DNA of 64,000 bases, taken from the NCBI RefSeq assembly GCF_003096355.1, contig NZ_QEKI01000015.1, positions 1-64,000 of the forward strand, given 5' to 3'. The position numbers and the translations under genes are program-made. Shown here piece by piece: positions 1-64,000 of the stretch; within the stretch, counting starts at the first letter, position 1, and each line of letters opens with the position of its first letter. The DNA is from Pontibacter virosus (GTDB taxonomy: Bacteria; Bacteroidota; Bacteroidia; Cytophagales; Hymenobacteraceae). A model generated the notes under the pieces. That model saw nothing but the letters and a program-made list of their open reading frames with translations, did no database searches and had not been told where the DNA came from.

Positions 1-3000
1 GCCCCGCTCAGCTCGAACTTGACGCTCCCCACCGCCGAGGGCGAGGTGTTGGCCCGGATGTTGAGCTTGGTGCTCGAGAGCTCGGAGAGCACGATCACCG
101 CCCCGTCCTCGAGGGCCAGCAGGTCCTGCTCGGTGTGGGAGTTGACGAGCGTGAAGCTCGTCACCTGCTGCCCTGTAACTGTTGGCTGGCTAATGTTTAA
201 TACAAACTCATCGCTTACTGTCCCTCCTCTTCCGTCATTAGCTGTCACCCGTATGTTGAGTATTGACGGACTATTTGATGGGGGAGTACCGAGAAAAGCG
301 CGGGTAGCCCCGTCGAAGCTAAGCCATGACGGCAGCAGATTCCCATCCTTCAAATCAGCTGTATAAGTAAGCAAATCGTTGTCCGGATCAAAGAATGTGT
401 TGGCTGTAAACGTAAAACTGAAGGAAGTTCCTATGACTGCATTCTGGTCAGGTATAGGATTGCTTACCACCGGTGCATGGTTAGCTAGTGCAGTAACCGT
501 GATGCTAACCACCGTCGATGTCGAAATTGCTCCAGCATTGTCTGTGGCCCGAGCTGAAAGTTGATAGGTACCGGCCTCCACATTGCTCCAATTGTAGGTA
601 TAGGGGCTGGTTAGGTCCTCTCCTAGTTTGGTTTCATTCTGGAAGAATTCAACTTTAGTGATTGTTCCATCAGGGTCAGAGGCTGTAGCGCCCAGGGTAA
701 TACTTGCCGGCGCCGTGAAGCTGTCCCCGTCTGTTGGAGAAGCTAGGGCCACCGCTGGTAGTTGGTTGGCTGGAGCGTTCACCGTCACACTTACTGCTGC
801 GGAGGTGGTTGATGCGCCTGCATTATCCAACGCTCGGGCTGTTATCTGGTATGTACCTGCTGCTACCCCATCCCAGGACAGACTCCAGCCGTCGCTGTCG
901 TTCGTGTCCTCGCCTATCTTCGTCTCGCCCTGGAAGAACTCAACCGCGCTCACCGAACCGTCTGCGTCAGAGGCTGAGGCTGTGATGGAGATAGAGGCTG
1001 GGGCCGTAAAGGTGGCACCATCAGTTGGTGAGGTAATAGCAACTATTGGCAACTCATTCGTAGGAGGATTAACTGCTATATTTACCACGTTTGAGATAGT
1101 AATAGCGCCTTTGTCATCGGTAGACCTTGCTGTTAGTGAGTAAATTCCCACTGGCACTTCAGCCCAGGTATAGCTATACGGGCTGGTCAAACTCTCCCCA
1201 ACTTTGTTATTCCCATTGAAGAATTCCACTAAGGCAATAGTACCATCAGAATCAGAGGCGGTAGCCGTCATAGTAATCGACGCGGGTGCCGTGTAACTAG
1301 CTCCTTCAGTTGGAGCTGTCAGGCTCACTACTGGAGGCGTATTGGCAGACTCGTTGACTGTGATATTCACTATTGCTGAGGAAGCCTCCGCACCGAGATT
1401 ATCAAATGCTTTTGCCATCAGAGCATAGGTGCCTACCGAAACATTGCTCCAGATATACCCAAATCCATCGCTGCCATCCGTATCCTCTCCCAACTTGGTA
1501 TCAGCCTGGTAAAACTCTACTCTCTGTATGCTTCCGTCGACATCCGATGCATCGGCAAGAAGTGTGATAGAAGCTGGCGCCACGAAGGTATCTCCATTAG
1601 CAGGTGAAGTGAGCGCCACAACAGGTTGAGCATTGACAGGCGCTGAAACAACAATACTAATTATTTCCGATGTAGTAACGCCAGATCTATCGTCAGTAGC
1701 TACAGCGGAGATTTGATAATTTCCGGCCGCCACATTGCTCCACTCGTACTCATAGGGACTTGTGGAGTCCTCGCCTAGCAGCGTTTCGCCTTCAAAGAAT
1801 TCTACTTTGACAACCGTTCCGTCCGCGTCGGACGCTGTGGCTACAATCTTGAGCGTAGCAGGCGCTGTGAAGTTTGCCCCGTCGGCAGGAGAACTTATGG
1901 CTACTACCAGCGCCTGATTCACTTGTTCTGATACCGTGATGGTTATAAACTCTGTAGTGGTTGTTCCATTTCTGTTATCTATGGCCCTGGCAGTGATTTG
2001 GTAAGTGCCTGCCACTACGCCAGCCCAAGTGTAACTGTAAGGGCTAGTATCATCTTCACCTAATTTAATATCCCCGCTAAAGAACTCCACTTTGGCAACT
2101 GATCCATCCGGGTCTGAGGCTTCGGCATCGATGACAACATTAGCCGGCGCAGTGAAAGTTGCATTCTGTTTGGGAGAAGTGATTGCTACAACTGGTACCT
2201 GATTAACAGACGTAACCACTGTAACTTCTACCTCAGCAGAAGTAGTGGTCAAGCCTAAATTATCGAAAGCCTTGGCTGTAATCTTATAGGTTCCCACTGG
2301 TACATCAGCCCAGTTATAGCTGTAGGGGCTGGTTAAGCTTTCACCTACTTTCGTGTCACCTTGATAGAACTCCACTTTGGAAACGGAGCCATCTGTGTCT
2401 GAGGCGGTCGCTGTAAGGTTGATAGAAGCGGGTTCCGTGAACTTAGCCCCTGTTTCAGGTGATGTAAGTACTATTGTTGGAGGCTGATTTTCAGGTGAGG
2501 TCACTGAATTGAAGACCACATCTACCCAATAATTTGCTGCCTGGCCACTGTTCTCAGTTGGGAAAGAAGGTGTATTGACATAGGCATACAGACCGTTTGG
2601 TCCATCCTCCCCATTGGCCAAACCTCGGAGAGGACCATTGTCAATTGCGAGATTAAAATATTGATTTGTGGCGGAGTAGTTGCCCTCGCTGGAGTGGTAG
2701 GAGATGACATAGGTGGTGCCAGCCGTGACGGCCACCGGCGAGGCGAAGGCCTGCTCCTGCCAGCCCGAGGCCGTCTCGTTGCTGAAAGTGACAGAGGCCA
2801 GCAGGGCGCCGGCGGCGCTGTAGAGCTGGCCGGTGTGGGTGCCGGTGTTACCTGAGTGCTTGTAGAAGCGCACCCCCGTCACGTAGCCGTCAACCGAGGA
2901 GCGGAACTTCATGCCCAGCTGCAGGGCCTGCCCGTCATCATACAGACTATTTCCTGGTGCATCAGCTGGCTGGAAAACGGTACAAGGACAGACGGCATCA

Positions 3001-6000
3001 ACTTTGACGTTAATCACTTCCGAAATGGTTATTGCACCGGCGTTATCGTGCGCTTTAGCTGTAAGCTGATAGGCTCCCGCCAGCACATTATCCCAAGTGA
3101 GGCCCCAGCCGTCGCTGCCGTTGGTATCCTCGCCTATTTTTGTCTCGCCCTGGAAGAACTCCACCTTGTTCACCGAACCGTCTGCGTCAGAGGCTGAGGC
3201 GGTGATGGAGATATAGGCGGGTGCAGTATAGGACTCATTGTTGACTGGAGAATCGATAGCTACCGTAGGAGGTGCATTAGCTGCACCTGTTACTATGATA
3301 TTCACGACTGCCGAGCTAGCCGCAGCCCCCACATTGTCGGTAGCTCTTGCTGTCAGCGCATAGGTACCCGCCGGTACGCTGTTCCAAACAAAGGCCCAGC
3401 CGTCGCTGCCGTCTGTGTCCTCCCCAAGTTTTGTGTCACTGTTGAAGAACTCTACCTTGGATATGGTCCCGTCTGCATCGGTTGCAGTGGCCGCTATAGT
3501 GATGTTCGTTGGTGCTTCAAATGTGGCATCATTTGCTGGAGAAGTGATAGCTACAGCCGGAGCCTGGTTACCCGGCGTGGAAGCTGTATTGAAGACAGCA
3601 TCTACCCAATAGTTGCTCGCCGAGTAGCTGCTGGCTGGGAATGCTGGCGAGGAGGTATAGCGGTAGACACCATTAGCCCCGTCCACCCCGTTCTGCAGGC
3701 CGGTAAGCGGCCCGTTGACGATGGCCTGGCTGAAGGTGTTGTTGTTGGCGGAGTAGTTGCCCTCGCTAGAGTGGTAGGAGATGACGTAGGTGGTGCCTGC
3801 CGTGACGCCCACCGGCGAGGCGAAGCTAGCCTGTTGCCAGCCCGTGGACGTCTCGTTGCTGAACACCACCGAGGCCAGCAAAGTGCCACTGCTGCTGTAG
3901 AGCTGGCCCGTGTGGGTGCCCGTGTTGCCGCTCTGCTTGTAGAAGCGAACACCCGTCACGAAGCCGTCGACAGAGGAGCGGAACTTCATGCCCAGCTGCA
4001 GGGCCTGCCCGTCGTTCTGAAGGCTGCCCGTGGGTGCAGCGCTCGGCTGGAAAACCGTGCAGGGGCATACGGCAGTAACCGTAACACTGATTGCTTCAGA
4101 AGTAGTTGATGCTCCAGCATTATCCAATGCTCTGGCTGTGATTTGATATACACCTGCCGTTACATCATTCCAGACAAGACTCCACCCGTCGCTTCCGTTC
4201 GTGTCCTCCCCTATTTTCGTCCCGCCCTGGAAGAATTCCACCAGGCTCACCGAGCCATCTACGTCAGAGGCAGAGGCTGTAATAGTAATAGAGGCAGGCG
4301 CTGTAAATTCCTCTCCTGGACCAGGAGATGTAATATCCACAACAGGTGCCTGATTAGGAGCTGCATCAATGTCATAAACAGCAATATAATTGCCTGTAGA
4401 AGCTGGAAAAAAAGCATACTCTATACCTTTGATTACCTCCACCTTGAATGGCACGTTTGAACCGTTCACTGTCAAGCTAATCAGACGTCCCGTCACTTCA
4501 GTGATAGGCAGCATCCCCTGCAGACTTCTCGCACCACTTGCCACACTTACAGCAAAGCTCAGTTCTCCTTGATTCCAGCTCATGGAGCCAAAAGAGGAAC
4601 CATTGCGACCGTCAAGCCAGGTAAGAAGTTGCTTAGCTGATATCACTGGTACATTACGGGATTTTGCAGAGGCGATGATAGCATCAGAACCTTCAGACAC
4701 GTCTGCATCTGTATGCATGTTTGCACAGAACACGCCATAGTATCCTTCAGAACCCAAGGCCTTGTTCAACAACTGGTCCATTGTGAAAGGGAATGTCTGG
4801 TCAGACTCATCTGTCATCTGAGTCGTAAGCTGGTAAACATCAATCAATCCGCCGTCCAGGTCAGCAAAACGCATGGGTATACCTGAACCAGTGAACATAC
4901 CTGGCCTATCCTGCACCCAAGGGCTCGGCCAGTAGTAATAGTTCGCATCCAGACGGATGCCCTTTGGTCCCTCTAATCTTGGTTGGGTATGCCAATCGCT
5001 CCAGGCAATACAGTGCGTGCGGTTGGTAGTGGGCGCTGCTAAGCTCGGATACCGGACCTTGAACTCTGCCAACTGGTTCGTTAGGTCGCTCTCTAGCGAG
5101 GTTGGAGTATAGTTTGCACAGTTGGTATTAAGGTGGAGCGCAATCTCAAAACCCTGTTGCTCAAATGCTCTTGCCTCTATGTCTGTAATGGGTGTGTTCG
5201 GATAGATATAGGATGTTCCGCGTATGGCTCTCCAATCAGCTACGGCCTCTGCACTATTGTCAGAGCTCATTTGAATATACTGATTAAAGCGGGCCTTGGT
5301 ACCACCGTTAGCATGGTCATCACCAGTCATCACTACTGCAGCCTTTAATCCTCTTGGCAAGTACCAAAAACGCGGCACAGGTTTGCGGGCATGTAAGGTA
5401 ATGATGTTGGCCAGCAGGCGCTGCTGCTCATCTGCCTGCGGAATAGAAACTTTGCTCAGGTCAATCCAATCCGGATAAAACTGGTCGTCAGAGCGTATAG
5501 GCCCAGATTGACCGTCTCTTTTCTGGCCTGCCCATTCCGGATTTCCCTGCCGTGTGTAGATAACTGATTTCGCTAAATCGTATGTGAAGGCAACGGCTGT
5601 ACCTCCCTGGTCTCCCACGCTGTTCATGGTGACGGCCGGGTAAGATGTTGCCGTGTTAGCTCCCGAGTATAAGGTCGCCAGATTGGTCGCTCCACTTACC
5701 TGGTATAGGTCTGCTGTGCCTTGAAACTGTATTGTATGGTTCACTACACCTTTTCCGGGCCCGGAGGATGTGTGCACCAACAGGTACTGATTGGCTAACG
5801 TACCTCCTGCTGGCGTGAGCCCCATGATGGGGGCTAATTTGGCATCGGGTCTAAAAGCAATCATCACACCACCGGCATTGGTCCAGTTGCTCAGCATAGT
5901 CACCTGTGAGTCAGACAATGGCATATGTCCTACTATTACCACATCGTATCTGCTCAACAAGTCTGTCGTTACAGCAGATATGTCTGTTGTACTGAATCCA

Positions 6001-6437
6001 TTCAAGCCTTCGGCTATCAATATCTCGGATGGGTACTGGCTGAACTTGTTTGACGATGAGCTTATTACCAGTATGGACTCACCTGAACCAGCAGCTGGGG
6101 CATAAAGAGAAGAGGCTGCCCCAACATAATTGGCGGACTTATAGTCGGCAGTTAAATCAGCAATTGCAGCTTCAATTCTCTTCAGCTGCACATCAGCTTC
6201 ATTACTTGTGGTGGCCCCATAATGAGCTATTCCACGCGTCACTTCCTTCTGGCTGTCATCAGTGTCAGTCGCTCCATCTGACTCGAAATATGTAACTCCT
6301 GAAATTAGCTCCAAAAATGAGTCTGAGCTCGGGGGCTGCACACGGAGTTGAGCGGAGGCCACATAAATTGAAAAAAAGGCAAACAGTGGGAGAATGAGTT
6401 GTTTCCAGAAGGTAATAACAGTAAATTTCTTGCTCAT
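1..6437 (-). CDS. Giant secreted multidomain Ig-like/DUF4082 surface protein (3' end outside window)
   Basis: One uninterrupted minus-strand frame runs from ATG at 6437 to the window edge, about 2145 codons with no stop. Residues 1-29 form a signal peptide (basic start, hydrophobic core, ending near VASA). Residues ~110-210 look like a Rossmann/GATase-like segment. Residues ~360-620 resemble a NodB-type polysaccharide deacetylase fold, with MTGDDHANGG near 368 and EIALHLNTNC near 434. Then follow one Ig-like repeat (~690-787), a DUF4082-like domain (~788-948), two Ig repeats, a second DUF4082-like domain (~1149-1308), seven Ig repeats (~1310-1988), a cadherin/He_PIG-like domain (~1990-2090) and the start of another surface domain. 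The Ig repeats carry the Asp-rich D-DG---KVEFF signature of the Big_7 type. The enzyme activity is inferred from fold resemblance only. The C-terminus, which would show a sorting signal, is not visible. Confidence 0.85.
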   Translation of the reverse strand, partial: MSKKFTVITFWKQLILPLFAFFSIYVASAQLRVQPPSSDSFLELISGVTYFESDGATDTDDSQKEVTRGIAHYGATTSNEADVQLKRIEAAIADLTADYKSANYVGAASSLYAPAAGSGESILVISSSSNKFSQYPSEILIAEGLNGFSTTDISAVTTDLLSRYDVVIVGHMPLSDSQVTMLSNWTNAGGVMIAFRPDAKLAPIMGLTPAGGTLANQYLLVHTSSGPGKGVVNHTIQFQGTADLYQVSGATNLATLYSGANTATSYPAVTMNSVGDQGGTAVAFTYDLAKSVIYTRQGNPEWAGQKRDGQSGPIRSDDQFYPDWIDLSKVSIPQADEQQRLLANIITLHARKPVPRFWYLPRGLKAAVVMTGDDHANGGTKARFNQYIQMSSDNSAEAVADWRAIRGTSYIYPNTPITDIEARAFEQQGFEIALHLNTNCANYTPTSLESDLTNQLAEFKVRYPSLAAPTTNRTHCIAWSDWHTQPRLEGPKGIRLDANYYYWPSPWVQDRPGMFTGSGIPMRFADLDGGLIDVYQLTTQMTDESDQTFPFTMDQLLNKALGSEGYYGVFCANMHTDADVSEGSDAIIASAKSRNVPVISAKQLLTWLDGRNGSSFGSMSWNQGELSFAVSVASGARSLQGMLPITEVTGRLISLTVNGSNVPFKVEVIKGIEYAFFPASTGNYIAVYDIDAAPNQAPVVDITSPGPGEEFTAPASITITASASDVDGSVSLVEFFQGGTKIGEDTNGSDGWSLVWNDVTAGVYQITARALDNAGASTTSEAISVTVTAVCPCTVFQPSAAPTGSLQNDGQALQLGMKFRSSVDGFVTGVRFYKQSGNTGTHTGQLYSSSGTLLASVVFSNETSTGWQQASFASPVGVTAGTTYVISYHSSEGNYSANNNTFSQAIVNGPLTGLQNGVDGANGVYRYTSSPAFPASSYSASNYWVDAVFNTASTPGNQAPAVAITSPANDATFEAPTNITIAATATDADGTISKVEFFNSDTKLGEDTDGSDGWAFVWNSVPAGTYALTARATDNVGAAASSAVVNIIVTGAANAPPTVAIDSPVNNESYTAPAYISITASASDADGSVNKVEFFQGETKIGEDTNGSDGWGLTWDNVLAGAYQLTAKAHDNAGAITISEVINVKVDAVCPCTVFQPADAPGNSLYDDGQALQLGMKFRSSVDGYVTGVRFYKHSGNTGTHTGQLYSAAGALLASVTFSNETASGWQEQAFASPVAVTAGTTYVISYHSSEGNYSATNQYFNLAIDNGPLRGLANGEDGPNGLYAYVNTPSFPTENSGQAANYWVDVVFNSVTSPENQPPTIVLTSPETGAKFTEPASINLTATASDTDGSVSKVEFYQGDTKVGESLTSPYSYNWADVPVGTYKITAKAFDNLGLTTTSAEVEVTVVTSVNQVPVVAITSPKQNATFTAPANVVIDAEASDPDGSVAKVEFFSGDIKLGEDDTSPYSYTWAGVVAGTYQITARAIDNRNGTTTTEFITITVSEQVNQALVVAISSPADGANFTAPATLKIVATASDADGTVVKVEFFEGETLLGEDSTSPYEYEWSNVAAGNYQISAVATDDRSGVTTSEIISIVVSAPVNAQPVVALTSPANGDTFVAPASITLLADASDVDGSIQRVEFYQADTKLGEDTDGSDGFGYIWSNVSVGTYALMAKAFDNLGAEASSAIVNITVNESANTPPVVSLTAPTEGASYTAPASITMTATASDSDGTIALVEFFNGNNKVGESLTSPYSYTWAEVPVGIYSLTARSTDDKGAITISNVVNIAVNPPTNELPIVAITSPTDGATFTAPASISITASASDADGSVSAVEFFQGETKIGEDTNDSDGWSLSWDGVAAGTYQITARALDNAGASTTSAAVSVTVNAPANQLPAVALASPTDGDSFTAPASITLGATASDPDGTITKVEFFQNETKLGEDLTSPYTYNWSNVEAGTYQLSARATDNAGAISTSTVVSITVTALANHAPVVSNPIPDQNAVIGTSFSFTFTANTFFDPDNDLLTYTADLKDGNLLPSWLSFDGATRAFLGTPPSNSPSILNIRVTANDGRGGTVSDEFVLNISQPTVTGQQVTSFTLVNSHTEQDLLALEDGAVIVLSELSSTKLNIRANTSPSAVGSVKFELSG
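470..2490 (-). repeat. Seven consecutive Ig-like repeats, period ~288 bp
   Basis: The KVEFF/VEFYQ hallmark recurs on the minus strand near 642, 931, 1219, 1511, 1795, 2078 and 2368, a spacing of 283-291 bp (~96 residues). Each unit begins with a VAITSPA-like strand, has an acidic D-DG turn before KVEFF, then a G-DT/TSPYSYTW-like segment and an ITARATDN-like strand. Three further copies lie at ~2990-3590 (two) and ~4075-4370 (one), interleaved with the DUF4082-like domains. The copies are diverged at DNA level, so this is an old array of domains, not recent slippage. Confidence 0.85.
2515..2990 (-). repeat. DUF4082-like domain copy B inside the giant gene
   Basis: Minus-strand translation gives a ~160-residue beta-sandwich-like domain with LQLGMKFRSSVDGYVTGVRF, FYKHSGNTGTHTGQLYS and TYVISYHSSEGNYS, matching DUF4082 from memory of the family. 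Its central DNA (about 2700-2950) is much richer in GC than the flanking Ig repeats and closely resembles the copy at 3597-4075. Such domains are usually found in secreted glycan-associated proteins; a binding role here is inference. Confidence 0.75.
3597..4075 (-). repeat. DUF4082-like domain copy A inside the giant gene
   Basis: Second DUF4082-like domain, translating with LGMKFRSSVDGFVTGVRFYK and SYHSSEGNYSANNNTF. The DNA over ~3950-4015 is nearly identical to ~2870-2935 in copy B, whereas the ends of the two domains differ. That pattern fits recent duplication or gene conversion of the core. Like copy B it is strongly GC-biased relative to the Ig repeats on either side. Confidence 0.75.
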
Positions 6438-7097
6438 AATAAAACTATTTTAAATCTCAAGGTTTTTATGCTCGTTGATTAGCTATCTGAATCAGCTTTA
6501 AGAAAGTCTTGTTTATACACCTTAATACTTAAATCCATATTATTTCATATTTAGCTAATAGGAATTGGGTGATTTTACTCGACAGGATAAGCTTATACTG
6601 CTTGACTTGCACAATTAAAGCTGGCAAGTAAAAATGGAGTATTATTGGCAGGAGTAGCAAAGCGAGCCACTACTAGTAGCAAGCTTTAAAGAGTTGCCCA
6701 AAATGGAATTGTATTTATACATCAACCAGCTATTTATTCAAAAACAGCCTTGCATTATACTACGATTATAATTTTATATAAGATTTATTCAAATGAATTA
6801 TCCTTTACATAAATGTACGATAAATGGCAAACAGCTGTACAATGCACAGTGAACCTCTAATTTTTAGAAGTTAAAATAGAATCATATAAAGGTTAAAATA
6901 AACGCGATACTACAGTCTGTTCAGATATATCTGCAGGTACATATACCTCAAACATGCCCTCCCAAGTGCACGAGCCATCTAGTTTAAATTCAAATAAGTA
7001 TATAGAACTGCTCATTATAAGCTTCAGAACTAGTACTAGTCTATAGGGCTATGCAGGCTCGCAGATTAGAACTGCTCTTCTTATTGTAGTTTAAGTT
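6438..7097. other. AT-rich 660-bp intergenic region
   Basis: No open frame with codon structure was seen on either strand. The region lies between the giant gene and the PorT-like gene, both on the minus strand, so the right part of the giant gene's promoter must lie here. I found no convincing TTTG/TAnnTTTG pair and no strong terminator hairpin. Confidence 0.5.
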
Positions 7098-7781
7098 TTA
7101 GTTGAAAGGAGAAAGAATGATGGATAGACTAAAAGACTCTAATTTGAACTCTTGGCCAGTTTTTCTTTGCATCATGCCTATGTGGTTTAATCCATGCATA
7201 AACCTGGTGTCAATAACTATTTTATCTGATAGCTTATATTCAATCCCTGCGACTACGCCTATATTTCGTTCTTCCGTTTGATGGATTATATCCAAAGAGT
7301 TGCCACCCTGGATTTCCACTGCATGTAACAATATATCAAATTGTGGTCCAGCGACTAAGGATAACCGTGGCAGGAGCTTATATTTCAAAAGCACCGGCAG
7401 CGAGATATATTTAAGCTTATATTGTAAGCCTTCACTTTCTACTTTGCCTTCTACATATGTATACAAATATTCCTGCTGAAAATGCAGCCTTTGGTATATG
7501 GGCACTTCCATTAAGAAACCTCCGCTGAAACCTATACCCCAGGTTAATTCTACAGGAACAGTAGGCTTCGGAAAACCTTTATTAAAGTTTAAGTTTGATA
7601 GATTCAAACCAGTTTTAAAACCGAACCTAACTCTTCTGGAATAATCTGGATCATGAGAGGCTGTTGTGTAATGCGTACTATCCTGCTTCGGCCTACTTCC
7701 AACGTATGACCCCAATGCCTGAGATTCACTTGTAACAGTAGGAGAAATAAGAAGCAACAAAGAGAAAATGGCACAGTACAT
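7098..7781 (-). CDS. PorT-like outer-membrane beta-barrel protein
   Basis: A 227-residue secreted barrel. A signal peptide covers residues ~1-18 (MYCAIFSLLLLISPTVTS). The mature part has a short polar linker and then alternating amphipathic strands typical of the PorT/OMP_b-brl_2 family: FGFKTGLNLSNLNF near residue 55, GGFLMEVPIYQRLHFQQEYLY in the middle, and KYISLPVLLKYKLLPRLSL with AGPQFDILL after it. The end (LESFSLSIILSPFN) is a final strand with a terminal aromatic-type residue, as usual for barrels. Neighbours on both sides are separated by >300 bp, so it is probably a single-gene unit. The specific role is unknown; members of this family include gliding/T9SS-associated PorT but most are uncharacterised. 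Confidence 0.8.
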   Translation of the reverse strand: MYCAIFSLLLLISPTVTSESQALGSYVGSRPKQDSTHYTTASHDPDYSRRVRFGFKTGLNLSNLNFNKGFPKPTVPVELTWGIGFSGGFLMEVPIYQRLHFQQEYLYTYVEGKVESEGLQYKLKYISLPVLLKYKLLPRLSLVAGPQFDILLHAVEIQGGNSLDIIHQTEERNIGVVAGIEYKLSDKIVIDTRFMHGLNHIGMMQRKTGQEFKLESFSLSIILSPFN

Positions 7782-8089
7782 AAACTTGATTTAAGCTATG
7801 GTATAAACGGAACGCCAACGTGAAGAATTGAGAATGGTATACCTCAGTTATTGCATGTGCATACAGTGGTGAAGCCCGAGGGGATATTCTGCCTACTAAC
7901 ACATTCCCACCCATCCAGCATAAGCACCTAAACCGATTTGTTTCCCCTAACGTTAGGGATCCTGTACATGGCAGGACAGCATCGGCGCCATAAAATTTGT
8001 ACGCATTCTATGGCAAACACTCTATGCTTAAATCAATGGCCGCTTGTGCTAAATATCATAATTCTTTAGATAAAGCCTTTGAGCTCAGT
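7782..8089. other. 308-bp intergenic region with a 14-bp perfect palindrome
   Basis: No gene was seen. At 7945-7958 there is a perfect 14-bp palindrome, CCCTAACGTTAGGG. It lies about 165 bp upstream of the PorT-like start and about 130 bp beyond the stop of the fucose synthase gene, so it could be an operator for the barrel gene or an unrelated site. No T-tract follows it, so it is not an intrinsic terminator. Confidence 0.4.
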
Positions 8090-9031
8090 TTAGCCCATTT
8101 CAGCCCATTGCTTCTCCTTCACTTCCTCGTAAGACAGCCTAATGCCTTCTTCCAGGCTTATTTTAGCTTTCCATCCCATGGAGCCTAATTTCGTTATATC
8201 CATCAACTTACGAGGTGTCCCATCAGGCTTGCTTGGGTCCAAAATAATATCACCTTCATAGCCTACCACTTTCTTTACCAATTTAGCCAAGTCAAATATA
8301 CTTATATCATCGCCTATACCTATGTTGATGACTCCGGGCTCATTATAAGTCTGCATCAGAAACACAAGCGCATCCGCCAAATCATCAGCATGCATAAATT
8401 CCCGTTTGGGTGTTCCACTTCCCCATATCACTACAGAAGATTCTTTTTTGTCTCGTGCTGCCATGAATTTCCTCAGCAACGAAGGCAGCACATGGGAATT
8501 TTGCAGGTCATAGTTGTCATTTGGCCCATAAATACTGGTAGGCATCACAGAGATAAAGTTACATCCGTAGTGACTCCTGTAGGAGTCGCACAGCTTAATG
8601 CCGGCAATTTTTGCAATTGCGTAGGGTTCATTTGTTGGCTCCAACACGCCTGTCAGCAGATGCTCTTCCTTCATGGGCTGCGGACAAAATTTTGGATAGA
8701 TACAGGAAGAACCCAGTAGCATGAGCTTCTTGACCTGATGCAGATAGGCTGCATGCAGGACGTTACTCTGAATCATCAGGTTATCATACAAGAAAGCTGC
8801 TGGGTATGTACTGTTCGCAATAATACCTCCTACTTTTGCCGCAGCTAGAAAGACATAGTCTGGTTTCTCATCAGCAAAAAAGTCAAGTACCTGTTGTTGG
8901 TTTCTCAAATCAAGCTCTTTTGAGGAGCGGCAGACAATGGTGGTATACCCGTATACCTGAAGTTTTCTTACAATGGCTGAGCCAACCATTCCTTTGTGTC
9001 CAGCTACAAATATTTTATCAGTCTTATCCAT
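8090..9031 (-). CDS. fcl: GDP-L-fucose synthase
   Basis: A 313-residue short-chain dehydrogenase of the extended type, matching the usual ~310-320 residues. It has the NADP-binding GHKGMVGSAI at 11-20, a GSSCIYP segment at 107-113 and the catalytic Tyr137-x3-Lys141 pair in YAIAK. The enzyme epimerises and reduces GDP-4-keto-6-deoxymannose to GDP-L-fucose, a soluble step in nucleotide-sugar supply. It is the last gene of the leftward EPS run, 138 bp after a WcaI-like transferase, so fucose (or a related 6-deoxy sugar) is probably part of the polymer. The preceding enzyme, GDP-mannose 4,6-dehydratase, is not in the window and must be encoded elsewhere. Confidence 0.93.
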   Translation of the reverse strand: MDKTDKIFVAGHKGMVGSAIVRKLQVYGYTTIVCRSSKELDLRNQQQVLDFFADEKPDYVFLAAAKVGGIIANSTYPAAFLYDNLMIQSNVLHAAYLHQVKKLMLLGSSCIYPKFCPQPMKEEHLLTGVLEPTNEPYAIAKIAGIKLCDSYRSHYGCNFISVMPTSIYGPNDNYDLQNSHVLPSLLRKFMAARDKKESSVVIWGSGTPKREFMHADDLADALVFLMQTYNEPGVINIGIGDDISIFDLAKLVKKVVGYEGDIILDPSKPDGTPRKLMDITKLGSMGWKAKISLEEGIRLSYEEVKEKQWAEMG

Positions 9032-9169
9032 TTATAATATTTTTAGTTTAGTATATTATCTTGATAAGCGTATTGCCCAAGTAGAATTCAGCGTCTTTAG
9101 GTATAGAGTATCTTAGTTAATTTTCAGTGCCTATTGAACATGGCCTATATTATCATGGATGAAGTTGAA

Positions 9170-10456
9170 TCAGGTGGTAGATGGCTGGTGTACCACCTGG
9201 TGAGTAACTGTATTTTGTATCAGGAAGGAGTTCTCAAAGGATTTCATAATTTTATCTATAGAGAGGTATGACTCAGCATAGTGGCGTGCATTCCGCTTCA
9301 TCTCATCTTTGTTTTCAGTCAGGGCTTTCTGTATACCTTTGTTCAAAGCCTGCTGATTTTCTGCCTCAACGAGTATACCCATGTTGTGCTGCTCTAGTAG
9401 CGTATGCATCCCCGACCCTTTGTTTGCAGTAACTAAAGCAAGGCCACCAATGGCCAGAACAGTGTTCAGCTTAGATGGCATCACTAAGTCACCAGCGTTT
9501 GCTTTCTGCACAATCAGGTGTACATCAGCCATATTTAAAAACTGGTTGAACTTCTCAATTGGCTGCAGAGGCATAAAAATTACATTCTGTAGACTCATTT
9601 TTTCAGCCATTACCTGCAACTTATTCTTGTATGGCCCTGAGCCACAGATGACAAACTTTAGACTAGGCCTCCCTTTGTTCTCCTCTGCAGCATGTAAGAT
9701 AGCCTCAATACCTTGCTTTTCACCGATTGCGCCAGAATACAGGATGACCTTGTCTGTTGGCTTGAAGCCAAATAGCTGCTTTAATTCCACTCGATTTTTC
9801 AATGGGTGGAATTGGTCAAGATCTGTTGTGTTGAAGAACAAAGAAACATCCTTCCGGGCTTTTTCTTCAACTTTGCGAGCCATGCCTTTTCCGACACAAG
9901 TAATCACGTCGCAGTTATCAAAGATGAATTTCTCAAACCTGAACAACATGTTAATCATCTGTTCGGATTTTATCATTTTAAGGTCACGCGCTGCTTCAAT
10001 CTGCAAGTCATGTACATGACATATGAGCTTTGCCCCTCTTAATTTTTTATAAAACATACCCAACAGCCCGAGGCTTACAGACGGAAGAATAGTGATGACA
10101 ATATCATATTTTTTGCCAGGCAGCAGGTAAAGTAGTTTAAAGAAAGCAGCCATGAAGAATGAGAGGTCCAACAACACTCTTTTAATACCTGATGGGTTTT
10201 GAGGTATGAACATTGGACACCTATGGGTGGTAATCATACCTCCAGACGCGAAATGTTCTACCTCTGTTTTATACCACCGCCTCCTACTATGGTATGGCTC
10301 CTGTACTTTCCAGAATGGATAGTAAGGATATGAGGCTATAACTGTGCAGTCATAACCATTTTGAGCTAACCATTTGATTTGTTCGCCACTATATTTACCT
10401 ATTCCGGTAGGTTCAGGATAAAAATTATAGCCTAACAGTAAAATAGACTTCTTCAT
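9170..10456 (-). CDS. wcaI: WcaI-like family 4 glycosyltransferase
   Basis: A 428-residue GT-B glycosyltransferase. The N-terminal half begins with YNFYPEPTGIGKYSGEQIKW and contains SYPYYPFWKV, FIPQNPSGIKR and a CHVHDLQIEA segment, a layout typical of the WcaI/WbuB group of colanic-acid-type loci. The C-terminal GT4 half has SGAIGEKQGIEAIL, FVICGSGPY and MPSKLNTVLAIGG, which bind the nucleotide sugar. It would act at the cytoplasmic membrane on an undecaprenyl-linked intermediate. Together with the WcaF-like and Fcl-like genes nearby it gives this end of the locus a colanic-acid-like flavour; the donor sugar cannot be told from sequence. A 330-bp gap precedes its start. Confidence 0.8.
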   Translation of the reverse strand: MKKSILLLGYNFYPEPTGIGKYSGEQIKWLAQNGYDCTVIASYPYYPFWKVQEPYHSRRRWYKTEVEHFASGGMITTHRCPMFIPQNPSGIKRVLLDLSFFMAAFFKLLYLLPGKKYDIVITILPSVSLGLLGMFYKKLRGAKLICHVHDLQIEAARDLKMIKSEQMINMLFRFEKFIFDNCDVITCVGKGMARKVEEKARKDVSLFFNTTDLDQFHPLKNRVELKQLFGFKPTDKVILYSGAIGEKQGIEAILHAAEENKGRPSLKFVICGSGPYKNKLQVMAEKMSLQNVIFMPLQPIEKFNQFLNMADVHLIVQKANAGDLVMPSKLNTVLAIGGLALVTANKGSGMHTLLEQHNMGILVEAENQQALNKGIQKALTENKDEMKRNARHYAESYLSIDKIMKSFENSFLIQNTVTHQVVHQPSTT

Positions 10457-10786
10457 ACGCTATTCATATAGTTAAAACTATACGAAAAAAAATCATATTA
10501 GTATGTAATTAGTTTAATTTTATATTAAATAATTATTAATAATTATTCTGCTGAATATATTGGTAGCGCAATTTTATAGGATGTAGATACGGCTTATAGG
10601 AGAAGGGTGAAATTGGACGTTTTGCAGTAAGTATGTTGCTTAAAGATTCAGCTTTGGTTTAAGTTCAGGAAAGGGGCAATTGAAATGGTTGTTTAACCAT
10701 TACTGACAAGCCTATTCAGCAACGTTGCTTCTAAGATGCTTTTCTTGGCTTAATTCAATGCCTGCCCTCAAGCTAAGGGTTTTGAC
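10457..10786. other. 330-bp intergenic region
   Basis: AT-rich, between the WcaI-like gene and the next minus-strand glycosyltransferase. Translating both strands shows only short interrupted frames. A small inverted repeat, ATGGTT-gttt-AACCAT type, sits near 10685-10700 and has no T-tract. An internal promoter for wcaI-fcl could lie here, but I see no consensus. Confidence 0.4.
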
Positions 10787-11644
10787 TTACCTTTCAGTCT
10801 GCACAATTCTTTTTGCATGAGTATGTCTTGAAGCAGAGTGCACTTTTTTCAGCTCCCTCATTTTTATCTGAATCAGAAACTCATGATATCCCATGTTTAT
10901 GCAATAAATTAAACCGGGTATGCCTTCTATGAAGCCTAGATTGATGACATATGCATGGATAAAGCGTAGAATTGGCCATCCAGGGATTCTGCTGAGATAA
11001 GATTTGAGAGCTGGGTTGCGCACGCTTCCGTGGCGCGAGAACACATTGGCAAAAGGCGGTAGAGCATGAAGGCGGGCAACAGCTTCCTGGCTTGAGTACT
11101 TATTATGCCTATCAATCCACTGGGACCAGCCTTTTGAGAAACTGTAATGCAAGTAAGGCTCTTTGACATACTCAATTCTCCCTACGATTTCACCCTCCTT
11201 CTGGCCATGGCCAAAATCTATAAACCTGGCTTTGCCCTTCCTCAGCAGCCTGAATTGCCATTTAGGAAAATTATCACAATGCTTCAACCACCTTCCTTCA
11301 AGCATCATTTTCCAGCAGCAATAGAAACCAGCAACATCACTGTTTGCATTGTTTATAGCATGAATAATTGCCGCACGAAACTCATCAGTCACTACTTCGT
11401 CAGCATCTAAAAATAGTACCCAATCATACCGAAGGGCCAAGTGGTCGAGGGCATGGTTTCTTTGCTTACCGAAGGATTCGAAACTGTTTTCCCAAAATTT
11501 CACTCCATATAAATAAGCTATCTCAACGGTCTTATCCGTACTGCCTGAGTCAAGAACATGAACATCATCAGACCAATTGACTGATTCTAGGCACCGGGGA
11601 AGATCAAGCTCTTCATTTTTAGTAAGAATTACCACTGAAATCAT
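10787..11644 (-). CDS. Family 2 glycosyltransferase (WaaE/KdtX-like)
   Basis: A 285-residue GT-A enzyme. The start MISVVILTKNEELDLPRCLE is followed by HVLDSGSTDKT and, near residue 78, the DxD-like VLFLDADEVV. A middle segment GHGQKEGEIVGRIEYVKEPY and the C-terminal hydrophobic stretch FIHAYVINLGFIEGIPGLIY match the WaaE-like group, which transfers a hexose in lipopolysaccharide core or EPS synthesis. It is 12 bp from the acetyltransferase gene upstream and almost certainly cotranscribed. The acceptor and donor are not predictable. Start codon choice is firm because the GT2 core begins at residue 2. Confidence 0.85.
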   Translation of the reverse strand: MISVVILTKNEELDLPRCLESVNWSDDVHVLDSGSTDKTVEIAYLYGVKFWENSFESFGKQRNHALDHLALRYDWVLFLDADEVVTDEFRAAIIHAINNANSDVAGFYCCWKMMLEGRWLKHCDNFPKWQFRLLRKGKARFIDFGHGQKEGEIVGRIEYVKEPYLHYSFSKGWSQWIDRHNKYSSQEAVARLHALPPFANVFSRHGSVRNPALKSYLSRIPGWPILRFIHAYVINLGFIEGIPGLIYCINMGYHEFLIQIKMRELKKVHSASRHTHAKRIVQTER

Positions 11645-11656
11645 TACAACTCAAAT

Positions 11657-12232
11657 TTAATTTTCAACAGCTAGATTCTCTGATTCGTACCCTTTAAGCA
11701 TTCTTGCCTTTATAGGTTTGCAGGGGTGCCCGCTACAAATCATCCAGGCAGGCATATCTTTATTAACCACAGACCTTGCACCTATCACACTTCCCTCACC
11801 AATTGTAATGCCCGGGTGTACAAAAGCCTCGGCTGCTATCCAAGCATGATTACCAACATGAATGGGCTTAATAATCAAAGGAAATCCAGTCTTAGTATAG
11901 TCATGCGTGCCAGCAACTAAGTGCGCTCCTTGAGAAATCACAGCCCTCCGGCCTATGGTGATTTTACCCATTGAATAAAGATTAGCCCCACTCCCAATAC
12001 CGCACTCATCCGCAAGTTCAAGATTCCAAGGAGCCCAGATCTTTACGCCAGGATATACATGCACTCCATGTCCTACTTTAGCACCAAACAATCGTAGAAG
12101 GAAAGCTCTCCAGGCGTGAAAGGGTTTTGGAGAGAACCTAAAGAAAAAAAGCACAACAATACCCCATAAAACTCTACCGAGCCTATTGTACAATGAAAAC
12201 GAAGCGCCTGTGAAAGTATCCTGATTATGCAT
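11657..12232 (-). CDS. wcaF: WcaF-like left-handed beta-helix acetyltransferase
   Basis: A 191-residue acyltransferase. The N-terminal ~60 residues include FSPKPFHAWRAFLLRLFGAK, characteristic of the WcaF branch. Hexapeptide repeats follow (VGHGVHVYPGVKIWAPW, GIGSGANLYSMGKITIGRRA), with the catalytic-type His in AGTHDY and the typical end MICSGHPCKPIKAR. These trimeric enzymes transfer acetyl from acetyl-CoA to a sugar of the repeat unit. It lies 12 bp before the GT2 gene and 46 bp after a GT4 gene, so acetylation of the same polymer is likely. The acceptor sugar is unknown. Confidence 0.85.
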   Translation of the reverse strand: MHNQDTFTGASFSLYNRLGRVLWGIVVLFFFRFSPKPFHAWRAFLLRLFGAKVGHGVHVYPGVKIWAPWNLELADECGIGSGANLYSMGKITIGRRAVISQGAHLVAGTHDYTKTGFPLIIKPIHVGNHAWIAAEAFVHPGITIGEGSVIGARSVVNKDMPAWMICSGHPCKPIKARMLKGYESENLAVEN

Positions 12233-12278
12233 AAACGGCTAGTCAATAAAGTTATAACAACTACAAGATAACAGCTGA

Positions 12279-13535
12279 TTATCTCAAAGCGCCCAAAAGC
12301 TTTATAGCTGCGGGACCTACTGCAAAATGTTCTTCATAAGCCCTACGAGCCTTTAAGCCGACTTCTGCTTTCTCAGAAAAAGAAAGAGAGTCCCAGTTCT
12401 CCAGCATTTGCTGTGTTTGTTCCAGTGTGTCCTCAGCCACGATACCCCCACCAGAAGCTTCTATCTCACGCCAAATATTCACTTGGTTAGAAATCAACAC
12501 TGGTTTACTACAAGCCAGTGCTTCTACTATTGCTATTCCAAAATTTTCCTGATGACTAGGCAGCACAAATGCTTCACAGCCATAGAATGCCCCCCATTTA
12601 GCATCTCCGGTTAACATACCAGGGAAAAAAACTGACTCCCGGAGTACTGGAGACTGAGAAACCATCCTTTGGAGCAGCTGCCCATATGGAGTTTCCAACC
12701 CCGGACCTGCAATGACCAACTTTGGAAACTTCGCATAATTGGGGTAATTTATAGGGGTCTCTCCATTACCGCTTTCTACCAGAGTCAGCCTAGTCCTTGT
12801 TTCCAACACACGATCGTAGGCCTTGAGTAAAATATCTACTCCTTTTTTCTCATGTATCCTGCTCAAGAACAGGAGAAACGGCTCCTTTACAACCTGAGGG
12901 CATTTTGAATGAAATGCTTCTTCCATCACCTGATCGTATTGCGCAGGTTCGGCTATACCATATCCGACATTGATTTCTCTTTTGGGTTTATAGGAACGGA
13001 ATGGCTCTCTTGCTAGTCGCAGTTCTGCCTCACATGTGAATAGTAATCCATCTGCCTCCTTGATATTATCACTCTCGATAATACTCCAGTAAAGTTTATT
13101 ACGTATAGCCTTGATTTTCCTATTTTTAGCTTTTTGAAAATAAGGATCGAGCATACCATGAGGCATCAAATAAACCCTTGGAATAGGCTCCCTCTTACCT
13201 CCTGTTTGTTTTTTTTTCAAAAGTCTGATAGCTTTTCTAACCGCATAGACATGGTAGAGCCATAGGCCGTGTACAATCACTGCATCAAATCGAGGAAGAT
13301 TAGTGAGCAGCCAGGGGATAAGATTTGAATTGTAATACCATGGTCCTTTTCCAACACCAAGTGCATGTATGCGAAAATTATCTTCCGCAAGCCATCCTGC
13401 TTCAGGGCTATCTAAACACACAACTTCATTATACACATCGAGAGTCTGTAGCTCAGGTATTGAGTTACGAATGCCTTGACAAGGGCCTCCCTGACTTGGT
13501 TTCATGCTTGCTATGACTCGGAGGATCTTCATCAA
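12279..13535 (-). CDS. Family 4 glycosyltransferase
   Basis: A 418-residue GT-B glycosyltransferase. The N-terminal acceptor domain carries MKPSQGGPCQGIRNSIPELQ and VIVHGLWLYH. The C-terminal domain has FLSRIHEKKGVDILLKAYD and the E-x7-E type signature in SHQENFGIAIVEALACSKP. The lineage resembles EPS transferases of the WcaL/EpsF kind but no acceptor can be named. A run of nine A residues on the coding strand (9 T at 13209-13217) encodes the LKKK stretch and is a possible slippage site. The gene is 63 bp downstream of the amidotransferase gene. Confidence 0.85.
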   Translation of the reverse strand: MMKILRVIASMKPSQGGPCQGIRNSIPELQTLDVYNEVVCLDSPEAGWLAEDNFRIHALGVGKGPWYYNSNLIPWLLTNLPRFDAVIVHGLWLYHVYAVRKAIRLLKKKQTGGKREPIPRVYLMPHGMLDPYFQKAKNRKIKAIRNKLYWSIIESDNIKEADGLLFTCEAELRLAREPFRSYKPKREINVGYGIAEPAQYDQVMEEAFHSKCPQVVKEPFLLFLSRIHEKKGVDILLKAYDRVLETRTRLTLVESGNGETPINYPNYAKFPKLVIAGPGLETPYGQLLQRMVSQSPVLRESVFFPGMLTGDAKWGAFYGCEAFVLPSHQENFGIAIVEALACSKPVLISNQVNIWREIEASGGGIVAEDTLEQTQQMLENWDSLSFSEKAEVGLKARRAYEEHFAVGPAAIKLLGALR

Positions 13536-13598
13536 ATATAAACTGTTTTATTAATTAACATTTTCTCTACATTCAGAGCATTAACCTAAACTGATAGG

Positions 13599-15404
13599 TT
13601 AGTAAACTAAGGCTGTTTCTTCTGGTAGAGTTCTTTTTGCTAACCAATGTCCTAGGATACACCATAGCCAACACCGCGTCCAATGTGACATTCGCTTTTG
13701 GAAACTCTTATACTGCAATTTTGGCTCTGGTAAGGAGAGCAAGTCTACGGCAGCGGCTATCCCATCTTCAGTGAATTCTTTCAAGGCTCCTCTCATCCAC
13801 TCATCCATAGGCAGTACAAACCCTTGCTTAGGCTTGTTATATACTTCGGGAGGAAGTTCAGTCTTAAAAGCATCGATGAGTAAAGGCTTTACTTTTTTTC
13901 CTTTCTTGTATCTTTGAGCCATACCTAATACTTCTTCTACAAGACAATGGTCCAAAAAAGGCACACGGATTTCTAATCCGACAGCCATACTCATTTGGTC
14001 GCTATCCCGAAGAAGCATCGGTATGGTATACCCATGTAGTTCAGCCCAGGAAATCAGACCCATCGTATCTAATCCTGAAGGAGGGGGGGGAATTGAGGGA
14101 ATGCCTTCGCTAAACCCTAATGCAGCCAGATCGATAATCGAAGTAAATCGTCGCCTGTTTAAGGCTAAGCTGATAGTGTCAAAAGTATGTAGACCATGCA
14201 GCTTGTCTTTGATGGATTGTGGCATGAAGCCCACAAGCTGATTCCTTAGAATGTCCGGGAGTCTCCCTATATTATTAAGAACAGGTATACTCTTGAAACT
14301 AGGGTAGCCTCCAAACAATTCATCACCGCCTAAGCCAGACAAAGCAACCTTGAGTCCTGTTTCTCGCACTGCCTTGGATACAATGTACGTATTGATAGCA
14401 TCAACGGAGGGTAAGTCCATACTAGCTACAGCACCCATTACCCAATCTAAACAGGTAGTTTCATTCACCTCTATTTCATGGTGTTCTGTGCCTGCAAGGC
14501 TTGCTACTTTTCGTGCAGTGGCCCTTTCGTCAAAATTACTTTGTGGGTAGCCAATGGTAAATGATTTCAGGTTTTTACCCAGTGCTTTACCAGCTATTAG
14601 TGTGATGATGCTAGAATCTATCCCTCCACTTAAGAATGTCCCTATTCCTACATCAGAAATAAGATGCTCTTCGACAGCTTTAGTGACCAGGCTCCTTACT
14701 CTATGAGCACACTTCTCACGGCTCTGACCATTTCCATAAGTGAACTTGCTGTCCGGCCACCATCTCTCTATAGTTAACTTTCTGTCCCTTTCAATTTTCA
14801 ACCAATTTCCGGCAGGCACTATGTATACCTCGTCAAATATTTCTCCACTTGCTGGCATTCGTCCAAAACCAATGAACTCATTTAAAGCTTGGGAAGTTGG
14901 CGAGCAACTCTCTTTTCTAAGAATGGGTCTCGCTTCTGACGAAAAGCTAAAACACCTGGTATCGTGACTGAACCATAAAGGCTTAATACCAAGTCTATCT
15001 CTGACAAGCAAAATAGAGTCTTCTATCGAGTCGTAGACAGCAAAAGCAAACATCCCTTTCAAAAGTGGCAGTGCCATTAAGCCCTTCACAGCATACAGTT
15101 CTATAAGAGTTTCTGTATCAGAAGAGCTTTTCCATTTTAGATCGGGCAGAAGCAAACGTAAGTCAAGATGGTTGTAGATTTCCCCATTAAAAATGATGGT
15201 ATAGCGTTTACTTGAATCCTGCATAGGTTGCTGCCCAAATTCTGTTGGGTCAAGAATAGCTAACCTGGTATGACCTAAGTATACATTTCCCTCTCTATTA
15301 GTCCATTCCCCTCTTCCGTCTGGCCCTCTATGCTTAATTGCTTTGAGTTGAGGTATTTCACTACAATATCCTTCGTAAGCTATTTGTCCAAGTATACCAC
15401 ACAT
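13599..15404 (-). CDS. asnB: Asparagine-synthetase-like glutamine amidotransferase (AsnB family)
   Basis: A 601-residue two-domain enzyme. The class II glutaminase domain begins with catalytic Cys2 (MCGILG), and has HRGPDGRG, LGHTRLAI and FNGEIYNH. The synthetase domain has the ATP-loop SGGIDSS near residue 260, GLGGDELFGGYPSF, and the family-type LEIRVPFLDH. Housekeeping AsnB makes asparagine from aspartate, but homologues sitting inside polysaccharide loci (for example WbpS-type genes) are thought to amidate uronic acids. Because this copy is embedded between glycosyltransferases and the adjoining operon encodes a WbpB/D/E-like set for a diacetamido uronic acid, a sugar-amidating role is the better guess, by context only. 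An 8-base homopolymer (14083-14090) encodes the PPPP stretch. Confidence 0.87.
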   Translation of the reverse strand: MCGILGQIAYEGYCSEIPQLKAIKHRGPDGRGEWTNREGNVYLGHTRLAILDPTEFGQQPMQDSSKRYTIIFNGEIYNHLDLRLLLPDLKWKSSSDTETLIELYAVKGLMALPLLKGMFAFAVYDSIEDSILLVRDRLGIKPLWFSHDTRCFSFSSEARPILRKESCSPTSQALNEFIGFGRMPASGEIFDEVYIVPAGNWLKIERDRKLTIERWWPDSKFTYGNGQSREKCAHRVRSLVTKAVEEHLISDVGIGTFLSGGIDSSIITLIAGKALGKNLKSFTIGYPQSNFDERATARKVASLAGTEHHEIEVNETTCLDWVMGAVASMDLPSVDAINTYIVSKAVRETGLKVALSGLGGDELFGGYPSFKSIPVLNNIGRLPDILRNQLVGFMPQSIKDKLHGLHTFDTISLALNRRRFTSIIDLAALGFSEGIPSIPPPPSGLDTMGLISWAELHGYTIPMLLRDSDQMSMAVGLEIRVPFLDHCLVEEVLGMAQRYKKGKKVKPLLIDAFKTELPPEVYNKPKQGFVLPMDEWMRGALKEFTEDGIAAAVDLLSLPEPKLQYKSFQKRMSHWTRCWLWCILGHWLAKRTLPEETALVY

Positions 15405-15534
15405 TATATAAATTTTTATAAAATCATTTATATAATTTATACTTAGGTTGTATGATATAGTTTATAATTTTATAAAATTATGGCAAATAATTAGCTCGAA
15501 TTCATTTGCTATAATGTATTGTGTAGATGCAGCT

Positions 15535-16701
15535 TTATGTTGCAGCTATAATATTCTCGTATATAGTTTCGATTTTATCAATTGTAAGTCCGGCATCGAA
15601 TCTTTCAATATTCAGAACACCTTTTTGGATAACTGATTCTCGTTCCCTAGGTGTTAGCAATAATATCTTTTCCACTACCTTACCTGCTTCTAAAGTCCAT
15701 TTTTCGATTGATTGATTGTTAACAGGACGTCGCGGAATGTAAAACCCAGCTTCGCCTGCCACTTCAGTCATAGGCGCCTCATTAGTCGTGATGACAGGAC
15801 AACCACAAGCCATTGCTTCAGCGATAGGCCACCCAAATCCCTCTGCCAGGGATGGAAATAGCAGGACATTTGCCCCAGAATAGGCAATACAAACCATCTC
15901 ATCTCCTAAACCGCTTATCCAGTGTATGTCCTCTTTGTAAGGAGATGCTGAATGAGCTTTCTGCAAAATTGACGAGGGTGCATGGCCAACCATCAACAGC
16001 GGCACCGTTCGCTGGCTGTTTTGTCGCCAGGCATTATATATTTCAATAACTCCCAAGCGGTTCTTGTACCACTCATTTCCTCCCACATGAAGAATATAAC
16101 CTTGTGACAATTTTATTCCAACCTCTTCACCTAGTCTAGCACGAGCCTCTGTTGAGGCATATGGTTTGAAAGCTCTATTAAACCCATTGTACACAACCTC
16201 GGATATCCTTGGACAGTTTTGATGTAATCTGTGTAAATCAGTATGTGTTTTATTAGAGACGCATATGAAGTTCATCCCCCTGGAATAACCCCGGCGGATA
16301 TAAGCTTGGTAGTAACAACCTGTCCAACTGGTAGGGTTCTCTGCTATCTCACCTATTGCTGATAGTTGTGCCATGAAATCGTGGCAATGAATTACGTGAA
16401 ATCTGTTTGAAACCAAAGGCACCCATGGTCCTAGCGCCTGGTCTGTTAATACAAACAATGTTTCTGGAGAGCATTTGATTAGACGGTGGCGCAGTAGAAC
16501 AGGGAAAACTACATACTGGTCTATATACCCAAGCCACTTTCGCATACTAGCTGGCACAGGTATGCGATAAAACATGGGCTTAGGTGACCAAACCTCTATG
16601 TCATGCCCACGCTGCTCCATACCCACAGCCAACATTCGTGTAAAGCGAGGCATGCTCTGAGATCCAATGAATGCTGGATGTGAGAAAAAGACAATACGCA
16701 T
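15535..16701 (-). CDS. Family 4 glycosyltransferase (mannosyltransferase-like)
   Basis: A 388-residue GT-B enzyme. The N-terminus, FFSHPAFIGSQSMPRFTRML, is followed by HCHDFMAQLSA, and the C-terminal part has ILHVGGNEWYKNRLGVIEIY and LFPSLAEGFGWPIAEAMACG followed by CPVITTNEAPMTEVAGEAG, a combination common in mannosyltransferase-like EPS enzymes. The E-x7-E pair lies in EGFGWPIAE. It is flanked by asnB (130 bp downstream) and a GT8-type gene (83 bp upstream). Sugar specificity is not predictable. Confidence 0.86.
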   Translation of the reverse strand: MRIVFFSHPAFIGSQSMPRFTRMLAVGMEQRGHDIEVWSPKPMFYRIPVPASMRKWLGYIDQYVVFPVLLRHRLIKCSPETLFVLTDQALGPWVPLVSNRFHVIHCHDFMAQLSAIGEIAENPTSWTGCYYQAYIRRGYSRGMNFICVSNKTHTDLHRLHQNCPRISEVVYNGFNRAFKPYASTEARARLGEEVGIKLSQGYILHVGGNEWYKNRLGVIEIYNAWRQNSQRTVPLLMVGHAPSSILQKAHSASPYKEDIHWISGLGDEMVCIAYSGANVLLFPSLAEGFGWPIAEAMACGCPVITTNEAPMTEVAGEAGFYIPRRPVNNQSIEKWTLEAGKVVEKILLLTPRERESVIQKGVLNIERFDAGLTIDKIETIYENIIAAT

Positions 16702-16784
16702 TTTCTAAGCTTTACTTTCCATTTCTTGAAACTTCACAACTTGATTACAGAAGCACCATAACTAGGTAATTGATAAGTTGCTGG

Positions 16785-17666
16785 TTATGTTTTCAATTTT
16801 CTCAGCACAGTTCTAATATAAGATTTGCGTATATGCCACACTCTGACAAGCTCTGCAATAGTAATTTGTTGGAAAAAGGCAGACCATTCCTTATCAGCAT
16901 ATTTCAACCACTTACTGTAACCATTATGAAGGATAAATCCTAAAGGGTCCCATGGCTTTGGTGAGCCAATGAAATGCAAAATCATTTTATCAGCGACCTG
17001 TGGTTCAGATTCATAAGCCTCCCATTCACAGTTAAATGATGGTGGAAGTTTTGCAAAGTTTCCGCTGCAAATGATATTGAGGAGAGATTGATCATGGGAA
17101 GGCAGCTCCACAGGATATTTTCTTGCTATTTCGACACATCTACTAAACACATCAACCTGCCTCCAAGCTTTCAAATTCAACAACAAAACTCCAGAATTGA
17201 AATATTCAGCTTCCGGAGGCATACCTACTGTTTTAATATAAAACTTATTTCCTAGGGTATATTTGAATTGACCACCACCAACTGCAGCTAAAATATGCCC
17301 AACAAAATCAAATGCTTCTACTTTTAGAACATCTTCTTCCACAATCAAATCGGAATCAAGATAAAGTACTTGGTCTTCCTCTAATAGATTGGCGAGCAGT
17401 AAACGTCCATATGCAGTCCAGTCACCATGTAGTGAAGGAAACGCACCGAAATGAAGTTTCGGATTATAATTAACGTAACTATAAGTCCCCGAAAAGCCCT
17501 CCATTTTTAGGAGTTTTACAATCTGGAGCTTTTCATTATCTTTCATGTCTGCACAAACAAACCAGAGCTTTAGTCTACTTTGATTTGAGCAATTCCTGAT
17601 TAAAGAAGATAAGGTTGCACCAAGTCCAACTAATCCTAATCGATTTATACAGAATGCAATATTCAT
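16785..17666 (-). CDS. Family 8 glycosyltransferase
   Basis: A 293-residue GT-A enzyme of family 8. The metal-binding DxD is in QVLYLDSDLIVEEDV, and downstream come EYFNSGVLLLNLKAWR, LPSHDQSLLNII and the closing HFIGSPKPWDP, all diagnostic for GT8 (LgtC/GspA-like retaining glucosyl- or galactosyltransferases). It starts with the family fold at residue 2 (IAFCINRLGLVGLGA), so the start is secure. It lies 31 bp downstream of the polymerase-like gene. Compare 26341-27288, a diverged protein with the same motif order. Confidence 0.88.
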   Translation of the reverse strand: MNIAFCINRLGLVGLGATLSSLIRNCSNQSRLKLWFVCADMKDNEKLQIVKLLKMEGFSGTYSYVNYNPKLHFGAFPSLHGDWTAYGRLLLANLLEEDQVLYLDSDLIVEEDVLKVEAFDFVGHILAAVGGGQFKYTLGNKFYIKTVGMPPEAEYFNSGVLLLNLKAWRQVDVFSRCVEIARKYPVELPSHDQSLLNIICSGNFAKLPPSFNCEWEAYESEPQVADKMILHFIGSPKPWDPLGFILHNGYSKWLKYADKEWSAFFQQITIAELVRVWHIRKSYIRTVLRKLKT

Positions 17667-17697
17667 GGAAGATAGTTTTGATTAGAATCTCTTAACT

Positions 17698-19017
17698 TTA
17701 CTTCTCCTCATATGAAAGAGTCCGCAATGATGCAATTATCAACCCAATACTGAGAGTGCAAAAGCCAAGTGAGGTAGGTTGCGACCATTGCCCTTGTGGA
17801 AAAACCATAATGCCGAAACTTAGCATCATCCATGGCAGCAAATCACCTTCAGATAACCTTCTGAAACTTGCTTTTCCTACTTTGATTATCAAACTGATCC
17901 GCAAAATAATAACACCTATGCCCATTAAAGGCCCAAGTTCACCTATCAGCCGGCCCCATTCCCCCTCAGAGACAAGATAAGTAAATTTTCCTGTAAGCAA
18001 CATACTGCCAACATTTGTACCCATCCCTATACCATAACCAAAAAAAGGCTGTTCAGAGGATTCAGTAAGAGCCCCTACCATACCCCCTAAATATCTGTCA
18101 AGTAAAACACCTCCTAAACCGCCTTCTTGCATATTGGCTGTTTCAAACCGAGCTGAGAACGCGCTTGTAGCAATCTGAAAAAAACTGTTATTGCCGAGTA
18201 CAGTTAACACAACTCCTATACCTATGACAGCTGCAATCATCCTACCCATATACCGTGGGTTCCTGGATGTTGCAAAAAGTGCAAAAAAAACAGATACACC
18301 AATATGAAAGAATAAGCCACGACTAATTGAGAGTGGTATCGCAACTAATAGGCATATGGTAGCACCAATAAGTATAGTCCGATGAATCCCTAATGGGTTC
18401 AACCAAAAGTAACACACATAGCTAGCTACAAAAGCGAAAAACAAGGTAGTACCGTTAGTAAATGAAAATGTTCCGGGAGGACGCAAATAGCCCAGCGCAC
18501 CGCTGAAACCTGCACCTGACACGTCGCCACCAACTCCCCTATTAACCCAGGCGGATTGATTACTAAAAAATTGTAAACCAATCAACAAAGCCATTGGAAT
18601 TGCAATCCATAGCGTCACCTTGCCTACCTTGAGAACATCTTCACGATTAAATATACGACCTATAACAAATATGAGCGGTACGTGAAGGAGTAATATCCTT
18701 GCTCCATAACCAGCCACTGCCATACTTCCATGCCCTAGACCCAAAGCTGTATATGTCCCTATTATTCCAATCATTACCATTCCAACCATGTGGAAGTTAG
18801 CAGGTAGTAAGCCTCTTCTCCAGGTTTCAAAGACCAGCCATAGTGCTAAGGGGTCTCTTACTAAGAGTAAAGGAGTCGCCAAGGCAGGTAAAAACCATTT
18901 GCGCAAAGCACCCTCAAAAAGTAGCAAAAGGAAGTATAGCCATATACCCTGTTTTAGCAACCGTTGAGAACCATCGGCTGTTTTTTTTATACCGGCATAT
19001 GGAACAGTATCTAGCAT
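17698..19017 (-). CDS. O-antigen polymerase/ligase-like membrane protein (Wzy-like)
   Basis: A 439-residue integral membrane protein with about 10-12 hydrophobic segments. LYFLLLLFEGALRKWFLPAL near residue 30 is typical of Bacteroidota Wzy/O-ligase proteins. The large periplasmic loop (about residues 285-345) contains FSARFETANMQEGG and EQPFFGYGIGMGTNVGS, comparable to the Wzy_C loop. It would polymerise undecaprenyl-linked repeat units in the periplasm. It is the only polymerase candidate in the locus. An A8 run at codons 11-13 (18981-18988) is a possible slippage tract at the very start of the gene. No ligase/polymerase distinction can be made from sequence. Confidence 0.82.
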   Translation of the reverse strand: MLDTVPYAGIKKTADGSQRLLKQGIWLYFLLLLFEGALRKWFLPALATPLLLVRDPLALWLVFETWRRGLLPANFHMVGMVMIGIIGTYTALGLGHGSMAVAGYGARILLLHVPLIFVIGRIFNREDVLKVGKVTLWIAIPMALLIGLQFFSNQSAWVNRGVGGDVSGAGFSGALGYLRPPGTFSFTNGTTLFFAFVASYVCYFWLNPLGIHRTILIGATICLLVAIPLSISRGLFFHIGVSVFFALFATSRNPRYMGRMIAAVIGIGVVLTVLGNNSFFQIATSAFSARFETANMQEGGLGGVLLDRYLGGMVGALTESSEQPFFGYGIGMGTNVGSMLLTGKFTYLVSEGEWGRLIGELGPLMGIGVIILRISLIIKVGKASFRRLSEGDLLPWMMLSFGIMVFPQGQWSQPTSLGFCTLSIGLIIASLRTLSYEEK

Positions 19018-19042
19018 TTTTGTTCTAGGGGAAAATCTACTT

Positions 19043-20323
19043 TTATCTGCGTGAAGTTCTTACTGAATTAAAAGAGTTAATATCCAAAGAGGTAACTATG
19101 CGATCTCCATACCTGTCCCAGGTATAAGATTTGACATGCTCTTTGGTCTTTCTACTCATTTCAGGTATAAGTGCGCGGTTATTTACAAACCACATTAGTT
19201 TCTCTGCAATTGCCTCAGGTGATTGAATTGGCACCAAAAATCCTGTTTCCCCTTCTAAAATTAGGTCAGAACCACCAGTATTGGGAGTAATGACAAGCGG
19301 TAAGCCCTGACTCATTGCTTCCTGCATCACCAGAGCCCTACCCTCCACAATGGAAGGCAAACAGAGCAAGTCGCAAGACTGCATAAGCTTCAATACCTGC
19401 TGGTGCGGTCTACAAGGTTCATAGTTGAATGTGGGTAATTCCTTTCTGTAAAAATCCATCGAAGCTTGCAGCGACCCCATCACGATAAGCTCTATCGGGG
19501 TATGTCGGAGCAGTTTAAGAGCCCCAAACAAATCTCCTAAGCCCTTTCGCTGCGTCATCGAACCCACAAACAACACTCTTAACGGTAGATTTCTATCCCA
19601 CTTTTTCTCCATATTACCCCTATAAAACTGTACATCCGGAGAACCAAACGGAGACATGGTGATATCTTTGCCCAGACTCCAAGGAGGCAAAGAGTCACGT
19701 ACAAACTGGCTAGGAGTAACCACCAAGTCGGCAAGTTCCATTTCCTGCGTTTTTCTGTTCAGTTTCTCCTCTGAGTCACTGAGGCCATCCAAAGTACCCG
19801 ACCACTGTGGCAACCGCTCCTTCTCTTCCATCATAAGTCTCCGGCTGGTTTCCCAATAGGCAATGGGCAAGTCATACACGCACTTCAGCCCCAGTACTTT
19901 TGCTCTTTTAAAAGTGGCAAGTGCGCCATCTTCATAAGCATACACAGCCTTCACTTCATACCGAGCAACCAAATCAGTCAGACGACTGGCTACAGCTTTG
20001 TCGAAGCTTGTGTATACTGAATCTGTGCTCACCCATTTTTGTAGGTGCACAGCTCTGGAGAGATTTATTTTTTTAGAGCCTAGTCTTATCGCCTCTAGAA
20101 CAGGATGTGTTTTGACTTTGTGATGTGCAACCGGAAAAGTGCGCCTCAAAAACTCACTACGCACCTGCTGTGGCAAGTATTTGAGCCAAGCCGCTTCAGA
20201 GTTGAATGCCAATGTAGTATTGAACTCTGCCAGCAGTTCTGCAGCATACAAAGCAGAAAGAACAGCTCTAACATTTGCATTACCAGTGGGGTGAGAAACA
20301 ACAATCGACATTTTAAGTCCCAA
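19043..20323 (-). CDS. Family 4 glycosyltransferase
   Basis: A 426-residue GT-B enzyme. The N-terminal half has VSHPTGNANVRAVLSALYAA and KAVYAYEDGALATFKRAKV, the C-terminal half VLFVGSMTQRKGLGDLFGAL and LPSIVEGRALVMQEAMSQG before LPLVITPNTGGSDLILEGET. The second E-x7-E Glu is in VMQEAMSQG. The N-terminus resembles EPS transferases found in cyanobacterial and bacteroidete loci. It is 25 bp upstream of the Wzy-like gene. Donor and acceptor are unknown. Confidence 0.85.
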   Translation of the reverse strand: MGLKMSIVVSHPTGNANVRAVLSALYAAELLAEFNTTLAFNSEAAWLKYLPQQVRSEFLRRTFPVAHHKVKTHPVLEAIRLGSKKINLSRAVHLQKWVSTDSVYTSFDKAVASRLTDLVARYEVKAVYAYEDGALATFKRAKVLGLKCVYDLPIAYWETSRRLMMEEKERLPQWSGTLDGLSDSEEKLNRKTQEMELADLVVTPSQFVRDSLPPWSLGKDITMSPFGSPDVQFYRGNMEKKWDRNLPLRVLFVGSMTQRKGLGDLFGALKLLRHTPIELIVMGSLQASMDFYRKELPTFNYEPCRPHQQVLKLMQSCDLLCLPSIVEGRALVMQEAMSQGLPLVITPNTGGSDLILEGETGFLVPIQSPEAIAEKLMWFVNNRALIPEMSRKTKEHVKSYTWDRYGDRIVTSLDINSFNSVRTSRR

Positions 20324-20391
20324 AAAAAGCTAAAGATTATACACAATTGTAGATAATAATTTACGTATAATATTATTATATGTATAAAAAA

Positions 20392-21555
20392 TTAAACTTT
20401 ATATTTATTTTTATTATTATGGCGTGATATGACAGATTTATTTCTTACCTCTTGTAGCAGTTCTATGTATTTTTTTATGAAAAGGGAAGGCGTAAAGTTG
20501 ACAAGATTTTCCTGCAAGAGCCGTAACTGATTATTCCTAAGGTTTTCATCAAGAAGCATTTGGAGCATACGTTTAGCTAGTGCCTCATAGTCCCCATTAG
20601 GAAATGTAAAATCGGAGCTGCCTATCATCTCTTTTAAGCCACCCAGTTCAGACACGATGAGGTTTTTTCCGGCAGCCATCAGTTCTAGTGCCACGCCACC
20701 CATAGGCTCATACCACTCGGAGGGTACAATCGCGATACGGCCGCTCGACACATATTCTGTCAGTTCCCTTCCTTGTTTCTTTCCTACGAAATCCACATAT
20801 GGGGCAATCTGTAAATCATAAGCTAGCTGCTCCATTTTAGACCGCCAATTACCATCGCCTATTATTAATAGACTTGAGGGACTATTAAAACTCCAGATTA
20901 CAGTAGCAAAAGCACGAAGCAAAGTGCCCACCCCTTTTTCGCTGACTATGCGGCCCAAATATATAAAGTCATACTCTGGGACACTAGAGTATAAATCTTT
21001 AAAGTTTGCTAGCGGAAATGGGTTGTAAATGTGAACCTGTTTAGGGAGTGGCTGCGCTTGGAGCATCCACTTGGTGATTGCTACGTTCATTGATACTATA
21101 TGCTTTGCAAAAACTCTTCTTACGAACAGCTTCGCTGCCCCTATCATACCTGCTCTCCATCCGGCCCGCTTCAGGTGATAGGCAACTGAATCTAATGGAA
21201 CGAGTGGCGCTCTTTCCCCTTCCACCCAGCCGCAGCCATCTATGCAGGACACTTGGTAACCTGTATGCACCCAGATTACTGGCTTCCTGAGCACTAAGGG
21301 CCATGGCTGCAAAGCTAGACTAGCACCGTTGCATAGAATCACATCGGCCCATTGTACTAACTCAAGCTGCTGCCGTATGTTAGGATTTCTTACAACAGGA
21401 AAGGAAAAGTTATCAGCAACATTATTATCACTTTTAGTGACTACAAAGCATTCAAGTCCATTCTCCACAAAAGCTTTAGCCAAAGTCAACGAAACTGTTT
21501 CAATACCACCGATTGATGGGTAGAAAAAGTGGGAGTAAAGCAATACTTTTAGCAT
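20392..21555 (-). CDS. Family 4 glycosyltransferase
   Basis: A 387-residue GT-B enzyme. It starts LLYSHFFYPSIGGIETVSLT, the glycine-rich acceptor loop of GT4 proteins, then VIWVHTGYQVSCIDGCGW. The C-terminal part has YLGRIVSEKGVGTLLRAFA, LIIGDGNWRSKMEQLA and PSEWYEPMGGVALELMAAG with the E-x7-E pair. A Cys-rich IDGCGW region around 125-135 is a feature of a small set of EPS transferases. The 164-bp gap upstream separates it from the GT2 gene. Specificity is unknown. Confidence 0.86.
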   Translation of the reverse strand: MLKVLLYSHFFYPSIGGIETVSLTLAKAFVENGLECFVVTKSDNNVADNFSFPVVRNPNIRQQLELVQWADVILCNGASLALQPWPLVLRKPVIWVHTGYQVSCIDGCGWVEGERAPLVPLDSVAYHLKRAGWRAGMIGAAKLFVRRVFAKHIVSMNVAITKWMLQAQPLPKQVHIYNPFPLANFKDLYSSVPEYDFIYLGRIVSEKGVGTLLRAFATVIWSFNSPSSLLIIGDGNWRSKMEQLAYDLQIAPYVDFVGKKQGRELTEYVSSGRIAIVPSEWYEPMGGVALELMAAGKNLIVSELGGLKEMIGSSDFTFPNGDYEALAKRMLQMLLDENLRNNQLRLLQENLVNFTPSLFIKKYIELLQEVRNKSVISRHNNKNKYKV

Positions 21556-21719
21556 AAGAGGGGCTACTTAAGAGTTGTCAACAGCTATTACTTAAATAAG
21601 GTAGCATGTATAGTAATGTCAAAAATGTGTTCCTTACTAGCTTACAGTAGTGCACAGAGGTTTTAACACATTTCTTATTACTGTTTGTATCGCAGCCAAG
21701 GATGGTAGTTAGAGACTAA

Positions 21720-22697
21720 TCACTCATAACCTCTTATAGATGATTTAAGAAGGCAGGAAAATTGACCTAGAAGTCGATTACGTATTAATTGGTCTCTAAC
21801 CGAAATTTTCACAAAAGTAAATTCTAAGAAGTGACGAAGAATTAAAAGAACTGGCCACACTAAAATAATACCAACTGGACGATGTCGCTTAAAATACCTT
21901 AGCCTACCACGATGATTCTGCACAGCACGTGTCATAGACCAGGCCGACAGAAAATTTAGGTTATCATGAATGACGCTATTAGACTTGATTACGCCCATTC
22001 TCCATCCTAGCTTATATAGCCTTCGAGCCCAATCTACATCACAGTCAGCGAAGGGAAACATATGTACATCAAGACCACCTGATTCTTTCCATGCATCCAG
22101 TTTAACAAGAAGTGGGCTTGTATATACAACATCCACTTCACTAAAGCTGCTGCCTTCTAATGTATCATCCCACATGTATGGAATGCGCTCAAGTTGGAAT
22201 TTGTCAACCAAGTTTTTCCCAATTATAAAATTGGTTAGGCTCGGAAATGGCTGTCCAACACCAGCAGGAAGCCCATTGTGTAACCTTACCGTAAAACCAC
22301 AAGCAGCCAATTCAGCCCTGCTCTCCAATTGCTTTAAGGCATCTAAAAGAGGTTTAGGCTCTAAAATCTGATTATCAGTTTCATAGAACAACAAATAATC
22401 AATTGAAGGATATAACTGAACAGCATAATTTACGCATTTATTCAAGCCGGCAGCAAAAGAGGTGTCTTCTCCTGGTTCTGGCAGTAAAACCTGAAGTGTC
22501 AGTCTTGATTTTTGAGCCTCATCCATAAGCCACTCTATGCTTCCATCAACAGATCCTGCATCATATACTATTACTGCACATCTCCAGCTGAATTGAGATG
22601 CAGGAATCCAGTCTGCCAAGGCTTTAACCGATTCTCTTAGCAGGGACAATCGATTGAATGAATTGATGATTATCGCTATGTCTGGTTCTAGATTCAT
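21720..22697 (-). CDS. Family 2 glycosyltransferase
   Basis: A 325-residue GT-A enzyme. The start IAIIINSFNRLSLLRESVKA is followed by VIVYDAGSVDGSIEWLMDEA and LFYETDNQIL, which occupies the DxD position, then FPFADCDVDWARRLYKLGWR, the catalytic-base region of rhamnosyltransferase-like GT2 proteins. The gene begins 74 bp inside the preceding GT4 gene; the GT2 core needs the upstream Met, so the overlap is real and suggests translational coupling. A C-terminal hydrophobic helix (GIILVWPVLLILRHFLEF) could anchor it to the membrane. Confidence 0.85.
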   Translation of the reverse strand: MNLEPDIAIIINSFNRLSLLRESVKALADWIPASQFSWRCAVIVYDAGSVDGSIEWLMDEAQKSRLTLQVLLPEPGEDTSFAAGLNKCVNYAVQLYPSIDYLLFYETDNQILEPKPLLDALKQLESRAELAACGFTVRLHNGLPAGVGQPFPSLTNFIIGKNLVDKFQLERIPYMWDDTLEGSSFSEVDVVYTSPLLVKLDAWKESGGLDVHMFPFADCDVDWARRLYKLGWRMGVIKSNSVIHDNLNFLSAWSMTRAVQNHRGRLRYFKRHRPVGIILVWPVLLILRHFLEFTFVKISVRDQLIRNRLLGQFSCLLKSSIRGYE

Positions 22698-23826
22698 ATT
22701 GCTCTTTTAAATCTGATATAAACTTTTTTGCAACTGCAGGCACTTCTATCATGTTAGCCGTATGAAGTATATTTTTTTTTAAAAGATAGATGTGCTCTAA
22801 AGCAGGTTCAAGTATAATTGCATTACATAGATTGCTTGAAGAAAAACCAATTTTATATGGGCCCTGATTTGTAAGGAAGTGTGGAGCAGCTACTGGAATT
22901 CCATGTGCGATAAATGCTGCTACTGAACCACTTTTTCCAAGGCAATGACGCGGTACAGAAGTTAAGCCAAGTGTACAACTATGGAGAGCCTTTGATAGCG
23001 CAGGAGGCGCTAAATAACCCGTGACAAGAACATTATAACCATCACCAAGCTGCTCTCGCAGTTGGATGGCTTTTGCTTTCATATGAGCTTCTATTCCTCC
23101 TAAGAGAAATATTTCAAACTTTATTCCCGAAGTGTCAGCCTGTTCTTTTAAGGCTCTTAAGAATAAAACAACGCTGCTATATATTTCAATTTGACTAAAT
23201 ATACCGATTCTAAACAAGCAACTATTTTCAGACTTATTATTTTTTTCATATCTATCGATATTCGAAAATACTTGTAATAATTTACCATGATGACCCAAAT
23301 CGGCTAATCTTTGCTGAAAGTAGGGTAAACTTGTATGTATGATTGAAGGCTTAATTGTTGTCAACAAGTGCTTTATAATCCCCTTTTGCACTGTAGAAGT
23401 AATAAATGTTTTAATCAACCTACTCCGCTCTATGCCAATCCATAGCTCATGAAACATAATATGTAATTTCCTTCCAGCTAGCATTTTGTTCATTTCGGTA
23501 CTAATACCAAAGGGTAAGCCATTAGGTCTAAATGCATATATCACAAACTGAAGACTTACCCAATCCGGGTCTTGCTTTTCAATCCATACGCTAGCACTAT
23601 GGTATCTCTGCTTATTAGGCCATTTGGTAGGCAGCCTCAGAACCGGCATCTTAATACTATCAATATTATAATACCCGCTAAATTCCGTTAGAACATGACA
23701 ATCGTTGATGGCAACGACAGAACACAAGTTCCCTTGACGACTTAACTCAGCAGCCAGCTTCATCGTATAGTCACCCACACCATCGCGTCCCGGCTCTATT
23801 GAACCACATACAAATAATATTTTCAT
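22624..23826 (-). CDS. Glycosyltransferase, GT4-like
   Basis: A 400-residue GT-B protein. The start ILFVCGSIEPGRDGVGDYTM is a classical GT4 acceptor loop, and ASVWIEKQDPDWVSLQFVIY follows. The C-terminal half is more divergent than its neighbours: IGIFSQIEIYSSVVLFLRAL, VLVTGYLAPPALSKALHSCT and GKSGSVAAFIAHGIPVAAPH replace the usual signature. A T9 run (22772-22780) lies in the 3' part of the gene. Its last 24 codons overlap the next gene. Upstream is a 650-bp stretch holding a pseudogene. Confidence 0.78.
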   Translation of the reverse strand: MKILFVCGSIEPGRDGVGDYTMKLAAELSRQGNLCSVVAINDCHVLTEFSGYYNIDSIKMPVLRLPTKWPNKQRYHSASVWIEKQDPDWVSLQFVIYAFRPNGLPFGISTEMNKMLAGRKLHIMFHELWIGIERSRLIKTFITSTVQKGIIKHLLTTIKPSIIHTSLPYFQQRLADLGHHGKLLQVFSNIDRYEKNNKSENSCLFRIGIFSQIEIYSSVVLFLRALKEQADTSGIKFEIFLLGGIEAHMKAKAIQLREQLGDGYNVLVTGYLAPPALSKALHSCTLGLTSVPRHCLGKSGSVAAFIAHGIPVAAPHFLTNQGPYKIGFSSSNLCNAIILEPALEHIYLLKKNILHTANMIEVPAVAKKFISDLKEQYESRTRHSDNHQFIQSIVPAKRIG

Positions 23827-23997
23827 ACCTGTATCGACTAATCATTTATTGGATACATATTTTATGTATCATACTTTTACTCTTATTGAATCTATTCCAA
23901 ACTCTTTGAGGCATTGTCCATTTATTATTCTAGTAAAGGGGAAATGACCTCCATCTTCTTAAAGCTGCCTCTTTTAATATTTTAAAGGCTGTCCGAA

Positions 23998-24390
23998 TTA
24001 GTGCCAACAAGGTATCAGTGTAGTATTTGTGATGGTTCCGGCTCTAAAGTATGTTTGACAAGACAACAGAGCCTGCCTCCCAAGTGGCTCTGCCAATGGC
24101 TCATGTTCCAAGAGAAACTTAGGCAAGTCCTTCAGCTTCTTCACCGGAAAAAACAATGCAAACTTCTGCCACTCGGGTGCCTTTGGATCCACAATCTTTC
24201 AGCTAGTATAACCGGGCACTTACCCATTGCCATACTTTCATGTATTCTAAAATTAACGGGTGCCTAGTCTGCAGGGCACCTGATGAATTTGGAAGCCCTC
24301 GTCAGGTTTACATATTCTTGCTGCTCATCAAGCCCGTAGTTGAGCCAACTCTCTGTACTCTGTATGCAAAACCTCCTTTCACTCGTAAAA
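23998..24390 (-). pseudogene. Decayed exostosin-type (GT47-like) glycosyltransferase remnant
   Basis: No intact gene, but three minus-strand frames together spell the C-terminal part of an exostosin-like protein. From ~24350, one frame reads ESWLNYGLDEQQEYVNLTRA, then SKFIRCPAD, a TAG stop at 24266-24264, and APVNFRIHESMAMGKCPVIL. A frameshift near 24200 moves to a second frame reading DPKAPEWQKFALFFPVKKLK and LPKFLLEHEPLAEPLGRQA before the stop at 23998. The expected family pattern is KF-LCPRG followed by SFRL-E-M--G--PVI and, later, W--F. One stop and at least one frameshift make it non-functional. Its position among intact glycosyltransferases suggests the locus once added another sugar. 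The 5' half is missing. Confidence 0.68.
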
Positions 24391-24477
24391 GCTTAAACAT
24401 TTTTGCCTTATTGCATTCGGGATATCTATTTCATTATAAGCCAGATTAAAAAAGAACGTACGCAAAAAAAATCAAAT

Positions 24478-26328
24478 TCATTTCGAAGGTTTTAAAAGGT
24501 GTATAATTTGCTTCTTAACATTTATAAGATTTGAATACTGTTGCAAAAAATATTTATATGGTAATTTATATAAGAAGTACCAATACAAGTGCTTATAATA
24601 ATAACGATTTGAGAAGCTATTAAGCTTTTGTATAACAGTTACTCTAATATTGAGAATAGCTATCTTTAAACCTGATTTAGGATAAACAATTATTCTTGAT
24701 AACTCTTCTTCATCTACTATATCCATTCTTATCAGTTCGTATATTTTCTCTGCCAGATCCAATTGGTGACAAGCGATAAATATGGAATGAAAATCTTTAA
24801 GCCAGTTTGTTATATCTAAATGTGGAAGCTGATGGATACTATTGTTGTGTTTTACATTTTTGTAATTATTTGTATCAGATTTATTGATTTTTGTTTTAGT
24901 CAAATAATTTAAAATTAATCTTGTACGATTTAACTCAGGGTGGGAAATTGTGTGGAATTGTTTAGATCGTATTAAAGCTTCATCTACTTTACCATTACAG
25001 AGAAACGCTTTTATCAAGTATGCCCACTCAATAGGATCAGGACTAAATGCTCTACTATACGTACCTAGGTTTTGTTTATTCAAAGCGATTAGCCATTTCA
25101 ATGCTTCTAATTCCTCACCTTTATTTAAAAAACAAATTGCCAACTTCAATTTAGGCTCACACATCCAAAAGATATATTTAAGGCATTCTAAATATTTAGC
25201 CTCTGCTTCATTGTAATTCTTCTTTGCCAAATATCTATCGCCCTCATATATAAGTTTCAAATGAACACCATTACCAGTAGTATATTTCCTATTAGTATTT
25301 GAAGATGTTTTAACTAATGAAAGATTTCCAAATGGATTATTCTGTTTAATTTTTTCATCAGATTTTAAATTTTTTGCTAGATGATACCATTGTAGAATTT
25401 GATTTCTCTGTTTAAAAGTATGGTTAGAATGTACAAGTTCATAACCAGCAGCTGTTATTCTTTTTAACACATCAGTATTAGAAAAAAGATAATTAAGCTT
25501 ATCTAAAACATCTGTTTCATCTACAAAAACACAGTTTTGCATATCCACAAATCCTGCGGCTTCAAGACTAGATGACTTTTCAGTTAAAAGGCAAGATTTA
25601 GCCCCAGGAATCTCAAAGTGTTTACGTACAACCTCTTTAGCAACAGAACCACAGGCAGGTACAAACCAAGATGTATTGATAGAGCGTGCATACTTTTCAC
25701 CATAAATCATCAATGCAGACTGCCTGTTGTACCCAGTATGCTGGTGCACAACTGATGGAAATCGATTCACTGTTATATCATGAATTTTTTGCCTCCAAGG
25801 ATATAGTGGATTTATAGTCCCAGTATAAAGAATCGGGGTATTCTTCTCTACACCATAATCCTTAAAAATATGACTATCTATAAAGTTTGGCCAGACAAAT
25901 AGATTATCAGCTATACTTGGGGTATGCTCTGCTGTAGTTGTACAAATAGTAAAGAAAGTTTCAATCCCCCAATGTTCCATATCAGAAATAAAACCAACAC
26001 GGCAATCGCACCATGAATCTCCGTTATGTAAACCTAACCTAGGTATTTCAGTATAAGATGAGGTTTCTTTTACAAGCAATTTTCTTGATAGTTTAGACCT
26101 GAAACCACTTTCAAAAAGTACAAGATCAGGTTCATATAAATCACAAACCTTCTTAAAATTGCAGTCTTTGTTTATTAAGACAACTTCAAAAAACTCTGAC
26201 AGGCATTTAACATGAAGCTGCATATGCAACTGAATAAACTTTGGAAGGCATGAGTGATCCCATTGAAAGTATATAAGTTTTGGTTTAGCAATCATTGTAT
26301 ATAAATCATGTATAGAGTCTACATTCAA
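24478..26328 (-). CDS. CgeB-like glycosyltransferase with C-terminal TPR-like region
   Basis: A 616-residue protein. Residues ~15-340 are GT-B-like: KLIYFQWDHSCLPKFIQ at the start, GLHNGDSWCDCRVGFISDME, ILYTGTINPLYPWRQKI and then the CgeB-type end SWFVPACGSVAKEVVRKHFE, IPGAKSCLLTEKSSSLEAAG, FVDETDVLDKLNYLFSNTD. Residues ~370-470 contain helix pairs such as KKNYNEAEAKYLECLKYIFW and KLAICFLNKGEELEALKWLI, consistent with TPR units. The last ~100 residues are rich in Tyr and Lys. The DNA is clearly more AT-rich than the flanking genes, which hints at separate acquisition. Only the GT resemblance is supported; the substrate is unknown. Confidence 0.72.
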   Translation of the reverse strand: MNVDSIHDLYTMIAKPKLIYFQWDHSCLPKFIQLHMQLHVKCLSEFFEVVLINKDCNFKKVCDLYEPDLVLFESGFRSKLSRKLLVKETSSYTEIPRLGLHNGDSWCDCRVGFISDMEHWGIETFFTICTTTAEHTPSIADNLFVWPNFIDSHIFKDYGVEKNTPILYTGTINPLYPWRQKIHDITVNRFPSVVHQHTGYNRQSALMIYGEKYARSINTSWFVPACGSVAKEVVRKHFEIPGAKSCLLTEKSSSLEAAGFVDMQNCVFVDETDVLDKLNYLFSNTDVLKRITAAGYELVHSNHTFKQRNQILQWYHLAKNLKSDEKIKQNNPFGNLSLVKTSSNTNRKYTTGNGVHLKLIYEGDRYLAKKNYNEAEAKYLECLKYIFWMCEPKLKLAICFLNKGEELEALKWLIALNKQNLGTYSRAFSPDPIEWAYLIKAFLCNGKVDEALIRSKQFHTISHPELNRTRLILNYLTKTKINKSDTNNYKNVKHNNSIHQLPHLDITNWLKDFHSIFIACHQLDLAEKIYELIRMDIVDEEELSRIIVYPKSGLKIAILNIRVTVIQKLNSFSNRYYYKHLYWYFLYKLPYKYFLQQYSNLINVKKQIIHLLKPSK

Positions 26329-26340
26329 TAATAATGAGAC

Positions 26341-27288
26341 TTAATTTCTACTGTAGAATCTTCCTATAAGCGAAGCCAATATTATTTCCAACTTCTTTAA
26401 ACTGACATAGGAACTGCTGTACAGGCTTATGGGCTCACTTATGTTACTCCAGTAATCCTTGTGGGGTCTGCTGGGAGGGTTACCCTTCAGCGCCGATAGA
26501 ATAAACTTATTCGTCCAAGGCTTGGGCGATCCAGTAGAATGAGACATAGTCCAACCAGAATTGACAAAGCCCATTGCCTCCGGTCCCATTTCGCTAATAG
26601 GCGAATCACAACACATGGCTGCAATATTAAAGGCATCTTGGTCAATGGAATAAAAAGCAGATGTTCTGTCATATTCTATGAATGTAGCTGCATCCATATT
26701 GTACTCTTTAATGGCCACTTCAATTACTTGGATCCATACCTTTAAAAATTCCTTATTTGCAGCAGCTACACCACAAAAACCGGCATTGATGTAAGAGTTA
26801 ATCATGCGCTGGGGCTGCCTATTTATTTTTTTGATGATGTGGTACCATTCCATCCTGCTGGGGTGCGTGGCAGGCATGTCATTACTTACAACCTCATGCA
26901 CCATGGCGACTCCGTAAGACATCCATTTTTCATAAAAGCCCCACCGGCAAAGATTTACAATATCAGGGTCAAAGTAAGCGAGAGCATCGACAGCTTTAGC
27001 CGGTCCCTTGAATAAATTGAGCATAAAAGCTGGCTTATAATGTGCCAGGTGGTATTCTGTTGTAACCGGAATAAAATGAAGGCATAAATCATTGGCCACA
27101 CGCATTGTTTTAGCACCAGCCCAGCCTAAATCGGGATTATCAGTTGCATTTTCTGACCATTTTGGCAGCGGTCCTCGATAACCAGCATAAAAGTCTCCCC
27201 GGAAACCATTCTTGTAAAGCGAATTAATAAGCCCAGGCACACCTTTGTGAAAGTGTTTTTCGAAAAGCGTACATACTGAAGCTGCCAT
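26341..27288 (-). CDS. Putative GT8-like glycosyltransferase (divergent)
   Basis: A 315-residue soluble protein I do not recognise by name. The motif order follows GT8-type enzymes: a start with SVCTLFEKHFHKGVPGLINS, the likely DxD in DALAYFDPDIV, then NSYINAGFCGVAAANKEFLK, SIDQDAFNIAAM and HSTGSPKPWTNKFI, which parallel DSD, NSGV, HDQ and H-GSPKPW in the GT8 gene at 16785-17666. The catalytic role is thus inferred from motif order rather than close similarity. It lies 12 bp upstream of the CgeB-like gene and 37 bp after the flippase, so it is part of the EPS operon. Confidence 0.62.
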   Translation of the reverse strand: MAASVCTLFEKHFHKGVPGLINSLYKNGFRGDFYAGYRGPLPKWSENATDNPDLGWAGAKTMRVANDLCLHFIPVTTEYHLAHYKPAFMLNLFKGPAKAVDALAYFDPDIVNLCRWGFYEKWMSYGVAMVHEVVSNDMPATHPSRMEWYHIIKKINRQPQRMINSYINAGFCGVAAANKEFLKVWIQVIEVAIKEYNMDAATFIEYDRTSAFYSIDQDAFNIAAMCCDSPISEMGPEAMGFVNSGWTMSHSTGSPKPWTNKFILSALKGNPPSRPHKDYWSNISEPISLYSSSYVSLKKLEIILASLIGRFYSRN

Positions 27289-27325
27289 ATTTTAAAATTT
27301 CATTTTCATTAAACTCAAGTAAGAA

Positions 27326-28615
27326 CTATTGTATTTTATTTATTTTTAATACACAATAAGTGAAATACATTACAACCTCAGATGCTGACACAAACAGATT
27401 AAACTTGAGCACTCCAGCCAATGTAGATATGTCTATCAACAAAAGACTAGATACGATTGCCACTAGGGTTAATGGTATAGAGACTAAAGGATTGATAGCC
27501 CAGTTTCTACTTGCCGCTATGGAGAAAAGAAAACCTGCTGCTAAGCTGCTGCAACTTACAGCCACACTCAGCACAAGTTCTTTGCTTAAGCCTGCGTAGC
27601 TACTACCCAAAATAAATAGTAATTCTTCAGGGAAAGCCGAAGTAGCCAAAAGGATTGTCATGAAGAAAATCAATAACCCACCATGTAACTGCAAAAACCT
27701 GCTCAAGAGCATTTTCTTACAGGCTTCTAACCTTGCAAAACGAGGCACTATAAGAGTACCAAACAAAGCACTAACGAAGCCCAGTATCATAGATAAACGG
27801 CCAAGAGCACCTATCTGTGCTAACGCTATTGTGCTCCCAAAAATCGACACAAGCCAAACAGTCAATTGCCCTGATACACTGTAGTAAATAGACCCTGGGA
27901 TTATTCGTTTCACAAAAGCCAAGATGTTATCACGAACCTCCTTATCGGGTTGTTTGCTCCAATCTGCAAACTGATTCGTCATTTTTCTGATCCGTATATT
28001 TACCCACACCTGAGGTATACCTGCAATAAGCACGGCCACAAATGCCCAGGGAAATATAAATAGAGTTACCACTAGAAGAACCAATCGGGCTGCGCTTGCT
28101 ATGATCTCATTTTTCTTGAGCGGTAATATGGCTTGGTGCAATACAGGACCTACAGCCAGTAAATTACCAGACAAAGCTGTAAAAAAAGCTGGGATGAGCG
28201 ACAGAACTACAAGGCACGACATAAGCCAACTGGCCTGGTGGTGCCTCAGCAGATACAGCAGGACAGGAACCGCAATCAGTAAACTGCCTATGGCAAATTT
28301 TTTTCGGAGATCGTAACCAGTTGCCAGCACCGTCCCTAACTTATCCCTATCTCTCCACACCTTGCCTCCTTGCGCCATAACGCTATTGGCTATACCTCCG
28401 TCCGCCAATACAATCATGGTGCCCAGCATCGTGTTGGCCAAGGTATAGAGCGCGTACTCTTGCGTTGGCAATATTCGGATAACAAGTATGCCACAGGTAA
28501 ACCCTAGTGCTTGGATAAGCACCTGCAATGTACCTGTGAAGGTAAGCAGCCGAGCCCATTCACGTGCTCTTGCTAACTTGTTGTTCTCATATATTCTCTG
28601 TACCAACACCTTCAT
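27326..28615 (-). CDS. wzx: Wzx-type polysaccharide flippase
   Basis: A 429-residue membrane protein with about 12-14 hydrophobic helices. The first helices, FTGTLQVLIQALGFTCGILV and IRILPTQEYALYTLANTMLG, are characteristic of the polysaccharide_synt/MVF flippase family, as is GALGRLSMILGFVSALFGTL and VPRFARLEA in the middle. It moves undecaprenyl-linked repeat units across the inner membrane. It sits 22 bp behind wzc and opens the run of transferase genes, so expression with the export genes is expected. Confidence 0.85.
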   Translation of the reverse strand: MKVLVQRIYENNKLARAREWARLLTFTGTLQVLIQALGFTCGILVIRILPTQEYALYTLANTMLGTMIVLADGGIANSVMAQGGKVWRDRDKLGTVLATGYDLRKKFAIGSLLIAVPVLLYLLRHHQASWLMSCLVVLSLIPAFFTALSGNLLAVGPVLHQAILPLKKNEIIASAARLVLLVVTLFIFPWAFVAVLIAGIPQVWVNIRIRKMTNQFADWSKQPDKEVRDNILAFVKRIIPGSIYYSVSGQLTVWLVSIFGSTIALAQIGALGRLSMILGFVSALFGTLIVPRFARLEACKKMLLSRFLQLHGGLLIFFMTILLATSAFPEELLFILGSSYAGLSKELVLSVAVSCSSLAAGFLFSIAASRNWAINPLVSIPLTLVAIVSSLLLIDISTLAGVLKFNLFVSASEVVMYFTYCVLKINKIQ

Positions 28616-28637
28616 TTACTCTTCCAGTATAGCAGCC

Positions 28638-30980
28638 TCAAGCACTCTTCAATTTGCGAAGACCCTTCCTTTTGATTTCTTTTATACCATAGCCGTAGCC
28701 GTAGCTGCCAATGCCATCCTTAGCGTCGTTCAATACTATCACTGGGTTTTTCAGCTCTTTGCCCCTGTAGATACTATCAATGATTTTAAGTTGCTTTTTT
28801 AAAGTATAGGCGTAGCGGACAATGTAGATAGTTGAATCAGCCACAGCGTTCAAACTGAACGCGTCGGCCACCTGACCTATAGGAGCAGTATCGATAATGA
28901 TATGATCAAAGCTTTTCTTCAACTCCTCTATCAGATGAGTTAATTTGGAAGACATGATAAGTTCTGCCGGGTTGGGAGGAATAGGACCTGAACTGATTAT
29001 AAAGAGATTAGAATCAAATTCGCATGGCTTCAGTATGTCAGCTATCCCCAATTCTTTTGAGATAATAAAATCAGATAGTCCGCACGCATTCATCAGGCCT
29101 AACTCTTCAGTAATTCTTGGGTTTCTCAAATCCAATTCCAGTAAAACCACTCGTTTACCGGATAAGGCCAGAGCTGCCCCTAAATTTATAGTAAAGAATG
29201 TCTTTCCTTCACCGCTCATGCTAGATGTGACCAGTATTGTTTTGTTCTCCTTGTCAACAGCAGCGAATTGCAGTTTCGCTCTGATGAGGCGAAACATCTC
29301 TACAATCGGAGAGTGGCTGTTGGTAGACACCACCAGCGTATCCGGAGAACTGTTGTGCAAAATCTCACCCAAAATAGGAGTCGACGTCAATTGCTCTACT
29401 TCTTGTTGGGTTTGCACTTTGGTATCAAGCAACCCTTTTAAAAAAATTCCTGCAAAAGGTATCCCCAATCCAAGCATCAAGCCCAGCAAGTAGAAGGTCT
29501 GCTTATCAGGGCTGATAGGGTTGTCAGTTGCAATAGCGGGATCAATGATTCGGCTATTGGAGATATTGGCAGCTAAAGACAGGGCAGATTCTTCTCGCTT
29601 TTGAAGCAGGTATAGGTATAGGTTTTGCTTTATGGCCTGCTGTCGGTTGATTTCCAACAGCTCCCGCTCCATAGAAGGCACTTTACTGATTTTGGATTCG
29701 AATTGCCCTGAGGATGCTCTTAGATTATTGCTGGTGATGATGAGACTCTTTTTGATATTTCTCAGGTTCTCTGTTATGTTTCCCCTCAAATCGTTTAGCT
29801 GTTCTGTAACGTTCTGAACTAAGGGATTATCCGGAAAGGCATTCTTAAGCAGACGCTCTCTCTCAAGTTGCAACTCATTAAATTTCGCGATTAGCCCTGT
29901 CAGAGTCGGGTCCTGAATGGTTAGCGTACTAGGCACCATTTTATACTGGTTGTTGCTGCTGTTCAGGTAATCTTCAATCGACTCCAAAATCTCTATTTGA
30001 ATGGCCCAATCTGACAACTTACTGTTGTACCCGCTAGCCTGCTCCATATACTGCGAGGCCTGCGTGTTCACATCCGTTAACTTATTATCGCGCTTATATT
30101 TTTCCACATCCTTTTCGACATCTGAAAGCTCTGTGGTGAGGTATTTAAGCCGCTCATCCAAAAACTCTATAGTACTGGAAGCTTGCAGATTTTTGTACTC
30201 TATTGCTTCCTTGTTATACACTTCAACCAACTTGTTAATTATGTTTTTTCCTTTTTCGGGAACTGGGTCTGACAGACTTATTCTCAGCACATTGGTGTCT
30301 TCTCTTTTGGGATTTATTACCATACTCCAATTATAATGCTGTGCTACTTTCTTTAAGTCATGGAAAACCACTTGTATTTTCTGTCCAACAGGCACTTCAG
30401 AAGTGGCTACCCCTGTGGCAACCACCACCGTAAATATGCCATATGGCCTTTTTACTTGCTGCCCAAACCTAAGCTTTGCTCGCTCTCCTTCACCCTCCTC
30501 TAAAATAAACCCCCCCTCAGGGGTCAGATGTATGAAAATTGATTTTCCGAAACTACTCGAATCAAACTGGCTAACAATCACTTTGATAGGTACATCCTTT
30601 CCATATATCTCCATGCTTTTCGCGGTTCCTTCCACCCAATAGCTCGTAGATAGGTCTAGTTCACGTACTACACGCTGCATAAGGCTCAAGGCATACAGTA
30701 CTTCAATTTCGTTATTGATATTATTGGAAGTCCTCATAATGCTAAAATCCCCAAAGCCTCCACCATCAGATTCCTCCTGGTTCCCTTTCAAGAGTATGGT
30801 ACTGCTTATACTATACTGAGGGATGGTATAATACAGGCAATAGAAGTATGCACCGCCAATTCCAAGCACACCTCCAAACAAAAACAGATACCAGTACCTA
30901 AGGTACTTGCCTAGGATTTCCTTAATATCTTTTGGCTCAGGCTGTTCTGATTTTAGTGGAAAAAGCTCTTTTTCTCTCAT
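28638..30980 (-). CDS. wzc: Wzc-like polysaccharide co-polymerase with BY-kinase domain
   Basis: A 780-residue protein. Residues ~25-55 contain the first membrane helix (YWYLFLFGGVLGIGGAYFY), then a Wzz domain and a long coiled-coil region (~270-440). A second helix (~500-520, YLLGLMLGLGIPFAGIFLKG) leads to the cytoplasmic kinase. Walker A is SSMSGEGKT near 588, Walker A' VVLLELDLRNPR, Walker B HIIIDTAPIG. The C-terminus has a Tyr cluster (GSYGYGYG), the usual autophosphorylation site. It controls chain length with Wza and Wzy. wza ends 12 bp upstream. No separate Wzb-like phosphatase was seen in the window. Confidence 0.92.
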   Translation of the reverse strand: MREKELFPLKSEQPEPKDIKEILGKYLRYWYLFLFGGVLGIGGAYFYCLYYTIPQYSISSTILLKGNQEESDGGGFGDFSIMRTSNNINNEIEVLYALSLMQRVVRELDLSTSYWVEGTAKSMEIYGKDVPIKVIVSQFDSSSFGKSIFIHLTPEGGFILEEGEGERAKLRFGQQVKRPYGIFTVVVATGVATSEVPVGQKIQVVFHDLKKVAQHYNWSMVINPKREDTNVLRISLSDPVPEKGKNIINKLVEVYNKEAIEYKNLQASSTIEFLDERLKYLTTELSDVEKDVEKYKRDNKLTDVNTQASQYMEQASGYNSKLSDWAIQIEILESIEDYLNSSNNQYKMVPSTLTIQDPTLTGLIAKFNELQLERERLLKNAFPDNPLVQNVTEQLNDLRGNITENLRNIKKSLIITSNNLRASSGQFESKISKVPSMERELLEINRQQAIKQNLYLYLLQKREESALSLAANISNSRIIDPAIATDNPISPDKQTFYLLGLMLGLGIPFAGIFLKGLLDTKVQTQQEVEQLTSTPILGEILHNSSPDTLVVSTNSHSPIVEMFRLIRAKLQFAAVDKENKTILVTSSMSGEGKTFFTINLGAALALSGKRVVLLELDLRNPRITEELGLMNACGLSDFIISKELGIADILKPCEFDSNLFIISSGPIPPNPAELIMSSKLTHLIEELKKSFDHIIIDTAPIGQVADAFSLNAVADSTIYIVRYAYTLKKQLKIIDSIYRGKELKNPVIVLNDAKDGIGSYGYGYGIKEIKRKGLRKLKSA

Positions 30981-30992
30981 ATCTCTCTACAA

Positions 30993-31769
30993 CTAAAAAA
31001 CCTGTGACACTAAAAGTGTGACTACCGAAACCAAAGCCAGACCTATAGACAAGCCATATTGTACATTACTTCTCCCAGGGCTTACTTGAATTGCCTTCAC
31101 TTTGTCCGGCTCCACATAAACGATATCATTTTGTTGCAAATAGAAAAAGGGAGAATTCAGCACTTCCTTCTTATTCAAGTCGATGCGTGTTGTGATTCGT
31201 TCGCCCGATTGTTCTCTGATTATCAATACGTTTTCCCTTTTCCCATAAGGTGTCATATCACCTGCAAGTCCAAGGGCTTCCAGCACATTTATTCTATCGC
31301 TTGTCACATTGAACGTGGAAGGCGTATTGACCTCCCCGATGACAGTAATTTTGAAATTCATGAACTTGATGTCGACAATCGGATCTCTAGCATACTTGCC
31401 AAGCCTTAAAGCCAAGTCATTTATAGCTTCCTGTTTTGTTAAACCCGCTATGCGAACTTTACCTATCACCGGAATCAGCACGTACCCATTTCTATCTACA
31501 AGATATCCTGAGGTTTTACCTGTAGAGGAACTACTAGCCCCACCTCCCACCTGAATTACGCCACTGTTAAAAAGTACATTCGATTCGGGGCTTAGGCTAG
31601 TTATGGAAATGTCCAGCATATCATTCGGCTGGATTGTTAACTCAACATCATTTGAAATTACCTTCACATCCGTTTCTTTTTCTGGCAAATCACTTAAATA
31701 AGTTAAGTTTCTTTGAGAACATGAAACGAATAAGACTATGCAACATAAGTAAAGGGCTCTACTAACCAT
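30993..31769 (-). CDS. wza: Wza-like polysaccharide export lipoprotein
   Basis: A 258-residue protein with a lipoprotein signal (LCCIVLFVSCSQ, acylated Cys ~17). The Poly_export domain follows (IQPNDMLDISITSLSPES), then SLBB-like units: YVLIPVIGKVRIAGLTKQEA and ITVIGEVNTPSTFNVTSDRI with VLEALGLAGDM. It ends in a hydrophobic helix (YGLSIGLALVSVVTLLVSQV), typical of Bacteroidota Wza proteins. It should form the outer-membrane export channel, engaging Wzc. It is the first gene of the main leftward EPS run, and the 318 bp upstream is the most likely place for its promoter. Confidence 0.9.
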   Translation of the reverse strand: MVSRALYLCCIVLFVSCSQRNLTYLSDLPEKETDVKVISNDVELTIQPNDMLDISITSLSPESNVLFNSGVIQVGGGASSSSTGKTSGYLVDRNGYVLIPVIGKVRIAGLTKQEAINDLALRLGKYARDPIVDIKFMNFKITVIGEVNTPSTFNVTSDRINVLEALGLAGDMTPYGKRENVLIIREQSGERITTRIDLNKKEVLNSPFFYLQQNDIVYVEPDKVKAIQVSPGRSNVQYGLSIGLALVSVVTLLVSQVF

Positions 31770-32087
31770 GTTTTACAAGTTCGGAGATATTTATTCTTAT
31801 ACGTGAATAAATAATAAAATATACATAAAAATTTGCAATTAAATCACAAATTGAACTATATATCCTGATGTAAAATATTTGTCACAGTTAAAGATTCTTT
31901 CTTATGTTATTTATCAGACCAAAACAGCTGATTTATATACCTTTTAAAATCAAGGAAATTAAAATTATATCACAATAACAACTTATGTTATACTCCTAAA
32001 TTCATGCTATTACTTTTGAGTCATTGGTAGGCAGGGCAAGACTATATACCAAAGGATTCTAGTGATTAATGTTAAACCAAAGTAGTT
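31770..32087. other. 318-bp AT-rich region upstream of wza
   Basis: No gene was seen. This should hold the promoter of the wza-fcl run, as both flanking genes are on the minus strand and the upstream operon ends at 32088. I could not find a good TTTG/TAnnTTTG match on the minus strand, and no strong terminator hairpin for the upstream operon. Confidence 0.4.
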
Positions 32088-33233
32088 TTAAGAGCAGATA
32101 GAAGCCGCTGTAACGGTTTGAGCAAAATGATTACTTACTGTTTCTACTTCTTCTGAAGTCATCGGAACGAAAAGAGGTAATATTATAGATCTGTCTTGCA
32201 AGTCCTGAGATATAGGAAGTTCTATGTTTGGCATCAGGTTCTTATAAGCAGTTTCCCGATGGGACGTCATGATTCCTCGCCTAGTCGCAACCCCTCTTTG
32301 CAGCAATTCCTGCATCAACGTATTCCTTTCTACCAGGCAGTTTTGCTTTAGATAAATACTAAAAGACTGGTAGTTGCTAAAGTACCCATTCTTCTCAAGT
32401 GGCAGACGAACACAGTCAATGTCTTGGAATGCCGCTATATAGGCTGCGGCGACTTTTCTTCGCTCCTCCACTATCCAGTCCAGCTTTTCCAGTTGCTTTA
32501 TACCCACAGCCGCCTGTATGTCAGTCATACGATAGTTATAACCAATTTCTATGTGGTCTTCAAAAATCATCTTGACTGACTCGTGGCGCACCCTGTCATT
32601 CACAGACATACCATGCTGCCGCAAAAGCTTCAGCCTTTCGAAGTGATCCTGGCTGTTGGTTGTGATCATCCCCCCATCCCCAGTTGAAATCACTTTTCGT
32701 GGATGAAACGAAAAGCATACGATATCTGAATGTGACCCAATCTTCTTGCCTTTGTAAGCAGAGCCGGCAGCACATGCAGCATCTTCAATCAGTCTCAGTC
32801 CATACCTATCGCAGAGTTCCTGAAAGGCATCGATATCTGCAGGCATACCTATCTGATGTACCAGCAGGATAGCCTTGGTTCTTTTTGTTATCCTTTTCTC
32901 AACGTCAGCGATGTCAAGATTATACGTTTCTGGCTGAACCTCAGCAAAGACAGGAGTAGCACCCACATACTTTATTGAGTTAGCAGTGGCTATATAACTC
33001 ATAGATGGGCAGATTACCTCATCCCCTGGTCCTATACCTGCCACAATCATTGACAAATGCAGCGCTGTGGTGCAGTTTGATACTGCCACAGCATACTTAG
33101 CACCAGTATAAGCAGCGAATTTTTCTTCAAATTCCTGCACCCTCGGTCCTTGGGTTATCCAACCCGTCAAGATGGTGTCATAAGCCGCCTGGGCTTCCTC
33201 CTCTGTAAGAAAAGGTTTTGCGATAGGGATCAT
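32088..33233 (-). CDS. DegT/DnrJ/EryC1-type sugar aminotransferase
   Basis: A 381-residue PLP enzyme of fold type I. It starts MIPIAKPFLTEEEAQAAYDT, and has YAVAVSNCTTALHLSMIVAG for phosphate binding, IEDAACAAGSAYKGKKIGSH and the Lys that binds PLP in CFSFHPRKVISTGDGGMIT, then NYRMTDIQAAVGIKQLEKLD. The group resembles PglE/perosamine-synthase-like enzymes that convert a 4-keto nucleotide sugar to the 4-amino sugar using glutamate. Its start overlaps the upstream epimerase gene by 4 bp. With the NeuD-like acetyltransferase at 34532 it could make an N-acetylated 4-amino sugar; the nucleotide is not known. Confidence 0.87.
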   Translation of the reverse strand: MIPIAKPFLTEEEAQAAYDTILTGWITQGPRVQEFEEKFAAYTGAKYAVAVSNCTTALHLSMIVAGIGPGDEVICPSMSYIATANSIKYVGATPVFAEVQPETYNLDIADVEKRITKRTKAILLVHQIGMPADIDAFQELCDRYGLRLIEDAACAAGSAYKGKKIGSHSDIVCFSFHPRKVISTGDGGMITTNSQDHFERLKLLRQHGMSVNDRVRHESVKMIFEDHIEIGYNYRMTDIQAAVGIKQLEKLDWIVEERRKVAAAYIAAFQDIDCVRLPLEKNGYFSNYQSFSIYLKQNCLVERNTLMQELLQRGVATRRGIMTSHRETAYKNLMPNIELPISQDLQDRSIILPLFVPMTSEEVETVSNHFAQTVTAASICS

Positions 33234-34213
33234 AAGCTAAGTGCTGTTGCTTTTTTCTTTTCAAAATACCACCGACTCAGTTCAATCAATCCTTCTTCTA
33301 GATTAATGGTTGGCTCAAAGTCCAGCATGTCCTTTGCCTTGCTGTTGTCAGCCAATCGCCTACTGACAGGATTCACTGTTTTCTCTTCCCTGAACTCAGG
33401 TATGAGTGACGAATTGTTTACTTTCAGCAGCATCTCCAACAACTGCTTCAAACTCGTTTCTTCACAGTTGCCTATGTTGAACACCTCGTCTGTCACATCG
33501 GAGCTTAAAGCGGCGACGTTGGCTTTCGCCACATCCTTGACATACACAAAGTCCATAGAGGTACTGCCGTCCCCGTAAATGAGTGGTACATGGCCATCAC
33601 GTATGCAGTCCAGCCAACGAATCATCACTTCTGTGTATTTGCCATCAGTATCCATTCGGGCTCCATATACATTAAAGTAGCGGAGTGCCACGTAATCTAA
33701 GTCATACATGAATTTAAAACTCCGGAACAGTTGCTCCCCCCACATCTTTGCTCCACCATAAAAGGTCTGGTTATCATATGGATTATCTGTCTCGGGAGTA
33801 GGGAAGTGCTGGGCTAGTCCATACACAGAGGCACTGGAGCTATAAATCACCTTCTTAACCTTATGCTTCACGCATAGTTCAACCAGCTCAAAAGTCGATT
33901 TCAGCATCACATCAAAACCCTCTCTTGGGTTAGAAGCACAAGCATTGATGCGTAAGGCTGCCATGTGGAAGACATAGTCAGTGCCTGCGATGCATTTTTC
34001 CAACAGCGCCATGTCTCTAATGTCCCCTTCAGCAAACTCTACTATTGGATTTCCGATGAAAGAACCCATATTGTCAAAGCTGCCGCGTATGAGATTATCC
34101 AGAATAATAATTTTTGCAGGGTTGTTTTTCAGCAATTCCTCCACTACGTAAGAACCTATGAATCCTGCTCCTCCGGTTATTAGGATGACGCTGTTCTGTA
34201 TCTTGTTATGCAT
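33230..34213 (-). CDS. NAD-dependent nucleotide-sugar epimerase/dehydratase
   Basis: A 327-residue extended SDR protein. The NAD motif ILITGGAGFIGSYVVEELLK is at 11-30, the catalytic Ser region is VIYSSSASVYG, and the Tyr-x3-Lys pair is in FYGGAK. The C-terminal part has LRYFNVYGARMDTDGKYTEV and MDFVYVKDVAKANVAA. It could be a UDP-GlcNAc/UDP-Glc 4-epimerase or a dehydratase. The atypical YGGAK sequence still preserves Tyr and Lys. It overlaps its upstream gene by 8 bp and its downstream gene by 4 bp, so the products are very likely used together. Confidence 0.85.
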   Translation of the reverse strand: MHNKIQNSVILITGGAGFIGSYVVEELLKNNPAKIIILDNLIRGSFDNMGSFIGNPIVEFAEGDIRDMALLEKCIAGTDYVFHMAALRINACASNPREGFDVMLKSTFELVELCVKHKVKKVIYSSSASVYGLAQHFPTPETDNPYDNQTFYGGAKMWGEQLFRSFKFMYDLDYVALRYFNVYGARMDTDGKYTEVMIRWLDCIRDGHVPLIYGDGSTSMDFVYVKDVAKANVAALSSDVTDEVFNIGNCEETSLKQLLEMLLKVNNSSLIPEFREEKTVNPVSRRLADNSKAKDMLDFEPTINLEEGLIELSRWYFEKKKATALSL

Positions 34214-34520
34214 GGGCTGAGTTGTTTAGTCTAAAGATGAGGATGTCACTGATGATGAGTATAAAACCAATTAAGAAGAGCATTATTGATAACCTGTCTT
34301 TCTGGTCATAGTTAATGCCTGTCTGCTTGTAGTCCAGACGTAAAATTTGGATGAAGATGGAGAGGTTATTCTCTACATTTTTAGTCAGGAAACCCTTCTC
34401 ATTCCTGCTGAATTTGACAATATTAAAGCCCTTTTTCGGTAAGTTAGTAACAGCGTATTTATTCATCAGCGAGGCGTAGACAGAGGAAAATAAATTTTCT
34501 ATACTGGATACCTCTGTCAT
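34206..34520 (-). CDS. Small orphan protein with C-terminal membrane helix
   Basis: A 104-residue protein that I do not recognise. The first ~75 residues are polar and predicted soluble (SLMNKYAVTNLPKKGFNIVK and ENNLSIFIQILRLDYKQTG). A single hydrophobic helix at about 79-97 (LSIMLFLIGFILIISDILIF) would anchor it, with a short tail outside. It overlaps the epimerase gene by 8 bp and starts 11 bp after the acetyltransferase gene, so it lies in the middle of the amino-sugar operon. The tight packing argues for a real gene. It may tether an enzyme of the pathway to the membrane; that is a guess from context. Confidence 0.6.
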   Translation of the reverse strand: MTEVSSIENLFSSVYASLMNKYAVTNLPKKGFNIVKFSRNEKGFLTKNVENNLSIFIQILRLDYKQTGINYDQKDRLSIMLFLIGFILIISDILIFRLNNSAHA

Positions 34521-34531
34521 ATTGTAACATT

Positions 34532-35176
34532 TTAAAGCACCTCATTTTTAGAGCGGGCATTCAGGTCTATGGCAGGATTTCCCGCCATTCTTGCTCCGCC
34601 CGTAACACTTCTCAACAAGTTGCTCCCTAAGCCTACCAGTGATTCATCACCTATACTTATGCCGTTAATAATATTCGTTCCACTACCGATATAGCAGCTC
34701 TTCCCTATAGTAGTCCCACCTGCTACCACTACGTTACTCCCTACGAGCGAATAATCTTCCACAACCACATCATGGTGAATCACTGAGTTAGGCAAAATGC
34801 ATACATGGTTGTTGATGCGTGCGTTGCTGGTGAGCACCACCCCTGCCATTACCAGGCAGTTGAAACCAATCTGAACATCTCTGCCAATAGAGGCTCGGGA
34901 ATGTACAGCAGTGATATACCTGCCCTCTTCTATGTTTAATGAAGCTATTGTTTCCTTTCTGTGACGGAAAGAAGCAGGACTTCCCGGCACTGCCAAAACT
35001 AGGAGTTCTTTATACTTAGCTAGTAAGTCACGTGAGTATATATCGTACAGGTCTGACTTTTTCGATGCATCATCATCTACAAAGCCAACCAGTTCATATT
35101 TATTAAGATCAATGCAGTCGAGTGCCTCTATCCCATTGCCATTAAACGGAAATATAATAAGTTTCCTCTTAGGCAT
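34532..35176 (-). CDS. NeuD/PglD-like sugar N- or O-acyltransferase
   Basis: A 214-residue protein in two parts. Residues 1-~85 form the PglD-type nucleotide-sugar binding domain (IIFPFNGNGIEALDCIDLN and YELVGFVDDDASKKSDL). Residues ~90-205 are left-handed beta-helix repeats: IGRDVQIGFNCLVMAGVVL, INNHVCILPNSVIHHDVVVE with the His pair, and GTTIGKSCYIGSGTNIING. Such enzymes acetylate a 4-amino nucleotide sugar using acetyl-CoA. Placed two genes from a PglE-like aminotransferase, it is a plausible second step in that branch. The start overlaps the next upstream aminotransferase gene by 8 bp. Confidence 0.85.
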   Translation of the reverse strand: MPKRKLIIFPFNGNGIEALDCIDLNKYELVGFVDDDASKKSDLYDIYSRDLLAKYKELLVLAVPGSPASFRHRKETIASLNIEEGRYITAVHSRASIGRDVQIGFNCLVMAGVVLTSNARINNHVCILPNSVIHHDVVVEDYSLVGSNVVVAGGTTIGKSCYIGSGTNIINGISIGDESLVGLGSNLLRSVTGGARMAGNPAIDLNARSKNEVL

Positions 35177-36302
35177 TTCTGTATGAGTTCAATACCCCTA
35201 TCACCTGATGCACGTCTTCATCTGTCAACTCAGCATACATAGGCAAGGACAAGCAATGGCTTGCCAAATACTCTGCATGCGGACAGTCCCCTTTTTTATA
35301 GCCTAAGTCTACATACGCTTTCTGTAGGTGGCATGGAACAGGGTAGTGCAGACCGGGGTATATGTTGTGACCGTTTAGGTATTTAATAAGCTCTCCCCGG
35401 TCCTCGGTCGTCACTACAAAAAGATGGTATATTGAATCCGCCCAGTCTGGCTGTGCCTGCATTTGGAGGTGCGGATTCGTGATTCCCATCTGGTACCGCC
35501 TCGCTATTTCTCTCCTTCGTTTGTTCCATTCCGGCAGGTACTTCAACTTCACATTCAAAGAGGCACCCTCCAGTCCTCCCATGCGCATGTTGAAACCAAC
35601 CATGTCGTGGTAGTAGCGTACCATAGATCCATGGTTCCGAAGGCTGAGCAGATGCTTGTAGTACCGCTCATTGTCAGTTGTAATGCCTCCAGCCTCTCCA
35701 CATGCTCCCAAGTTCTTTCCGGGGTAGAAACTAAAACAGGCTAACTCCCCAAAGCCTCCTACTGGTGCGCCTTTGTACTGTGCTCCTTGAGCCTGTGCCG
35801 CATCCTCTAATAGGTATAGCCCATATTTCTGGCACACTGACTGAACGCCCTCCACATCAAAGGGCTGCCCATATAAGTGCACTCCTACAACGGCCTTCGT
35901 GCGGGAATTGATTTTATCTTCTATTTTGGATGCATCTATTTGCCAGGTATTAGGTGTACAATCCACAAAGACAGGAGTGGCTCCTGTATAGGACACGCCC
36001 CAGGCAGTAGCGATAAAGGTATTTGCTGGAACGATTACCTCATCACCTACCCCGATACCCAAAGCGAGCATAGCTAAGTGTAAAGCAGACGTTCCATTGT
36101 TTACACCGACGGCATACTTTGTCTGGCAAAAGGCAGCGAAATGCTTCTCAAACTCTTCCACAAAAGGCCCACCAGAGAAGGCTGTGTTTTCATACACTTT
36201 CTCAAAAGCCGTAAATATCTCGCTTTTAATCTGCTGGTGCTGACCTCTTAGGTCAAGGCAGGGGATTTTCTCCTGGATGGCTATCGTTTGCATATCAGAC
36301 AA
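35169..36302 (-). CDS. WbpE/FdtB-like sugar aminotransferase
   Basis: A 377-residue DegT-family PLP enzyme. It has YAVGVNNGTSALHLAMLALG, LLEDAAQAQGAQYKGAPVGG, the PLP Lys in FSFYPGKNLGACGEAGGITT and HDMVGFNMRMGGLEGASLNV. YPGKNLGACGEAG is typical for the group acting on 3-keto sugars (WbpE, FdtB, QdtB). Neighbours are a WbpB-like dehydrogenase and a WbpD-like acetyltransferase, so the likely reaction is transamination of a 3-keto UDP-uronic acid, giving a 3-amino sugar. It overlaps its upstream and downstream genes by 8 bp each, which points to translational coupling. Confidence 0.88.
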   Translation of the reverse strand: MSDMQTIAIQEKIPCLDLRGQHQQIKSEIFTAFEKVYENTAFSGGPFVEEFEKHFAAFCQTKYAVGVNNGTSALHLAMLALGIGVGDEVIVPANTFIATAWGVSYTGATPVFVDCTPNTWQIDASKIEDKINSRTKAVVGVHLYGQPFDVEGVQSVCQKYGLYLLEDAAQAQGAQYKGAPVGGFGELACFSFYPGKNLGACGEAGGITTDNERYYKHLLSLRNHGSMVRYYHDMVGFNMRMGGLEGASLNVKLKYLPEWNKRRREIARRYQMGITNPHLQMQAQPDWADSIYHLFVVTTEDRGELIKYLNGHNIYPGLHYPVPCHLQKAYVDLGYKKGDCPHAEYLASHCLSLPMYAELTDEDVHQVIGVLNSYRNA

Positions 36303-36798
36303 GTAAATGGTCAGCTTGTTTCATTATTTTAGCCGGGTTACCCGCTACGACAGTATTTTCAGGAACATCTCTGGTCACGACAGAGCCGGCACCCACTATG
36401 GCTCCTTTGCCAATGCGCACACCACACAGTATGGTAGCACTTGAGCCTACTGAAGCCCCTTCCTCCACGTATGTTTCTACACAGCTCCAATCGGTTTCTG
36501 TCTGCATAGAGCCATCTCCGTTCGTAGCCCTTGGAAACTTATCGTTGATAAAGGTGACGTTATGGCCAATGAAGACATTATCCGCTATATGCACCCCTTC
36601 GCAGATAAAGGTGTGGCTGGAGATTTTGCAGTTCTTGCCAATGAAAACTCCCTTCTGTATCTCAACGAAAGTACCCACCTTAGAGCCATCGCCTATACTA
36701 CAGCCATAGGCATTCACGAAATTGTAAATCTTCACGTCCTTGCCTAACCTTATATTGTGGAGGCTTTGCTTTTCATTATCGATTGTAACTGTGTCCAT
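36295..36798 (-). CDS. WbpD/WlbB-like amino-sugar N-acetyltransferase
   Basis: A 167-residue left-handed beta-helix acetyltransferase. Hexapeptide turns run through IRLGKDVKIYNFVNAYGCSI, VGTFVEIQKGVFIGKNCKIS and ADNVFIGHNVTFINDKFPRA; the FINDKFPRA loop is characteristic of the WbpD/WlbB/QdtC group. The end RDVPENTVVAGNPAKIMKQ is normal. It should acetylate the 3-amino group produced by the aminotransferase next door. The start is 6 bp after the Gfo/Idh gene and its end overlaps the aminotransferase start. Confidence 0.88.
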   Translation of the reverse strand: MDTVTIDNEKQSLHNIRLGKDVKIYNFVNAYGCSIGDGSKVGTFVEIQKGVFIGKNCKISSHTFICEGVHIADNVFIGHNVTFINDKFPRATNGDGSMQTETDWSCVETYVEEGASVGSSATILCGVRIGKGAIVGAGSVVTRDVPENTVVAGNPAKIMKQADHLLV

Positions 36799-36804
36799 AG
36801 AGTA

Positions 36805-37857
36805 TCAGATTAAGACTTCTTGTGTACTTGATTGTGATGGGACAGTGCTGGCGTCCAATACGACTTCGAGCCCGCTTTGCTTGATAGACTTGTTAGAGGC
36901 CTCCAGAATGCGCACCACATCCAAGCCCAAATGGCAGGAGGATTTAGGTTGCTTTTTCTCCTGTATACTGCTGATGAAGTCATTAGCCATGACGAGGAGC
37001 GCTTCCGTTGTGGCAAGCTTAGGTACATGTATATCACCTGTTCGGTAGTCTACCAACACCCGCTTTTTTTCCTCATCATTTGAGTAGCTGTAGCCCGTGT
37101 CGTATATTTTAATCTTCTCCGTAGGCTCCAAATCATTGTACAGAATCATTTTCTGGTCTCCGCCCACTAGCATCATCCTTACTTTCACAGGGCTGGTCCA
37201 AGAACAGTTGAAGTGGGCGATGAATCCGGAAGCATAATTTACAGTGAGATAGGCAATGTTCTCAATGTTGTTGTTCGTGTGGGTGATACCTGTTGCATTC
37301 ACACTGTAGGGGCGCTCATCCACTATGTAGTTCAGGATGGAGATATCATGCGGGGCAAGGTCCCATAGCACATTGATATCTGATTGGAACAAACCCAAAT
37401 TGATACGGGTTGAATCCAAATACTTTATATTTCCCAATTCCTGGCTTTCTACTAACTGTCTCATTTTTTGTACTGCACCTGTATACAGAAAAGTATGGTC
37501 CACCATAAGAAGCACCCTTTTCTGCTCTGCCAGGTTTATCAGCAATCCGGCCTCTTCAGTGGAGGATGTCATTGGCTTCTCGATAAGCACATGCTTTCCC
37601 TCTGCCAGTGCTTTCCAGGCCAAGGTAAAGTGCGTTGATACAGGAGTTGCAATAATCACAGCGTCAATACCTGGGTCGTAGATGATGTCTTCTGCGTCTC
37701 GTACTCCCTTTATAGTAGGATATACTTTTCCCAGTTGTTGCAACCGCTCCGGGCGTGAGTCTGCCACAGCCTTTACGCAGCAATCCTCCGCAGCGAAAAA
37801 GTTTCTTACCAGGTTGGGCCCCCAGTACCCATAACCGATGATGCCTACATTTACCAT
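36805..37857 (-). CDS. WbpB/WlbA-like Gfo/Idh/MocA oxidoreductase
   Basis: A 350-residue NAD(P)-dependent oxidoreductase. The NAD motif GIIGYGYWGPNLVRNF is at the start, the conserved EKP of the family is in HVLIEKPMTSSTEEAG, and LLMVDHTFLYTGAVQKMRQL follows. WLWDLAPHDISI-type sequence (here VLWDLAPHDISILNY) is typical of the UDP-GlcNAcA 3-dehydrogenase group (WbpB/WlbA). It would produce the 3-keto sugar for the WbpE-like transaminase. It is the first gene of the seven-gene operon. The enzyme that would make UDP-GlcNAc uronic acid (WbpA-like) is not in the window. Confidence 0.87.
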   Translation of the reverse strand: MVNVGIIGYGYWGPNLVRNFFAAEDCCVKAVADSRPERLQQLGKVYPTIKGVRDAEDIIYDPGIDAVIIATPVSTHFTLAWKALAEGKHVLIEKPMTSSTEEAGLLINLAEQKRVLLMVDHTFLYTGAVQKMRQLVESQELGNIKYLDSTRINLGLFQSDINVLWDLAPHDISILNYIVDERPYSVNATGITHTNNNIENIAYLTVNYASGFIAHFNCSWTSPVKVRMMLVGGDQKMILYNDLEPTEKIKIYDTGYSYSNDEEKKRVLVDYRTGDIHVPKLATTEALLVMANDFISSIQEKKQPKSSCHLGLDVVRILEASNKSIKQSGLEVVLDASTVPSQSSTQEVLI

Positions 37858-38541
37858 AGCTTTGCTGTTTGAGTGATTATCAAAATTGCACTTAAATGTT
37901 TTTCAATCACCTTGGCACTTAATTATTTGAGTCAACTAATGTTCTAGGATTAAAGAATCAATATGCTTGTTGCTATCTTAAAAAGAAACACCAAATTTGT
38001 TAATGCATAAAATACAGTAACCCTAAAACTAATGCAGGCACCCACCTGCCGTAAAGCTTCCATGGAATATAGACAGCCACAGGCTAATGTATTTCCAAGG
38101 TACTGAATGCAGAGATGACGAATGTTTGTTGTTATAATAGCTTCTGTCAAAAGCTTTTAGAAAAGGGTTGTAGACACCTTATACGAATTTATTTAAACAA
38201 AAATTACTTAAGTTAAATAAAGGCAGTTCTTAAAAGGCGAGCGTATATGATTTGTTAGTATAAGTCAAGTAATTATTAGTAAATAAACTTTTGCATCTTC
38301 ATTCAGTATTTTTATCTGAAAATTATTTAATTTTCTCAGTCTATAATCTTGCTATTTCGTAAAATTATTCTAGTAAATATTGTTTTGAACTCATCGCTTC
38401 TTCATAATTATTAGATTAAGAGTGATTTAGAGAATATTTAACTAATCATCTTCTGCCGAATGTCGAATTTGAAATTGCCGAATGTCGAATTTGAAATTTG
38501 AAGCCATCATTTTATTCTGTTACACATAAAATAAAATAGAC
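37858..38541. other. 684-bp AT-rich divergent intergenic region
   Basis: This separates the leftward amino-sugar operon from the rightward sorting-tag/exosortase cassette, so promoters for both directions must lie within it. No credible gene was seen; the 66-codon minus frame at 37950-38150 lacks domain character. The right end holds a 22-bp tandem repeat (listed separately). No clear TAnnTTTG match was found. Confidence 0.45.
38454..38497. repeat. Two perfect tandem copies of a 22-bp unit
   Basis: Units at 38454-38475 and 38476-38497 are identical and begin TGCCGAATGTCGAATTTG. Each unit itself contains two GAAT-type steps (CCGAATGTCGAATTT). They end 44 bp before the start codon of the sorting-tag gene, in the region where a promoter or operator would sit. 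A direct-repeat operator is possible, as is copy-number variation. Confidence 0.8.
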
Positions 38542-38796
38542 ATGCAAAAAATATTAACCAGTACAGTGATTACATTGGTGATTTTCCTGTTTACAGCCAC
38601 TATAGATGTGGTAGCGCAAGGGCGAAACATAGATAGACCAAGCCGCAATGGTGATACCCCGGGCCGAAACAAAGGTGCTACAGGTGTACCTTTAGATGGT
38701 GGTGTGGCTGTATTGCTGACAGCTGGCACGGCTTACGGTATTAAAAAGCTAAGGGACTATCGAAAAAGCAACAGAAGCAATAACCCTTATACTTGA
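38542..38796 (+). CDS. Minimal secreted protein with PID-CTERM-like sorting tag
   Basis: An 84-residue protein made of three parts: a signal peptide (residues 1-25, ending DVVAQ), a short Arg/Asn/Gly-rich linker (RNIDRPSRNGDTPGRNKG), and a C-terminal GVPLDGGVAVLLTAGTAYGI helix followed by the basic KKLRDYRKSNR. The PLDGG motif, hydrophobic helix and basic tail are what I recall for the small Bacteroidota sorting region called PID-CTERM. It is 43 bp upstream of an exosortase gene, exactly where a cognate substrate is expected. Almost nothing remains besides the tag, so its mature product would be a very short peptide. Assignment to the named family is from memory. Confidence 0.72.
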   Translation: MQKILTSTVITLVIFLFTATIDVVAQGRNIDRPSRNGDTPGRNKGATGVPLDGGVAVLLTAGTAYGIKKLRDYRKSNRSNNPYT

Positions 38797-38839
38797 TTAG
38801 CTATTGCTCTTATTATAACATTCTTAGCTGCTATCGCCT

Positions 38840-39376
38840 ATGAGAGAGCATGGTATAGTTTTGAGGTTTTTAATCTTCTCACTGAGCCTTTGCATTGTGT
38901 GGTTTCTTGTGTATGATTTTTGGCTGAGCCTACTAGACAATTGGTTAAGCCTGAAAATTGTGCACTCAACAGTGCACTTTCTGAGCTTTATTGGATATAA
39001 TGCTGACGCAAACGGTATTATGGTGCAGATAGATGGCGCAGACACTGTTTTTGTTTATCATGCTTGCAATGGGATGGTGCTGATGGCTCTTTTTACAGGC
39101 TTCATTGTTGCTTTTCCAGGTCCTATCATTAAAAAGCTATTTTTCATCCCTATTGGTCTATTACTAATTTATATCCTGAATATATTACGTGTGTCTGCTT
39201 TGGCTCTAAATGCACATCACTTTAGTTATACAGTAGACTTCAACCACAAATACACTTTTACAATAATTGTGTACGCGGCTATTTTTGTTTTATGGATGAT
39301 TTGGGTTAAAAGATATTCCGGAGTAGGAAAACATGTTAAGGCGCAAAATCCTAAGTCCCAAGCAACAAGTTATTAA
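38840..39376 (+). CDS. Exosortase-family protein (Bacteroidota type)
   Basis: A 178-residue membrane protein with about five to six helices. The three catalytic positions of exosortases are present: Cys76 in VYHACNGMVLM, Arg117 in LNILRVSALAL and His136 in DFNHKYTF. The length fits the short bacteroidete exosortases (XrtF/XrtX-like) rather than the long proteobacterial EpsH. It would cleave the sorting tag of secreted substrates at the outer face of the inner membrane, probably coupling them to an envelope glycan. It is followed, with a 44-bp overlap, by a membrane protein that is likely its partner. The start MREHGIVLRF is uncertain by a few codons. Confidence 0.85.
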   Translation: MREHGIVLRFLIFSLSLCIVWFLVYDFWLSLLDNWLSLKIVHSTVHFLSFIGYNADANGIMVQIDGADTVFVYHACNGMVLMALFTGFIVAFPGPIIKKLFFIPIGLLLIYILNILRVSALALNAHHFSYTVDFNHKYTFTIIVYAAIFVLWMIWVKRYSGVGKHVKAQNPKSQATSY

Positions 39377-39815
39377 ATGGAAATGGACTATCCTTCTTAG
39401 TCTTATCACTATGTTGGTTTTGATAGGTCACCAGGAAGAATCTGTAAAAGGGTATTTTGCTTTTATTTTGGATGAATTATCTAAAACCTCTTTTCAAAAT
39501 AAGGGGGCATACCTTGATTTAAAATATTTTGAGGTAAGCAGCAGAGCTTTGACAATGATTTATAGAATTCTTTATTGTACCATATGTTTACTAATAATAC
39601 ATTACTATTTTGGGGCTTCTAAAATCACTAAAATTGCTATTCTGCTTTATTTATTTCTTTTTGTATTGACTTTAGGAATGTATGTGTGCGCTGAGCAATC
39701 AGAGTTGTCTCAACTCCACACGGTTGCTTTTAGAATTGATACACTGCTCGTATCTCCTATGCCAATAATTATATTAATTCCTGCCCTTAGTCTGATTCCA
39801 GCAGTAAAAGAATAA
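39333..39815 (+). CDS. Exosortase-associated small membrane protein
   Basis: A 160-residue membrane protein: an N-terminal helix (WTILLSLITMLVLIGHQEES), a periplasmic segment of about 45 residues, and three further helices (ALTMIYRILYCTICLLIIHY, IAILLYLFLFVLTLGMYVCA, PMPIIILIPALSLIP). Proteins of this size and topology accompany bacteroidete exosortases and are annotated only as system-associated. The 44-bp overlap with the exosortase gene strongly suggests a linked function. No catalytic motif is visible. The family name is from memory and should be tested. Confidence 0.68.
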   Translation: MLRRKILSPKQQVIKWKWTILLSLITMLVLIGHQEESVKGYFAFILDELSKTSFQNKGAYLDLKYFEVSSRALTMIYRILYCTICLLIIHYYFGASKITKIAILLYLFLFVLTLGMYVCAEQSELSQLHTVAFRIDTLLVSPMPIIILIPALSLIPAVKE

Positions 39816-40066
39816 TATAAAATAAAACGGATCATTTTCTCTTCTGAATTTATTAATAATTAGAATAAATAAACTTCTACCATCAATTCTGTGCCATTCA
39901 CTAAAGTTAACTAAATATAGTAATCTTTTAAGATTTTTAATGGTATATTTTTTATAAGATAGTTTAAATAATTTCATTTCTATCAAATTTAATATATTCA
40001 ATATACCAAATAATATTTGCTTTATTATATTAAATTATATTTTGAATTAATTTAGTTTAATATCTT

Positions 40067-41458
40067 ATGTCACATAAATACTCTACCTTATTTAGCTGGA
40101 TTAATGTAACACTTGACTATTTTATCATAAATGGTACTCTATACCTATCATTTATAATATCTGAACGCAGTTTTGCTTGGGGAGAGGTATATGACTATAA
40201 ATTAACTTTGCTGCTTTTAAACTTTTGTTGGTTCTACTGCTCACATGTTTTTAATATTTACAGTCAGATACTAAAACGAGAGGCTGTTCCTATAATGAGA
40301 GCTAATGTTGGAGCGCTATGTTTATTTATGATATTAGCTATACTTATAAAGTTTATTCTGCCTCAGCTATATATTCCACCAACTCCATTTATTTATTATT
40401 TTATCCTTTTACCAATTCTGATCCTTTCCTTGAGATTTGCATTCTTATTATTAAGAAAGTATAGAAGAAAATCTTGGCTAGGTTCTAATAATATTGCTAT
40501 TGTTGGTGCTAGCTTAGCGGGAAAAGATCTCTATAACTACATTACTATCAACAATCAACTAGATTATAACGTCGTTGGAATTTTTGATGATAATCCATCT
40601 AACGTCCCTCCTCATATAAACTACTTAGGAAAAATAGATGACTGTATAAGCTATGCTGAGTCTAATGGTATAAGTGAAATTTACTGCGCATTACCATATA
40701 ACCAAAGCAACAAGATAGAATCACTAATGCAAGAGGCAGACGCGCATATGATTCTTTTTAGATTAGTGCCAGATCTTAAAGGTACAATCCATCATAATTT
40801 CTTGGTGGAGTTGTTCGGTTACGTACCTATCCTTAAGCTCAGACAAGAACCTTTGGAAAGTAAGGCCAATGAAATTCTTAAAAGAGGCTTTGATATCTTC
40901 TTTTCATTACTTGTCATAGTTTTAATTTTGAGTTGGCTTATACCTCTTATGGCTTTGATTATTAAACTTGAATCTAAGGGACCAGTGTTTTTTAAGCAAC
41001 AACGCTCAGGTAAAAGGAATAAGGTATTTTATTGTCTCAAGTTTAGGAGCATGAAGGTCAATTTAGATTGTGATACATTACAGACGTGCAAGGGAGACCA
41101 AAGGATTACCCGAGTTGGTAAATTTATCAGGAAAACAAGTATTGACGAATTACCACAGTTTATCAATGTCTTTATGGGAGATATGTCTGTGGTCGGTCCT
41201 CGTCCCCATATGCTTAAGCACACACAAGATTACTCTAAAGTGATTGATAATTATATGGTTCGGCATTTCCTTACTCCCGGCATCACAGGTTGGGCACAAG
41301 TAAATGGGTATAGGGGCGAAACGAAAGAGACTATAGCTATGCTTAATCGTGTACAAGCTGATTTATGGTATCTAGAACATTGGTCCATTCTGCTCGATCT
41401 GAAAATTATCTTCCTTACAATTTGGCAGGGCTTTAGGTATAATGACAAGGCTTATTAA
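40067..41458 (+). CDS. WcaJ-like undecaprenyl-phosphate sugar phosphotransferase
   Basis: A 463-residue initiating transferase. About five N-terminal helices (residues 10-130) precede a Rossmann-like middle domain (IAIVGASLAGKDLYNYITI, GIFDDNPSNVPPHINYLGKI). The C-terminal bacterial sugar transferase domain carries KRGFDIFFSLLVIVLIL, GPVFFKQQRSGKRNKVFYCL with KFRSMK, TSIDELPQFINVFMGDMSVV with GPRPH, and PGITGWAQVNGYRG. It transfers a hexose-1-phosphate to undecaprenyl phosphate and so starts the repeat unit assembled by the leftward genes. It is 251 bp downstream of the exosortase partner and may share transcription with it. Confidence 0.9.
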   Translation: MSHKYSTLFSWINVTLDYFIINGTLYLSFIISERSFAWGEVYDYKLTLLLLNFCWFYCSHVFNIYSQILKREAVPIMRANVGALCLFMILAILIKFILPQLYIPPTPFIYYFILLPILILSLRFAFLLLRKYRRKSWLGSNNIAIVGASLAGKDLYNYITINNQLDYNVVGIFDDNPSNVPPHINYLGKIDDCISYAESNGISEIYCALPYNQSNKIESLMQEADAHMILFRLVPDLKGTIHHNFLVELFGYVPILKLRQEPLESKANEILKRGFDIFFSLLVIVLILSWLIPLMALIIKLESKGPVFFKQQRSGKRNKVFYCLKFRSMKVNLDCDTLQTCKGDQRITRVGKFIRKTSIDELPQFINVFMGDMSVVGPRPHMLKHTQDYSKVIDNYMVRHFLTPGITGWAQVNGYRGETKETIAMLNRVQADLWYLEHWSILLDLKIIFLTIWQGFRYNDKAY

Positions 41459-41726
41459 TAATAGTTAAACTCATCATTCTTATTCAAGTTTTTAAGGCTG
41501 TTTTGCTCTAATGTCTAAACGACTATTGAAGCAAATACAGCTTTTTTATTTTAAGCTGAAAGCCAGTATTTTATAGCCAACGGTAGCGCTATTCAAAAAA
41601 AATATGAGAAATTTATTTTTGCTTAGGCAACCTCCGGACGAGTATCCACATCTAAGAGGTAAAGAGCAGCAAAACAGCTCAGAAAAGGCCAGATAAGCGA
41701 CATCATTTGATAAAATTTTACCCAGC

Positions 41727-42260
41727 GTGACGGAACAGGAGTTAATAGCAGGTTGCCAAAAGGCCGAAAGTAAAGCGCAGAAATGCCTTTACGAGCGCTT
41801 TGCCTCGCCGATGTACGGTGTGTGCCTGCGTTACCTCAAAAACCAGATGGATGCTGAGGAGGCTTTACTCAATGGGTTTATGAAGGTATACCAAAACATA
41901 GACAAGTTTGAAGGCAAGGGCAGCTTCGAGGGTTGGGTAAGACGCATCATGGTGAATGAAGCGTTGGGGTTTTTGAGAAAGAAAGAGTCGCTATACCTGT
42001 CGATAGAAGACGACCACGTACAGGTGGCGGGTAGCATGGGAGCCGACCACGATCTGGCAGAAGGCGAATTGCTGGAGCTTTTGCGCACTTTACCTGCCGG
42101 CTACAGGGCAGTTTTTAACCTGTATGCAATTGAGGGATATTCTCACAAAGAAATAGCCGATATGCTGAATATCACGGAAGGCACTTCGAAATCGCAGTTA
42201 AGCAAAGCACGCGCCATGCTGCAACGAAGACTGACCGGACAGGAAGCAGTCGCTAGCTAA
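41727..42260 (+). CDS. ECF-type RNA polymerase sigma factor
   Basis: A 177-residue sigma-70 family protein with a GTG start. Region 2 covers ~10-75 (CLYERFASPMYGVCLRYLKN, DAEEALLNGFMKVYQNIDKF, GSFEGWVRRIMVNEALGFLR). Region 4 covers ~115-165 (LRTLPAGYRAVFNLYAIEGY with SHKEIADMLNITEGTSKSQL as the helix-turn-helix). It would direct transcription of envelope-type genes. The next two genes are a single-pass membrane protein and a beta-barrel, a common arrangement in this phylum. Its anti-sigma factor is likely the gene just downstream. Confidence 0.9.
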   Translation: MTEQELIAGCQKAESKAQKCLYERFASPMYGVCLRYLKNQMDAEEALLNGFMKVYQNIDKFEGKGSFEGWVRRIMVNEALGFLRKKESLYLSIEDDHVQVAGSMGADHDLAEGELLELLRTLPAGYRAVFNLYAIEGYSHKEIADMLNITEGTSKSQLSKARAMLQRRLTGQEAVAS

Positions 42261-42281
42261 AAATAATAAGGAGGTTCAGTT

Positions 42282-43166
42282 ATGAAACCAGAAGACATAG
42301 ACAAGCTATTCAAGGAGCGTTTGGGACCTTCGTCACCGACACCTCATGCCGACCTTTGGAACAGACTGCAGGACCGGATAGAAACTGAAATGCCTGCCGC
42401 CAACAAAGGCGAATCGAAGCCGCGAGGGTTTATGTGGCTCTCCTACTCTATCGCGGCCGCCATTGCGCTGTTACTCTCCGTGGGCATCGTATTTTACAAC
42501 GTGCAGAACGGCTCTGTGCCAGTTGACAGAGACGGCTTGGCCGATGTAAACGGTTTGAAGCCAGAGCAGCCTCTCGTTATACCTGAGCCAGTTATGGCCG
42601 ATGCGCAACTAGCACAAGTAACTGAAGAACCTGTGACTTCGCCATCAGATGTTAAAGAAGTGGTTGAGCCTGCTACACCTTCCACAACTACTACCCCAGC
42701 AACCACGCAGGCAGAAATGGTTAAGAAGCAAATGATCGCCAAAGCAGAAACCAGAGCGGATGTGAAAAAGGCCAGCCTGAAAAACAGTACAAGAAATTCG
42801 GTGTCTGCTCAACAGTTGGCAGCACAGGTAGAGCAGCCGGCTACACCTGACGCACCTCAGAAAGTCGAAATTGGTAACACAGGAGAAACTGCTCCGGCTA
42901 CTTTCGCTGCTAACACCGTGGATTTGAACGCCCAACCGGTAGAAATTATAATAAAACGAGCCGTCGCTGTGCAAGAAGTGGAATCAGAAGTAGAGCTTAG
43001 CGGCTTTGAAAAGAAGCAAAAACTGGCAAAGAACATTTTTAAGCAGGTGCGGAACCTGTCTAACGGAGAACGGGTGGAGTTGTCTGAGCTCGGTATCAAC
43101 GCAGACAGAATTGCACTTGAAACACAAATTGGAAAACAGAAAATATCAAAAGTCATTCAACTCTAA
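42282..43166 (+). CDS. Single-pass membrane protein, probable anti-sigma-like regulator
   Basis: A 294-residue protein of unrecognised family. The first ~50 residues are cytoplasmic and polar (MKPEDIDKLFKERLGPSSPT, DLWNRLQDRIETEM), as in bacteroidete anti-sigma proteins. One membrane helix at 51-73 (MWLSYSIAAAIALLLSVGIV) follows. The periplasmic part is Ala/Pro/Thr/Glu-rich low complexity, with a more conserved end (EKKQKLAKNIFKQVRNLSNG and RVELSELGINADRIALETQI). An AAGGAGG-like ribosome site (42269-42275) precedes the start. Position 21 bp after the sigma gene and topology support, but do not prove, an anti-sigma role. Confidence 0.7.
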   Translation: MKPEDIDKLFKERLGPSSPTPHADLWNRLQDRIETEMPAANKGESKPRGFMWLSYSIAAAIALLLSVGIVFYNVQNGSVPVDRDGLADVNGLKPEQPLVIPEPVMADAQLAQVTEEPVTSPSDVKEVVEPATPSTTTTPATTQAEMVKKQMIAKAETRADVKKASLKNSTRNSVSAQQLAAQVEQPATPDAPQKVEIGNTGETAPATFAANTVDLNAQPVEIIIKRAVAVQEVESEVELSGFEKKQKLAKNIFKQVRNLSNGERVELSELGINADRIALETQIGKQKISKVIQL

Positions 43167-43178
43167 TCTTTTAAAACC

Positions 43179-44306
43179 ATGAAAAAGATACTACTTCTCG
43201 TAACAGCCATCATCTTGGCTGCAGCCACCGGTGCGTCTGCCAAAGACGGACAAACCATAGGCGAGCGACTCGGCCAGCAGGACACGATCGTTGTGAAAAT
43301 GGCCAATGGCGCTAAAATGGTGCTATACCTGCAGAACATGGAGCAGCTCAAGGCTTTCGAAAATTATAGCCTCGACTCCCTGATGCGCGTTCTGAATAAG
43401 TACGTAGACCAGGTAGACCGTATGGACGGCGCTAACAAGGAACTGAAGTCGCAGGAAACGACGGTTGTGTTTGGCAAGGATGATGATAACCCTGAGACGG
43501 TCACCATTACCGTACAGGAGACTGATCAAGATGGTAAGGTAACGAAAGAAAAGCACCAGATCCGCATCAATAAAAACATCAAGATTGACGTAGAAATTGA
43601 AGAAAAGGACGGCAACACCAAAGTAGACGTAAATGTGCCGAACCGGGCCGAACGTGACAGCATACGCACCAGCGACGTGAAAAAGTCGTACAAGGCCACC
43701 CGTTTCAACTTTGACGTAGACCTGGGCCTTAACAATTTCCTGAATACGGAAAGCCAGCAAGTTCCTGACCTGAAGCCGCTCGGATCCCGCTACGTAAGCC
43801 TAAACTGGCACCTTAAATCGCAAATTGGGGGTCGCAAAAGCCCGCTACACCTGGTGTCAGGTTTGGAGTTCGCCTTCAACAACTATATGTTTGATCGCAA
43901 CTTTGTCATCGAAGAGGATGTAGACGATGTGACTTTTTTCCGCCGCGAACCGGAAACCAATTACGATAAGTCTAAGCTGACGCATTCATCGGTAAATATT
44001 CCGCTTATGCCGATGCTGCAATTCAAGCGCCAGAACGGCAAGGAAGGATTTAAGATTGCAGCCGGCCCGTTTGTAGGCTATCGCCTGGGCGGGCATTCCA
44101 AGCTGAAGTATGAAGACAGCGGCAAGACCCAAAAAGAAAAAATACGCAGCAGCTACAACCTGAGTGATTTTCAGTATGGCCTGACCGGCGTGGTAGGCTA
44201 CGGCAACCTGGACCTGTTTGTGAAATACAACATGAACGACCTGTTCAAAGACAATCGTGGCCCGGATGCCAACGTGATCAGCTTTGGTTTAAGACTACTT
44301 AATTAA
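43179..44306 (+). CDS. PorT/OMP_b-brl-type outer-membrane protein with acidic N-terminal region
   Basis: A 375-residue secreted protein. The signal peptide is residues 1-~21 (MKKILLLVTAIILAAATGASA). Residues ~30-170 form a soluble region with charged beta-rich sequence (TIVVKMANGAKMVLYLQNME, TEVT-like KEKHQIRINKNIKIDVEIEE). Residues ~175-375 are a barrel: FNFDVDLGLNNFLNTES, YVSLNWHLKSQIG, LVSGLEFAFNNYMFDRNF, FKIAAGPFVGYRLGG and the closing NVISFGLRLLN. It is 12 bp after the preceding gene and shares the ECF operon. It may be the target or sensor of that sigma system; function is unknown. Confidence 0.8.
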   Translation: MKKILLLVTAIILAAATGASAKDGQTIGERLGQQDTIVVKMANGAKMVLYLQNMEQLKAFENYSLDSLMRVLNKYVDQVDRMDGANKELKSQETTVVFGKDDDNPETVTITVQETDQDGKVTKEKHQIRINKNIKIDVEIEEKDGNTKVDVNVPNRAERDSIRTSDVKKSYKATRFNFDVDLGLNNFLNTESQQVPDLKPLGSRYVSLNWHLKSQIGGRKSPLHLVSGLEFAFNNYMFDRNFVIEEDVDDVTFFRREPETNYDKSKLTHSSVNIPLMPMLQFKRQNGKEGFKIAAGPFVGYRLGGHSKLKYEDSGKTQKEKIRSSYNLSDFQYGLTGVVGYGNLDLFVKYNMNDLFKDNRGPDANVISFGLRLLN

Positions 44307-44335
44307 GAATCTGTTTGTTAAGTGATTATACTGTT

Positions 44336-44371
44336 AACAGAAGAGGCCTCTAATCGGAGGTCTCTTCTGTT
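44336..44371. terminator. Bidirectional intrinsic terminator
   Basis: A 15-bp stem (44336-44350 with 44357-44371, one G-T mismatch) encloses a 6-base loop, in AACAGAAGAG...CTCTTCTGTT. It lies 29 bp past the barrel gene on the plus strand and at the end of the convergent methyltransferase gene. A short T-run (TTTT at 44370-44373) follows on the plus strand. It can serve both operons. Confidence 0.8.
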
Positions 44372-45124
44372 TTAGATAACTGCATGCCGCATAAAGTTGT
44401 CGATGATGATGGCCGTGGCCGTGGCTACGTTCAGCGACTCTGCCTTGCCGAATGCCGGGATCTTGATCAGGTGGTTTACCTCATTAGCGACTTCCGGGCG
44501 TATGCCGTTGGCTTCGTTTCCCATCACTACTACGCCGTGGGGCTGCAATTGCATGTGGTGCAGGTTCTCACCGTCCAGCGAGGCCCCGTAGATGGGGATA
44601 CCCTCTGGAAGCTCGCGCAACCATTCCCCCAGGTTGAGGTAGTAGGCTTTAACACGGGTAAAGGAACCCATGGTAGCTGAAATGGTTTTGGGGTTGTAAA
44701 AGTCAGCACAGGTTTCGGAACATACGATCGTTTGAATACCGTACCAGTCCGCAATGCGAATGATGGTGCCCAGATTGCCCGGATCACGTATATCGTCGAG
44801 TGCGATCGTAAATTCACCGGGTTTGAACTGTAAATTGGGCAGTTGGCGCATGCGGGCCACAGCCAGTCCGGCATTATTAGTTGAAAAAGTACCCGCCTTT
44901 GTCAAATCCTGTTCCGTAACAAGTTCGTATCGTGTACCTTTGCTTAGCTGGTTACCGTGCTCCTGCAAAAATTCTTCGGTAATGAACAGGTGCTGTAGCT
45001 CAAAGTCTGAATGCAGCAACTCCAGTACACTTTTGGCACCCTCCACCACAAAGGCTTGGTGTTGGTTGCGGTATTTTTTTACTTGCAGGGCATTAACGTA
45101 CTTTACAATTGCTTTCGACAACAT
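44372..45124 (-). CDS. TrmH/SpoU-type RNA 2'-O-methyltransferase
   Basis: A 250-residue SPOUT methyltransferase. An N-terminal substrate-binding domain (KAIVKYVNALQVKKYRNQHQ, FVVEGAKSVLELLHSDFELQ) is followed by motif 1 FTIALDDIRDPGNLGTIIRI, then PKTISATMGSFTRVKAYYLN, HGVVVMGNEANGIRPEV and FGKAESLNVATATAIIIDNF. These are the three SpoU knot motifs binding S-adenosylmethionine. It methylates ribose in tRNA or rRNA; the exact site is unknown. It is a stand-alone gene, divergent from the TamA-like gene 15 bp away. Confidence 0.9.
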   Translation of the reverse strand: MLSKAIVKYVNALQVKKYRNQHQAFVVEGAKSVLELLHSDFELQHLFITEEFLQEHGNQLSKGTRYELVTEQDLTKAGTFSTNNAGLAVARMRQLPNLQFKPGEFTIALDDIRDPGNLGTIIRIADWYGIQTIVCSETCADFYNPKTISATMGSFTRVKAYYLNLGEWLRELPEGIPIYGASLDGENLHHMQLQPHGVVVMGNEANGIRPEVANEVNHLIKIPAFGKAESLNVATATAIIIDNFMRHAVI

Positions 45125-45139
45125 AGAGCAGAGAATCGT

Positions 45140-47581
45140 TTGAGAACACGATGTTACATATTCGGGCTGGTAATTACAATTATTAGTTTTGCTGCCTGTG
45201 TGCCCACCAAAAATTTGGGCGAAAACGAGCAGCTCTTGTTAGGTATAGAACCCGAAGGGATAAACCATGTGAGTCAGACTGAGGTAGAGGCACTTTACCA
45301 ACAGCAGCCAAACCGTACTTTCCTGGCCTCTACCCCCTATTTGGCCATTTATAATTTTGGGAAAAGATTTTACAGCCCTTCCCGCATCGACGAGCGCATT
45401 GAGGAGTTACGCAAAAAGCGCGCTACTAAAATAGCCGAAGTTGGTGGCGATTCTACCAAATCCCGCCGGATACAAGACCGTTTTGACCGCCGCATCGCCC
45501 GGCAGCAGGGCCGCAAGGAAGAAGGCAACCTACTGATGCAGATCGGTGAGCCCCCCGCCATCTATGACTCCCTGCTGATGGAGCGTACCCAGGATCAGGT
45601 GGAAATCTACATGAACACCAAAGGCTTTTTTAAAAATGAAGTGAGTTATGAAAAGCAGGTGAAGGGCAAAAAGGTATACATTACGCTCAACATTGCCGAA
45701 AACGAGCCTTACCGCTACAGCGAATTCGACTTCACGGTTCCTGATGACTCATTGCTTCATGTCGTAAAACGGTATCAGGATAGGTCGTTGCTTAAGGTCG
45801 GTGATGTATACGATGAACAAATTATCAGCGCTGAGCGTGATCGGTTGTATGAAATGATCCGCCACAACGGTTATTTTGATTTTGCACGCGCTTATATCGA
45901 GTTTGAGGTAGACACTAGTTTTGGAGAGAATACGGTGAGGGTGAACACCATTATCCAAAACCCCGAAGATCAGTCTTCCCATAAAGCATATACCATCCGG
46001 AATGTATATTTCAAAACAGATGCAGATCGCTTTGGGTTGGTAAGGGACACCCTGGAGTATAACAATGTGAAGTACCTGGCCTATGACCAGAAGTTCTCAC
46101 CTAATATTCTGGACAAAAAGGTGTCCGTATACCCTGGCCAGCGCTACAGCCAGTTCAGGACTTCTCTCACACAAAGGCGCCTGGCGGAAATGGATGTATT
46201 TCAGTTCAACAACGTCCTCTACAGTAAGGTTACCAATTTAACAGACTCGTTGGCCGGTAACCAGCTCAATGCCTTTGTCAATGCCCTACCGTCCAAGAAG
46301 TTTCAGGAAACGACTGAATTGGGTCTGAACTACACGGAGCGTAGGCCGGGACCATTCTCGACTGTCCGTCTCAAAATACGGAATGTGTTTGGCGGGGCCG
46401 AGAACCTGGAGTTCGGTATAAGGGGAGGCCTGGAAGGGCAGTATAACATTTCTAACCCCGAGCAAACAGTGATGATACGGGAGCTCGGGGGGGATGCTGC
46501 GCTTACATTTCCCCTGTTTATTTTGCCTTTCGGAGGTAAAAACATACTGCAGGACTTCAATCCCCGCACACGTTTGTATGCTGGTTATACCAATGTGAAC
46601 CGTTTAGAATTTCAGCGGTCAATATACGAGTCTTCTCTGGACTATATTTGGTACAAGTACCCTCGTCCGCTGCAAACGCCCACGGTGCAATATGTGTTCT
46701 CGCCCGTGAACGTGAACGTGATCCAGGTGGGGCGCATCGATACAACCTTCCAGAAAGACTTAAGAGAGCTGAGTGATCTGAGCCGCTCTTTTTTTGAAAG
46801 TTTTAGGAGTGGGTTTATTTCATTCATTGGCTTCAACCTGATTTATAACACCAACGATTTTATACAATCCCGCAACGCCAGGTATCTGCGTGTGCTTACC
46901 GAGGTGGGTGGACTCACTTCCAAGCTGGGCATTTTGCCGGAAATGGGCAATTTGCGACAATTTCAATACGCTAAAATCAACCCCGACTACCGACGCTACA
47001 TCCCCTTGGGTGGGCAGCGGTACTTTGTCTACAGAGTAAACACAGGGGTGGGCGGTCCGCTTTTTGGCTCTACCGCTTTGCCTTACGACAAGTATTTTTT
47101 TGCAGGCGGCGCTTCGAGCGTGCGCGCCTGGACAGCCCGACGATTGGGGCCAGGTTCTTACCGTACGGTTGATGTAGATGGAGAACCAGTACAGCGTCCT
47201 TACATAGCAGAGCAGCCAGGCGAAGTACTACTGGAGGCCAGTGCCGAGTATCGTTTCAATATGGTCGGATTTTTGAACGGAGCGCTCTTTGTGGATGCTG
47301 GCAACGTATGGATGCTCAAGCCCGATAACCGCCCCGGCTCCGAGTTTCAGTTTAACCGCTTCTACAAAGAACTCGCTGTGGGTACCGGATTTGGCCTTCG
47401 TCTCAATTTCTCGGTCGTGATCCTGCGCTTTGACTTTGCCACACAGGTGTATGACCCGGCCGGCGATATCAACGGCAATAAGTTTGTGATTCGCGACTTC
47501 CGCTTCTCTGACTTTTTCCGCCAGACAGACCCCGCTGATCGACGGACTAACCTGAATATTGGCATCGGTTATCCTTTCTAA
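45140..47581 (+). CDS. TamA/BamA-like outer-membrane assembly protein with lipobox
   Basis: The open frame extends upstream to 45011, but inside the opposite-strand methyltransferase gene; the best start is TTG at 45140, giving 814 residues with the lipoprotein signal LRTRCYIFGLVITIISFAAC (lipidated Cys at about residue 20) followed by VPTKNLGENEQLLLG, a typical opening for Bacteroidota TamA-like proteins. POTRA-like segments with short strands and helices (NHVSQTEVEALYQQQPNRTF, VKGKKVYITLNIAENEPYRY) fill roughly residues 35-385, and the 16-strand barrel (bacterial surface antigen domain) the rest: ELGLNYTERRPGPFSTVRLK, FFAGGASSVRAWTARRLGPG, YRFNMVGFLNGALFVDAGNV, ending NLNIGIGYPF. It would insert barrels into the outer membrane. 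ATG is absent near the chosen start, so the start is moderately certain. Confidence 0.85.
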   Translation: MRTRCYIFGLVITIISFAACVPTKNLGENEQLLLGIEPEGINHVSQTEVEALYQQQPNRTFLASTPYLAIYNFGKRFYSPSRIDERIEELRKKRATKIAEVGGDSTKSRRIQDRFDRRIARQQGRKEEGNLLMQIGEPPAIYDSLLMERTQDQVEIYMNTKGFFKNEVSYEKQVKGKKVYITLNIAENEPYRYSEFDFTVPDDSLLHVVKRYQDRSLLKVGDVYDEQIISAERDRLYEMIRHNGYFDFARAYIEFEVDTSFGENTVRVNTIIQNPEDQSSHKAYTIRNVYFKTDADRFGLVRDTLEYNNVKYLAYDQKFSPNILDKKVSVYPGQRYSQFRTSLTQRRLAEMDVFQFNNVLYSKVTNLTDSLAGNQLNAFVNALPSKKFQETTELGLNYTERRPGPFSTVRLKIRNVFGGAENLEFGIRGGLEGQYNISNPEQTVMIRELGGDAALTFPLFILPFGGKNILQDFNPRTRLYAGYTNVNRLEFQRSIYESSLDYIWYKYPRPLQTPTVQYVFSPVNVNVIQVGRIDTTFQKDLRELSDLSRSFFESFRSGFISFIGFNLIYNTNDFIQSRNARYLRVLTEVGGLTSKLGILPEMGNLRQFQYAKINPDYRRYIPLGGQRYFVYRVNTGVGGPLFGSTALPYDKYFFAGGASSVRAWTARRLGPGSYRTVDVDGEPVQRPYIAEQPGEVLLEASAEYRFNMVGFLNGALFVDAGNVWMLKPDNRPGSEFQFNRFYKELAVGTGFGLRLNFSVVILRFDFATQVYDPAGDINGNKFVIRDFRFSDFFRQTDPADRRTNLNIGIGYPF

Positions 47582-47593
47582 ACTTTGGTACAT

Positions 47594-47628
47594 AAAAAAG
47601 CCCCGTCAGTAATTGGCGGGGCTTTTTA
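47594..47628. terminator. Bidirectional intrinsic terminator
   Basis: AAAAAAGCCCCG at 47594-47605, an 11-base loop, CGGGGCTTTTT at 47617-47627. The six-GC stem with A-tract before and T-tract after works on both strands, ending the TamA-like gene and the convergent E1 gene. Confidence 0.88.
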
Positions 47629-47646
47629 TTATCAGCTATACCTAAT

Positions 47647-49725
47647 TTAGTAATTCAGCAACTCTTCCATGGCCGCTGCCACTTTATCAGGATTCGGCAG
47701 CATCATTTTCTCTAATTCTACATTCAAAGGAATAGCCGGCAGGTTGGCGGCACCCAAGGTATAGATAGGCGCATCCAACTGCTGGAAGCACTCTTTGGAG
47801 ATGCGACCAGCCAATGATTCAGCAAATGAGTTCATCAACGGTTCCTCGGTCAGCACCAAAGCTTTGCCGTGGCGACGTACGGAAGCAACTACTGCTTCAA
47901 AATCCAGCGGGTTGAGCGTGCGAAGATCGAGGATCTCTACGCTGCCTTTGAATTGCCTGGAAGCTGTTTTAGCCCAGTACACACCCATACCGTAAGTGAT
48001 CACAGTCATGCTATTACCCATGCGTACCTCTTCTTGGTCAGCGTATTGCACCACATTGGCCTTGCCGAGTGGCAGGATGTAGTTCTCGTCCGGTTCTACG
48101 GTTTTAGCGTCTTCCGTACCGGCTACTTTCGACCAGTAAAGGCCTTTGTGCTCGAGCATGATCACCGGGTTAGGATCAAGGAAAGCGGCTTTCATCAAAC
48201 CTTTCATATCGGCTGCGTTGCTTGGGTACACTACTTTTATACCGCGTATGGTTAGCAGCGTAGATTCTATGCTTCCCGAGTGATACGGACCACCGCCGCC
48301 ATAGGCGCCAATCGGAACCCGGATCAGCGACTGCACCGGGAATTTGCCCATGGACAGGTAGCAACTCTTGGAAAGCTCCTCCACAAGCTGGTTCATGCCC
48401 GGCCAGATGTAATCGGCAAACTGTATCTCAACAATGGCCTTGGCTCCAACGGCGGACATGCCTGCGGTAGAGCCCACAATATAAGCTTCCTGGATCGGGG
48501 TGTTGAACACGCGGGCGTCGCCGTATTTCTTGGCCAGCAAGGCTGCTTCTCGGAAAACACCGCCGAGTTCCCCTCCCACGTCCTGGCCATAGAATAGCGC
48601 CTCCGGGTAAGTGCGCAGGATATCGTCCACGGCATGCAGGGCGGCATCCACCATTATAGTCTTTTCAGCGCCGGATGGACTGCGCTCGCCTTTTTCTTCG
48701 GTAACTGGTGTCGGGGCGAATTCATGTTGGTCGAATGTAACAGGATCAGGTACAGGAGCATCCAGCGCACGCTGGTAGTCCTGCGCCACTGTTTTCTGTG
48801 CCTCATGTTCCAGCCACTGAATCTCCTCAGAGGTAACATCTGATTCAAGCAAAGCCTGGCGCAGTTTCGGGATCGGGTCGTTCACGCTGTGTTCCTGCAG
48901 GTTGTTTCCACGGTACCACTCACGACGCACACCAGAGGTATGGTGCCCCAGCAAGGGCACCTTGGCGTGCACCAGTATCGGTTTACGCACTTCCCGCGCA
49001 TATTCAAATGCCACCCGCATGCCTTCGTATGACTCTGCAAAGTCAGAGCCATTCACGCGCAGACGTTCCATACCCTTAAAACCAGCCGCATACTCGTAGG
49101 CATCCATAGCCCGCATTTCCTTGCCCGTGGCCGAAATGCCCCAGTCGTTGTCCTGTACCAAGTATACGATCGGCAGATTCTTTAGCACTGCCATTTGAAA
49201 TGCCTCTGCTACCTCGCCCTCGGTCACAGAGCCGTCACCCAGCGAGCAAAGCACCACAGGCTTCTCCTCTCCATTGGTTAGTCCCTGCGACTCGAAATAG
49301 GCGATGGCGTGTGCCATACCGGTGGCAGGTATAGCCTGCATACCGGTCGCTGAACTTTGGTGCGGAATGGTCGGGAATCCTTCACGACGCAGCGATGGGT
49401 GTCCGTAATAGGTGCGGCCGCCTGAAAAAGGGTCATCTGCTTTGGCCATTAGCTGCAGCATCAGTTCGTAGGGTTGCATGCCTATACCTAACAGCATGGA
49501 GTCGTCGCGGTAGTAGAGCGAGGCGTAGTCGTAGGGCTTTAGCTGAAGAGCCGTAGCCAGCTGAATCGCTTCGTGCCCACGCGAGGTGCTGTGGACGTAC
49601 TTGCTGCAAATGGTTTTGTTTTCTTCGTAGGTGTCTGCCATGGTCTTGGCAGTTATCATGAGTCGGTAAGCCTTTTTAAGAATGCCCGTGTCAATCTTAA
49701 ATGCCTCCATCAGTTCTTTAGACAT
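47647..49725 (-). CDS. Fused E1 alpha/beta 2-oxoacid dehydrogenase
   Basis: A 692-residue fusion. Residues ~10-330 are E1 alpha: CSKYVHSTSRGHEAIQLATA, the thiamine-diphosphate motif CSLGDGSVTEGEVAEAFQMA with LVQDNDWGISA near 160-200, and PKLRQALLESDVTSEEIQWL. A linker (~335-350) leads to E1 beta (~350-692): EALFYGQDVGGELGGVFREA, NTPIQEAYIVGSTAGMSAVG, EIQFADYIWPGMNQLVEELS and GAYGGGGPYHSGSIESTLLT. It probably decarboxylates branched-chain 2-oxoacids (or pyruvate) for a lipoyl E2. The fused form is common in Bacteroidota. No E2 or E3 gene is nearby. Upstream, a weak TAnnTTCG-like sequence on the minus strand lies at 49747-49754. Confidence 0.92.
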   Translation of the reverse strand: MSKELMEAFKIDTGILKKAYRLMITAKTMADTYEENKTICSKYVHSTSRGHEAIQLATALQLKPYDYASLYYRDDSMLLGIGMQPYELMLQLMAKADDPFSGGRTYYGHPSLRREGFPTIPHQSSATGMQAIPATGMAHAIAYFESQGLTNGEEKPVVLCSLGDGSVTEGEVAEAFQMAVLKNLPIVYLVQDNDWGISATGKEMRAMDAYEYAAGFKGMERLRVNGSDFAESYEGMRVAFEYAREVRKPILVHAKVPLLGHHTSGVRREWYRGNNLQEHSVNDPIPKLRQALLESDVTSEEIQWLEHEAQKTVAQDYQRALDAPVPDPVTFDQHEFAPTPVTEEKGERSPSGAEKTIMVDAALHAVDDILRTYPEALFYGQDVGGELGGVFREAALLAKKYGDARVFNTPIQEAYIVGSTAGMSAVGAKAIVEIQFADYIWPGMNQLVEELSKSCYLSMGKFPVQSLIRVPIGAYGGGGPYHSGSIESTLLTIRGIKVVYPSNAADMKGLMKAAFLDPNPVIMLEHKGLYWSKVAGTEDAKTVEPDENYILPLGKANVVQYADQEEVRMGNSMTVITYGMGVYWAKTASRQFKGSVEILDLRTLNPLDFEAVVASVRRHGKALVLTEEPLMNSFAESLAGRISKECFQQLDAPIYTLGAANLPAIPLNVELEKMMLPNPDKVAAAMEELLNY

Positions 49726-49790
49726 AGGTTGCGCTTAGTTATTGCCCGAAGTTAAGCAAAAAAGCCCTTTTTCTGAAATCCTTACGAATG

Positions 49791-49822
49791 TTCGGTAGAG
49801 CGGGGTTTATTTGGTAATTTTG
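49791..49822 (+). promoter_or_regulatory. Candidate promoter before the hemF inverted-repeat element
   Basis: TAATTTTG at 49815-49822 matches TAnnTTTG, with TTCG at 49791-49794 20 bp upstream in place of TTTG. Transcription would start near 49829, just at the left arm of the inverted repeat, giving hemF a ~200-base structured leader. The -33 part deviates from consensus, so this is tentative. Confidence 0.35.
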
Positions 49823-49829
49823 TGGGTAC

Positions 49830-50004
49830 GTATCACGTATTTCGTATCACGTAGCACGACTTTTTTTATTGTCGAGGACTTCGTGATAAAGGACAAAAGA
49901 ATATGGACACCAAGGTATAGCCGTTCCCTATAAGTCTTTTGTACTGTTTTAAATACTCCTTTGTCCCAATAAAGTCGTGCTACGTGATACGTGTGTCGTG
50001 ATAC
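49830..50004. repeat. 175-bp inverted-repeat element (MITE-like)
   Basis: Terminal arms of 34 bp at 49830-49863 and 49971-50004 match at 29 positions: 8 outer bases (GTATCACG), 5 mismatched, then a perfect 21 bp beginning CGTATCACGTAGCACGAC. The arms repeat the GTATCACG word twice each. Inside is 107 bp with a weaker inverted continuation (ACAAAAGA at ~49894 and TCTTTTGT at ~49935). No open frame and no obvious target-site duplication were seen. It could be a non-autonomous transposable element, a REP-like unit or a large RNA hairpin in the hemF leader. Confidence 0.8.
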
Positions 50005-50026
50005 CAATAATCAAAAAGGAGAAAAA

Positions 50027-50926
50027 ATGTTCAGAGAAGAAGTTGAAGCTTTTATGCGGCAGTTCCAGTTAGACCTGGTACGCGACCTTGAAAATTGCGA
50101 TGGTGGTGCCAAATTCCAGAAAGACGAGTGGCAGCACGAGCAGGGCGGTGGCGGTATTTCGCGCATCATCGAAAACGGCAACGTACTCGAAAAAGGCGGT
50201 GTCAACTTCTCGGCCGTGCAAGGCGAGCTTTCTCCCCAATTCCTGAAAATGCTGCAGATGCCGGACCCGAAGTTCTTTGCGACGGGCGTTTCGGTGGTGA
50301 TGCACCCGCACAGCCCGATGGTGCCAATAACGCATATGAATGTGCGCTACTTCGAAGCCGGCAACGGCACGGCCTGGTTTGGCGGCGGCATCGACCTCAC
50401 CCCAATCTATGTTGATTTGAAACAGGCACGGGAATTTCATGAAGCCATGAAAGCCGTGTGCGACAAGCACCATCCCTCTTATTACCCGGAGTTCAAAAAA
50501 TGGGCGGATGACTACTTTTACAACGAGCACAGACAGGAAACACGCGGTGTGGGCGGTATCTTCTTCGACCGACTGATGGCGACTGATGAAATCAGTATGG
50601 AAGAGCGCTTTGCCTTCGTACGCGATGTGGCCTATGCTTTTGCGCCTTTCTATACTAAAATTATCAACGAGAACCGTAATCTGCCTTTCGGGGAGCGGGA
50701 GAAACAATGGCAACTCATCCGCCGTGGCCGTTACGTGGAGTTTAACCTAGTGTACGACCGCGGCACCAAGTTCGGGCTGGCTACTAACGGTCGCATCGAG
50801 TCTATATTGATGAGCTTACCGCTGCATGCCTCCTGGGTCTACAACCATAAGCCGGAACCGGGCGGACCAGAAGAAAAAACACTGGGCTACCTCAAGAAGG
50901 AAATCGACTGGATCAATATTGCGTAG
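50027..50926 (+). CDS. hemF: Oxygen-dependent coproporphyrinogen III oxidase
   Basis: A 299-residue enzyme, the normal family length, beginning at ATG 50027, preceded by an AAGGAGA ribosome site at 50016-50022; an in-frame GTG at 49991 lies in the inverted repeat and is unlikely. It converts coproporphyrinogen III to protoporphyrinogen IX with O2, releasing two CO2. Typical sequences are HEQGGGGISRIIENGNVLEK, GVNFSAVQGELS, VSVVMHPHSPMVPITHMNVR, WFGGGIDLTPIYV, CDKHHPSYYPEFKKWADDYF and RGRYVEFNLVYDRGTKFGLA with LPLHASW at the end. The invariant His residues of the active site are in these segments. It appears to be monocistronic; a 114-bp gap follows. Confidence 0.95.
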   Translation: MFREEVEAFMRQFQLDLVRDLENCDGGAKFQKDEWQHEQGGGGISRIIENGNVLEKGGVNFSAVQGELSPQFLKMLQMPDPKFFATGVSVVMHPHSPMVPITHMNVRYFEAGNGTAWFGGGIDLTPIYVDLKQAREFHEAMKAVCDKHHPSYYPEFKKWADDYFYNEHRQETRGVGGIFFDRLMATDEISMEERFAFVRDVAYAFAPFYTKIINENRNLPFGEREKQWQLIRRGRYVEFNLVYDRGTKFGLATNGRIESILMSLPLHASWVYNHKPEPGGPEEKTLGYLKKEIDWINIA

Positions 50927-51040
50927 TCCTGAACCAATGCAATTGGTATCAGTTTTTATTAAACTTTTAAGCGAATGCTGATTCGTCAGGCATCCTTTCA
51001 ACTTCTGAATTTCTAAACATTAATTTACCGTTGCTCTTAT

Positions 51041-51628
51041 ATGCTGGAAAAACTGGAGAAACTGGACCAAGAACTGTTCCTATACCTGAACGAGCAGCAG
51101 AGTCCGTTCTGGGACGCGGTCATGGTTACGGTTTCTAATAAGTATTTCTGGATTCCTTTTTACCTCCTGTTGATCGGCTACATCATCTGGCGCTATAAAC
51201 TGCAGAGCATCCCGATGTTGCTGATGGCGGTGGCAGGTATAGGATTGGCCGATTATGTGGCCTCAGGTATTTTTAAGCCATACTTTGCCCGTCTGCGCCC
51301 TTGCCACGATCCGGAAATTTCGGAGTTGGTGAATCTGGTGCGCGGCTGCGGTGGTAGGTTCGGCTTTCTCTCCTCCCACGCCTCAACGGGTTTTGCGTTG
51401 GCCGTGTTCTTTAACTTAATCCTGGGCGACCGCTACCTGATCTTCAAGATCGTGCTGGTGATCTGGGCCGTGGTCGTATCCTATAGCCGTATCTACCTGG
51501 GTGTACATTATCCGGGTGATATTGTTGGGGGTGCTTTGGTTGGTACAGGTACCGCTATGCTGGCGGTTGTGGGCTACCGCTTGTGGCTGCGAAAATATAC
51601 CCGCTTTCAGCACAAACCTTTGGCATAA
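51041..51628 (+). CDS. PAP2-family membrane phosphatase
   Basis: A 195-residue membrane protein with about five helices. The three phosphatase motifs are present: KPYFARLRP (about residues 83-91), FLSSHAST (~111-118) and YSRIYLGVHYPGD (~148-160), corresponding to K-x6-RP, PSGH-like SSH and SR-x5-H-x3-D. Such enzymes dephosphorylate undecaprenyl diphosphate or other lipid phosphates at the outer face of the inner membrane. The nearby EPS system also needs carrier recycling, but the gene is not linked to it. It starts 114 bp after hemF. Confidence 0.88.
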   Translation: MLEKLEKLDQELFLYLNEQQSPFWDAVMVTVSNKYFWIPFYLLLIGYIIWRYKLQSIPMLLMAVAGIGLADYVASGIFKPYFARLRPCHDPEISELVNLVRGCGGRFGFLSSHASTGFALAVFFNLILGDRYLIFKIVLVIWAVVVSYSRIYLGVHYPGDIVGGALVGTGTAMLAVVGYRLWLRKYTRFQHKPLA

Positions 51629-51671
51629 TGCGCTGTTTCTGTCGTATTGTTAGAACAGCTGATTTCCGGAC

Positions 51672-54044
51672 TTGCAACTACGACATTTCTTATATCTGTT
51701 TCTGCCGCTCATACTTCTGCCCGTGCTGCCCGCATGGGCACAGGACAGCTTTTTGCTGCGCGGTCAGGTGCTCGACGCTAACACAGCTGAAGCGTTGGCT
51801 GGCGCTTCCATCAGTTTGAAGGAACGTCCCTCTATCGGCACCGTTTCGGAGCCTGACGGCAGGTATAGCCTGAGCGCTCCACCCGGAAGCTATACCTTGG
51901 TTATCCGTTACATAGGTTACGAGAACCAGGAAACGCCGCTGCAGCTCTTCAGCAACGAAACACTCGATCTGCGACTAGCCCCAGCCTCCTACAGCACCCG
52001 CGAGGTAGAAGTGATCGGCACACGCCTTAAGCCCATCACCCAAACCGCGACTATGGGAGAGCTTGATATCCCGATGCAATCGGTGAAGACGCTGCCCGTG
52101 TTATTTGGGGAAACGGACATTATGAAAACGGTACAGTTGATGCCGGGTATACAATCCGGCGGGGAAGGCAACACAGGCTTTTATGTGCGCGGCGGCGGAT
52201 CCGATCAGAACCTGATTCTGCTCGATCAGACGGTGGTCTACAACCCGGGACACCTGCTCAATTTCTTCTCGGTCTTTAACAGCGATGCAATCAGCAATGC
52301 TACCATGATCAAAGGCAACATGCCTGCCCGATATGGCGGACGCCTCTCATCGGTGCTGGATGTGGAGTTGCGCGAAGGCAGTGCAGACAGCCTGCAGGCA
52401 GAAGGCGGTATCGGATTGATCGCCTCCCGTCTGACGGTACAAGGACCTATGATAAGAGACAAGGCTGCGTTCATCTTCTCCGCCCGTCGCACCTATGTGG
52501 ATGTTCTGTTCGAACCATTTCTGAAAAACACTGAGCAAGGCGGTGTGCCGTACTATTTCTACGATTTCAACGGGAAAGTTTCTTATACACTATCGTCCAG
52601 GGACAAGCTATACCTGAGCGGCTATTACGGCAAAGATGTGGGCACGCTCACCTTATCATCCGGCCGCTTCGAGGCTGATTTCCAATGGGGCAATGCCGCT
52701 GCCACAGCACGCTGGAATCACCGGTTTTCGGACAGGCACTCGGTGGATGTTTCAGGTATACTAAGCAACTACGCGTTTGATTTCACCTGGGATTTCGGGG
52801 ACATTACGACTTCAGTAGAAACCGGTATCCGGGATTACACAGCCAAGGCAGATTTTGTCTATACTCCTTCAGCGCAGCATCATCTGGAATATGGCATGCA
52901 GTACACGCACCATACCTTGCGCCCCCGCACAGGCAGCGCCGAAACAGCCGAGGGAGATGTGTTCTCTACCGATCGGATCCTCTCTAAGACAGCCCATCAG
53001 GCAGCAATCTATATGTCCGATGACTGGAATGTGACGGATCGGCTTTTGCTGAGCCTAGGTATACGGGGTAGTTATTTTGCACAAACGGGCCCTTTCACTT
53101 TTTATGAATTCGACCAAAACCAACGGGCTATCGATTCGGTAGCGTATGCCGAAGGAGAGCGGGTTAAAACCTTCCAGGCACTGGAGCCACGGGTATCAGC
53201 ACGCTATACCTTGAATGCTGCATCGTCTGTCAAGGCCAGTTATACCCGATCGGCGCAGTACCTGCACTTGGTTTCCAATGCCTACACCACCTTACCGCTT
53301 GATGTGTGGGTGCCGAGCTCGGCAATCGTGGAGCCGCAACGGGCGACCCAATATGCTATTGGGTACTTTCAGAGCTTCAACCAGAACATGTACGAAGGTT
53401 CCGTAGAACTCTATTTTAAAACCATGGAAAACCAGCTAGAATACCGCGAAGGTTTTGTGGCTGGTCCGAGCAACCGTGATCTGGAATATGAATTTGTGCG
53501 GGGCAGCGGTGAATCGTATGGGGCAGAGTTCTTTCTGCGCAAGAATTATGGTGAACTGCAGGGCTGGCTCGGCTATACCTTGTCGCGGACCGACCGCACG
53601 TTTCCCGACATTAACCAGGTTCGCACCTTCCCCGCCCGCTTCGACCGCCGGCATGATGTGTCCTTAGTGGCCACTTATACCTACAATCCGCGCTGGACTT
53701 TTGGTGGCAGTTTTGTCTACGGAACCGGCCAAGCGACCACCATGCCTGAGCGCCGCTATCTAATTGAGGGGACTGTCAATTACCAGTACGGGGATCGCAA
53801 CAGCTTCCGGATGCAGCCTTTTCACCGCCTTGACCTGTCGGCCACTTTGGAGGGAAAGACACAGCGTAGGCTACAATCCAGCTGGACATTTGCGATCTAC
53901 AACGTGTATGGGCGCCGAAACCCGTTTCTGTATTTCATCGACAGCGACGGCACGCCCTACAGCACAGATACAAAAATACAGGCCAAAAAGGTGTCGCTGA
54001 TCCCTTTTCCTCTGCCATCCGTCACCTGGAATTTTAAATGGTAA
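51672..54044 (+). CDS. TonB-dependent receptor with carboxypeptidase-like N-domain
   Basis: A 790-residue outer-membrane receptor with a TTG start. Signal peptide 1-23 (FLYLFLPLILLPVLPAWAQ). A CarboxypepD_reg-like domain spans ~28-110 (LRGQVLDANTAEALAGASIS, YTLVIRYIGYENQETPLQ). The plug follows (KTLPVLFGETDIMKTVQLM, GNTGFYVRGGGSDQNLILLD, GNMPARYGGRLSSVLDVELR), and then the barrel ending near FPLPSVTWNFKW. It takes up a ligand with TonB energy. DUF4249 lipoprotein follows by 4 bp, a common pair in Bacteroidota. The ligand is not evident from sequence; the pair is not a SusC/SusD one. Confidence 0.9.
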   Translation: MQLRHFLYLFLPLILLPVLPAWAQDSFLLRGQVLDANTAEALAGASISLKERPSIGTVSEPDGRYSLSAPPGSYTLVIRYIGYENQETPLQLFSNETLDLRLAPASYSTREVEVIGTRLKPITQTATMGELDIPMQSVKTLPVLFGETDIMKTVQLMPGIQSGGEGNTGFYVRGGGSDQNLILLDQTVVYNPGHLLNFFSVFNSDAISNATMIKGNMPARYGGRLSSVLDVELREGSADSLQAEGGIGLIASRLTVQGPMIRDKAAFIFSARRTYVDVLFEPFLKNTEQGGVPYYFYDFNGKVSYTLSSRDKLYLSGYYGKDVGTLTLSSGRFEADFQWGNAAATARWNHRFSDRHSVDVSGILSNYAFDFTWDFGDITTSVETGIRDYTAKADFVYTPSAQHHLEYGMQYTHHTLRPRTGSAETAEGDVFSTDRILSKTAHQAAIYMSDDWNVTDRLLLSLGIRGSYFAQTGPFTFYEFDQNQRAIDSVAYAEGERVKTFQALEPRVSARYTLNAASSVKASYTRSAQYLHLVSNAYTTLPLDVWVPSSAIVEPQRATQYAIGYFQSFNQNMYEGSVELYFKTMENQLEYREGFVAGPSNRDLEYEFVRGSGESYGAEFFLRKNYGELQGWLGYTLSRTDRTFPDINQVRTFPARFDRRHDVSLVATYTYNPRWTFGGSFVYGTGQATTMPERRYLIEGTVNYQYGDRNSFRMQPFHRLDLSATLEGKTQRRLQSSWTFAIYNVYGRRNPFLYFIDSDGTPYSTDTKIQAKKVSLIPFPLPSVTWNFKW

Positions 54045-54048
54045 AACG

Positions 54049-54981
54049 ATGCGACTGAGCTATATTCTGGTACTGTTATTACTTTGGTCTCTAACTTCCT
54101 GTGAAGAGAACTTAACTATCGATATTCCTGCCGGCGAGGAGCAACTGGTGGTGGAAGGGCACATTGAACAGGGGGCTCCACCGGTGTTGGTACTCACACG
54201 CAGCAGACCGGTTTTCGCGGGCTTATCTCCTGCCGATATGGAGGATAGTTTCGTGCACGGGGCACAGGTGGTCGTGTCGAGCGGTGGGGAAAGTTATACC
54301 TTAAAAGAGGTGCCAGCCGCTGCCTTTTGGCCGGAATTGCGGCGGGTGGTTTCAGAGCAGTATGCTATACCTGAAGTGCTACTGACCAGCAAAAGCAATT
54401 TTATTTTCTATGTTTATACCACCGAAGAGCTTCAGGGGGAAGTAGGCAAAAGCTACCAATTGCGGATCAGCCATGAGGGGCGTGTACTGACTTCCTCAAC
54501 GACTATCCCCAACCTGAACCCGTTGCAGGAGCTTTTTCTGCAACCCCACCCCGACCCAAGTCAGGACAGTCTGTTTACGCTCTTTTACCGCTACCAGGAC
54601 CCTGACACGCTGGGAAACAGTGTGCGTTATTTTACAAAGCGTAACAGCGAACCATTCTATCCGGGCTATTTTGCTTCCGTTTTCAACGATGAGCTGATCA
54701 ACGGCGTGCAAAATTTGAGTTTCCCGCTGGACCGAGGCGAACCCCGCGGTCAGGATGTGGATTTAGATACCTATAGTTATTTTGGTAAGGGCGACACCAT
54801 CATAGTGCGCTGGGCAGCGGTTGACATAGAGCATTACCGCTTCTGGTATACCCTGGAAAACGAACGGAACAACAATGGCAGTCCCATCGGCTCACCTAAT
54901 ACCACAAGGTCAAACATCAACGGAGGGTTGGGCGTTTGGGGTGGCTATGGGGTGACTTACCATCGGATTGTGGTGAAGTGA
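54049..54981 (+). CDS. DUF4249-type outer-membrane lipoprotein
   Basis: A 310-residue lipoprotein. Signal MRLSYILVLLLLWSLTSC with the lipidated Cys at about 18, then EENLTIDIPAGEEQLVVEG, a beta-strand start characteristic of DUF4249 proteins, and IEQGAPPVLVLTRSRPVFAG. The end includes DVDLDTYSYFGKGDTIIVRW, YRFWYTLENERNNNGSPIGS and NINGGLGVWGGYGVTYHRIV, which match the family end pattern. It starts 4 bp after the TonB receptor and probably works with it at the cell surface. Its ligand is unknown. Confidence 0.88.
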   Translation: MRLSYILVLLLLWSLTSCEENLTIDIPAGEEQLVVEGHIEQGAPPVLVLTRSRPVFAGLSPADMEDSFVHGAQVVVSSGGESYTLKEVPAAAFWPELRRVVSEQYAIPEVLLTSKSNFIFYVYTTEELQGEVGKSYQLRISHEGRVLTSSTTIPNLNPLQELFLQPHPDPSQDSLFTLFYRYQDPDTLGNSVRYFTKRNSEPFYPGYFASVFNDELINGVQNLSFPLDRGEPRGQDVDLDTYSYFGKGDTIIVRWAAVDIEHYRFWYTLENERNNNGSPIGSPNTTRSNINGGLGVWGGYGVTYHRIVVK

Positions 54982-54984
54982 CGT

Positions 54985-55572
54985 TTAAGCTTTCCCTAAC
55001 AACCTCGCCACATACTTCCCAATAATATCAAACTCCAGGTTAACAGTTGAACCCGGCTTTACCTGATGCAGATTGGTATGCTCGTAGGTATAAGGGATGA
55101 TCGCCACAGAAAAACGGTCTTCTTTTGAGTTGAATACTGTCAAACTGATGCCGTTCACCGTCACAGACCCCTTCTCCACGGTTACGTTGCCTAATGAAGA
55201 ATCGTAGCGGAAAGTAAAAACCCAGCTACCGTTCTGATCTTCCACTGATTCGCATACTGCGACTTGGTCCACGTGACCCTGCACGATGTGTCCGTCGAAG
55301 CGGCCGTTGGCGCTCATGCAGCGCTCCAGGTTTACTTTATCGCCAACCTTCAGGCTGTTCAAATTCGTTTTTTGCAGGGTTTCGTCGATAGCTGTAACGG
55401 TATAGCCGGCATCCGTGATGTTCACTACCGTCAGGCAAATGCCGTTGTGGGCCACACTCTGGTCGATCTGCAGCTCGTGTGTGAAAGAGGCCGACAGCGT
55501 GAAGTGCTTGTTGGTGCCCTCTTCCCGAATGGCCTGCACCTGGCCCATGCCTTCTATTATACCTGTGAACAT
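54985..55572 (-). CDS. ribE: Riboflavin synthase alpha subunit
   Basis: A 195-residue enzyme of two lumazine-binding repeats. It starts MFTGIIEGMGQVQAIREEG as expected, and carries SVAHNGICLTVVNITDAGYT and a second copy GSVTVNGISLTVFNSKEDRF, with RCMSANGRFDGHIVQGHVDQ between. It dismutates two 6,7-dimethyl-8-ribityllumazine molecules to riboflavin. It stands alone between two plus-strand genes; the other rib genes are not near. No FMN riboswitch structure was recognised in the short upstream gap. Confidence 0.94.
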   Translation of the reverse strand: MFTGIIEGMGQVQAIREEGTNKHFTLSASFTHELQIDQSVAHNGICLTVVNITDAGYTVTAIDETLQKTNLNSLKVGDKVNLERCMSANGRFDGHIVQGHVDQVAVCESVEDQNGSWVFTFRYDSSLGNVTVEKGSVTVNGISLTVFNSKEDRFSVAIIPYTYEHTNLHQVKPGSTVNLEFDIIGKYVARLLGKA

Positions 55573-55597
55573 GATTTTCTGATTTGTTAACTGAATA

Positions 55598-55623
55598 CAA
55601 AATTAACCATGATTTCGCTCAAA
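55598..55623 (-). promoter_or_regulatory. Weak candidate promoter of riboflavin synthase
   Basis: On the minus strand TAATTTTG (55605-55598) matches TAnnTTTG, and TTTG (55623-55620) lies 14 bp upstream, shorter than the usual ~17-23 bp. The predicted start would be near 55590, ~18 bp before the ATG at 55572. Confidence 0.3.
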
Positions 55624-55811
55624 TGCACGGTTACGTCCTGTTATTCCGTTTGCAGGGAAGATTAAATTACGATCCGGTTAGGTAACTGTGGGCAGGTATG
55701 CTTATTTTCGCAATACACGAGTTTCAGGCGGAGTTCAGACAAGGTATAGCGGGATCCCTATACCTGAAATTGCTCAGCTTGATTTTTTACATTTTACAAA
55801 TTCAGAGGGAA

Positions 55812-56474
55812 ATGCAGACAGATTTGTACAAGCATAAAGGCATGCGCCGCGCCTTGGTAAAGCAGTTGAGAGACAAAGGCATACGCGATGAACGGGTGTT
55901 GGCTGCAATCGAGACGGTACCCCGGCACTTCTTCTTTGAGAAAGCCTTTCTCGAGCAAGCCTATCAGGACAAAGCCTTCCCGATTGGCGAGGGCCAGACC
56001 ATCTCGCAACCCTATACCGTGGCCTTCCAAACGGAGCTTTTGAGACTGCAGCCAACTGACAAAGTGCTGGAGATCGGAACTGGTTCGGGTTACCAATGCT
56101 GTGTACTGCTGCAGATCACGCCCAAGGTATACACCATCGAATACAATAAGCCGCTCTACGACAAGGCGGTGAAGTTTTTCAGAACCTACGGATTATTTCC
56201 GCATACTTTCCACGGTGATGGATCCCTGGGGCTGCCAGCACACGCGCCTTTTGATAAGATCATCGTAACAGCCGGTGCGCCAGGTATACCGAAAACGTTG
56301 GTAAGTCAGCTGAACATAGGCGGTATACTGGTGATTCCTGTCGGGGGGGAATCAAGTCAGAAGATGCTGCGTATTACGCGCACCAGCGAAAATGAATTTT
56401 CTCAGGAAGCATTCACTGACTTTAAATTCGTGCCATTACTCGGTAAGTCCGGCTGGGACAAGCCTTCTTTTTAA
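55812..56474 (+). CDS. pcm: Protein-L-isoaspartate O-methyltransferase
   Basis: A 220-residue methyltransferase. An open frame begins at 55698, but the family start is ATG 55812, preceded by GAGGGAA at 55805-55811. Key segments: RRALVKQLRDKGIRDERVLA, VPRHFFFEKAFLEQAYQDKA, PIGEGQTISQPYTVAFQTEL, the SAM motif VLEIGTGSGYQCCVL, and FHGDGSLGLPAHAPFDKIIV with TAGAP. It methylates isoaspartyl residues in damaged proteins, starting their repair. The gene stands alone, divergent from riboflavin synthase by 239 bp. Confidence 0.93.
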   Translation: MQTDLYKHKGMRRALVKQLRDKGIRDERVLAAIETVPRHFFFEKAFLEQAYQDKAFPIGEGQTISQPYTVAFQTELLRLQPTDKVLEIGTGSGYQCCVLLQITPKVYTIEYNKPLYDKAVKFFRTYGLFPHTFHGDGSLGLPAHAPFDKIIVTAGAPGIPKTLVSQLNIGGILVIPVGGESSQKMLRITRTSENEFSQEAFTDFKFVPLLGKSGWDKPSF

Positions 56475-56508
56475 GGTATAGCAAACGATCTTAATTTATA
56501 GCCGGCTT

Positions 56509-56537
56509 TTTGTTTGAGCGCCCGTGCCCTATCTTTG
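56509..56537 (+). promoter_or_regulatory. Bacteroidota-type promoter of the thioesterase gene
   Basis: TTTG at 56509-56512, 17 bp, then TATCTTTG at 56530-56537: a full match to TTTG-N17-TAnnTTTG. The start of transcription should be near 56544, 16 bases before the ATG at 56560. This also excludes the in-frame GTG at 56524 as start. Confidence 0.72.
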
Positions 56538-56559
56538 CGGCAGAATTTATAGAACAGAC

Positions 56560-57090
56560 ATGCGTAAACAGAAAAAAGTAAGCGAATCTTACGTCATCAT
56601 GACCGAGCTGGTATTGCCCAACGATACCAATACCTTGCACAACCTGATGGGTGGCAAAATGATGCACTGGATGGACATTGTTTCGGCCATCGCCGCACAG
56701 CGACACTCCAACCGCATTGTGGTAACGGCTTCGGTAGACAACGTGTCTTTTGCTGAAAGCATAAAACTAGGCAACGTGGTAACCCTCGAGGCCAAAGTAA
56801 CCCGCGCTTTCTCTTCTTCTATGGAAGTGCACATCGTGGTGTATGCCGAAGACATTCCGTCAGGAAGAAAAGTGATGTCGAACCAGGCTTTCTTCACGTT
56901 TGTGGCTGTGGACCAATCCGGCAAAGCGATTGATGTGCCTGAGGCTATACCTGAAACAGAAGAAGAAATCAAGCTTTATGACGGTGCCTTGCGTCGTCGT
57001 CAACTGCGCCTTGTGCTGGCGGGCCGTATGAAGCCGAGTGAAGCAAATGAACTGCGCTCTATTTTTGATCTGAAAGAAGGTCAGGAGTAA
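56560..57090 (+). CDS. Acyl-CoA thioesterase (hotdog fold)
   Basis: A 176-residue protein, starting at ATG 56560 downstream of a good promoter. It has the hotdog thioesterase pattern: SYVIMTELVLPNDTNTLHNL with MGGKMMHWMDIVSAIAAQRH, VVTASVDNVSFAESIKLGNV, VTLEAKVTRAFSSSMEVHIV, and MSNQAFFTFVAVD. The Asp in MMHWMD and the Asn before it correspond to the usual active site. It hydrolyses acyl-CoA thioesters; length specificity is unknown. Family length for single-hotdog members is normally 130-170. A small gene of uncertain function follows 15 bp later, possibly in the same transcript. Confidence 0.88.
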   Translation: MRKQKKVSESYVIMTELVLPNDTNTLHNLMGGKMMHWMDIVSAIAAQRHSNRIVVTASVDNVSFAESIKLGNVVTLEAKVTRAFSSSMEVHIVVYAEDIPSGRKVMSNQAFFTFVAVDQSGKAIDVPEAIPETEEEIKLYDGALRRRQLRLVLAGRMKPSEANELRSIFDLKEGQE

Positions 57091-57105
57091 TCTATACCTA
57101 TACAC

Positions 57106-57759
57106 ATGACAGCACTGACGCCTGATCAACTTAACAGTGAGTTCCTCCGACATTTTATGCCGGAAACGCTATACCTGCTCCCCGATGAGCAGGTAGCACA
57201 AGTCAGTGCCCCTGCATCTGTGCCTGCTTCAGAAACTTTGGCTATACCTGTTGTGGAGGAAAAAGCAGTACCAAAGGCTTCGCCTGTTACCCAGGAAGCA
57301 CCTGCAACTTCAACGCCGGTAGCGGCTATTCCTAAATTGCCAAAAATTGAGAAGGCAGAACAGCCAAAGTCCTTTGAGGTGATCGGTGAAAACCGAAAGG
57401 GGCTTGTTGTTTTAGTTACGCTACCTGAACCAGCTTTTAAAGATCTACCTCAGTCTGATTTCCTCATCAAGATTCTGGCTGCGATCGGCTTTGGGCCTGC
57501 CGATGTTGCTTTTGTAAACAATGTGTCGGGTGCCACCACTAAGTTTGAAACGCTCTGCGATACCCTGCAAACCAGCTATATCCTCAGCTTCGCCAGCCGA
57601 CTGGATACCGACCTGCCGCATGATAAGTTCACCCTTTACAATCCGGTGATGGTTGGCAGTGTGCCGGTGGTGTTCTCACAATCCTTGGCTGTACTCGATG
57701 GTGATCAGGAGCAGAAAAAGTTGCTTTGGGGAGCGCTACAACGCGTGTTTAAAAAGTAG
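57106..57759 (+). CDS. Orphan protein with Pro/Ala linker; possible DNA polymerase III psi-like
   Basis: A 217-residue soluble protein. Residues 1-~25 (TPDQLNSEFLRHFMPETLYL) are a short helix. Residues ~28-95 are a Pro/Ala/Val-rich linker. Residues ~98-217 form a compact alpha/beta domain: GLVVLVTLPEPAFKDLPQSD, FLIKILAAIGFGPADVAFVN, ILSFASRLDTDLPHDKFTLY, VPVVFSQSLAVLDGDQEQKK, LLWGALQRVF. The order resembles E. coli HolD (psi): short N-terminal peptide, linker, an LVxV strand, a helix following LPxSD, FS-SLA-L, and the LW--L end. This is my own pattern comparison and needs profile searching. It lies 15 bp after the thioesterase gene. Confidence 0.5.
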   Translation: MTALTPDQLNSEFLRHFMPETLYLLPDEQVAQVSAPASVPASETLAIPVVEEKAVPKASPVTQEAPATSTPVAAIPKLPKIEKAEQPKSFEVIGENRKGLVVLVTLPEPAFKDLPQSDFLIKILAAIGFGPADVAFVNNVSGATTKFETLCDTLQTSYILSFASRLDTDLPHDKFTLYNPVMVGSVPVVFSQSLAVLDGDQEQKKLLWGALQRVFKK

Positions 57760-57936
57760 CTTTGGGATCAAGGATATTCAGGAAGTACGTAATTGTCTGG
57801 TTTTGCATCCTGGAAGTTGCAGAAACAATAAATCTTACCTTTAGGGTATCCGGCGAAAGCTTAAATTGAGTGCACTATACTTTAGCCTGATTTCCGATAA
57901 TCTTATAGAACTGTATTACTCTAGTTTAAAAACAAG

Positions 57937-57965
57937 AAAAGCCCCTCATGTACGGAGGGGCTTTT
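57937..57965. terminator. Bidirectional intrinsic terminator
   Basis: AAAAGCCCCTC (57937-57947), a 7-base loop, GAGGGGCTTTT (57955-57965), an 11-bp perfect stem with A and T flanks. It lies between the plus-strand psi-like gene and the minus-strand TlpA-like gene and can end both. Confidence 0.88.
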
Positions 57966-57990
57966 CTCTTTTTGGAGATTGTGCTATACC

Positions 57991-59100
57991 TTACTGCACA
58001 AGCGAAGCGATTTTAGCTTCCAGTTCTTCGCCTCTTAAACCTTTGGCGATAATCTTTCCTTCTTTATCGAGCAGAATGGTCTGTGGAATAGCGTCCACCT
58101 GGTAAAGCTGTGCTGCAGAGCTTTCCCAGCCTTTCAAGTCCGAAACCTGTGGCCAGGTTAGTTTGTCATCGGCAATTGCCTTCAACCATTTTTCTCTGGA
58201 TTGATCGAGGGATACGCCAAAAATTTCGAAACCCTGGTCTTTGTATTTGTTATACATCTTCACCACGTTCGGGTTTTCCTTGCGACAAGGCGCGCACCAG
58301 CTAGCCCAGAAGTCGATCAGTACATATTTCCCTCTGAGTGAGGACAGGGCTATTTCACCGCCTTCCGGGGTTGGCAAAGTGAAGTCAGGGGCAGCAGAGC
58401 CAATGGCCGTCGTGCGCATGGTGGCAAGGCGGTCCGTCAGCGTTTTCGTATACTTCGATTCCGGTATATGCTGGGTATACAGCGTCAGCATGCTGTCGGC
58501 AAAAGCAAAGTCAAGCTGCGGATTTACCAGGCTCAGCGTACCAAAGGCCGATACAACAGACTCAGGATGCTTGGCAATGAAACTCTTGACATCCTTTTGT
58601 AAGTTCAGATACTGCAGGCGATAACCTTCTGCTTCTTCTGTATTACCTTCTGAGATGGCCCGGTTAAACTGTTCACTCAGCGCCATTTCCTTCTGACGGT
58701 TTTCGTTCACCATCTTGTTGAGCTGCTGGAATAGCTCCGAGTCTTCGGAGTTCTCGAACTTGGCGGTATTGTTCAGGTCACGGGCATCCGCCTCTACCTT
58801 TATGGCTTTGTTTTCCAGCACCATCATCATCGCATTCTGCTGATCAAGGCCAAGGCGATACAGAGTTGGCTCTTTAACCTCCCCCTGAAAAGTAAATGTA
58901 CCATCCTGACTAATATCAGCTGTATCGCGGGCAATGAACTGCTGCTCTCCCAGCTCGAACAGGAAGATCTGACCTGGCGTGGCATTCTGCAACTTGCCTT
59001 CTATGGTATAAGCACTGCCGTTGGTTGCCGTCTTGTTGCCCTGGCAACTGGCCATTAAGGCAGCCGCTGAAGCCAGTACTACATAGTTTCTTAGGTTCAT
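57991..59100 (-). CDS. TlpA-like thiol-disulfide lipoprotein with DUF4369 domain
   Basis: A 369-residue lipoprotein. Signal MNLRNYVVLASAAALMASC gives a lipidated Cys at about 19. Residues ~30-130 are a DUF4369-like beta domain (YTIEGKLQNATPGQIFLFEL, DTADISQDGTFTFQGEVKE). A helical stretch ~140-225 follows, and the thioredoxin/AhpC-TSA domain ~230-369 has APDFTLPTPEGGEIALSSLR, the CxxC in DFWASWCAPCRKENPNVVKM, FGVSLDQSREKWLKAIADDK and VDAIPQTILLDKEGKIIAKG with cis-Pro. It would reduce or exchange disulfides at the periplasmic face. No partner gene is linked. Confidence 0.9.
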   Translation of the reverse strand: MNLRNYVVLASAAALMASCQGNKTATNGSAYTIEGKLQNATPGQIFLFELGEQQFIARDTADISQDGTFTFQGEVKEPTLYRLGLDQQNAMMMVLENKAIKVEADARDLNNTAKFENSEDSELFQQLNKMVNENRQKEMALSEQFNRAISEGNTEEAEGYRLQYLNLQKDVKSFIAKHPESVVSAFGTLSLVNPQLDFAFADSMLTLYTQHIPESKYTKTLTDRLATMRTTAIGSAAPDFTLPTPEGGEIALSSLRGKYVLIDFWASWCAPCRKENPNVVKMYNKYKDQGFEIFGVSLDQSREKWLKAIADDKLTWPQVSDLKGWESSAAQLYQVDAIPQTILLDKEGKIIAKGLRGEELEAKIASLVQ

Positions 59101-59174
59101 GTCTTTTTTAATTTAGATGATCGTATCAAGCAGCGAGACTGAATCACGTCTATTTTGATACGTAAAGCATAAAT

Positions 59175-60632
59175 CTACGCCTTTAACCCTTCTTGCAGAA
59201 ATTTGTTTGCCACCTTCGGGTCTGCTTTGCCTTTGGTCTTCTTCATGATTTCACCCATGAACATACCTATCAGCGATTGCTTGCCAGCTTTGTACTCCTC
59301 CACTTTCTGCGGATTGGCAGCCAGCACTTCAGCAACGATCGTTTTTAGAGAATCCGAATCAGAATCCTGCAGCAGATTCTGCTCTTCGGCCACCTGGTGG
59401 GCAGGTATACCTGGATTTTCCAGCATATAAGGGAAGATCTTCTTGGCAGCTACTGAATGACTTACTTTGTTTTCGTCAACAAGTGAGATGATCTCCGCAA
59501 TGGCGTGCGGCTGCAGCGGGAAGTCCTTAATGTGTAGTTGCAGCTCGTTCAGGAAGGATTTCACCGGACCCGTAACCCAGTTCGCTGCACCTTTGTAGTT
59601 ACTGGTGTGCTTGCAAAGTTCTTCGTAGTACAGCGCGATCTCTTTCGCATCTGTCAATACGCCAGCGTCATATTCAGATAGCCCAAATTCTTCCGTGAAG
59701 CGCTTGTATAGTTCCTGTGGCAGGCTTGGCATGGTTTCTTTGATGCGCTCCAGCCACTCCTGCTCGATTACCAATGGTGGCAGGTCCGGCTCCGGGAAGT
59801 AGCGGTAGTCATTCAAGGTTTCCTTAGAGCGCATGGCCGTAGTGGTGCCGGTGTTGGCGTCGAAGTTGCGGGTTTCAGAATCGATCGTGCCGCCGTTCTC
59901 AATGACCATGATCTGGCGCTCGATTTCGTGCTCGATGGCACGTTGCACGTTGCGGAAGGAGTTCATGTTCTTCACCTCCACCTTGGTGCCCCAAAGCGGA
60001 GAATCCTTCAACATCACCGAAATGTTGGCATCGCAACGAAGCGAGCCTTCTTCCATGTTGCCGTCACAAATTTCCAGGTAGCGCACCAAACGGCGGATTT
60101 CGGTCAGGTAGTTGTAAGCTTCTTCCGAATCACGAATATCCGGCTCCGACACGATCTCAATCAGCGGCACACCGGCACGGTTCAGGTCTATAAGCGTTTC
60201 TGTCTCACCTGCTAAGTGCATGGATTTACCGGCGTCTTCCTCCATGTGAATGCGGGTGATGCCGATGCGCTTGTCCTTGCCTTCGGCGTCCTTCACATCC
60301 AGGTAGCCGGCCGTACAAACAGGCGTTTTGTCCTGTGTGATCTGGTAACCTTTCGGAAGGTCTGGGTAGAAGTAGTTTTTGCGGGCGTAGATGTTGTAGC
60401 GTCTGATCTCGCAGTTGGTTGCCAGACCCATCTTCACAGCCATCTCCACCACAGACTTATTTATGCGTGGCAAAGTGCCCGGGTGCCCCAGTGTGATAAC
60501 GCTCAGGTTGGTATTCGGCATCACGCCATATTCCGTGGAGTCAGACGAATAGGCCTTGCTCTCCGTCAGCAGCTGGGCGTGCACTTCCAGACCGATTATC
60601 GCCTGGTATTTGTCTCTTATTGCTTTATCCAT
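59175..60632 (-). CDS. gatB: Asp/Glu-tRNA amidotransferase subunit B
   Basis: A 485-residue protein, standard length. Recognisable segments are YQAIIGLEVHAQLLTESKAY, LGHPGTLPRINKSVVEMAVK, RIHMEEDAGKSMH, DLNRAGVPLIEIVSEPDIRD, GSLRCDANISVMLK, and TRNFDANTGTTTAMRSKETL with DYRYFPEPDLPPL. The C-terminal GatB/YqeY domain (~335-485) ends GMFMGEIMKKTKGKADPKVA. It converts Glu-tRNA(Gln) or Asp-tRNA(Asn) to the amidated form together with GatA and GatC. It stands alone here, 63 bp downstream of alaS and probably in the same transcript. Confidence 0.95.
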   Translation of the reverse strand: MDKAIRDKYQAIIGLEVHAQLLTESKAYSSDSTEYGVMPNTNLSVITLGHPGTLPRINKSVVEMAVKMGLATNCEIRRYNIYARKNYFYPDLPKGYQITQDKTPVCTAGYLDVKDAEGKDKRIGITRIHMEEDAGKSMHLAGETETLIDLNRAGVPLIEIVSEPDIRDSEEAYNYLTEIRRLVRYLEICDGNMEEGSLRCDANISVMLKDSPLWGTKVEVKNMNSFRNVQRAIEHEIERQIMVIENGGTIDSETRNFDANTGTTTAMRSKETLNDYRYFPEPDLPPLVIEQEWLERIKETMPSLPQELYKRFTEEFGLSEYDAGVLTDAKEIALYYEELCKHTSNYKGAANWVTGPVKSFLNELQLHIKDFPLQPHAIAEIISLVDENKVSHSVAAKKIFPYMLENPGIPAHQVAEEQNLLQDSDSDSLKTIVAEVLAANPQKVEEYKAGKQSLIGMFMGEIMKKTKGKADPKVANKFLQEGLKA

Positions 60633-60695
60633 TTTACAAGTATAAATACTGGAAGTTTCTTAGTTTGACTCTAAGTTGGCTACCGATACTCTATA

Positions 60696-63332
60696 TTAAG
60701 CATTAATCAATGTTTTCACCAGTTCAGCTGCTTTCGCAGGTACAGCCGTCAAGCCGGAAGTGTCTTTACCACCCGCTGTAGCATAGAACGGCTGTCCGCC
60801 ACCGCCGCCTTTGATCTCTTTGGCGAGTTCGCGCACCATTTGGCTCGCGTTCAGTTTCCGGTCCGAAACCAGATTATCTGACAACATCACTGCAATCTGT
60901 GGTTTGCCGTCAATCTCAGCGGCCAGCACCAGCACCAGGTTGTCTACTGCCTGACGCATGTCGAAGGCCAGTTTCTTCAGGTAATCAGCTGTGCTCACGT
61001 CTACTTTCTCCGCCACGAAGTTCACACCGTCGATAGACTGGGCCTTCTGCACCAGACTTTCTTTCAGAGTGGTCAGCTGCTTCAGTTCGAATTGCTCGAG
61101 TTGCTTCTGCAGGGCTTTGTTATCCTCCTGCAGCTTCTGCACGGCACCCGAAATGTTGCTGTGCGTGCCGAGTACTTCGCGCACGGCGTTCAGTTCATTC
61201 AGTTGCTGCTGCATGTATTCCTCAGCCGACGCTGCCGTTGTGGCCTCGATACGACGCACACCAGCGGCTACAGAGCTTTCTGATAGAATCTTGAAATAGC
61301 CAATCTCGCCTGTATTGTGCACGTGTATACCGCCGCAAAGCTCCACCGAATGATCGCGGTCGAAAGCAATCACACGCACAAACTCGCCATATTTTTCACC
61401 GAATAGCGCCATGGCACCCATTTCTTTCGCCTCGGCAATAGGAATGTTGCGCTGTTCTTCCAAAGGTATAGCCTGGCGCACGCGCTGATTCACAATGTTT
61501 TCAACCTCGCGAAGCTGCTCGTCGGTTACTTTGGCGAAGTGCGAGAAGTCGAAACGGAGCACTTTTTCGTTTACTAAAGAGCCTTTTTGCTGTACGTGCT
61601 CACCTAAAACCTTACGTAAAGCAGCGTGCAGTAAGTGCGTAGCCGAGTGGTTTTTACGGATCAGGTTGCGACGCTCAAAGTCTACTTCACTCCTAAATGT
61701 GGCTTCGATGTTCTGTGGCAGCTTAGAAGTGATGTGCAGAATCAGGTCGTTCTCTTTCTTGGTGTCTAGCACCTCTATTTGCTCTGCATTCGAAATCAGG
61801 TAGCCTGTGTCTCCTACCTGTCCGCCGCTCTCGGCATAGAACGGGGTGCGGTCCAACACGATGTGGTACTCGCTTTTGCTCTTGGTTTTCACCTGGCGGT
61901 AGCGCACGATATGCGAATCCGCTACGTCATGCTCGTAACCCAAGAACTCCGTCTCCACATCCGGCTGAATGATCACCCAGTCGCTTTGCTCCTGTGCCGA
62001 AGCGTTGCGGGAGCGGTTCTTCTGTTGCTCCATCTCCACACCAAAGCCAGCTTCGTCCACTTTGAGGCCTTTTTCACGGGCGATCAGGGCGGTCAGGTCC
62101 AGCGGGAATCCGAACGTATCATACAGTTCGAAGGCAGTTTTGCCGTCGATGGTGTTGTTGTTCTCTTTGAATTTAGCTTCCAAAGCGTCCAGACGCTTCA
62201 GGCCGTTTTCCAGCGTACGCAGGAAAGCGTTTTCTTCTTCCTCAATCACACGCTGCACGAAGCTTAGCTGTGCTTTCAGTTCCGGGAATACGTTTTCCAT
62301 CTGGTCCGCCAGTACGGCAGCCAGTTTATACAGGAATGGCTTTTTGAAGTCGAGGAATGTAAAGCTATACCTGACCGCACGGCGCAGGATACGGCGAATC
62401 ACATAGCCCGCCTTATTGTTAGACGGCAGCTGTCCGTCCGAAATCGCAAAAGCAATGGCCCGGATGTGGTCGGCCATGACGCGGATGGCAATGTCTACTT
62501 GCTCGTTTTCTCCATAAACAACACCGGCTTCTTTGGCGATGAACTGGATCAGCGGCTGGAAAACGTCGGTATCGTAGTTAGAACGTTTGCCCTGAATGGC
62601 CATACACAGACGCTCGAAGCCCATACCTGTATCGACGTGCTGCGCAGGCAGTTTTACCAGCGAGCCATCGGCCAGACGGTTGAACTCCATGAATACGTTG
62701 TTCCAGATCTCCACCACCTGCGGATGGTCAGCGTTGACGAGTGTCTTGCCGTCCACCTGTGCACGCTCCTCGTCGGTACGCAAGTCCACGTGAATCTCCG
62801 AGCACGGACCGCAAGGACCAGTGTCGCCCATCTCCCAGAAGTTGTCCTTCTTGTTGCCCATCAGAATGCGGTCTTCCGCAATCATAGACTTCCAGATATC
62901 AAAAGCTTCCTGGTCCATCGGCAGGTTCTCGGAGTCATCACCCTGGAAAACCGACACATACAGTCTATCTTTCGGCAGTTGGTATACCTCTGTCAAAAGT
63001 TCCCAGGACCAGGCCAGCGCCTCTTTCTTGAAATAGTCGCCGAAAGACCAGTTGCCCAGCATCTCGAACATCGTATGGTGATAGGTGTCGTAACCTACTT
63101 CTTCCAAGTCGTTGTGCTTGCCCGATACGCGAAGACATTTCTGGGTGTCGGCAATGCGCTTGGATGGGGCGGGTTTGTTGCCCAGGAAGTAGTCCTTGAA
63201 GGGCGCCATACCTGAGTTGATAAACATCAGGGTGGGGTCATCTTTCACCACAAGGGGTGCTGACGGCACGATCTGATGCTGCCGTTGCGCAAAGAAGTCA
63301 AGAAACTTTTGTCTAATTTCAGCTGAGTTCAT
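60696..63332 (-). CDS. alaS: Alanyl-tRNA synthetase
   Basis: An 878-residue class II synthetase of normal length. The catalytic domain starts MNSAEIRQKFLDFFAQRQHQ, with NSGMAPFKDYFLG and DTGPCGPCSEIHVD. The editing domain has the Zn-binding HxxxH in KNHSATHLLHAALRKVL (near residue 562) and CGGIHVHNTGEIG (near 665). The C-terminal domain ends GGGGGQPFYATAGGKD and AAELVKTLINA. It charges tRNA(Ala). The 203-bp gap upstream probably holds its promoter and the divergent promoter of the MerR gene. Confidence 0.97.
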   Translation of the reverse strand: MNSAEIRQKFLDFFAQRQHQIVPSAPLVVKDDPTLMFINSGMAPFKDYFLGNKPAPSKRIADTQKCLRVSGKHNDLEEVGYDTYHHTMFEMLGNWSFGDYFKKEALAWSWELLTEVYQLPKDRLYVSVFQGDDSENLPMDQEAFDIWKSMIAEDRILMGNKKDNFWEMGDTGPCGPCSEIHVDLRTDEERAQVDGKTLVNADHPQVVEIWNNVFMEFNRLADGSLVKLPAQHVDTGMGFERLCMAIQGKRSNYDTDVFQPLIQFIAKEAGVVYGENEQVDIAIRVMADHIRAIAFAISDGQLPSNNKAGYVIRRILRRAVRYSFTFLDFKKPFLYKLAAVLADQMENVFPELKAQLSFVQRVIEEEENAFLRTLENGLKRLDALEAKFKENNNTIDGKTAFELYDTFGFPLDLTALIAREKGLKVDEAGFGVEMEQQKNRSRNASAQEQSDWVIIQPDVETEFLGYEHDVADSHIVRYRQVKTKSKSEYHIVLDRTPFYAESGGQVGDTGYLISNAEQIEVLDTKKENDLILHITSKLPQNIEATFRSEVDFERRNLIRKNHSATHLLHAALRKVLGEHVQQKGSLVNEKVLRFDFSHFAKVTDEQLREVENIVNQRVRQAIPLEEQRNIPIAEAKEMGAMALFGEKYGEFVRVIAFDRDHSVELCGGIHVHNTGEIGYFKILSESSVAAGVRRIEATTAASAEEYMQQQLNELNAVREVLGTHSNISGAVQKLQEDNKALQKQLEQFELKQLTTLKESLVQKAQSIDGVNFVAEKVDVSTADYLKKLAFDMRQAVDNLVLVLAAEIDGKPQIAVMLSDNLVSDRKLNASQMVRELAKEIKGGGGGQPFYATAGGKDTSGLTAVPAKAAELVKTLINA

Positions 63333-63535
63333 CTATGATTATTAAGCCTTTAGATACAATCTGCTATACTTGTTGTTTAATAACAAAAAATATAGAATTT
63401 TTGCCTTATAGAAACAGCCCTTTCGGGCAATGCTTACACGGGCCTGCATTAGGGCAAAAGTAGCAATTTTAGCCGTAATTCTGCGTGCTATACCCGAAAA
63501 TTAGTGCTGCTGCCCTATACCTTGAAACCGACACT

Positions 63536-63883
63536 ATGCCTTATAAAGAAAAAGAAATCGAAAAGCAGTACTACACCATCGGTGAAGTAGCTGCCCAGTT
63601 TGACGTCGCCCCTTCGCTGATCCGCTTCTGGGAGACTGAGTTTGACCAGCTCAAGCCGAAGAAAAACAAGAAAGGCAACCGCCAGTACACTGCCAAGGAC
63701 ATTGAAGAATTGCGAGCGGTCTACCACCTGGTAAAAGAGCGCGGCTTCACGATACAGGGCGCTAAGGAAGTGCTGAAGAACAAATCGGTGCAGACCAAGG
63801 ACAAGATCGAGATCATCAATTCGCTGGAGAAAGTGCGTTCTTTCCTGGTGGGAATCAAGGAACAGCTGAACACCAAAAGCTAA
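63536..63883 (+). CDS. MerR-family transcriptional regulator
   Basis: A 115-residue regulator, starting at ATG 63536 (the upstream in-frame codons from 63485 are not typical of the family). The HTH is YYTIGEVAAQFDVAPSLIRF with WETEFDQLKPKKNKKGNRQY, which is followed by TAKDIEELRAVYHLVKERGF and TIQGAKEVLK. The C-terminus has only a short coiled coil (DKIEIINSLEKVRSFLVGIK), without Cys residues for metal sensing. This compact form is a widely conserved member of the phylum next to dprA. The target is not known; the start codon of dprA follows 19 bp later, so the two may be cotranscribed. Confidence 0.88.
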   Translation: MPYKEKEIEKQYYTIGEVAAQFDVAPSLIRFWETEFDQLKPKKNKKGNRQYTAKDIEELRAVYHLVKERGFTIQGAKEVLKNKSVQTKDKIEIINSLEKVRSFLVGIKEQLNTKS

Positions 63884-63901
63884 GCCTGCGTACTTTGGTG
63901 C

Positions 63902-64000
63902 ATGTCACACGAAGCCCAGTTTGAAGTAGCCCTCTCGTTTTTGCCCCACGTCGGCGACCAGCTGACGAAGGTGCTCGTGAGTTATTGCGGCTCTGCCAAA
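63902..64000 (+). CDS. dprA: DNA-processing protein DprA (5' end only)
   Basis: Only the first 33 codons are seen, with the gene running out of the window: MSHEAQFEVALSFLPHVGDQ, then LTKVLVSYCGSAK. The helix-hairpin-helix-like pattern (ALSFLPHVGDQ...YCGSA) is typical of the bacteroidete DprA start. DprA loads RecA onto single-stranded DNA during transformation. With so little sequence the call rests on this short start and on the MerR neighbour. Confidence 0.68.
   Translation, partial: MSHEAQFEVALSFLPHVGDQLTKVLVSYCGSAK

Follow-up and report, generated by a model that had tools for sequence, protein, structure and literature searches.

The substrates of exosortases are thought of as tag-carrying proteins, and we know of no exosortase product that has been described as a peptide. 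Among the described systems, the PEP-CTERM/XrtA (EpsH) one combines a membrane protease, a tripartite C-terminal tag and EPS surroundings (PMC7468200), while the XrtF system of Flavobacterium (TIGR04128 and TIGR04127; Fjoh_1448-1449) pairs an exosortase with a partner protein. According to PMC10936215, deletion of xrtF or of the partner gene in F. johnsoniae lowers colonisation, strongly reduces biofilm and abolishes zorbs, the phenotypes listed are shared with porU or porZ deletions, and the exosortase substrates are named as future work. Moreover, type IX linking-sugar genes have been linked with exosortase-associated families (PMC7468200). Taken by analogy, XrtF being a related exosortase other than XrtX, these facts from F. 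johnsoniae and from PMC7468200 would speak for a function in surface adhesion in which glycan and type IX products take part.

A still closer system is catalogued in NCBIfam as the trio of PID-CTERM, exosortase X (XrtX) and XrtX-associated families. A literature search, with most subscription papers outside its scope, returned no paper for "PID-CTERM" or "CWPPPC" and only unrelated titles for "XrtX", and within that same scope no experimental paper on the XrtX trio was found. The window analysed here, that is, the whole stretch of 64,000 nucleotides from Pontibacter virosus, carries the following genes relevant to this system:

38542..38796, plus strand: PID-CTERM micropeptide precursor, 84 aa (NF046080, 41.5 bits, cut-off 26)
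38840..39376, plus strand: exosortase X (XrtX), 178 aa (NF046081, 188.1 bits, cut-off 170)
39333..39815, plus strand: XrtX-associated membrane protein, 160 aa (NF046082, 99 bits, cut-off 75)
40067..41458, plus strand: WcaJ-type undecaprenyl-phosphate sugar phosphotransferase (TIGR03023, 450.1 bits, cut-off 410.75)
28638..30980, minus strand: Wzc-like polysaccharide co-polymerase/tyrosine kinase of the EPS locus (label by ORF reading)

The micropeptide gene is separated from xrtX by 43 bp, and xrtX overlaps the associated gene by 44 bp; the open reading frames reproduce exactly the coordinates and spacing given in a preliminary description of this DNA. Each of the three cassette proteins exceeds the curated cut-off of its NCBIfam family, the three genes lie side by side and no defining feature of the trio that could be tested is violated, so that by profile score the cassette is a complete member of an already catalogued trio. 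The window linker differs from most substrates of the class sample in lacking a two-Cys loop, and no type IX cargo gene adjoins the cassette. The cassette is thus of a known kind, and the function discussed below is put forward as a hypothesis. The WcaJ gene, which starts 251 bp after the cassette end, is a neighbour outside the conserved trio and may provide functional context. The EPS locus itself (8090-37857, minus strand), which as labelled from ORF reading contains glycosyltransferases, Wzx, Wzc, Wza and nucleotide-sugar enzymes, ends before the plus-strand cassette.

The resemblance to the other systems is more partial. The window exosortase scores 76.3 bits with the XrtF model TIGR04128, under its cut-off of 90, and the associated protein 31.8 bits with the XrtF-associated family TIGR04127, below the cut-off of 35, so that enzyme and partner are related to those of XrtF by profile score. 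No PID micropeptide adjoins the exosortase gene in seven loci taken for XrtF (L272-L278; low XrtX scores, XrtF model not applied), and two of the seven putative XrtF genomes have a PID match elsewhere (G191 and, weakly, G303). Among 18 low-scoring exosortase loci, a PID-like micropeptide was found in five (L279, L281, L282, L283 and L289) and none in L287. With respect to PEP-CTERM/XrtA, the window tag has no PEP motif, a search of the genome for PID tags recognised a single tagged micropeptide in place of the many proteins of that system, and the XrtA model TIGR03109 was not among the 19 families matched by the window protein.

An alignment of 24 XrtX homologues has 17 invariant columns, which include Cys76, Arg117 and His136 (24/24 sequences); these three correspond to what we take to be the catalytic Cys, Arg and His of the exosortase superfamily. 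The predicted catalytic residues of the window XrtX, already pointed out in the preliminary description, are therefore intact. Its closest relatives among the named matches listed are found in Pontibacter ramchanderi (70% identity) and Pontibacter sp. HSC-36F09 (69%). AlphaFold models XrtX with a pLDDT of 90.4 and the associated protein with 88.4; the latter model shows six helices, and hence "four-helix", the term of the preliminary description, is a rough one. In a fold comparison with the PDB neither protein found a match at E <=0.001, and thus the structures gave no mechanism.

The distribution of the three genes was followed at several levels. The genome of P. virosus contains two exosortase family matches, one XrtX and one XrtN, the latter (contig C2, 343900-344562) immediately following the gene of its VIT-domain partner. 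The same genome has one PID tag that exceeds the cut-off, that of the 84-residue protein, together with a second, sub-threshold match (E 0.78) that contains an internal stop. In 59 relatives, XrtX matches (E <=0.001) were found in 18 genomes and PID tags over the cut-off in 16, all of them within those 18. Across 37 genomes of the genus the trio, whose order the preliminary description had proposed to follow in related genomes, is all or none: it is complete in nine, in one of which the associated protein falls below the curated cut-off, and all three members are missing in 28. In a class sample of 295 genomes, a PID match (E <=0.01) was obtained in 136/172 genomes with an XrtX-like match (E <=0.001) vs 6/123 without one (Fisher p ~3e-41, related genomes being counted as independent). 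XrtX exceeds the cut-off in 79 of the 295; 74 of these have a PID match, exactly one in 61 cases, and the five with none count against the explanation preferred below. None of 14 named control genomes has either XrtX or PID_CTERM over the cut-off. The absence of further tag-bearing proteins had been indicated beforehand as an outcome that would speak against a sorting device, and formally this is what the genome shows for the PID tag; yet a single tag does not refute the idea, because it is the usual state, as in the 61 of 74 tag-positive XrtX genomes with exactly one match.

Two sets of loci were then compared, namely 80 named loci, which are the best 80 of 297 matches and come mostly from Hymenobacter, and 40 class loci taken from the 79 over the cut-off (top-scoring first, with a few on short contigs skipped and the rest hand-picked). 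A homologue of the associated protein was detected with an iterated profile in all 80 named and in 35/40 class loci, in a few cases not directly beside xrtX. A small tagged gene is present in 62/80 named loci, and in 56 of these it shares the strand of xrtX and lies at most 320 bp upstream of it. In the remaining 18 loci the flanks examined contain no such gene, which also counts against the preferred explanation; 15 of these genomes have a PID tag over the cut-off elsewhere, one has a sub-threshold tag and two have no match. Four Hymenobacter genomes (G352, G363, G365 and G380) have five to eight PID-tag matches each, and the tagged proteins read from such multi-tag genomes, encoded at places spread over the genome, are micropeptides whose linkers are alike and of the GGPxP type.

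The window precursor consists, by inspection and comparison with congeners, of a predicted signal peptide (residues ~1-25), a linker QGRN...ATGV (26-49), the PLDGG motif with its helix (50-72) and a basic tail (73-84), a layout in keeping with the putative secreted protein of linker and PLDGG-helix-basic tail first described for this gene; the PID_CTERM model, at 41.5 bits, matches residues 49-72 of 84. The Sec signal peptide is predicted by inspection and a hydrophobicity rule only: the hydrophobic N-terminus ends in VVA|QG, and the following linker is rich in R, N, G and P. The four regions were first compared in seven Pontibacter sequences, picked for alignable linkers and leaving out four whose linkers differ (L005, L088, L089 and L091). 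In these seven, signal peptide, linker, PLDGG-helix and tail have identities of 0.32, 0.61, 0.78 and 0.21 and pN/pS values of 0.70, 0.33, 0.20 and 0.55, respectively, with synonymous change near saturation. When all eleven genus-level sequences are considered, identity becomes 0.26 in the signal peptide, 0.35 in the linker, 0.75 in the PLDGG-helix and 0.21 in the tail. The small distance between linker and signal peptide in the eleven means that, in the predicted precursors of Pontibacter, linker conservation is confined to the subgroup of seven and the linker varies between subgroups.

In the relatives, the substrates are equally small. The longest of 98 non-redundant tagged ORFs at the loci examined has 140 residues, and ORFs started at ATG have 64-140 residues in eight Hymenobacter loci where long open frames surround the tag. 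A signal-peptidase site was predicted in 95 of the 98; from this site to the tag there are 7-48 residues (median 21), with 46% Pro plus Gly; Gln occupies position +1 in 57/95, the site being assigned by a simple rule of our own rather than a trained predictor, with several cuts that look early. This Gln fits the Q-rule of Bacteroidetes, by which a Gln exposed after signal cleavage is converted to pyroglutamate (PMC5837995). The predicted XrtX substrate is thus minimal and micropeptide-sized across the class, and since the substrates of relatives are micropeptides as well, a processed peptide is the best supported of the roles previously suggested for the window protein.

In the class loci, where the tag was found in 33/40, two Cys residues stand just before it in 32/33 substrates, and 28/33 match C[WIV]PPx(x)C, vs at most 3/33 in 2000 shuffles. 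This conservation above the shuffles implies that in most class loci the predicted linker is more than a spacer. The 28 substrates in which this C-W-P-P-P-C-like loop directly precedes the PID tag come from among class loci L195-L232. Only 10/62 named substrates have two Cys before the tag, and the class-type loop is absent from the window linker; in the window protein the match to the NCBIfam PID model begins after the stretch where class substrates have the loop.

PID tags also occur on other bodies. Two proteins of the MSEP-CTERM family (L255 and L256; 733 and 743 bits, cut-off 150) end in PID tags of 29.1 and 28.9 bits (cut-off 26), one locus belonging to Hymenobacter sp. 15J16-1T3B and the other to a genome of the window's family. 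As read from these proteins the PID tag is an exchangeable address, which argues for a sorting signal beyond a mere part of an enzyme complex. PID-tagged ORFs of ~1000 residues were considered as a new kind of cargo and the idea was rejected, as the two that were scanned are MSEP-CTERM bodies; L253, L254 and L259 resemble the proteins of L255/L256 (blastp only), and L257 encodes a different protein.

A partnership with type IX cargo in the relatives, which the preliminary description did not foresee, came to light in the genes preceding those for the micropeptides. Neighbours were counted only if co-directional, of at least 250 residues and just upstream of the micropeptide gene, and under this definition a type IX type A tail was present in 16/17 class, 21/24 named and 8/8 selected extra cases, the named and extra cases overlapping in two Botryobacter genes, vs 20/209 control genes scored with the same model. 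Outside these counts stand the micropeptide genes with no such neighbour, namely 16/33 class, 41/65 named and 2/10 extra ones, and the window. As the tail model had been seeded with ten proteins that it later scored, 29 upstream genes were checked with NCBIfam: 28/29 exceed the TIGR04183 cut-off, these 28 having been preselected by the tail model or by their position in the recurrent gene order described below and the one miss, L226, having been included because the model rejected it. Ten random control genes of at least 400 residues gave no TIGR04183 match at a stricter E of 1e-5. Of eight partner bodies that were scanned, four contain DUF4394, one LamG, one FG-GAP and one an Ig-like domain, and one has no such domain. 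Loci L299-L305 and, within the class set, L205 and L221 are examples of a micropeptide gene just downstream of a large type IX cargo gene. The likeness to type IX type A cargo (TIGR04183) therefore lies in a recurrent upstream partner of the micropeptide in relatives, whereas the window micropeptide has no match to the type IX tail in NCBIfam and its gene has no co-directional type IX cargo neighbour in the window.

The polysaccharide neighbourhood was surveyed by tblastn with 16 EPS markers within ~10 kb of xrtX. A Wzc-like homologue lies near xrtX in 30/40 class loci vs 1/20 control regions, which were placed at least 30 kb off on the contigs of 20 class loci (Fisher p ~2e-7), and clustering of called ORFs gave 27/40 vs 1/20; one homologue that was scanned (class locus L196) is a Wzc/EPS tyrosine autokinase. 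One gene order recurs: Wzc and, divergent from it, a large gene followed by the micropeptide gene, xrtX and the associated gene. For WcaJ, the survey over ~10 kb gave 0/40 class and 8/80 named loci, and 57/80 named loci have none of the 16 markers. As judged from gene neighbourhoods, a link with polysaccharide is thus seen in the class loci via Wzc, not WcaJ, so that the coupling to polysaccharide through WcaJ that had been suggested for this locus is not supported as worded, and its broader form is supported by the class loci more than by the named ones. WcaJ was also searched for in 24 genomes of the genus; apart from the window, five loci have xrtX at most 1.5 kb from the orthologue. Seven of the 24 genomes are XrtX-positive, and in one of these (G007) the only WcaJ is a more remote one (53%), which the cassette does not adjoin; six of the 17 XrtX-free genomes keep a WcaJ orthologue with 60-71% identity.

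On balance, we consider it somewhat more likely than not that the cassette is a one-enzyme, one-substrate XrtX system whose substrate is a secreted micropeptide that anchors or finishes surface adhesion structures. The parts read from sequence are an XrtX whose predicted catalytic residues are intact, a partner that is nearly always present and a precursor with putative signal peptide, ~24-residue linker and PID tag; they support the dedicated sorting device with one short substrate that had been proposed. The precursor would be exported by Sec and cut by signal peptidase I at VVA|Q, and the exposed Gln would be converted to pyroglutamate following the Q-rule. XrtX may then cut at PLDGG via Cys76, so that the helix stays behind in the inner membrane, and the C-terminus newly formed on a peptide of ~24-28 residues would be handed to an envelope acceptor, probably lipid- or glycan-linked. 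The product would be a peptide rather than a bulky cargo, and in this anchoring or finishing it would likely act jointly with polysaccharide and, among the relatives, with type IX secreted proteins too. Alternatively, the small protein might never be cut and might be a structural subunit of the XrtX complex, with two membrane passes and a variable linker between them, aiding the folding or the substrate finding of the enzyme or of the associated protein. One tag match per XrtX genome as the commonest state, the close same-strand position of the small gene in 56/80 named loci and the contrast between tag (0.75) and linker (0.35) in the eleven genus-level sequences are all in keeping with a subunit; the linker result slightly lowered our confidence in the secreted micropeptide and slightly raised that in the subunit, which we nevertheless regard as unlikely, given that the same tag is carried by MSEP-CTERM bodies, that some relatives have several micropeptide genes far from xrtX with up to eight tag matches per genome, and that the stretch before the tag is conserved in the class sample.

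It also seems quite unlikely that XrtX is a generic exosortase with several substrates, whose other tags are missed by the PID model and which uses the short protein as a marker or decoy. Short tags, when divergent, can escape models, and the sub-threshold second match could be seen in this light, its internal stop notwithstanding; against this stand the single tag above the cut-off in the genome of P. virosus and the fact that, throughout the genus, XrtX and the small gene strictly occur together. Even less probable is a cassette that serves only the WcaJ-initiated polysaccharide of this locus, with the peptide ligated to the glycan or priming it. The 251 bp to WcaJ and the five other congeneric loci with xrtX close to the orthologue would agree with it, but no WcaJ was found in 40/40 class and 72/80 named loci, more than half of the named loci (57) are free of all the EPS markers, G007 carries its cassette away from its distant WcaJ, and the close orthologue persists in six XrtX-free genomes.

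A wider reading, which we offer only tentatively and hold to be possible rather than probable, is that XrtX mainly makes micropeptides capped at both ends that are dedicated companions of type IX cargo and Wzc-dependent polysaccharide. The caps would be pyroglutamate and a group added by the exosortase, with a CWPPPC disulfide loop in many families, and the peptide might act, for example, as a covalent handle holding a large adhesin in the matrix. If this were true, exosortase and type IX, two sorting systems of Bacteroidota, would be joined in one machine. The interest of the cassette lies in the class-wide micropeptide substrate and in the pairing with type IX cargo in relatives, both of which are testable, and a system of one enzyme and one micropeptide offers an uncomplicated case for learning how an exosortase acts on its substrate.

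Upstream of the cassette, a perfect 22-bp tandem direct repeat (GCCGAATGTCGAATTTGAAATT x2) occupies positions 38455-38498, 43 bp before the micropeptide start. A genome search allowing up to two mismatches found two copies only, both upstream of the micropeptide gene, and the aligned upstream regions of five congeners contain no matching repeat; since the repeat is unique to this site in the genome and has no counterpart in the five congeners, the idea of an operator was set aside. Downstream of WcaJ, at 41727-43166, ORF reading alone suggests a sigma factor gene and, after it, what may be an anti-sigma gene.
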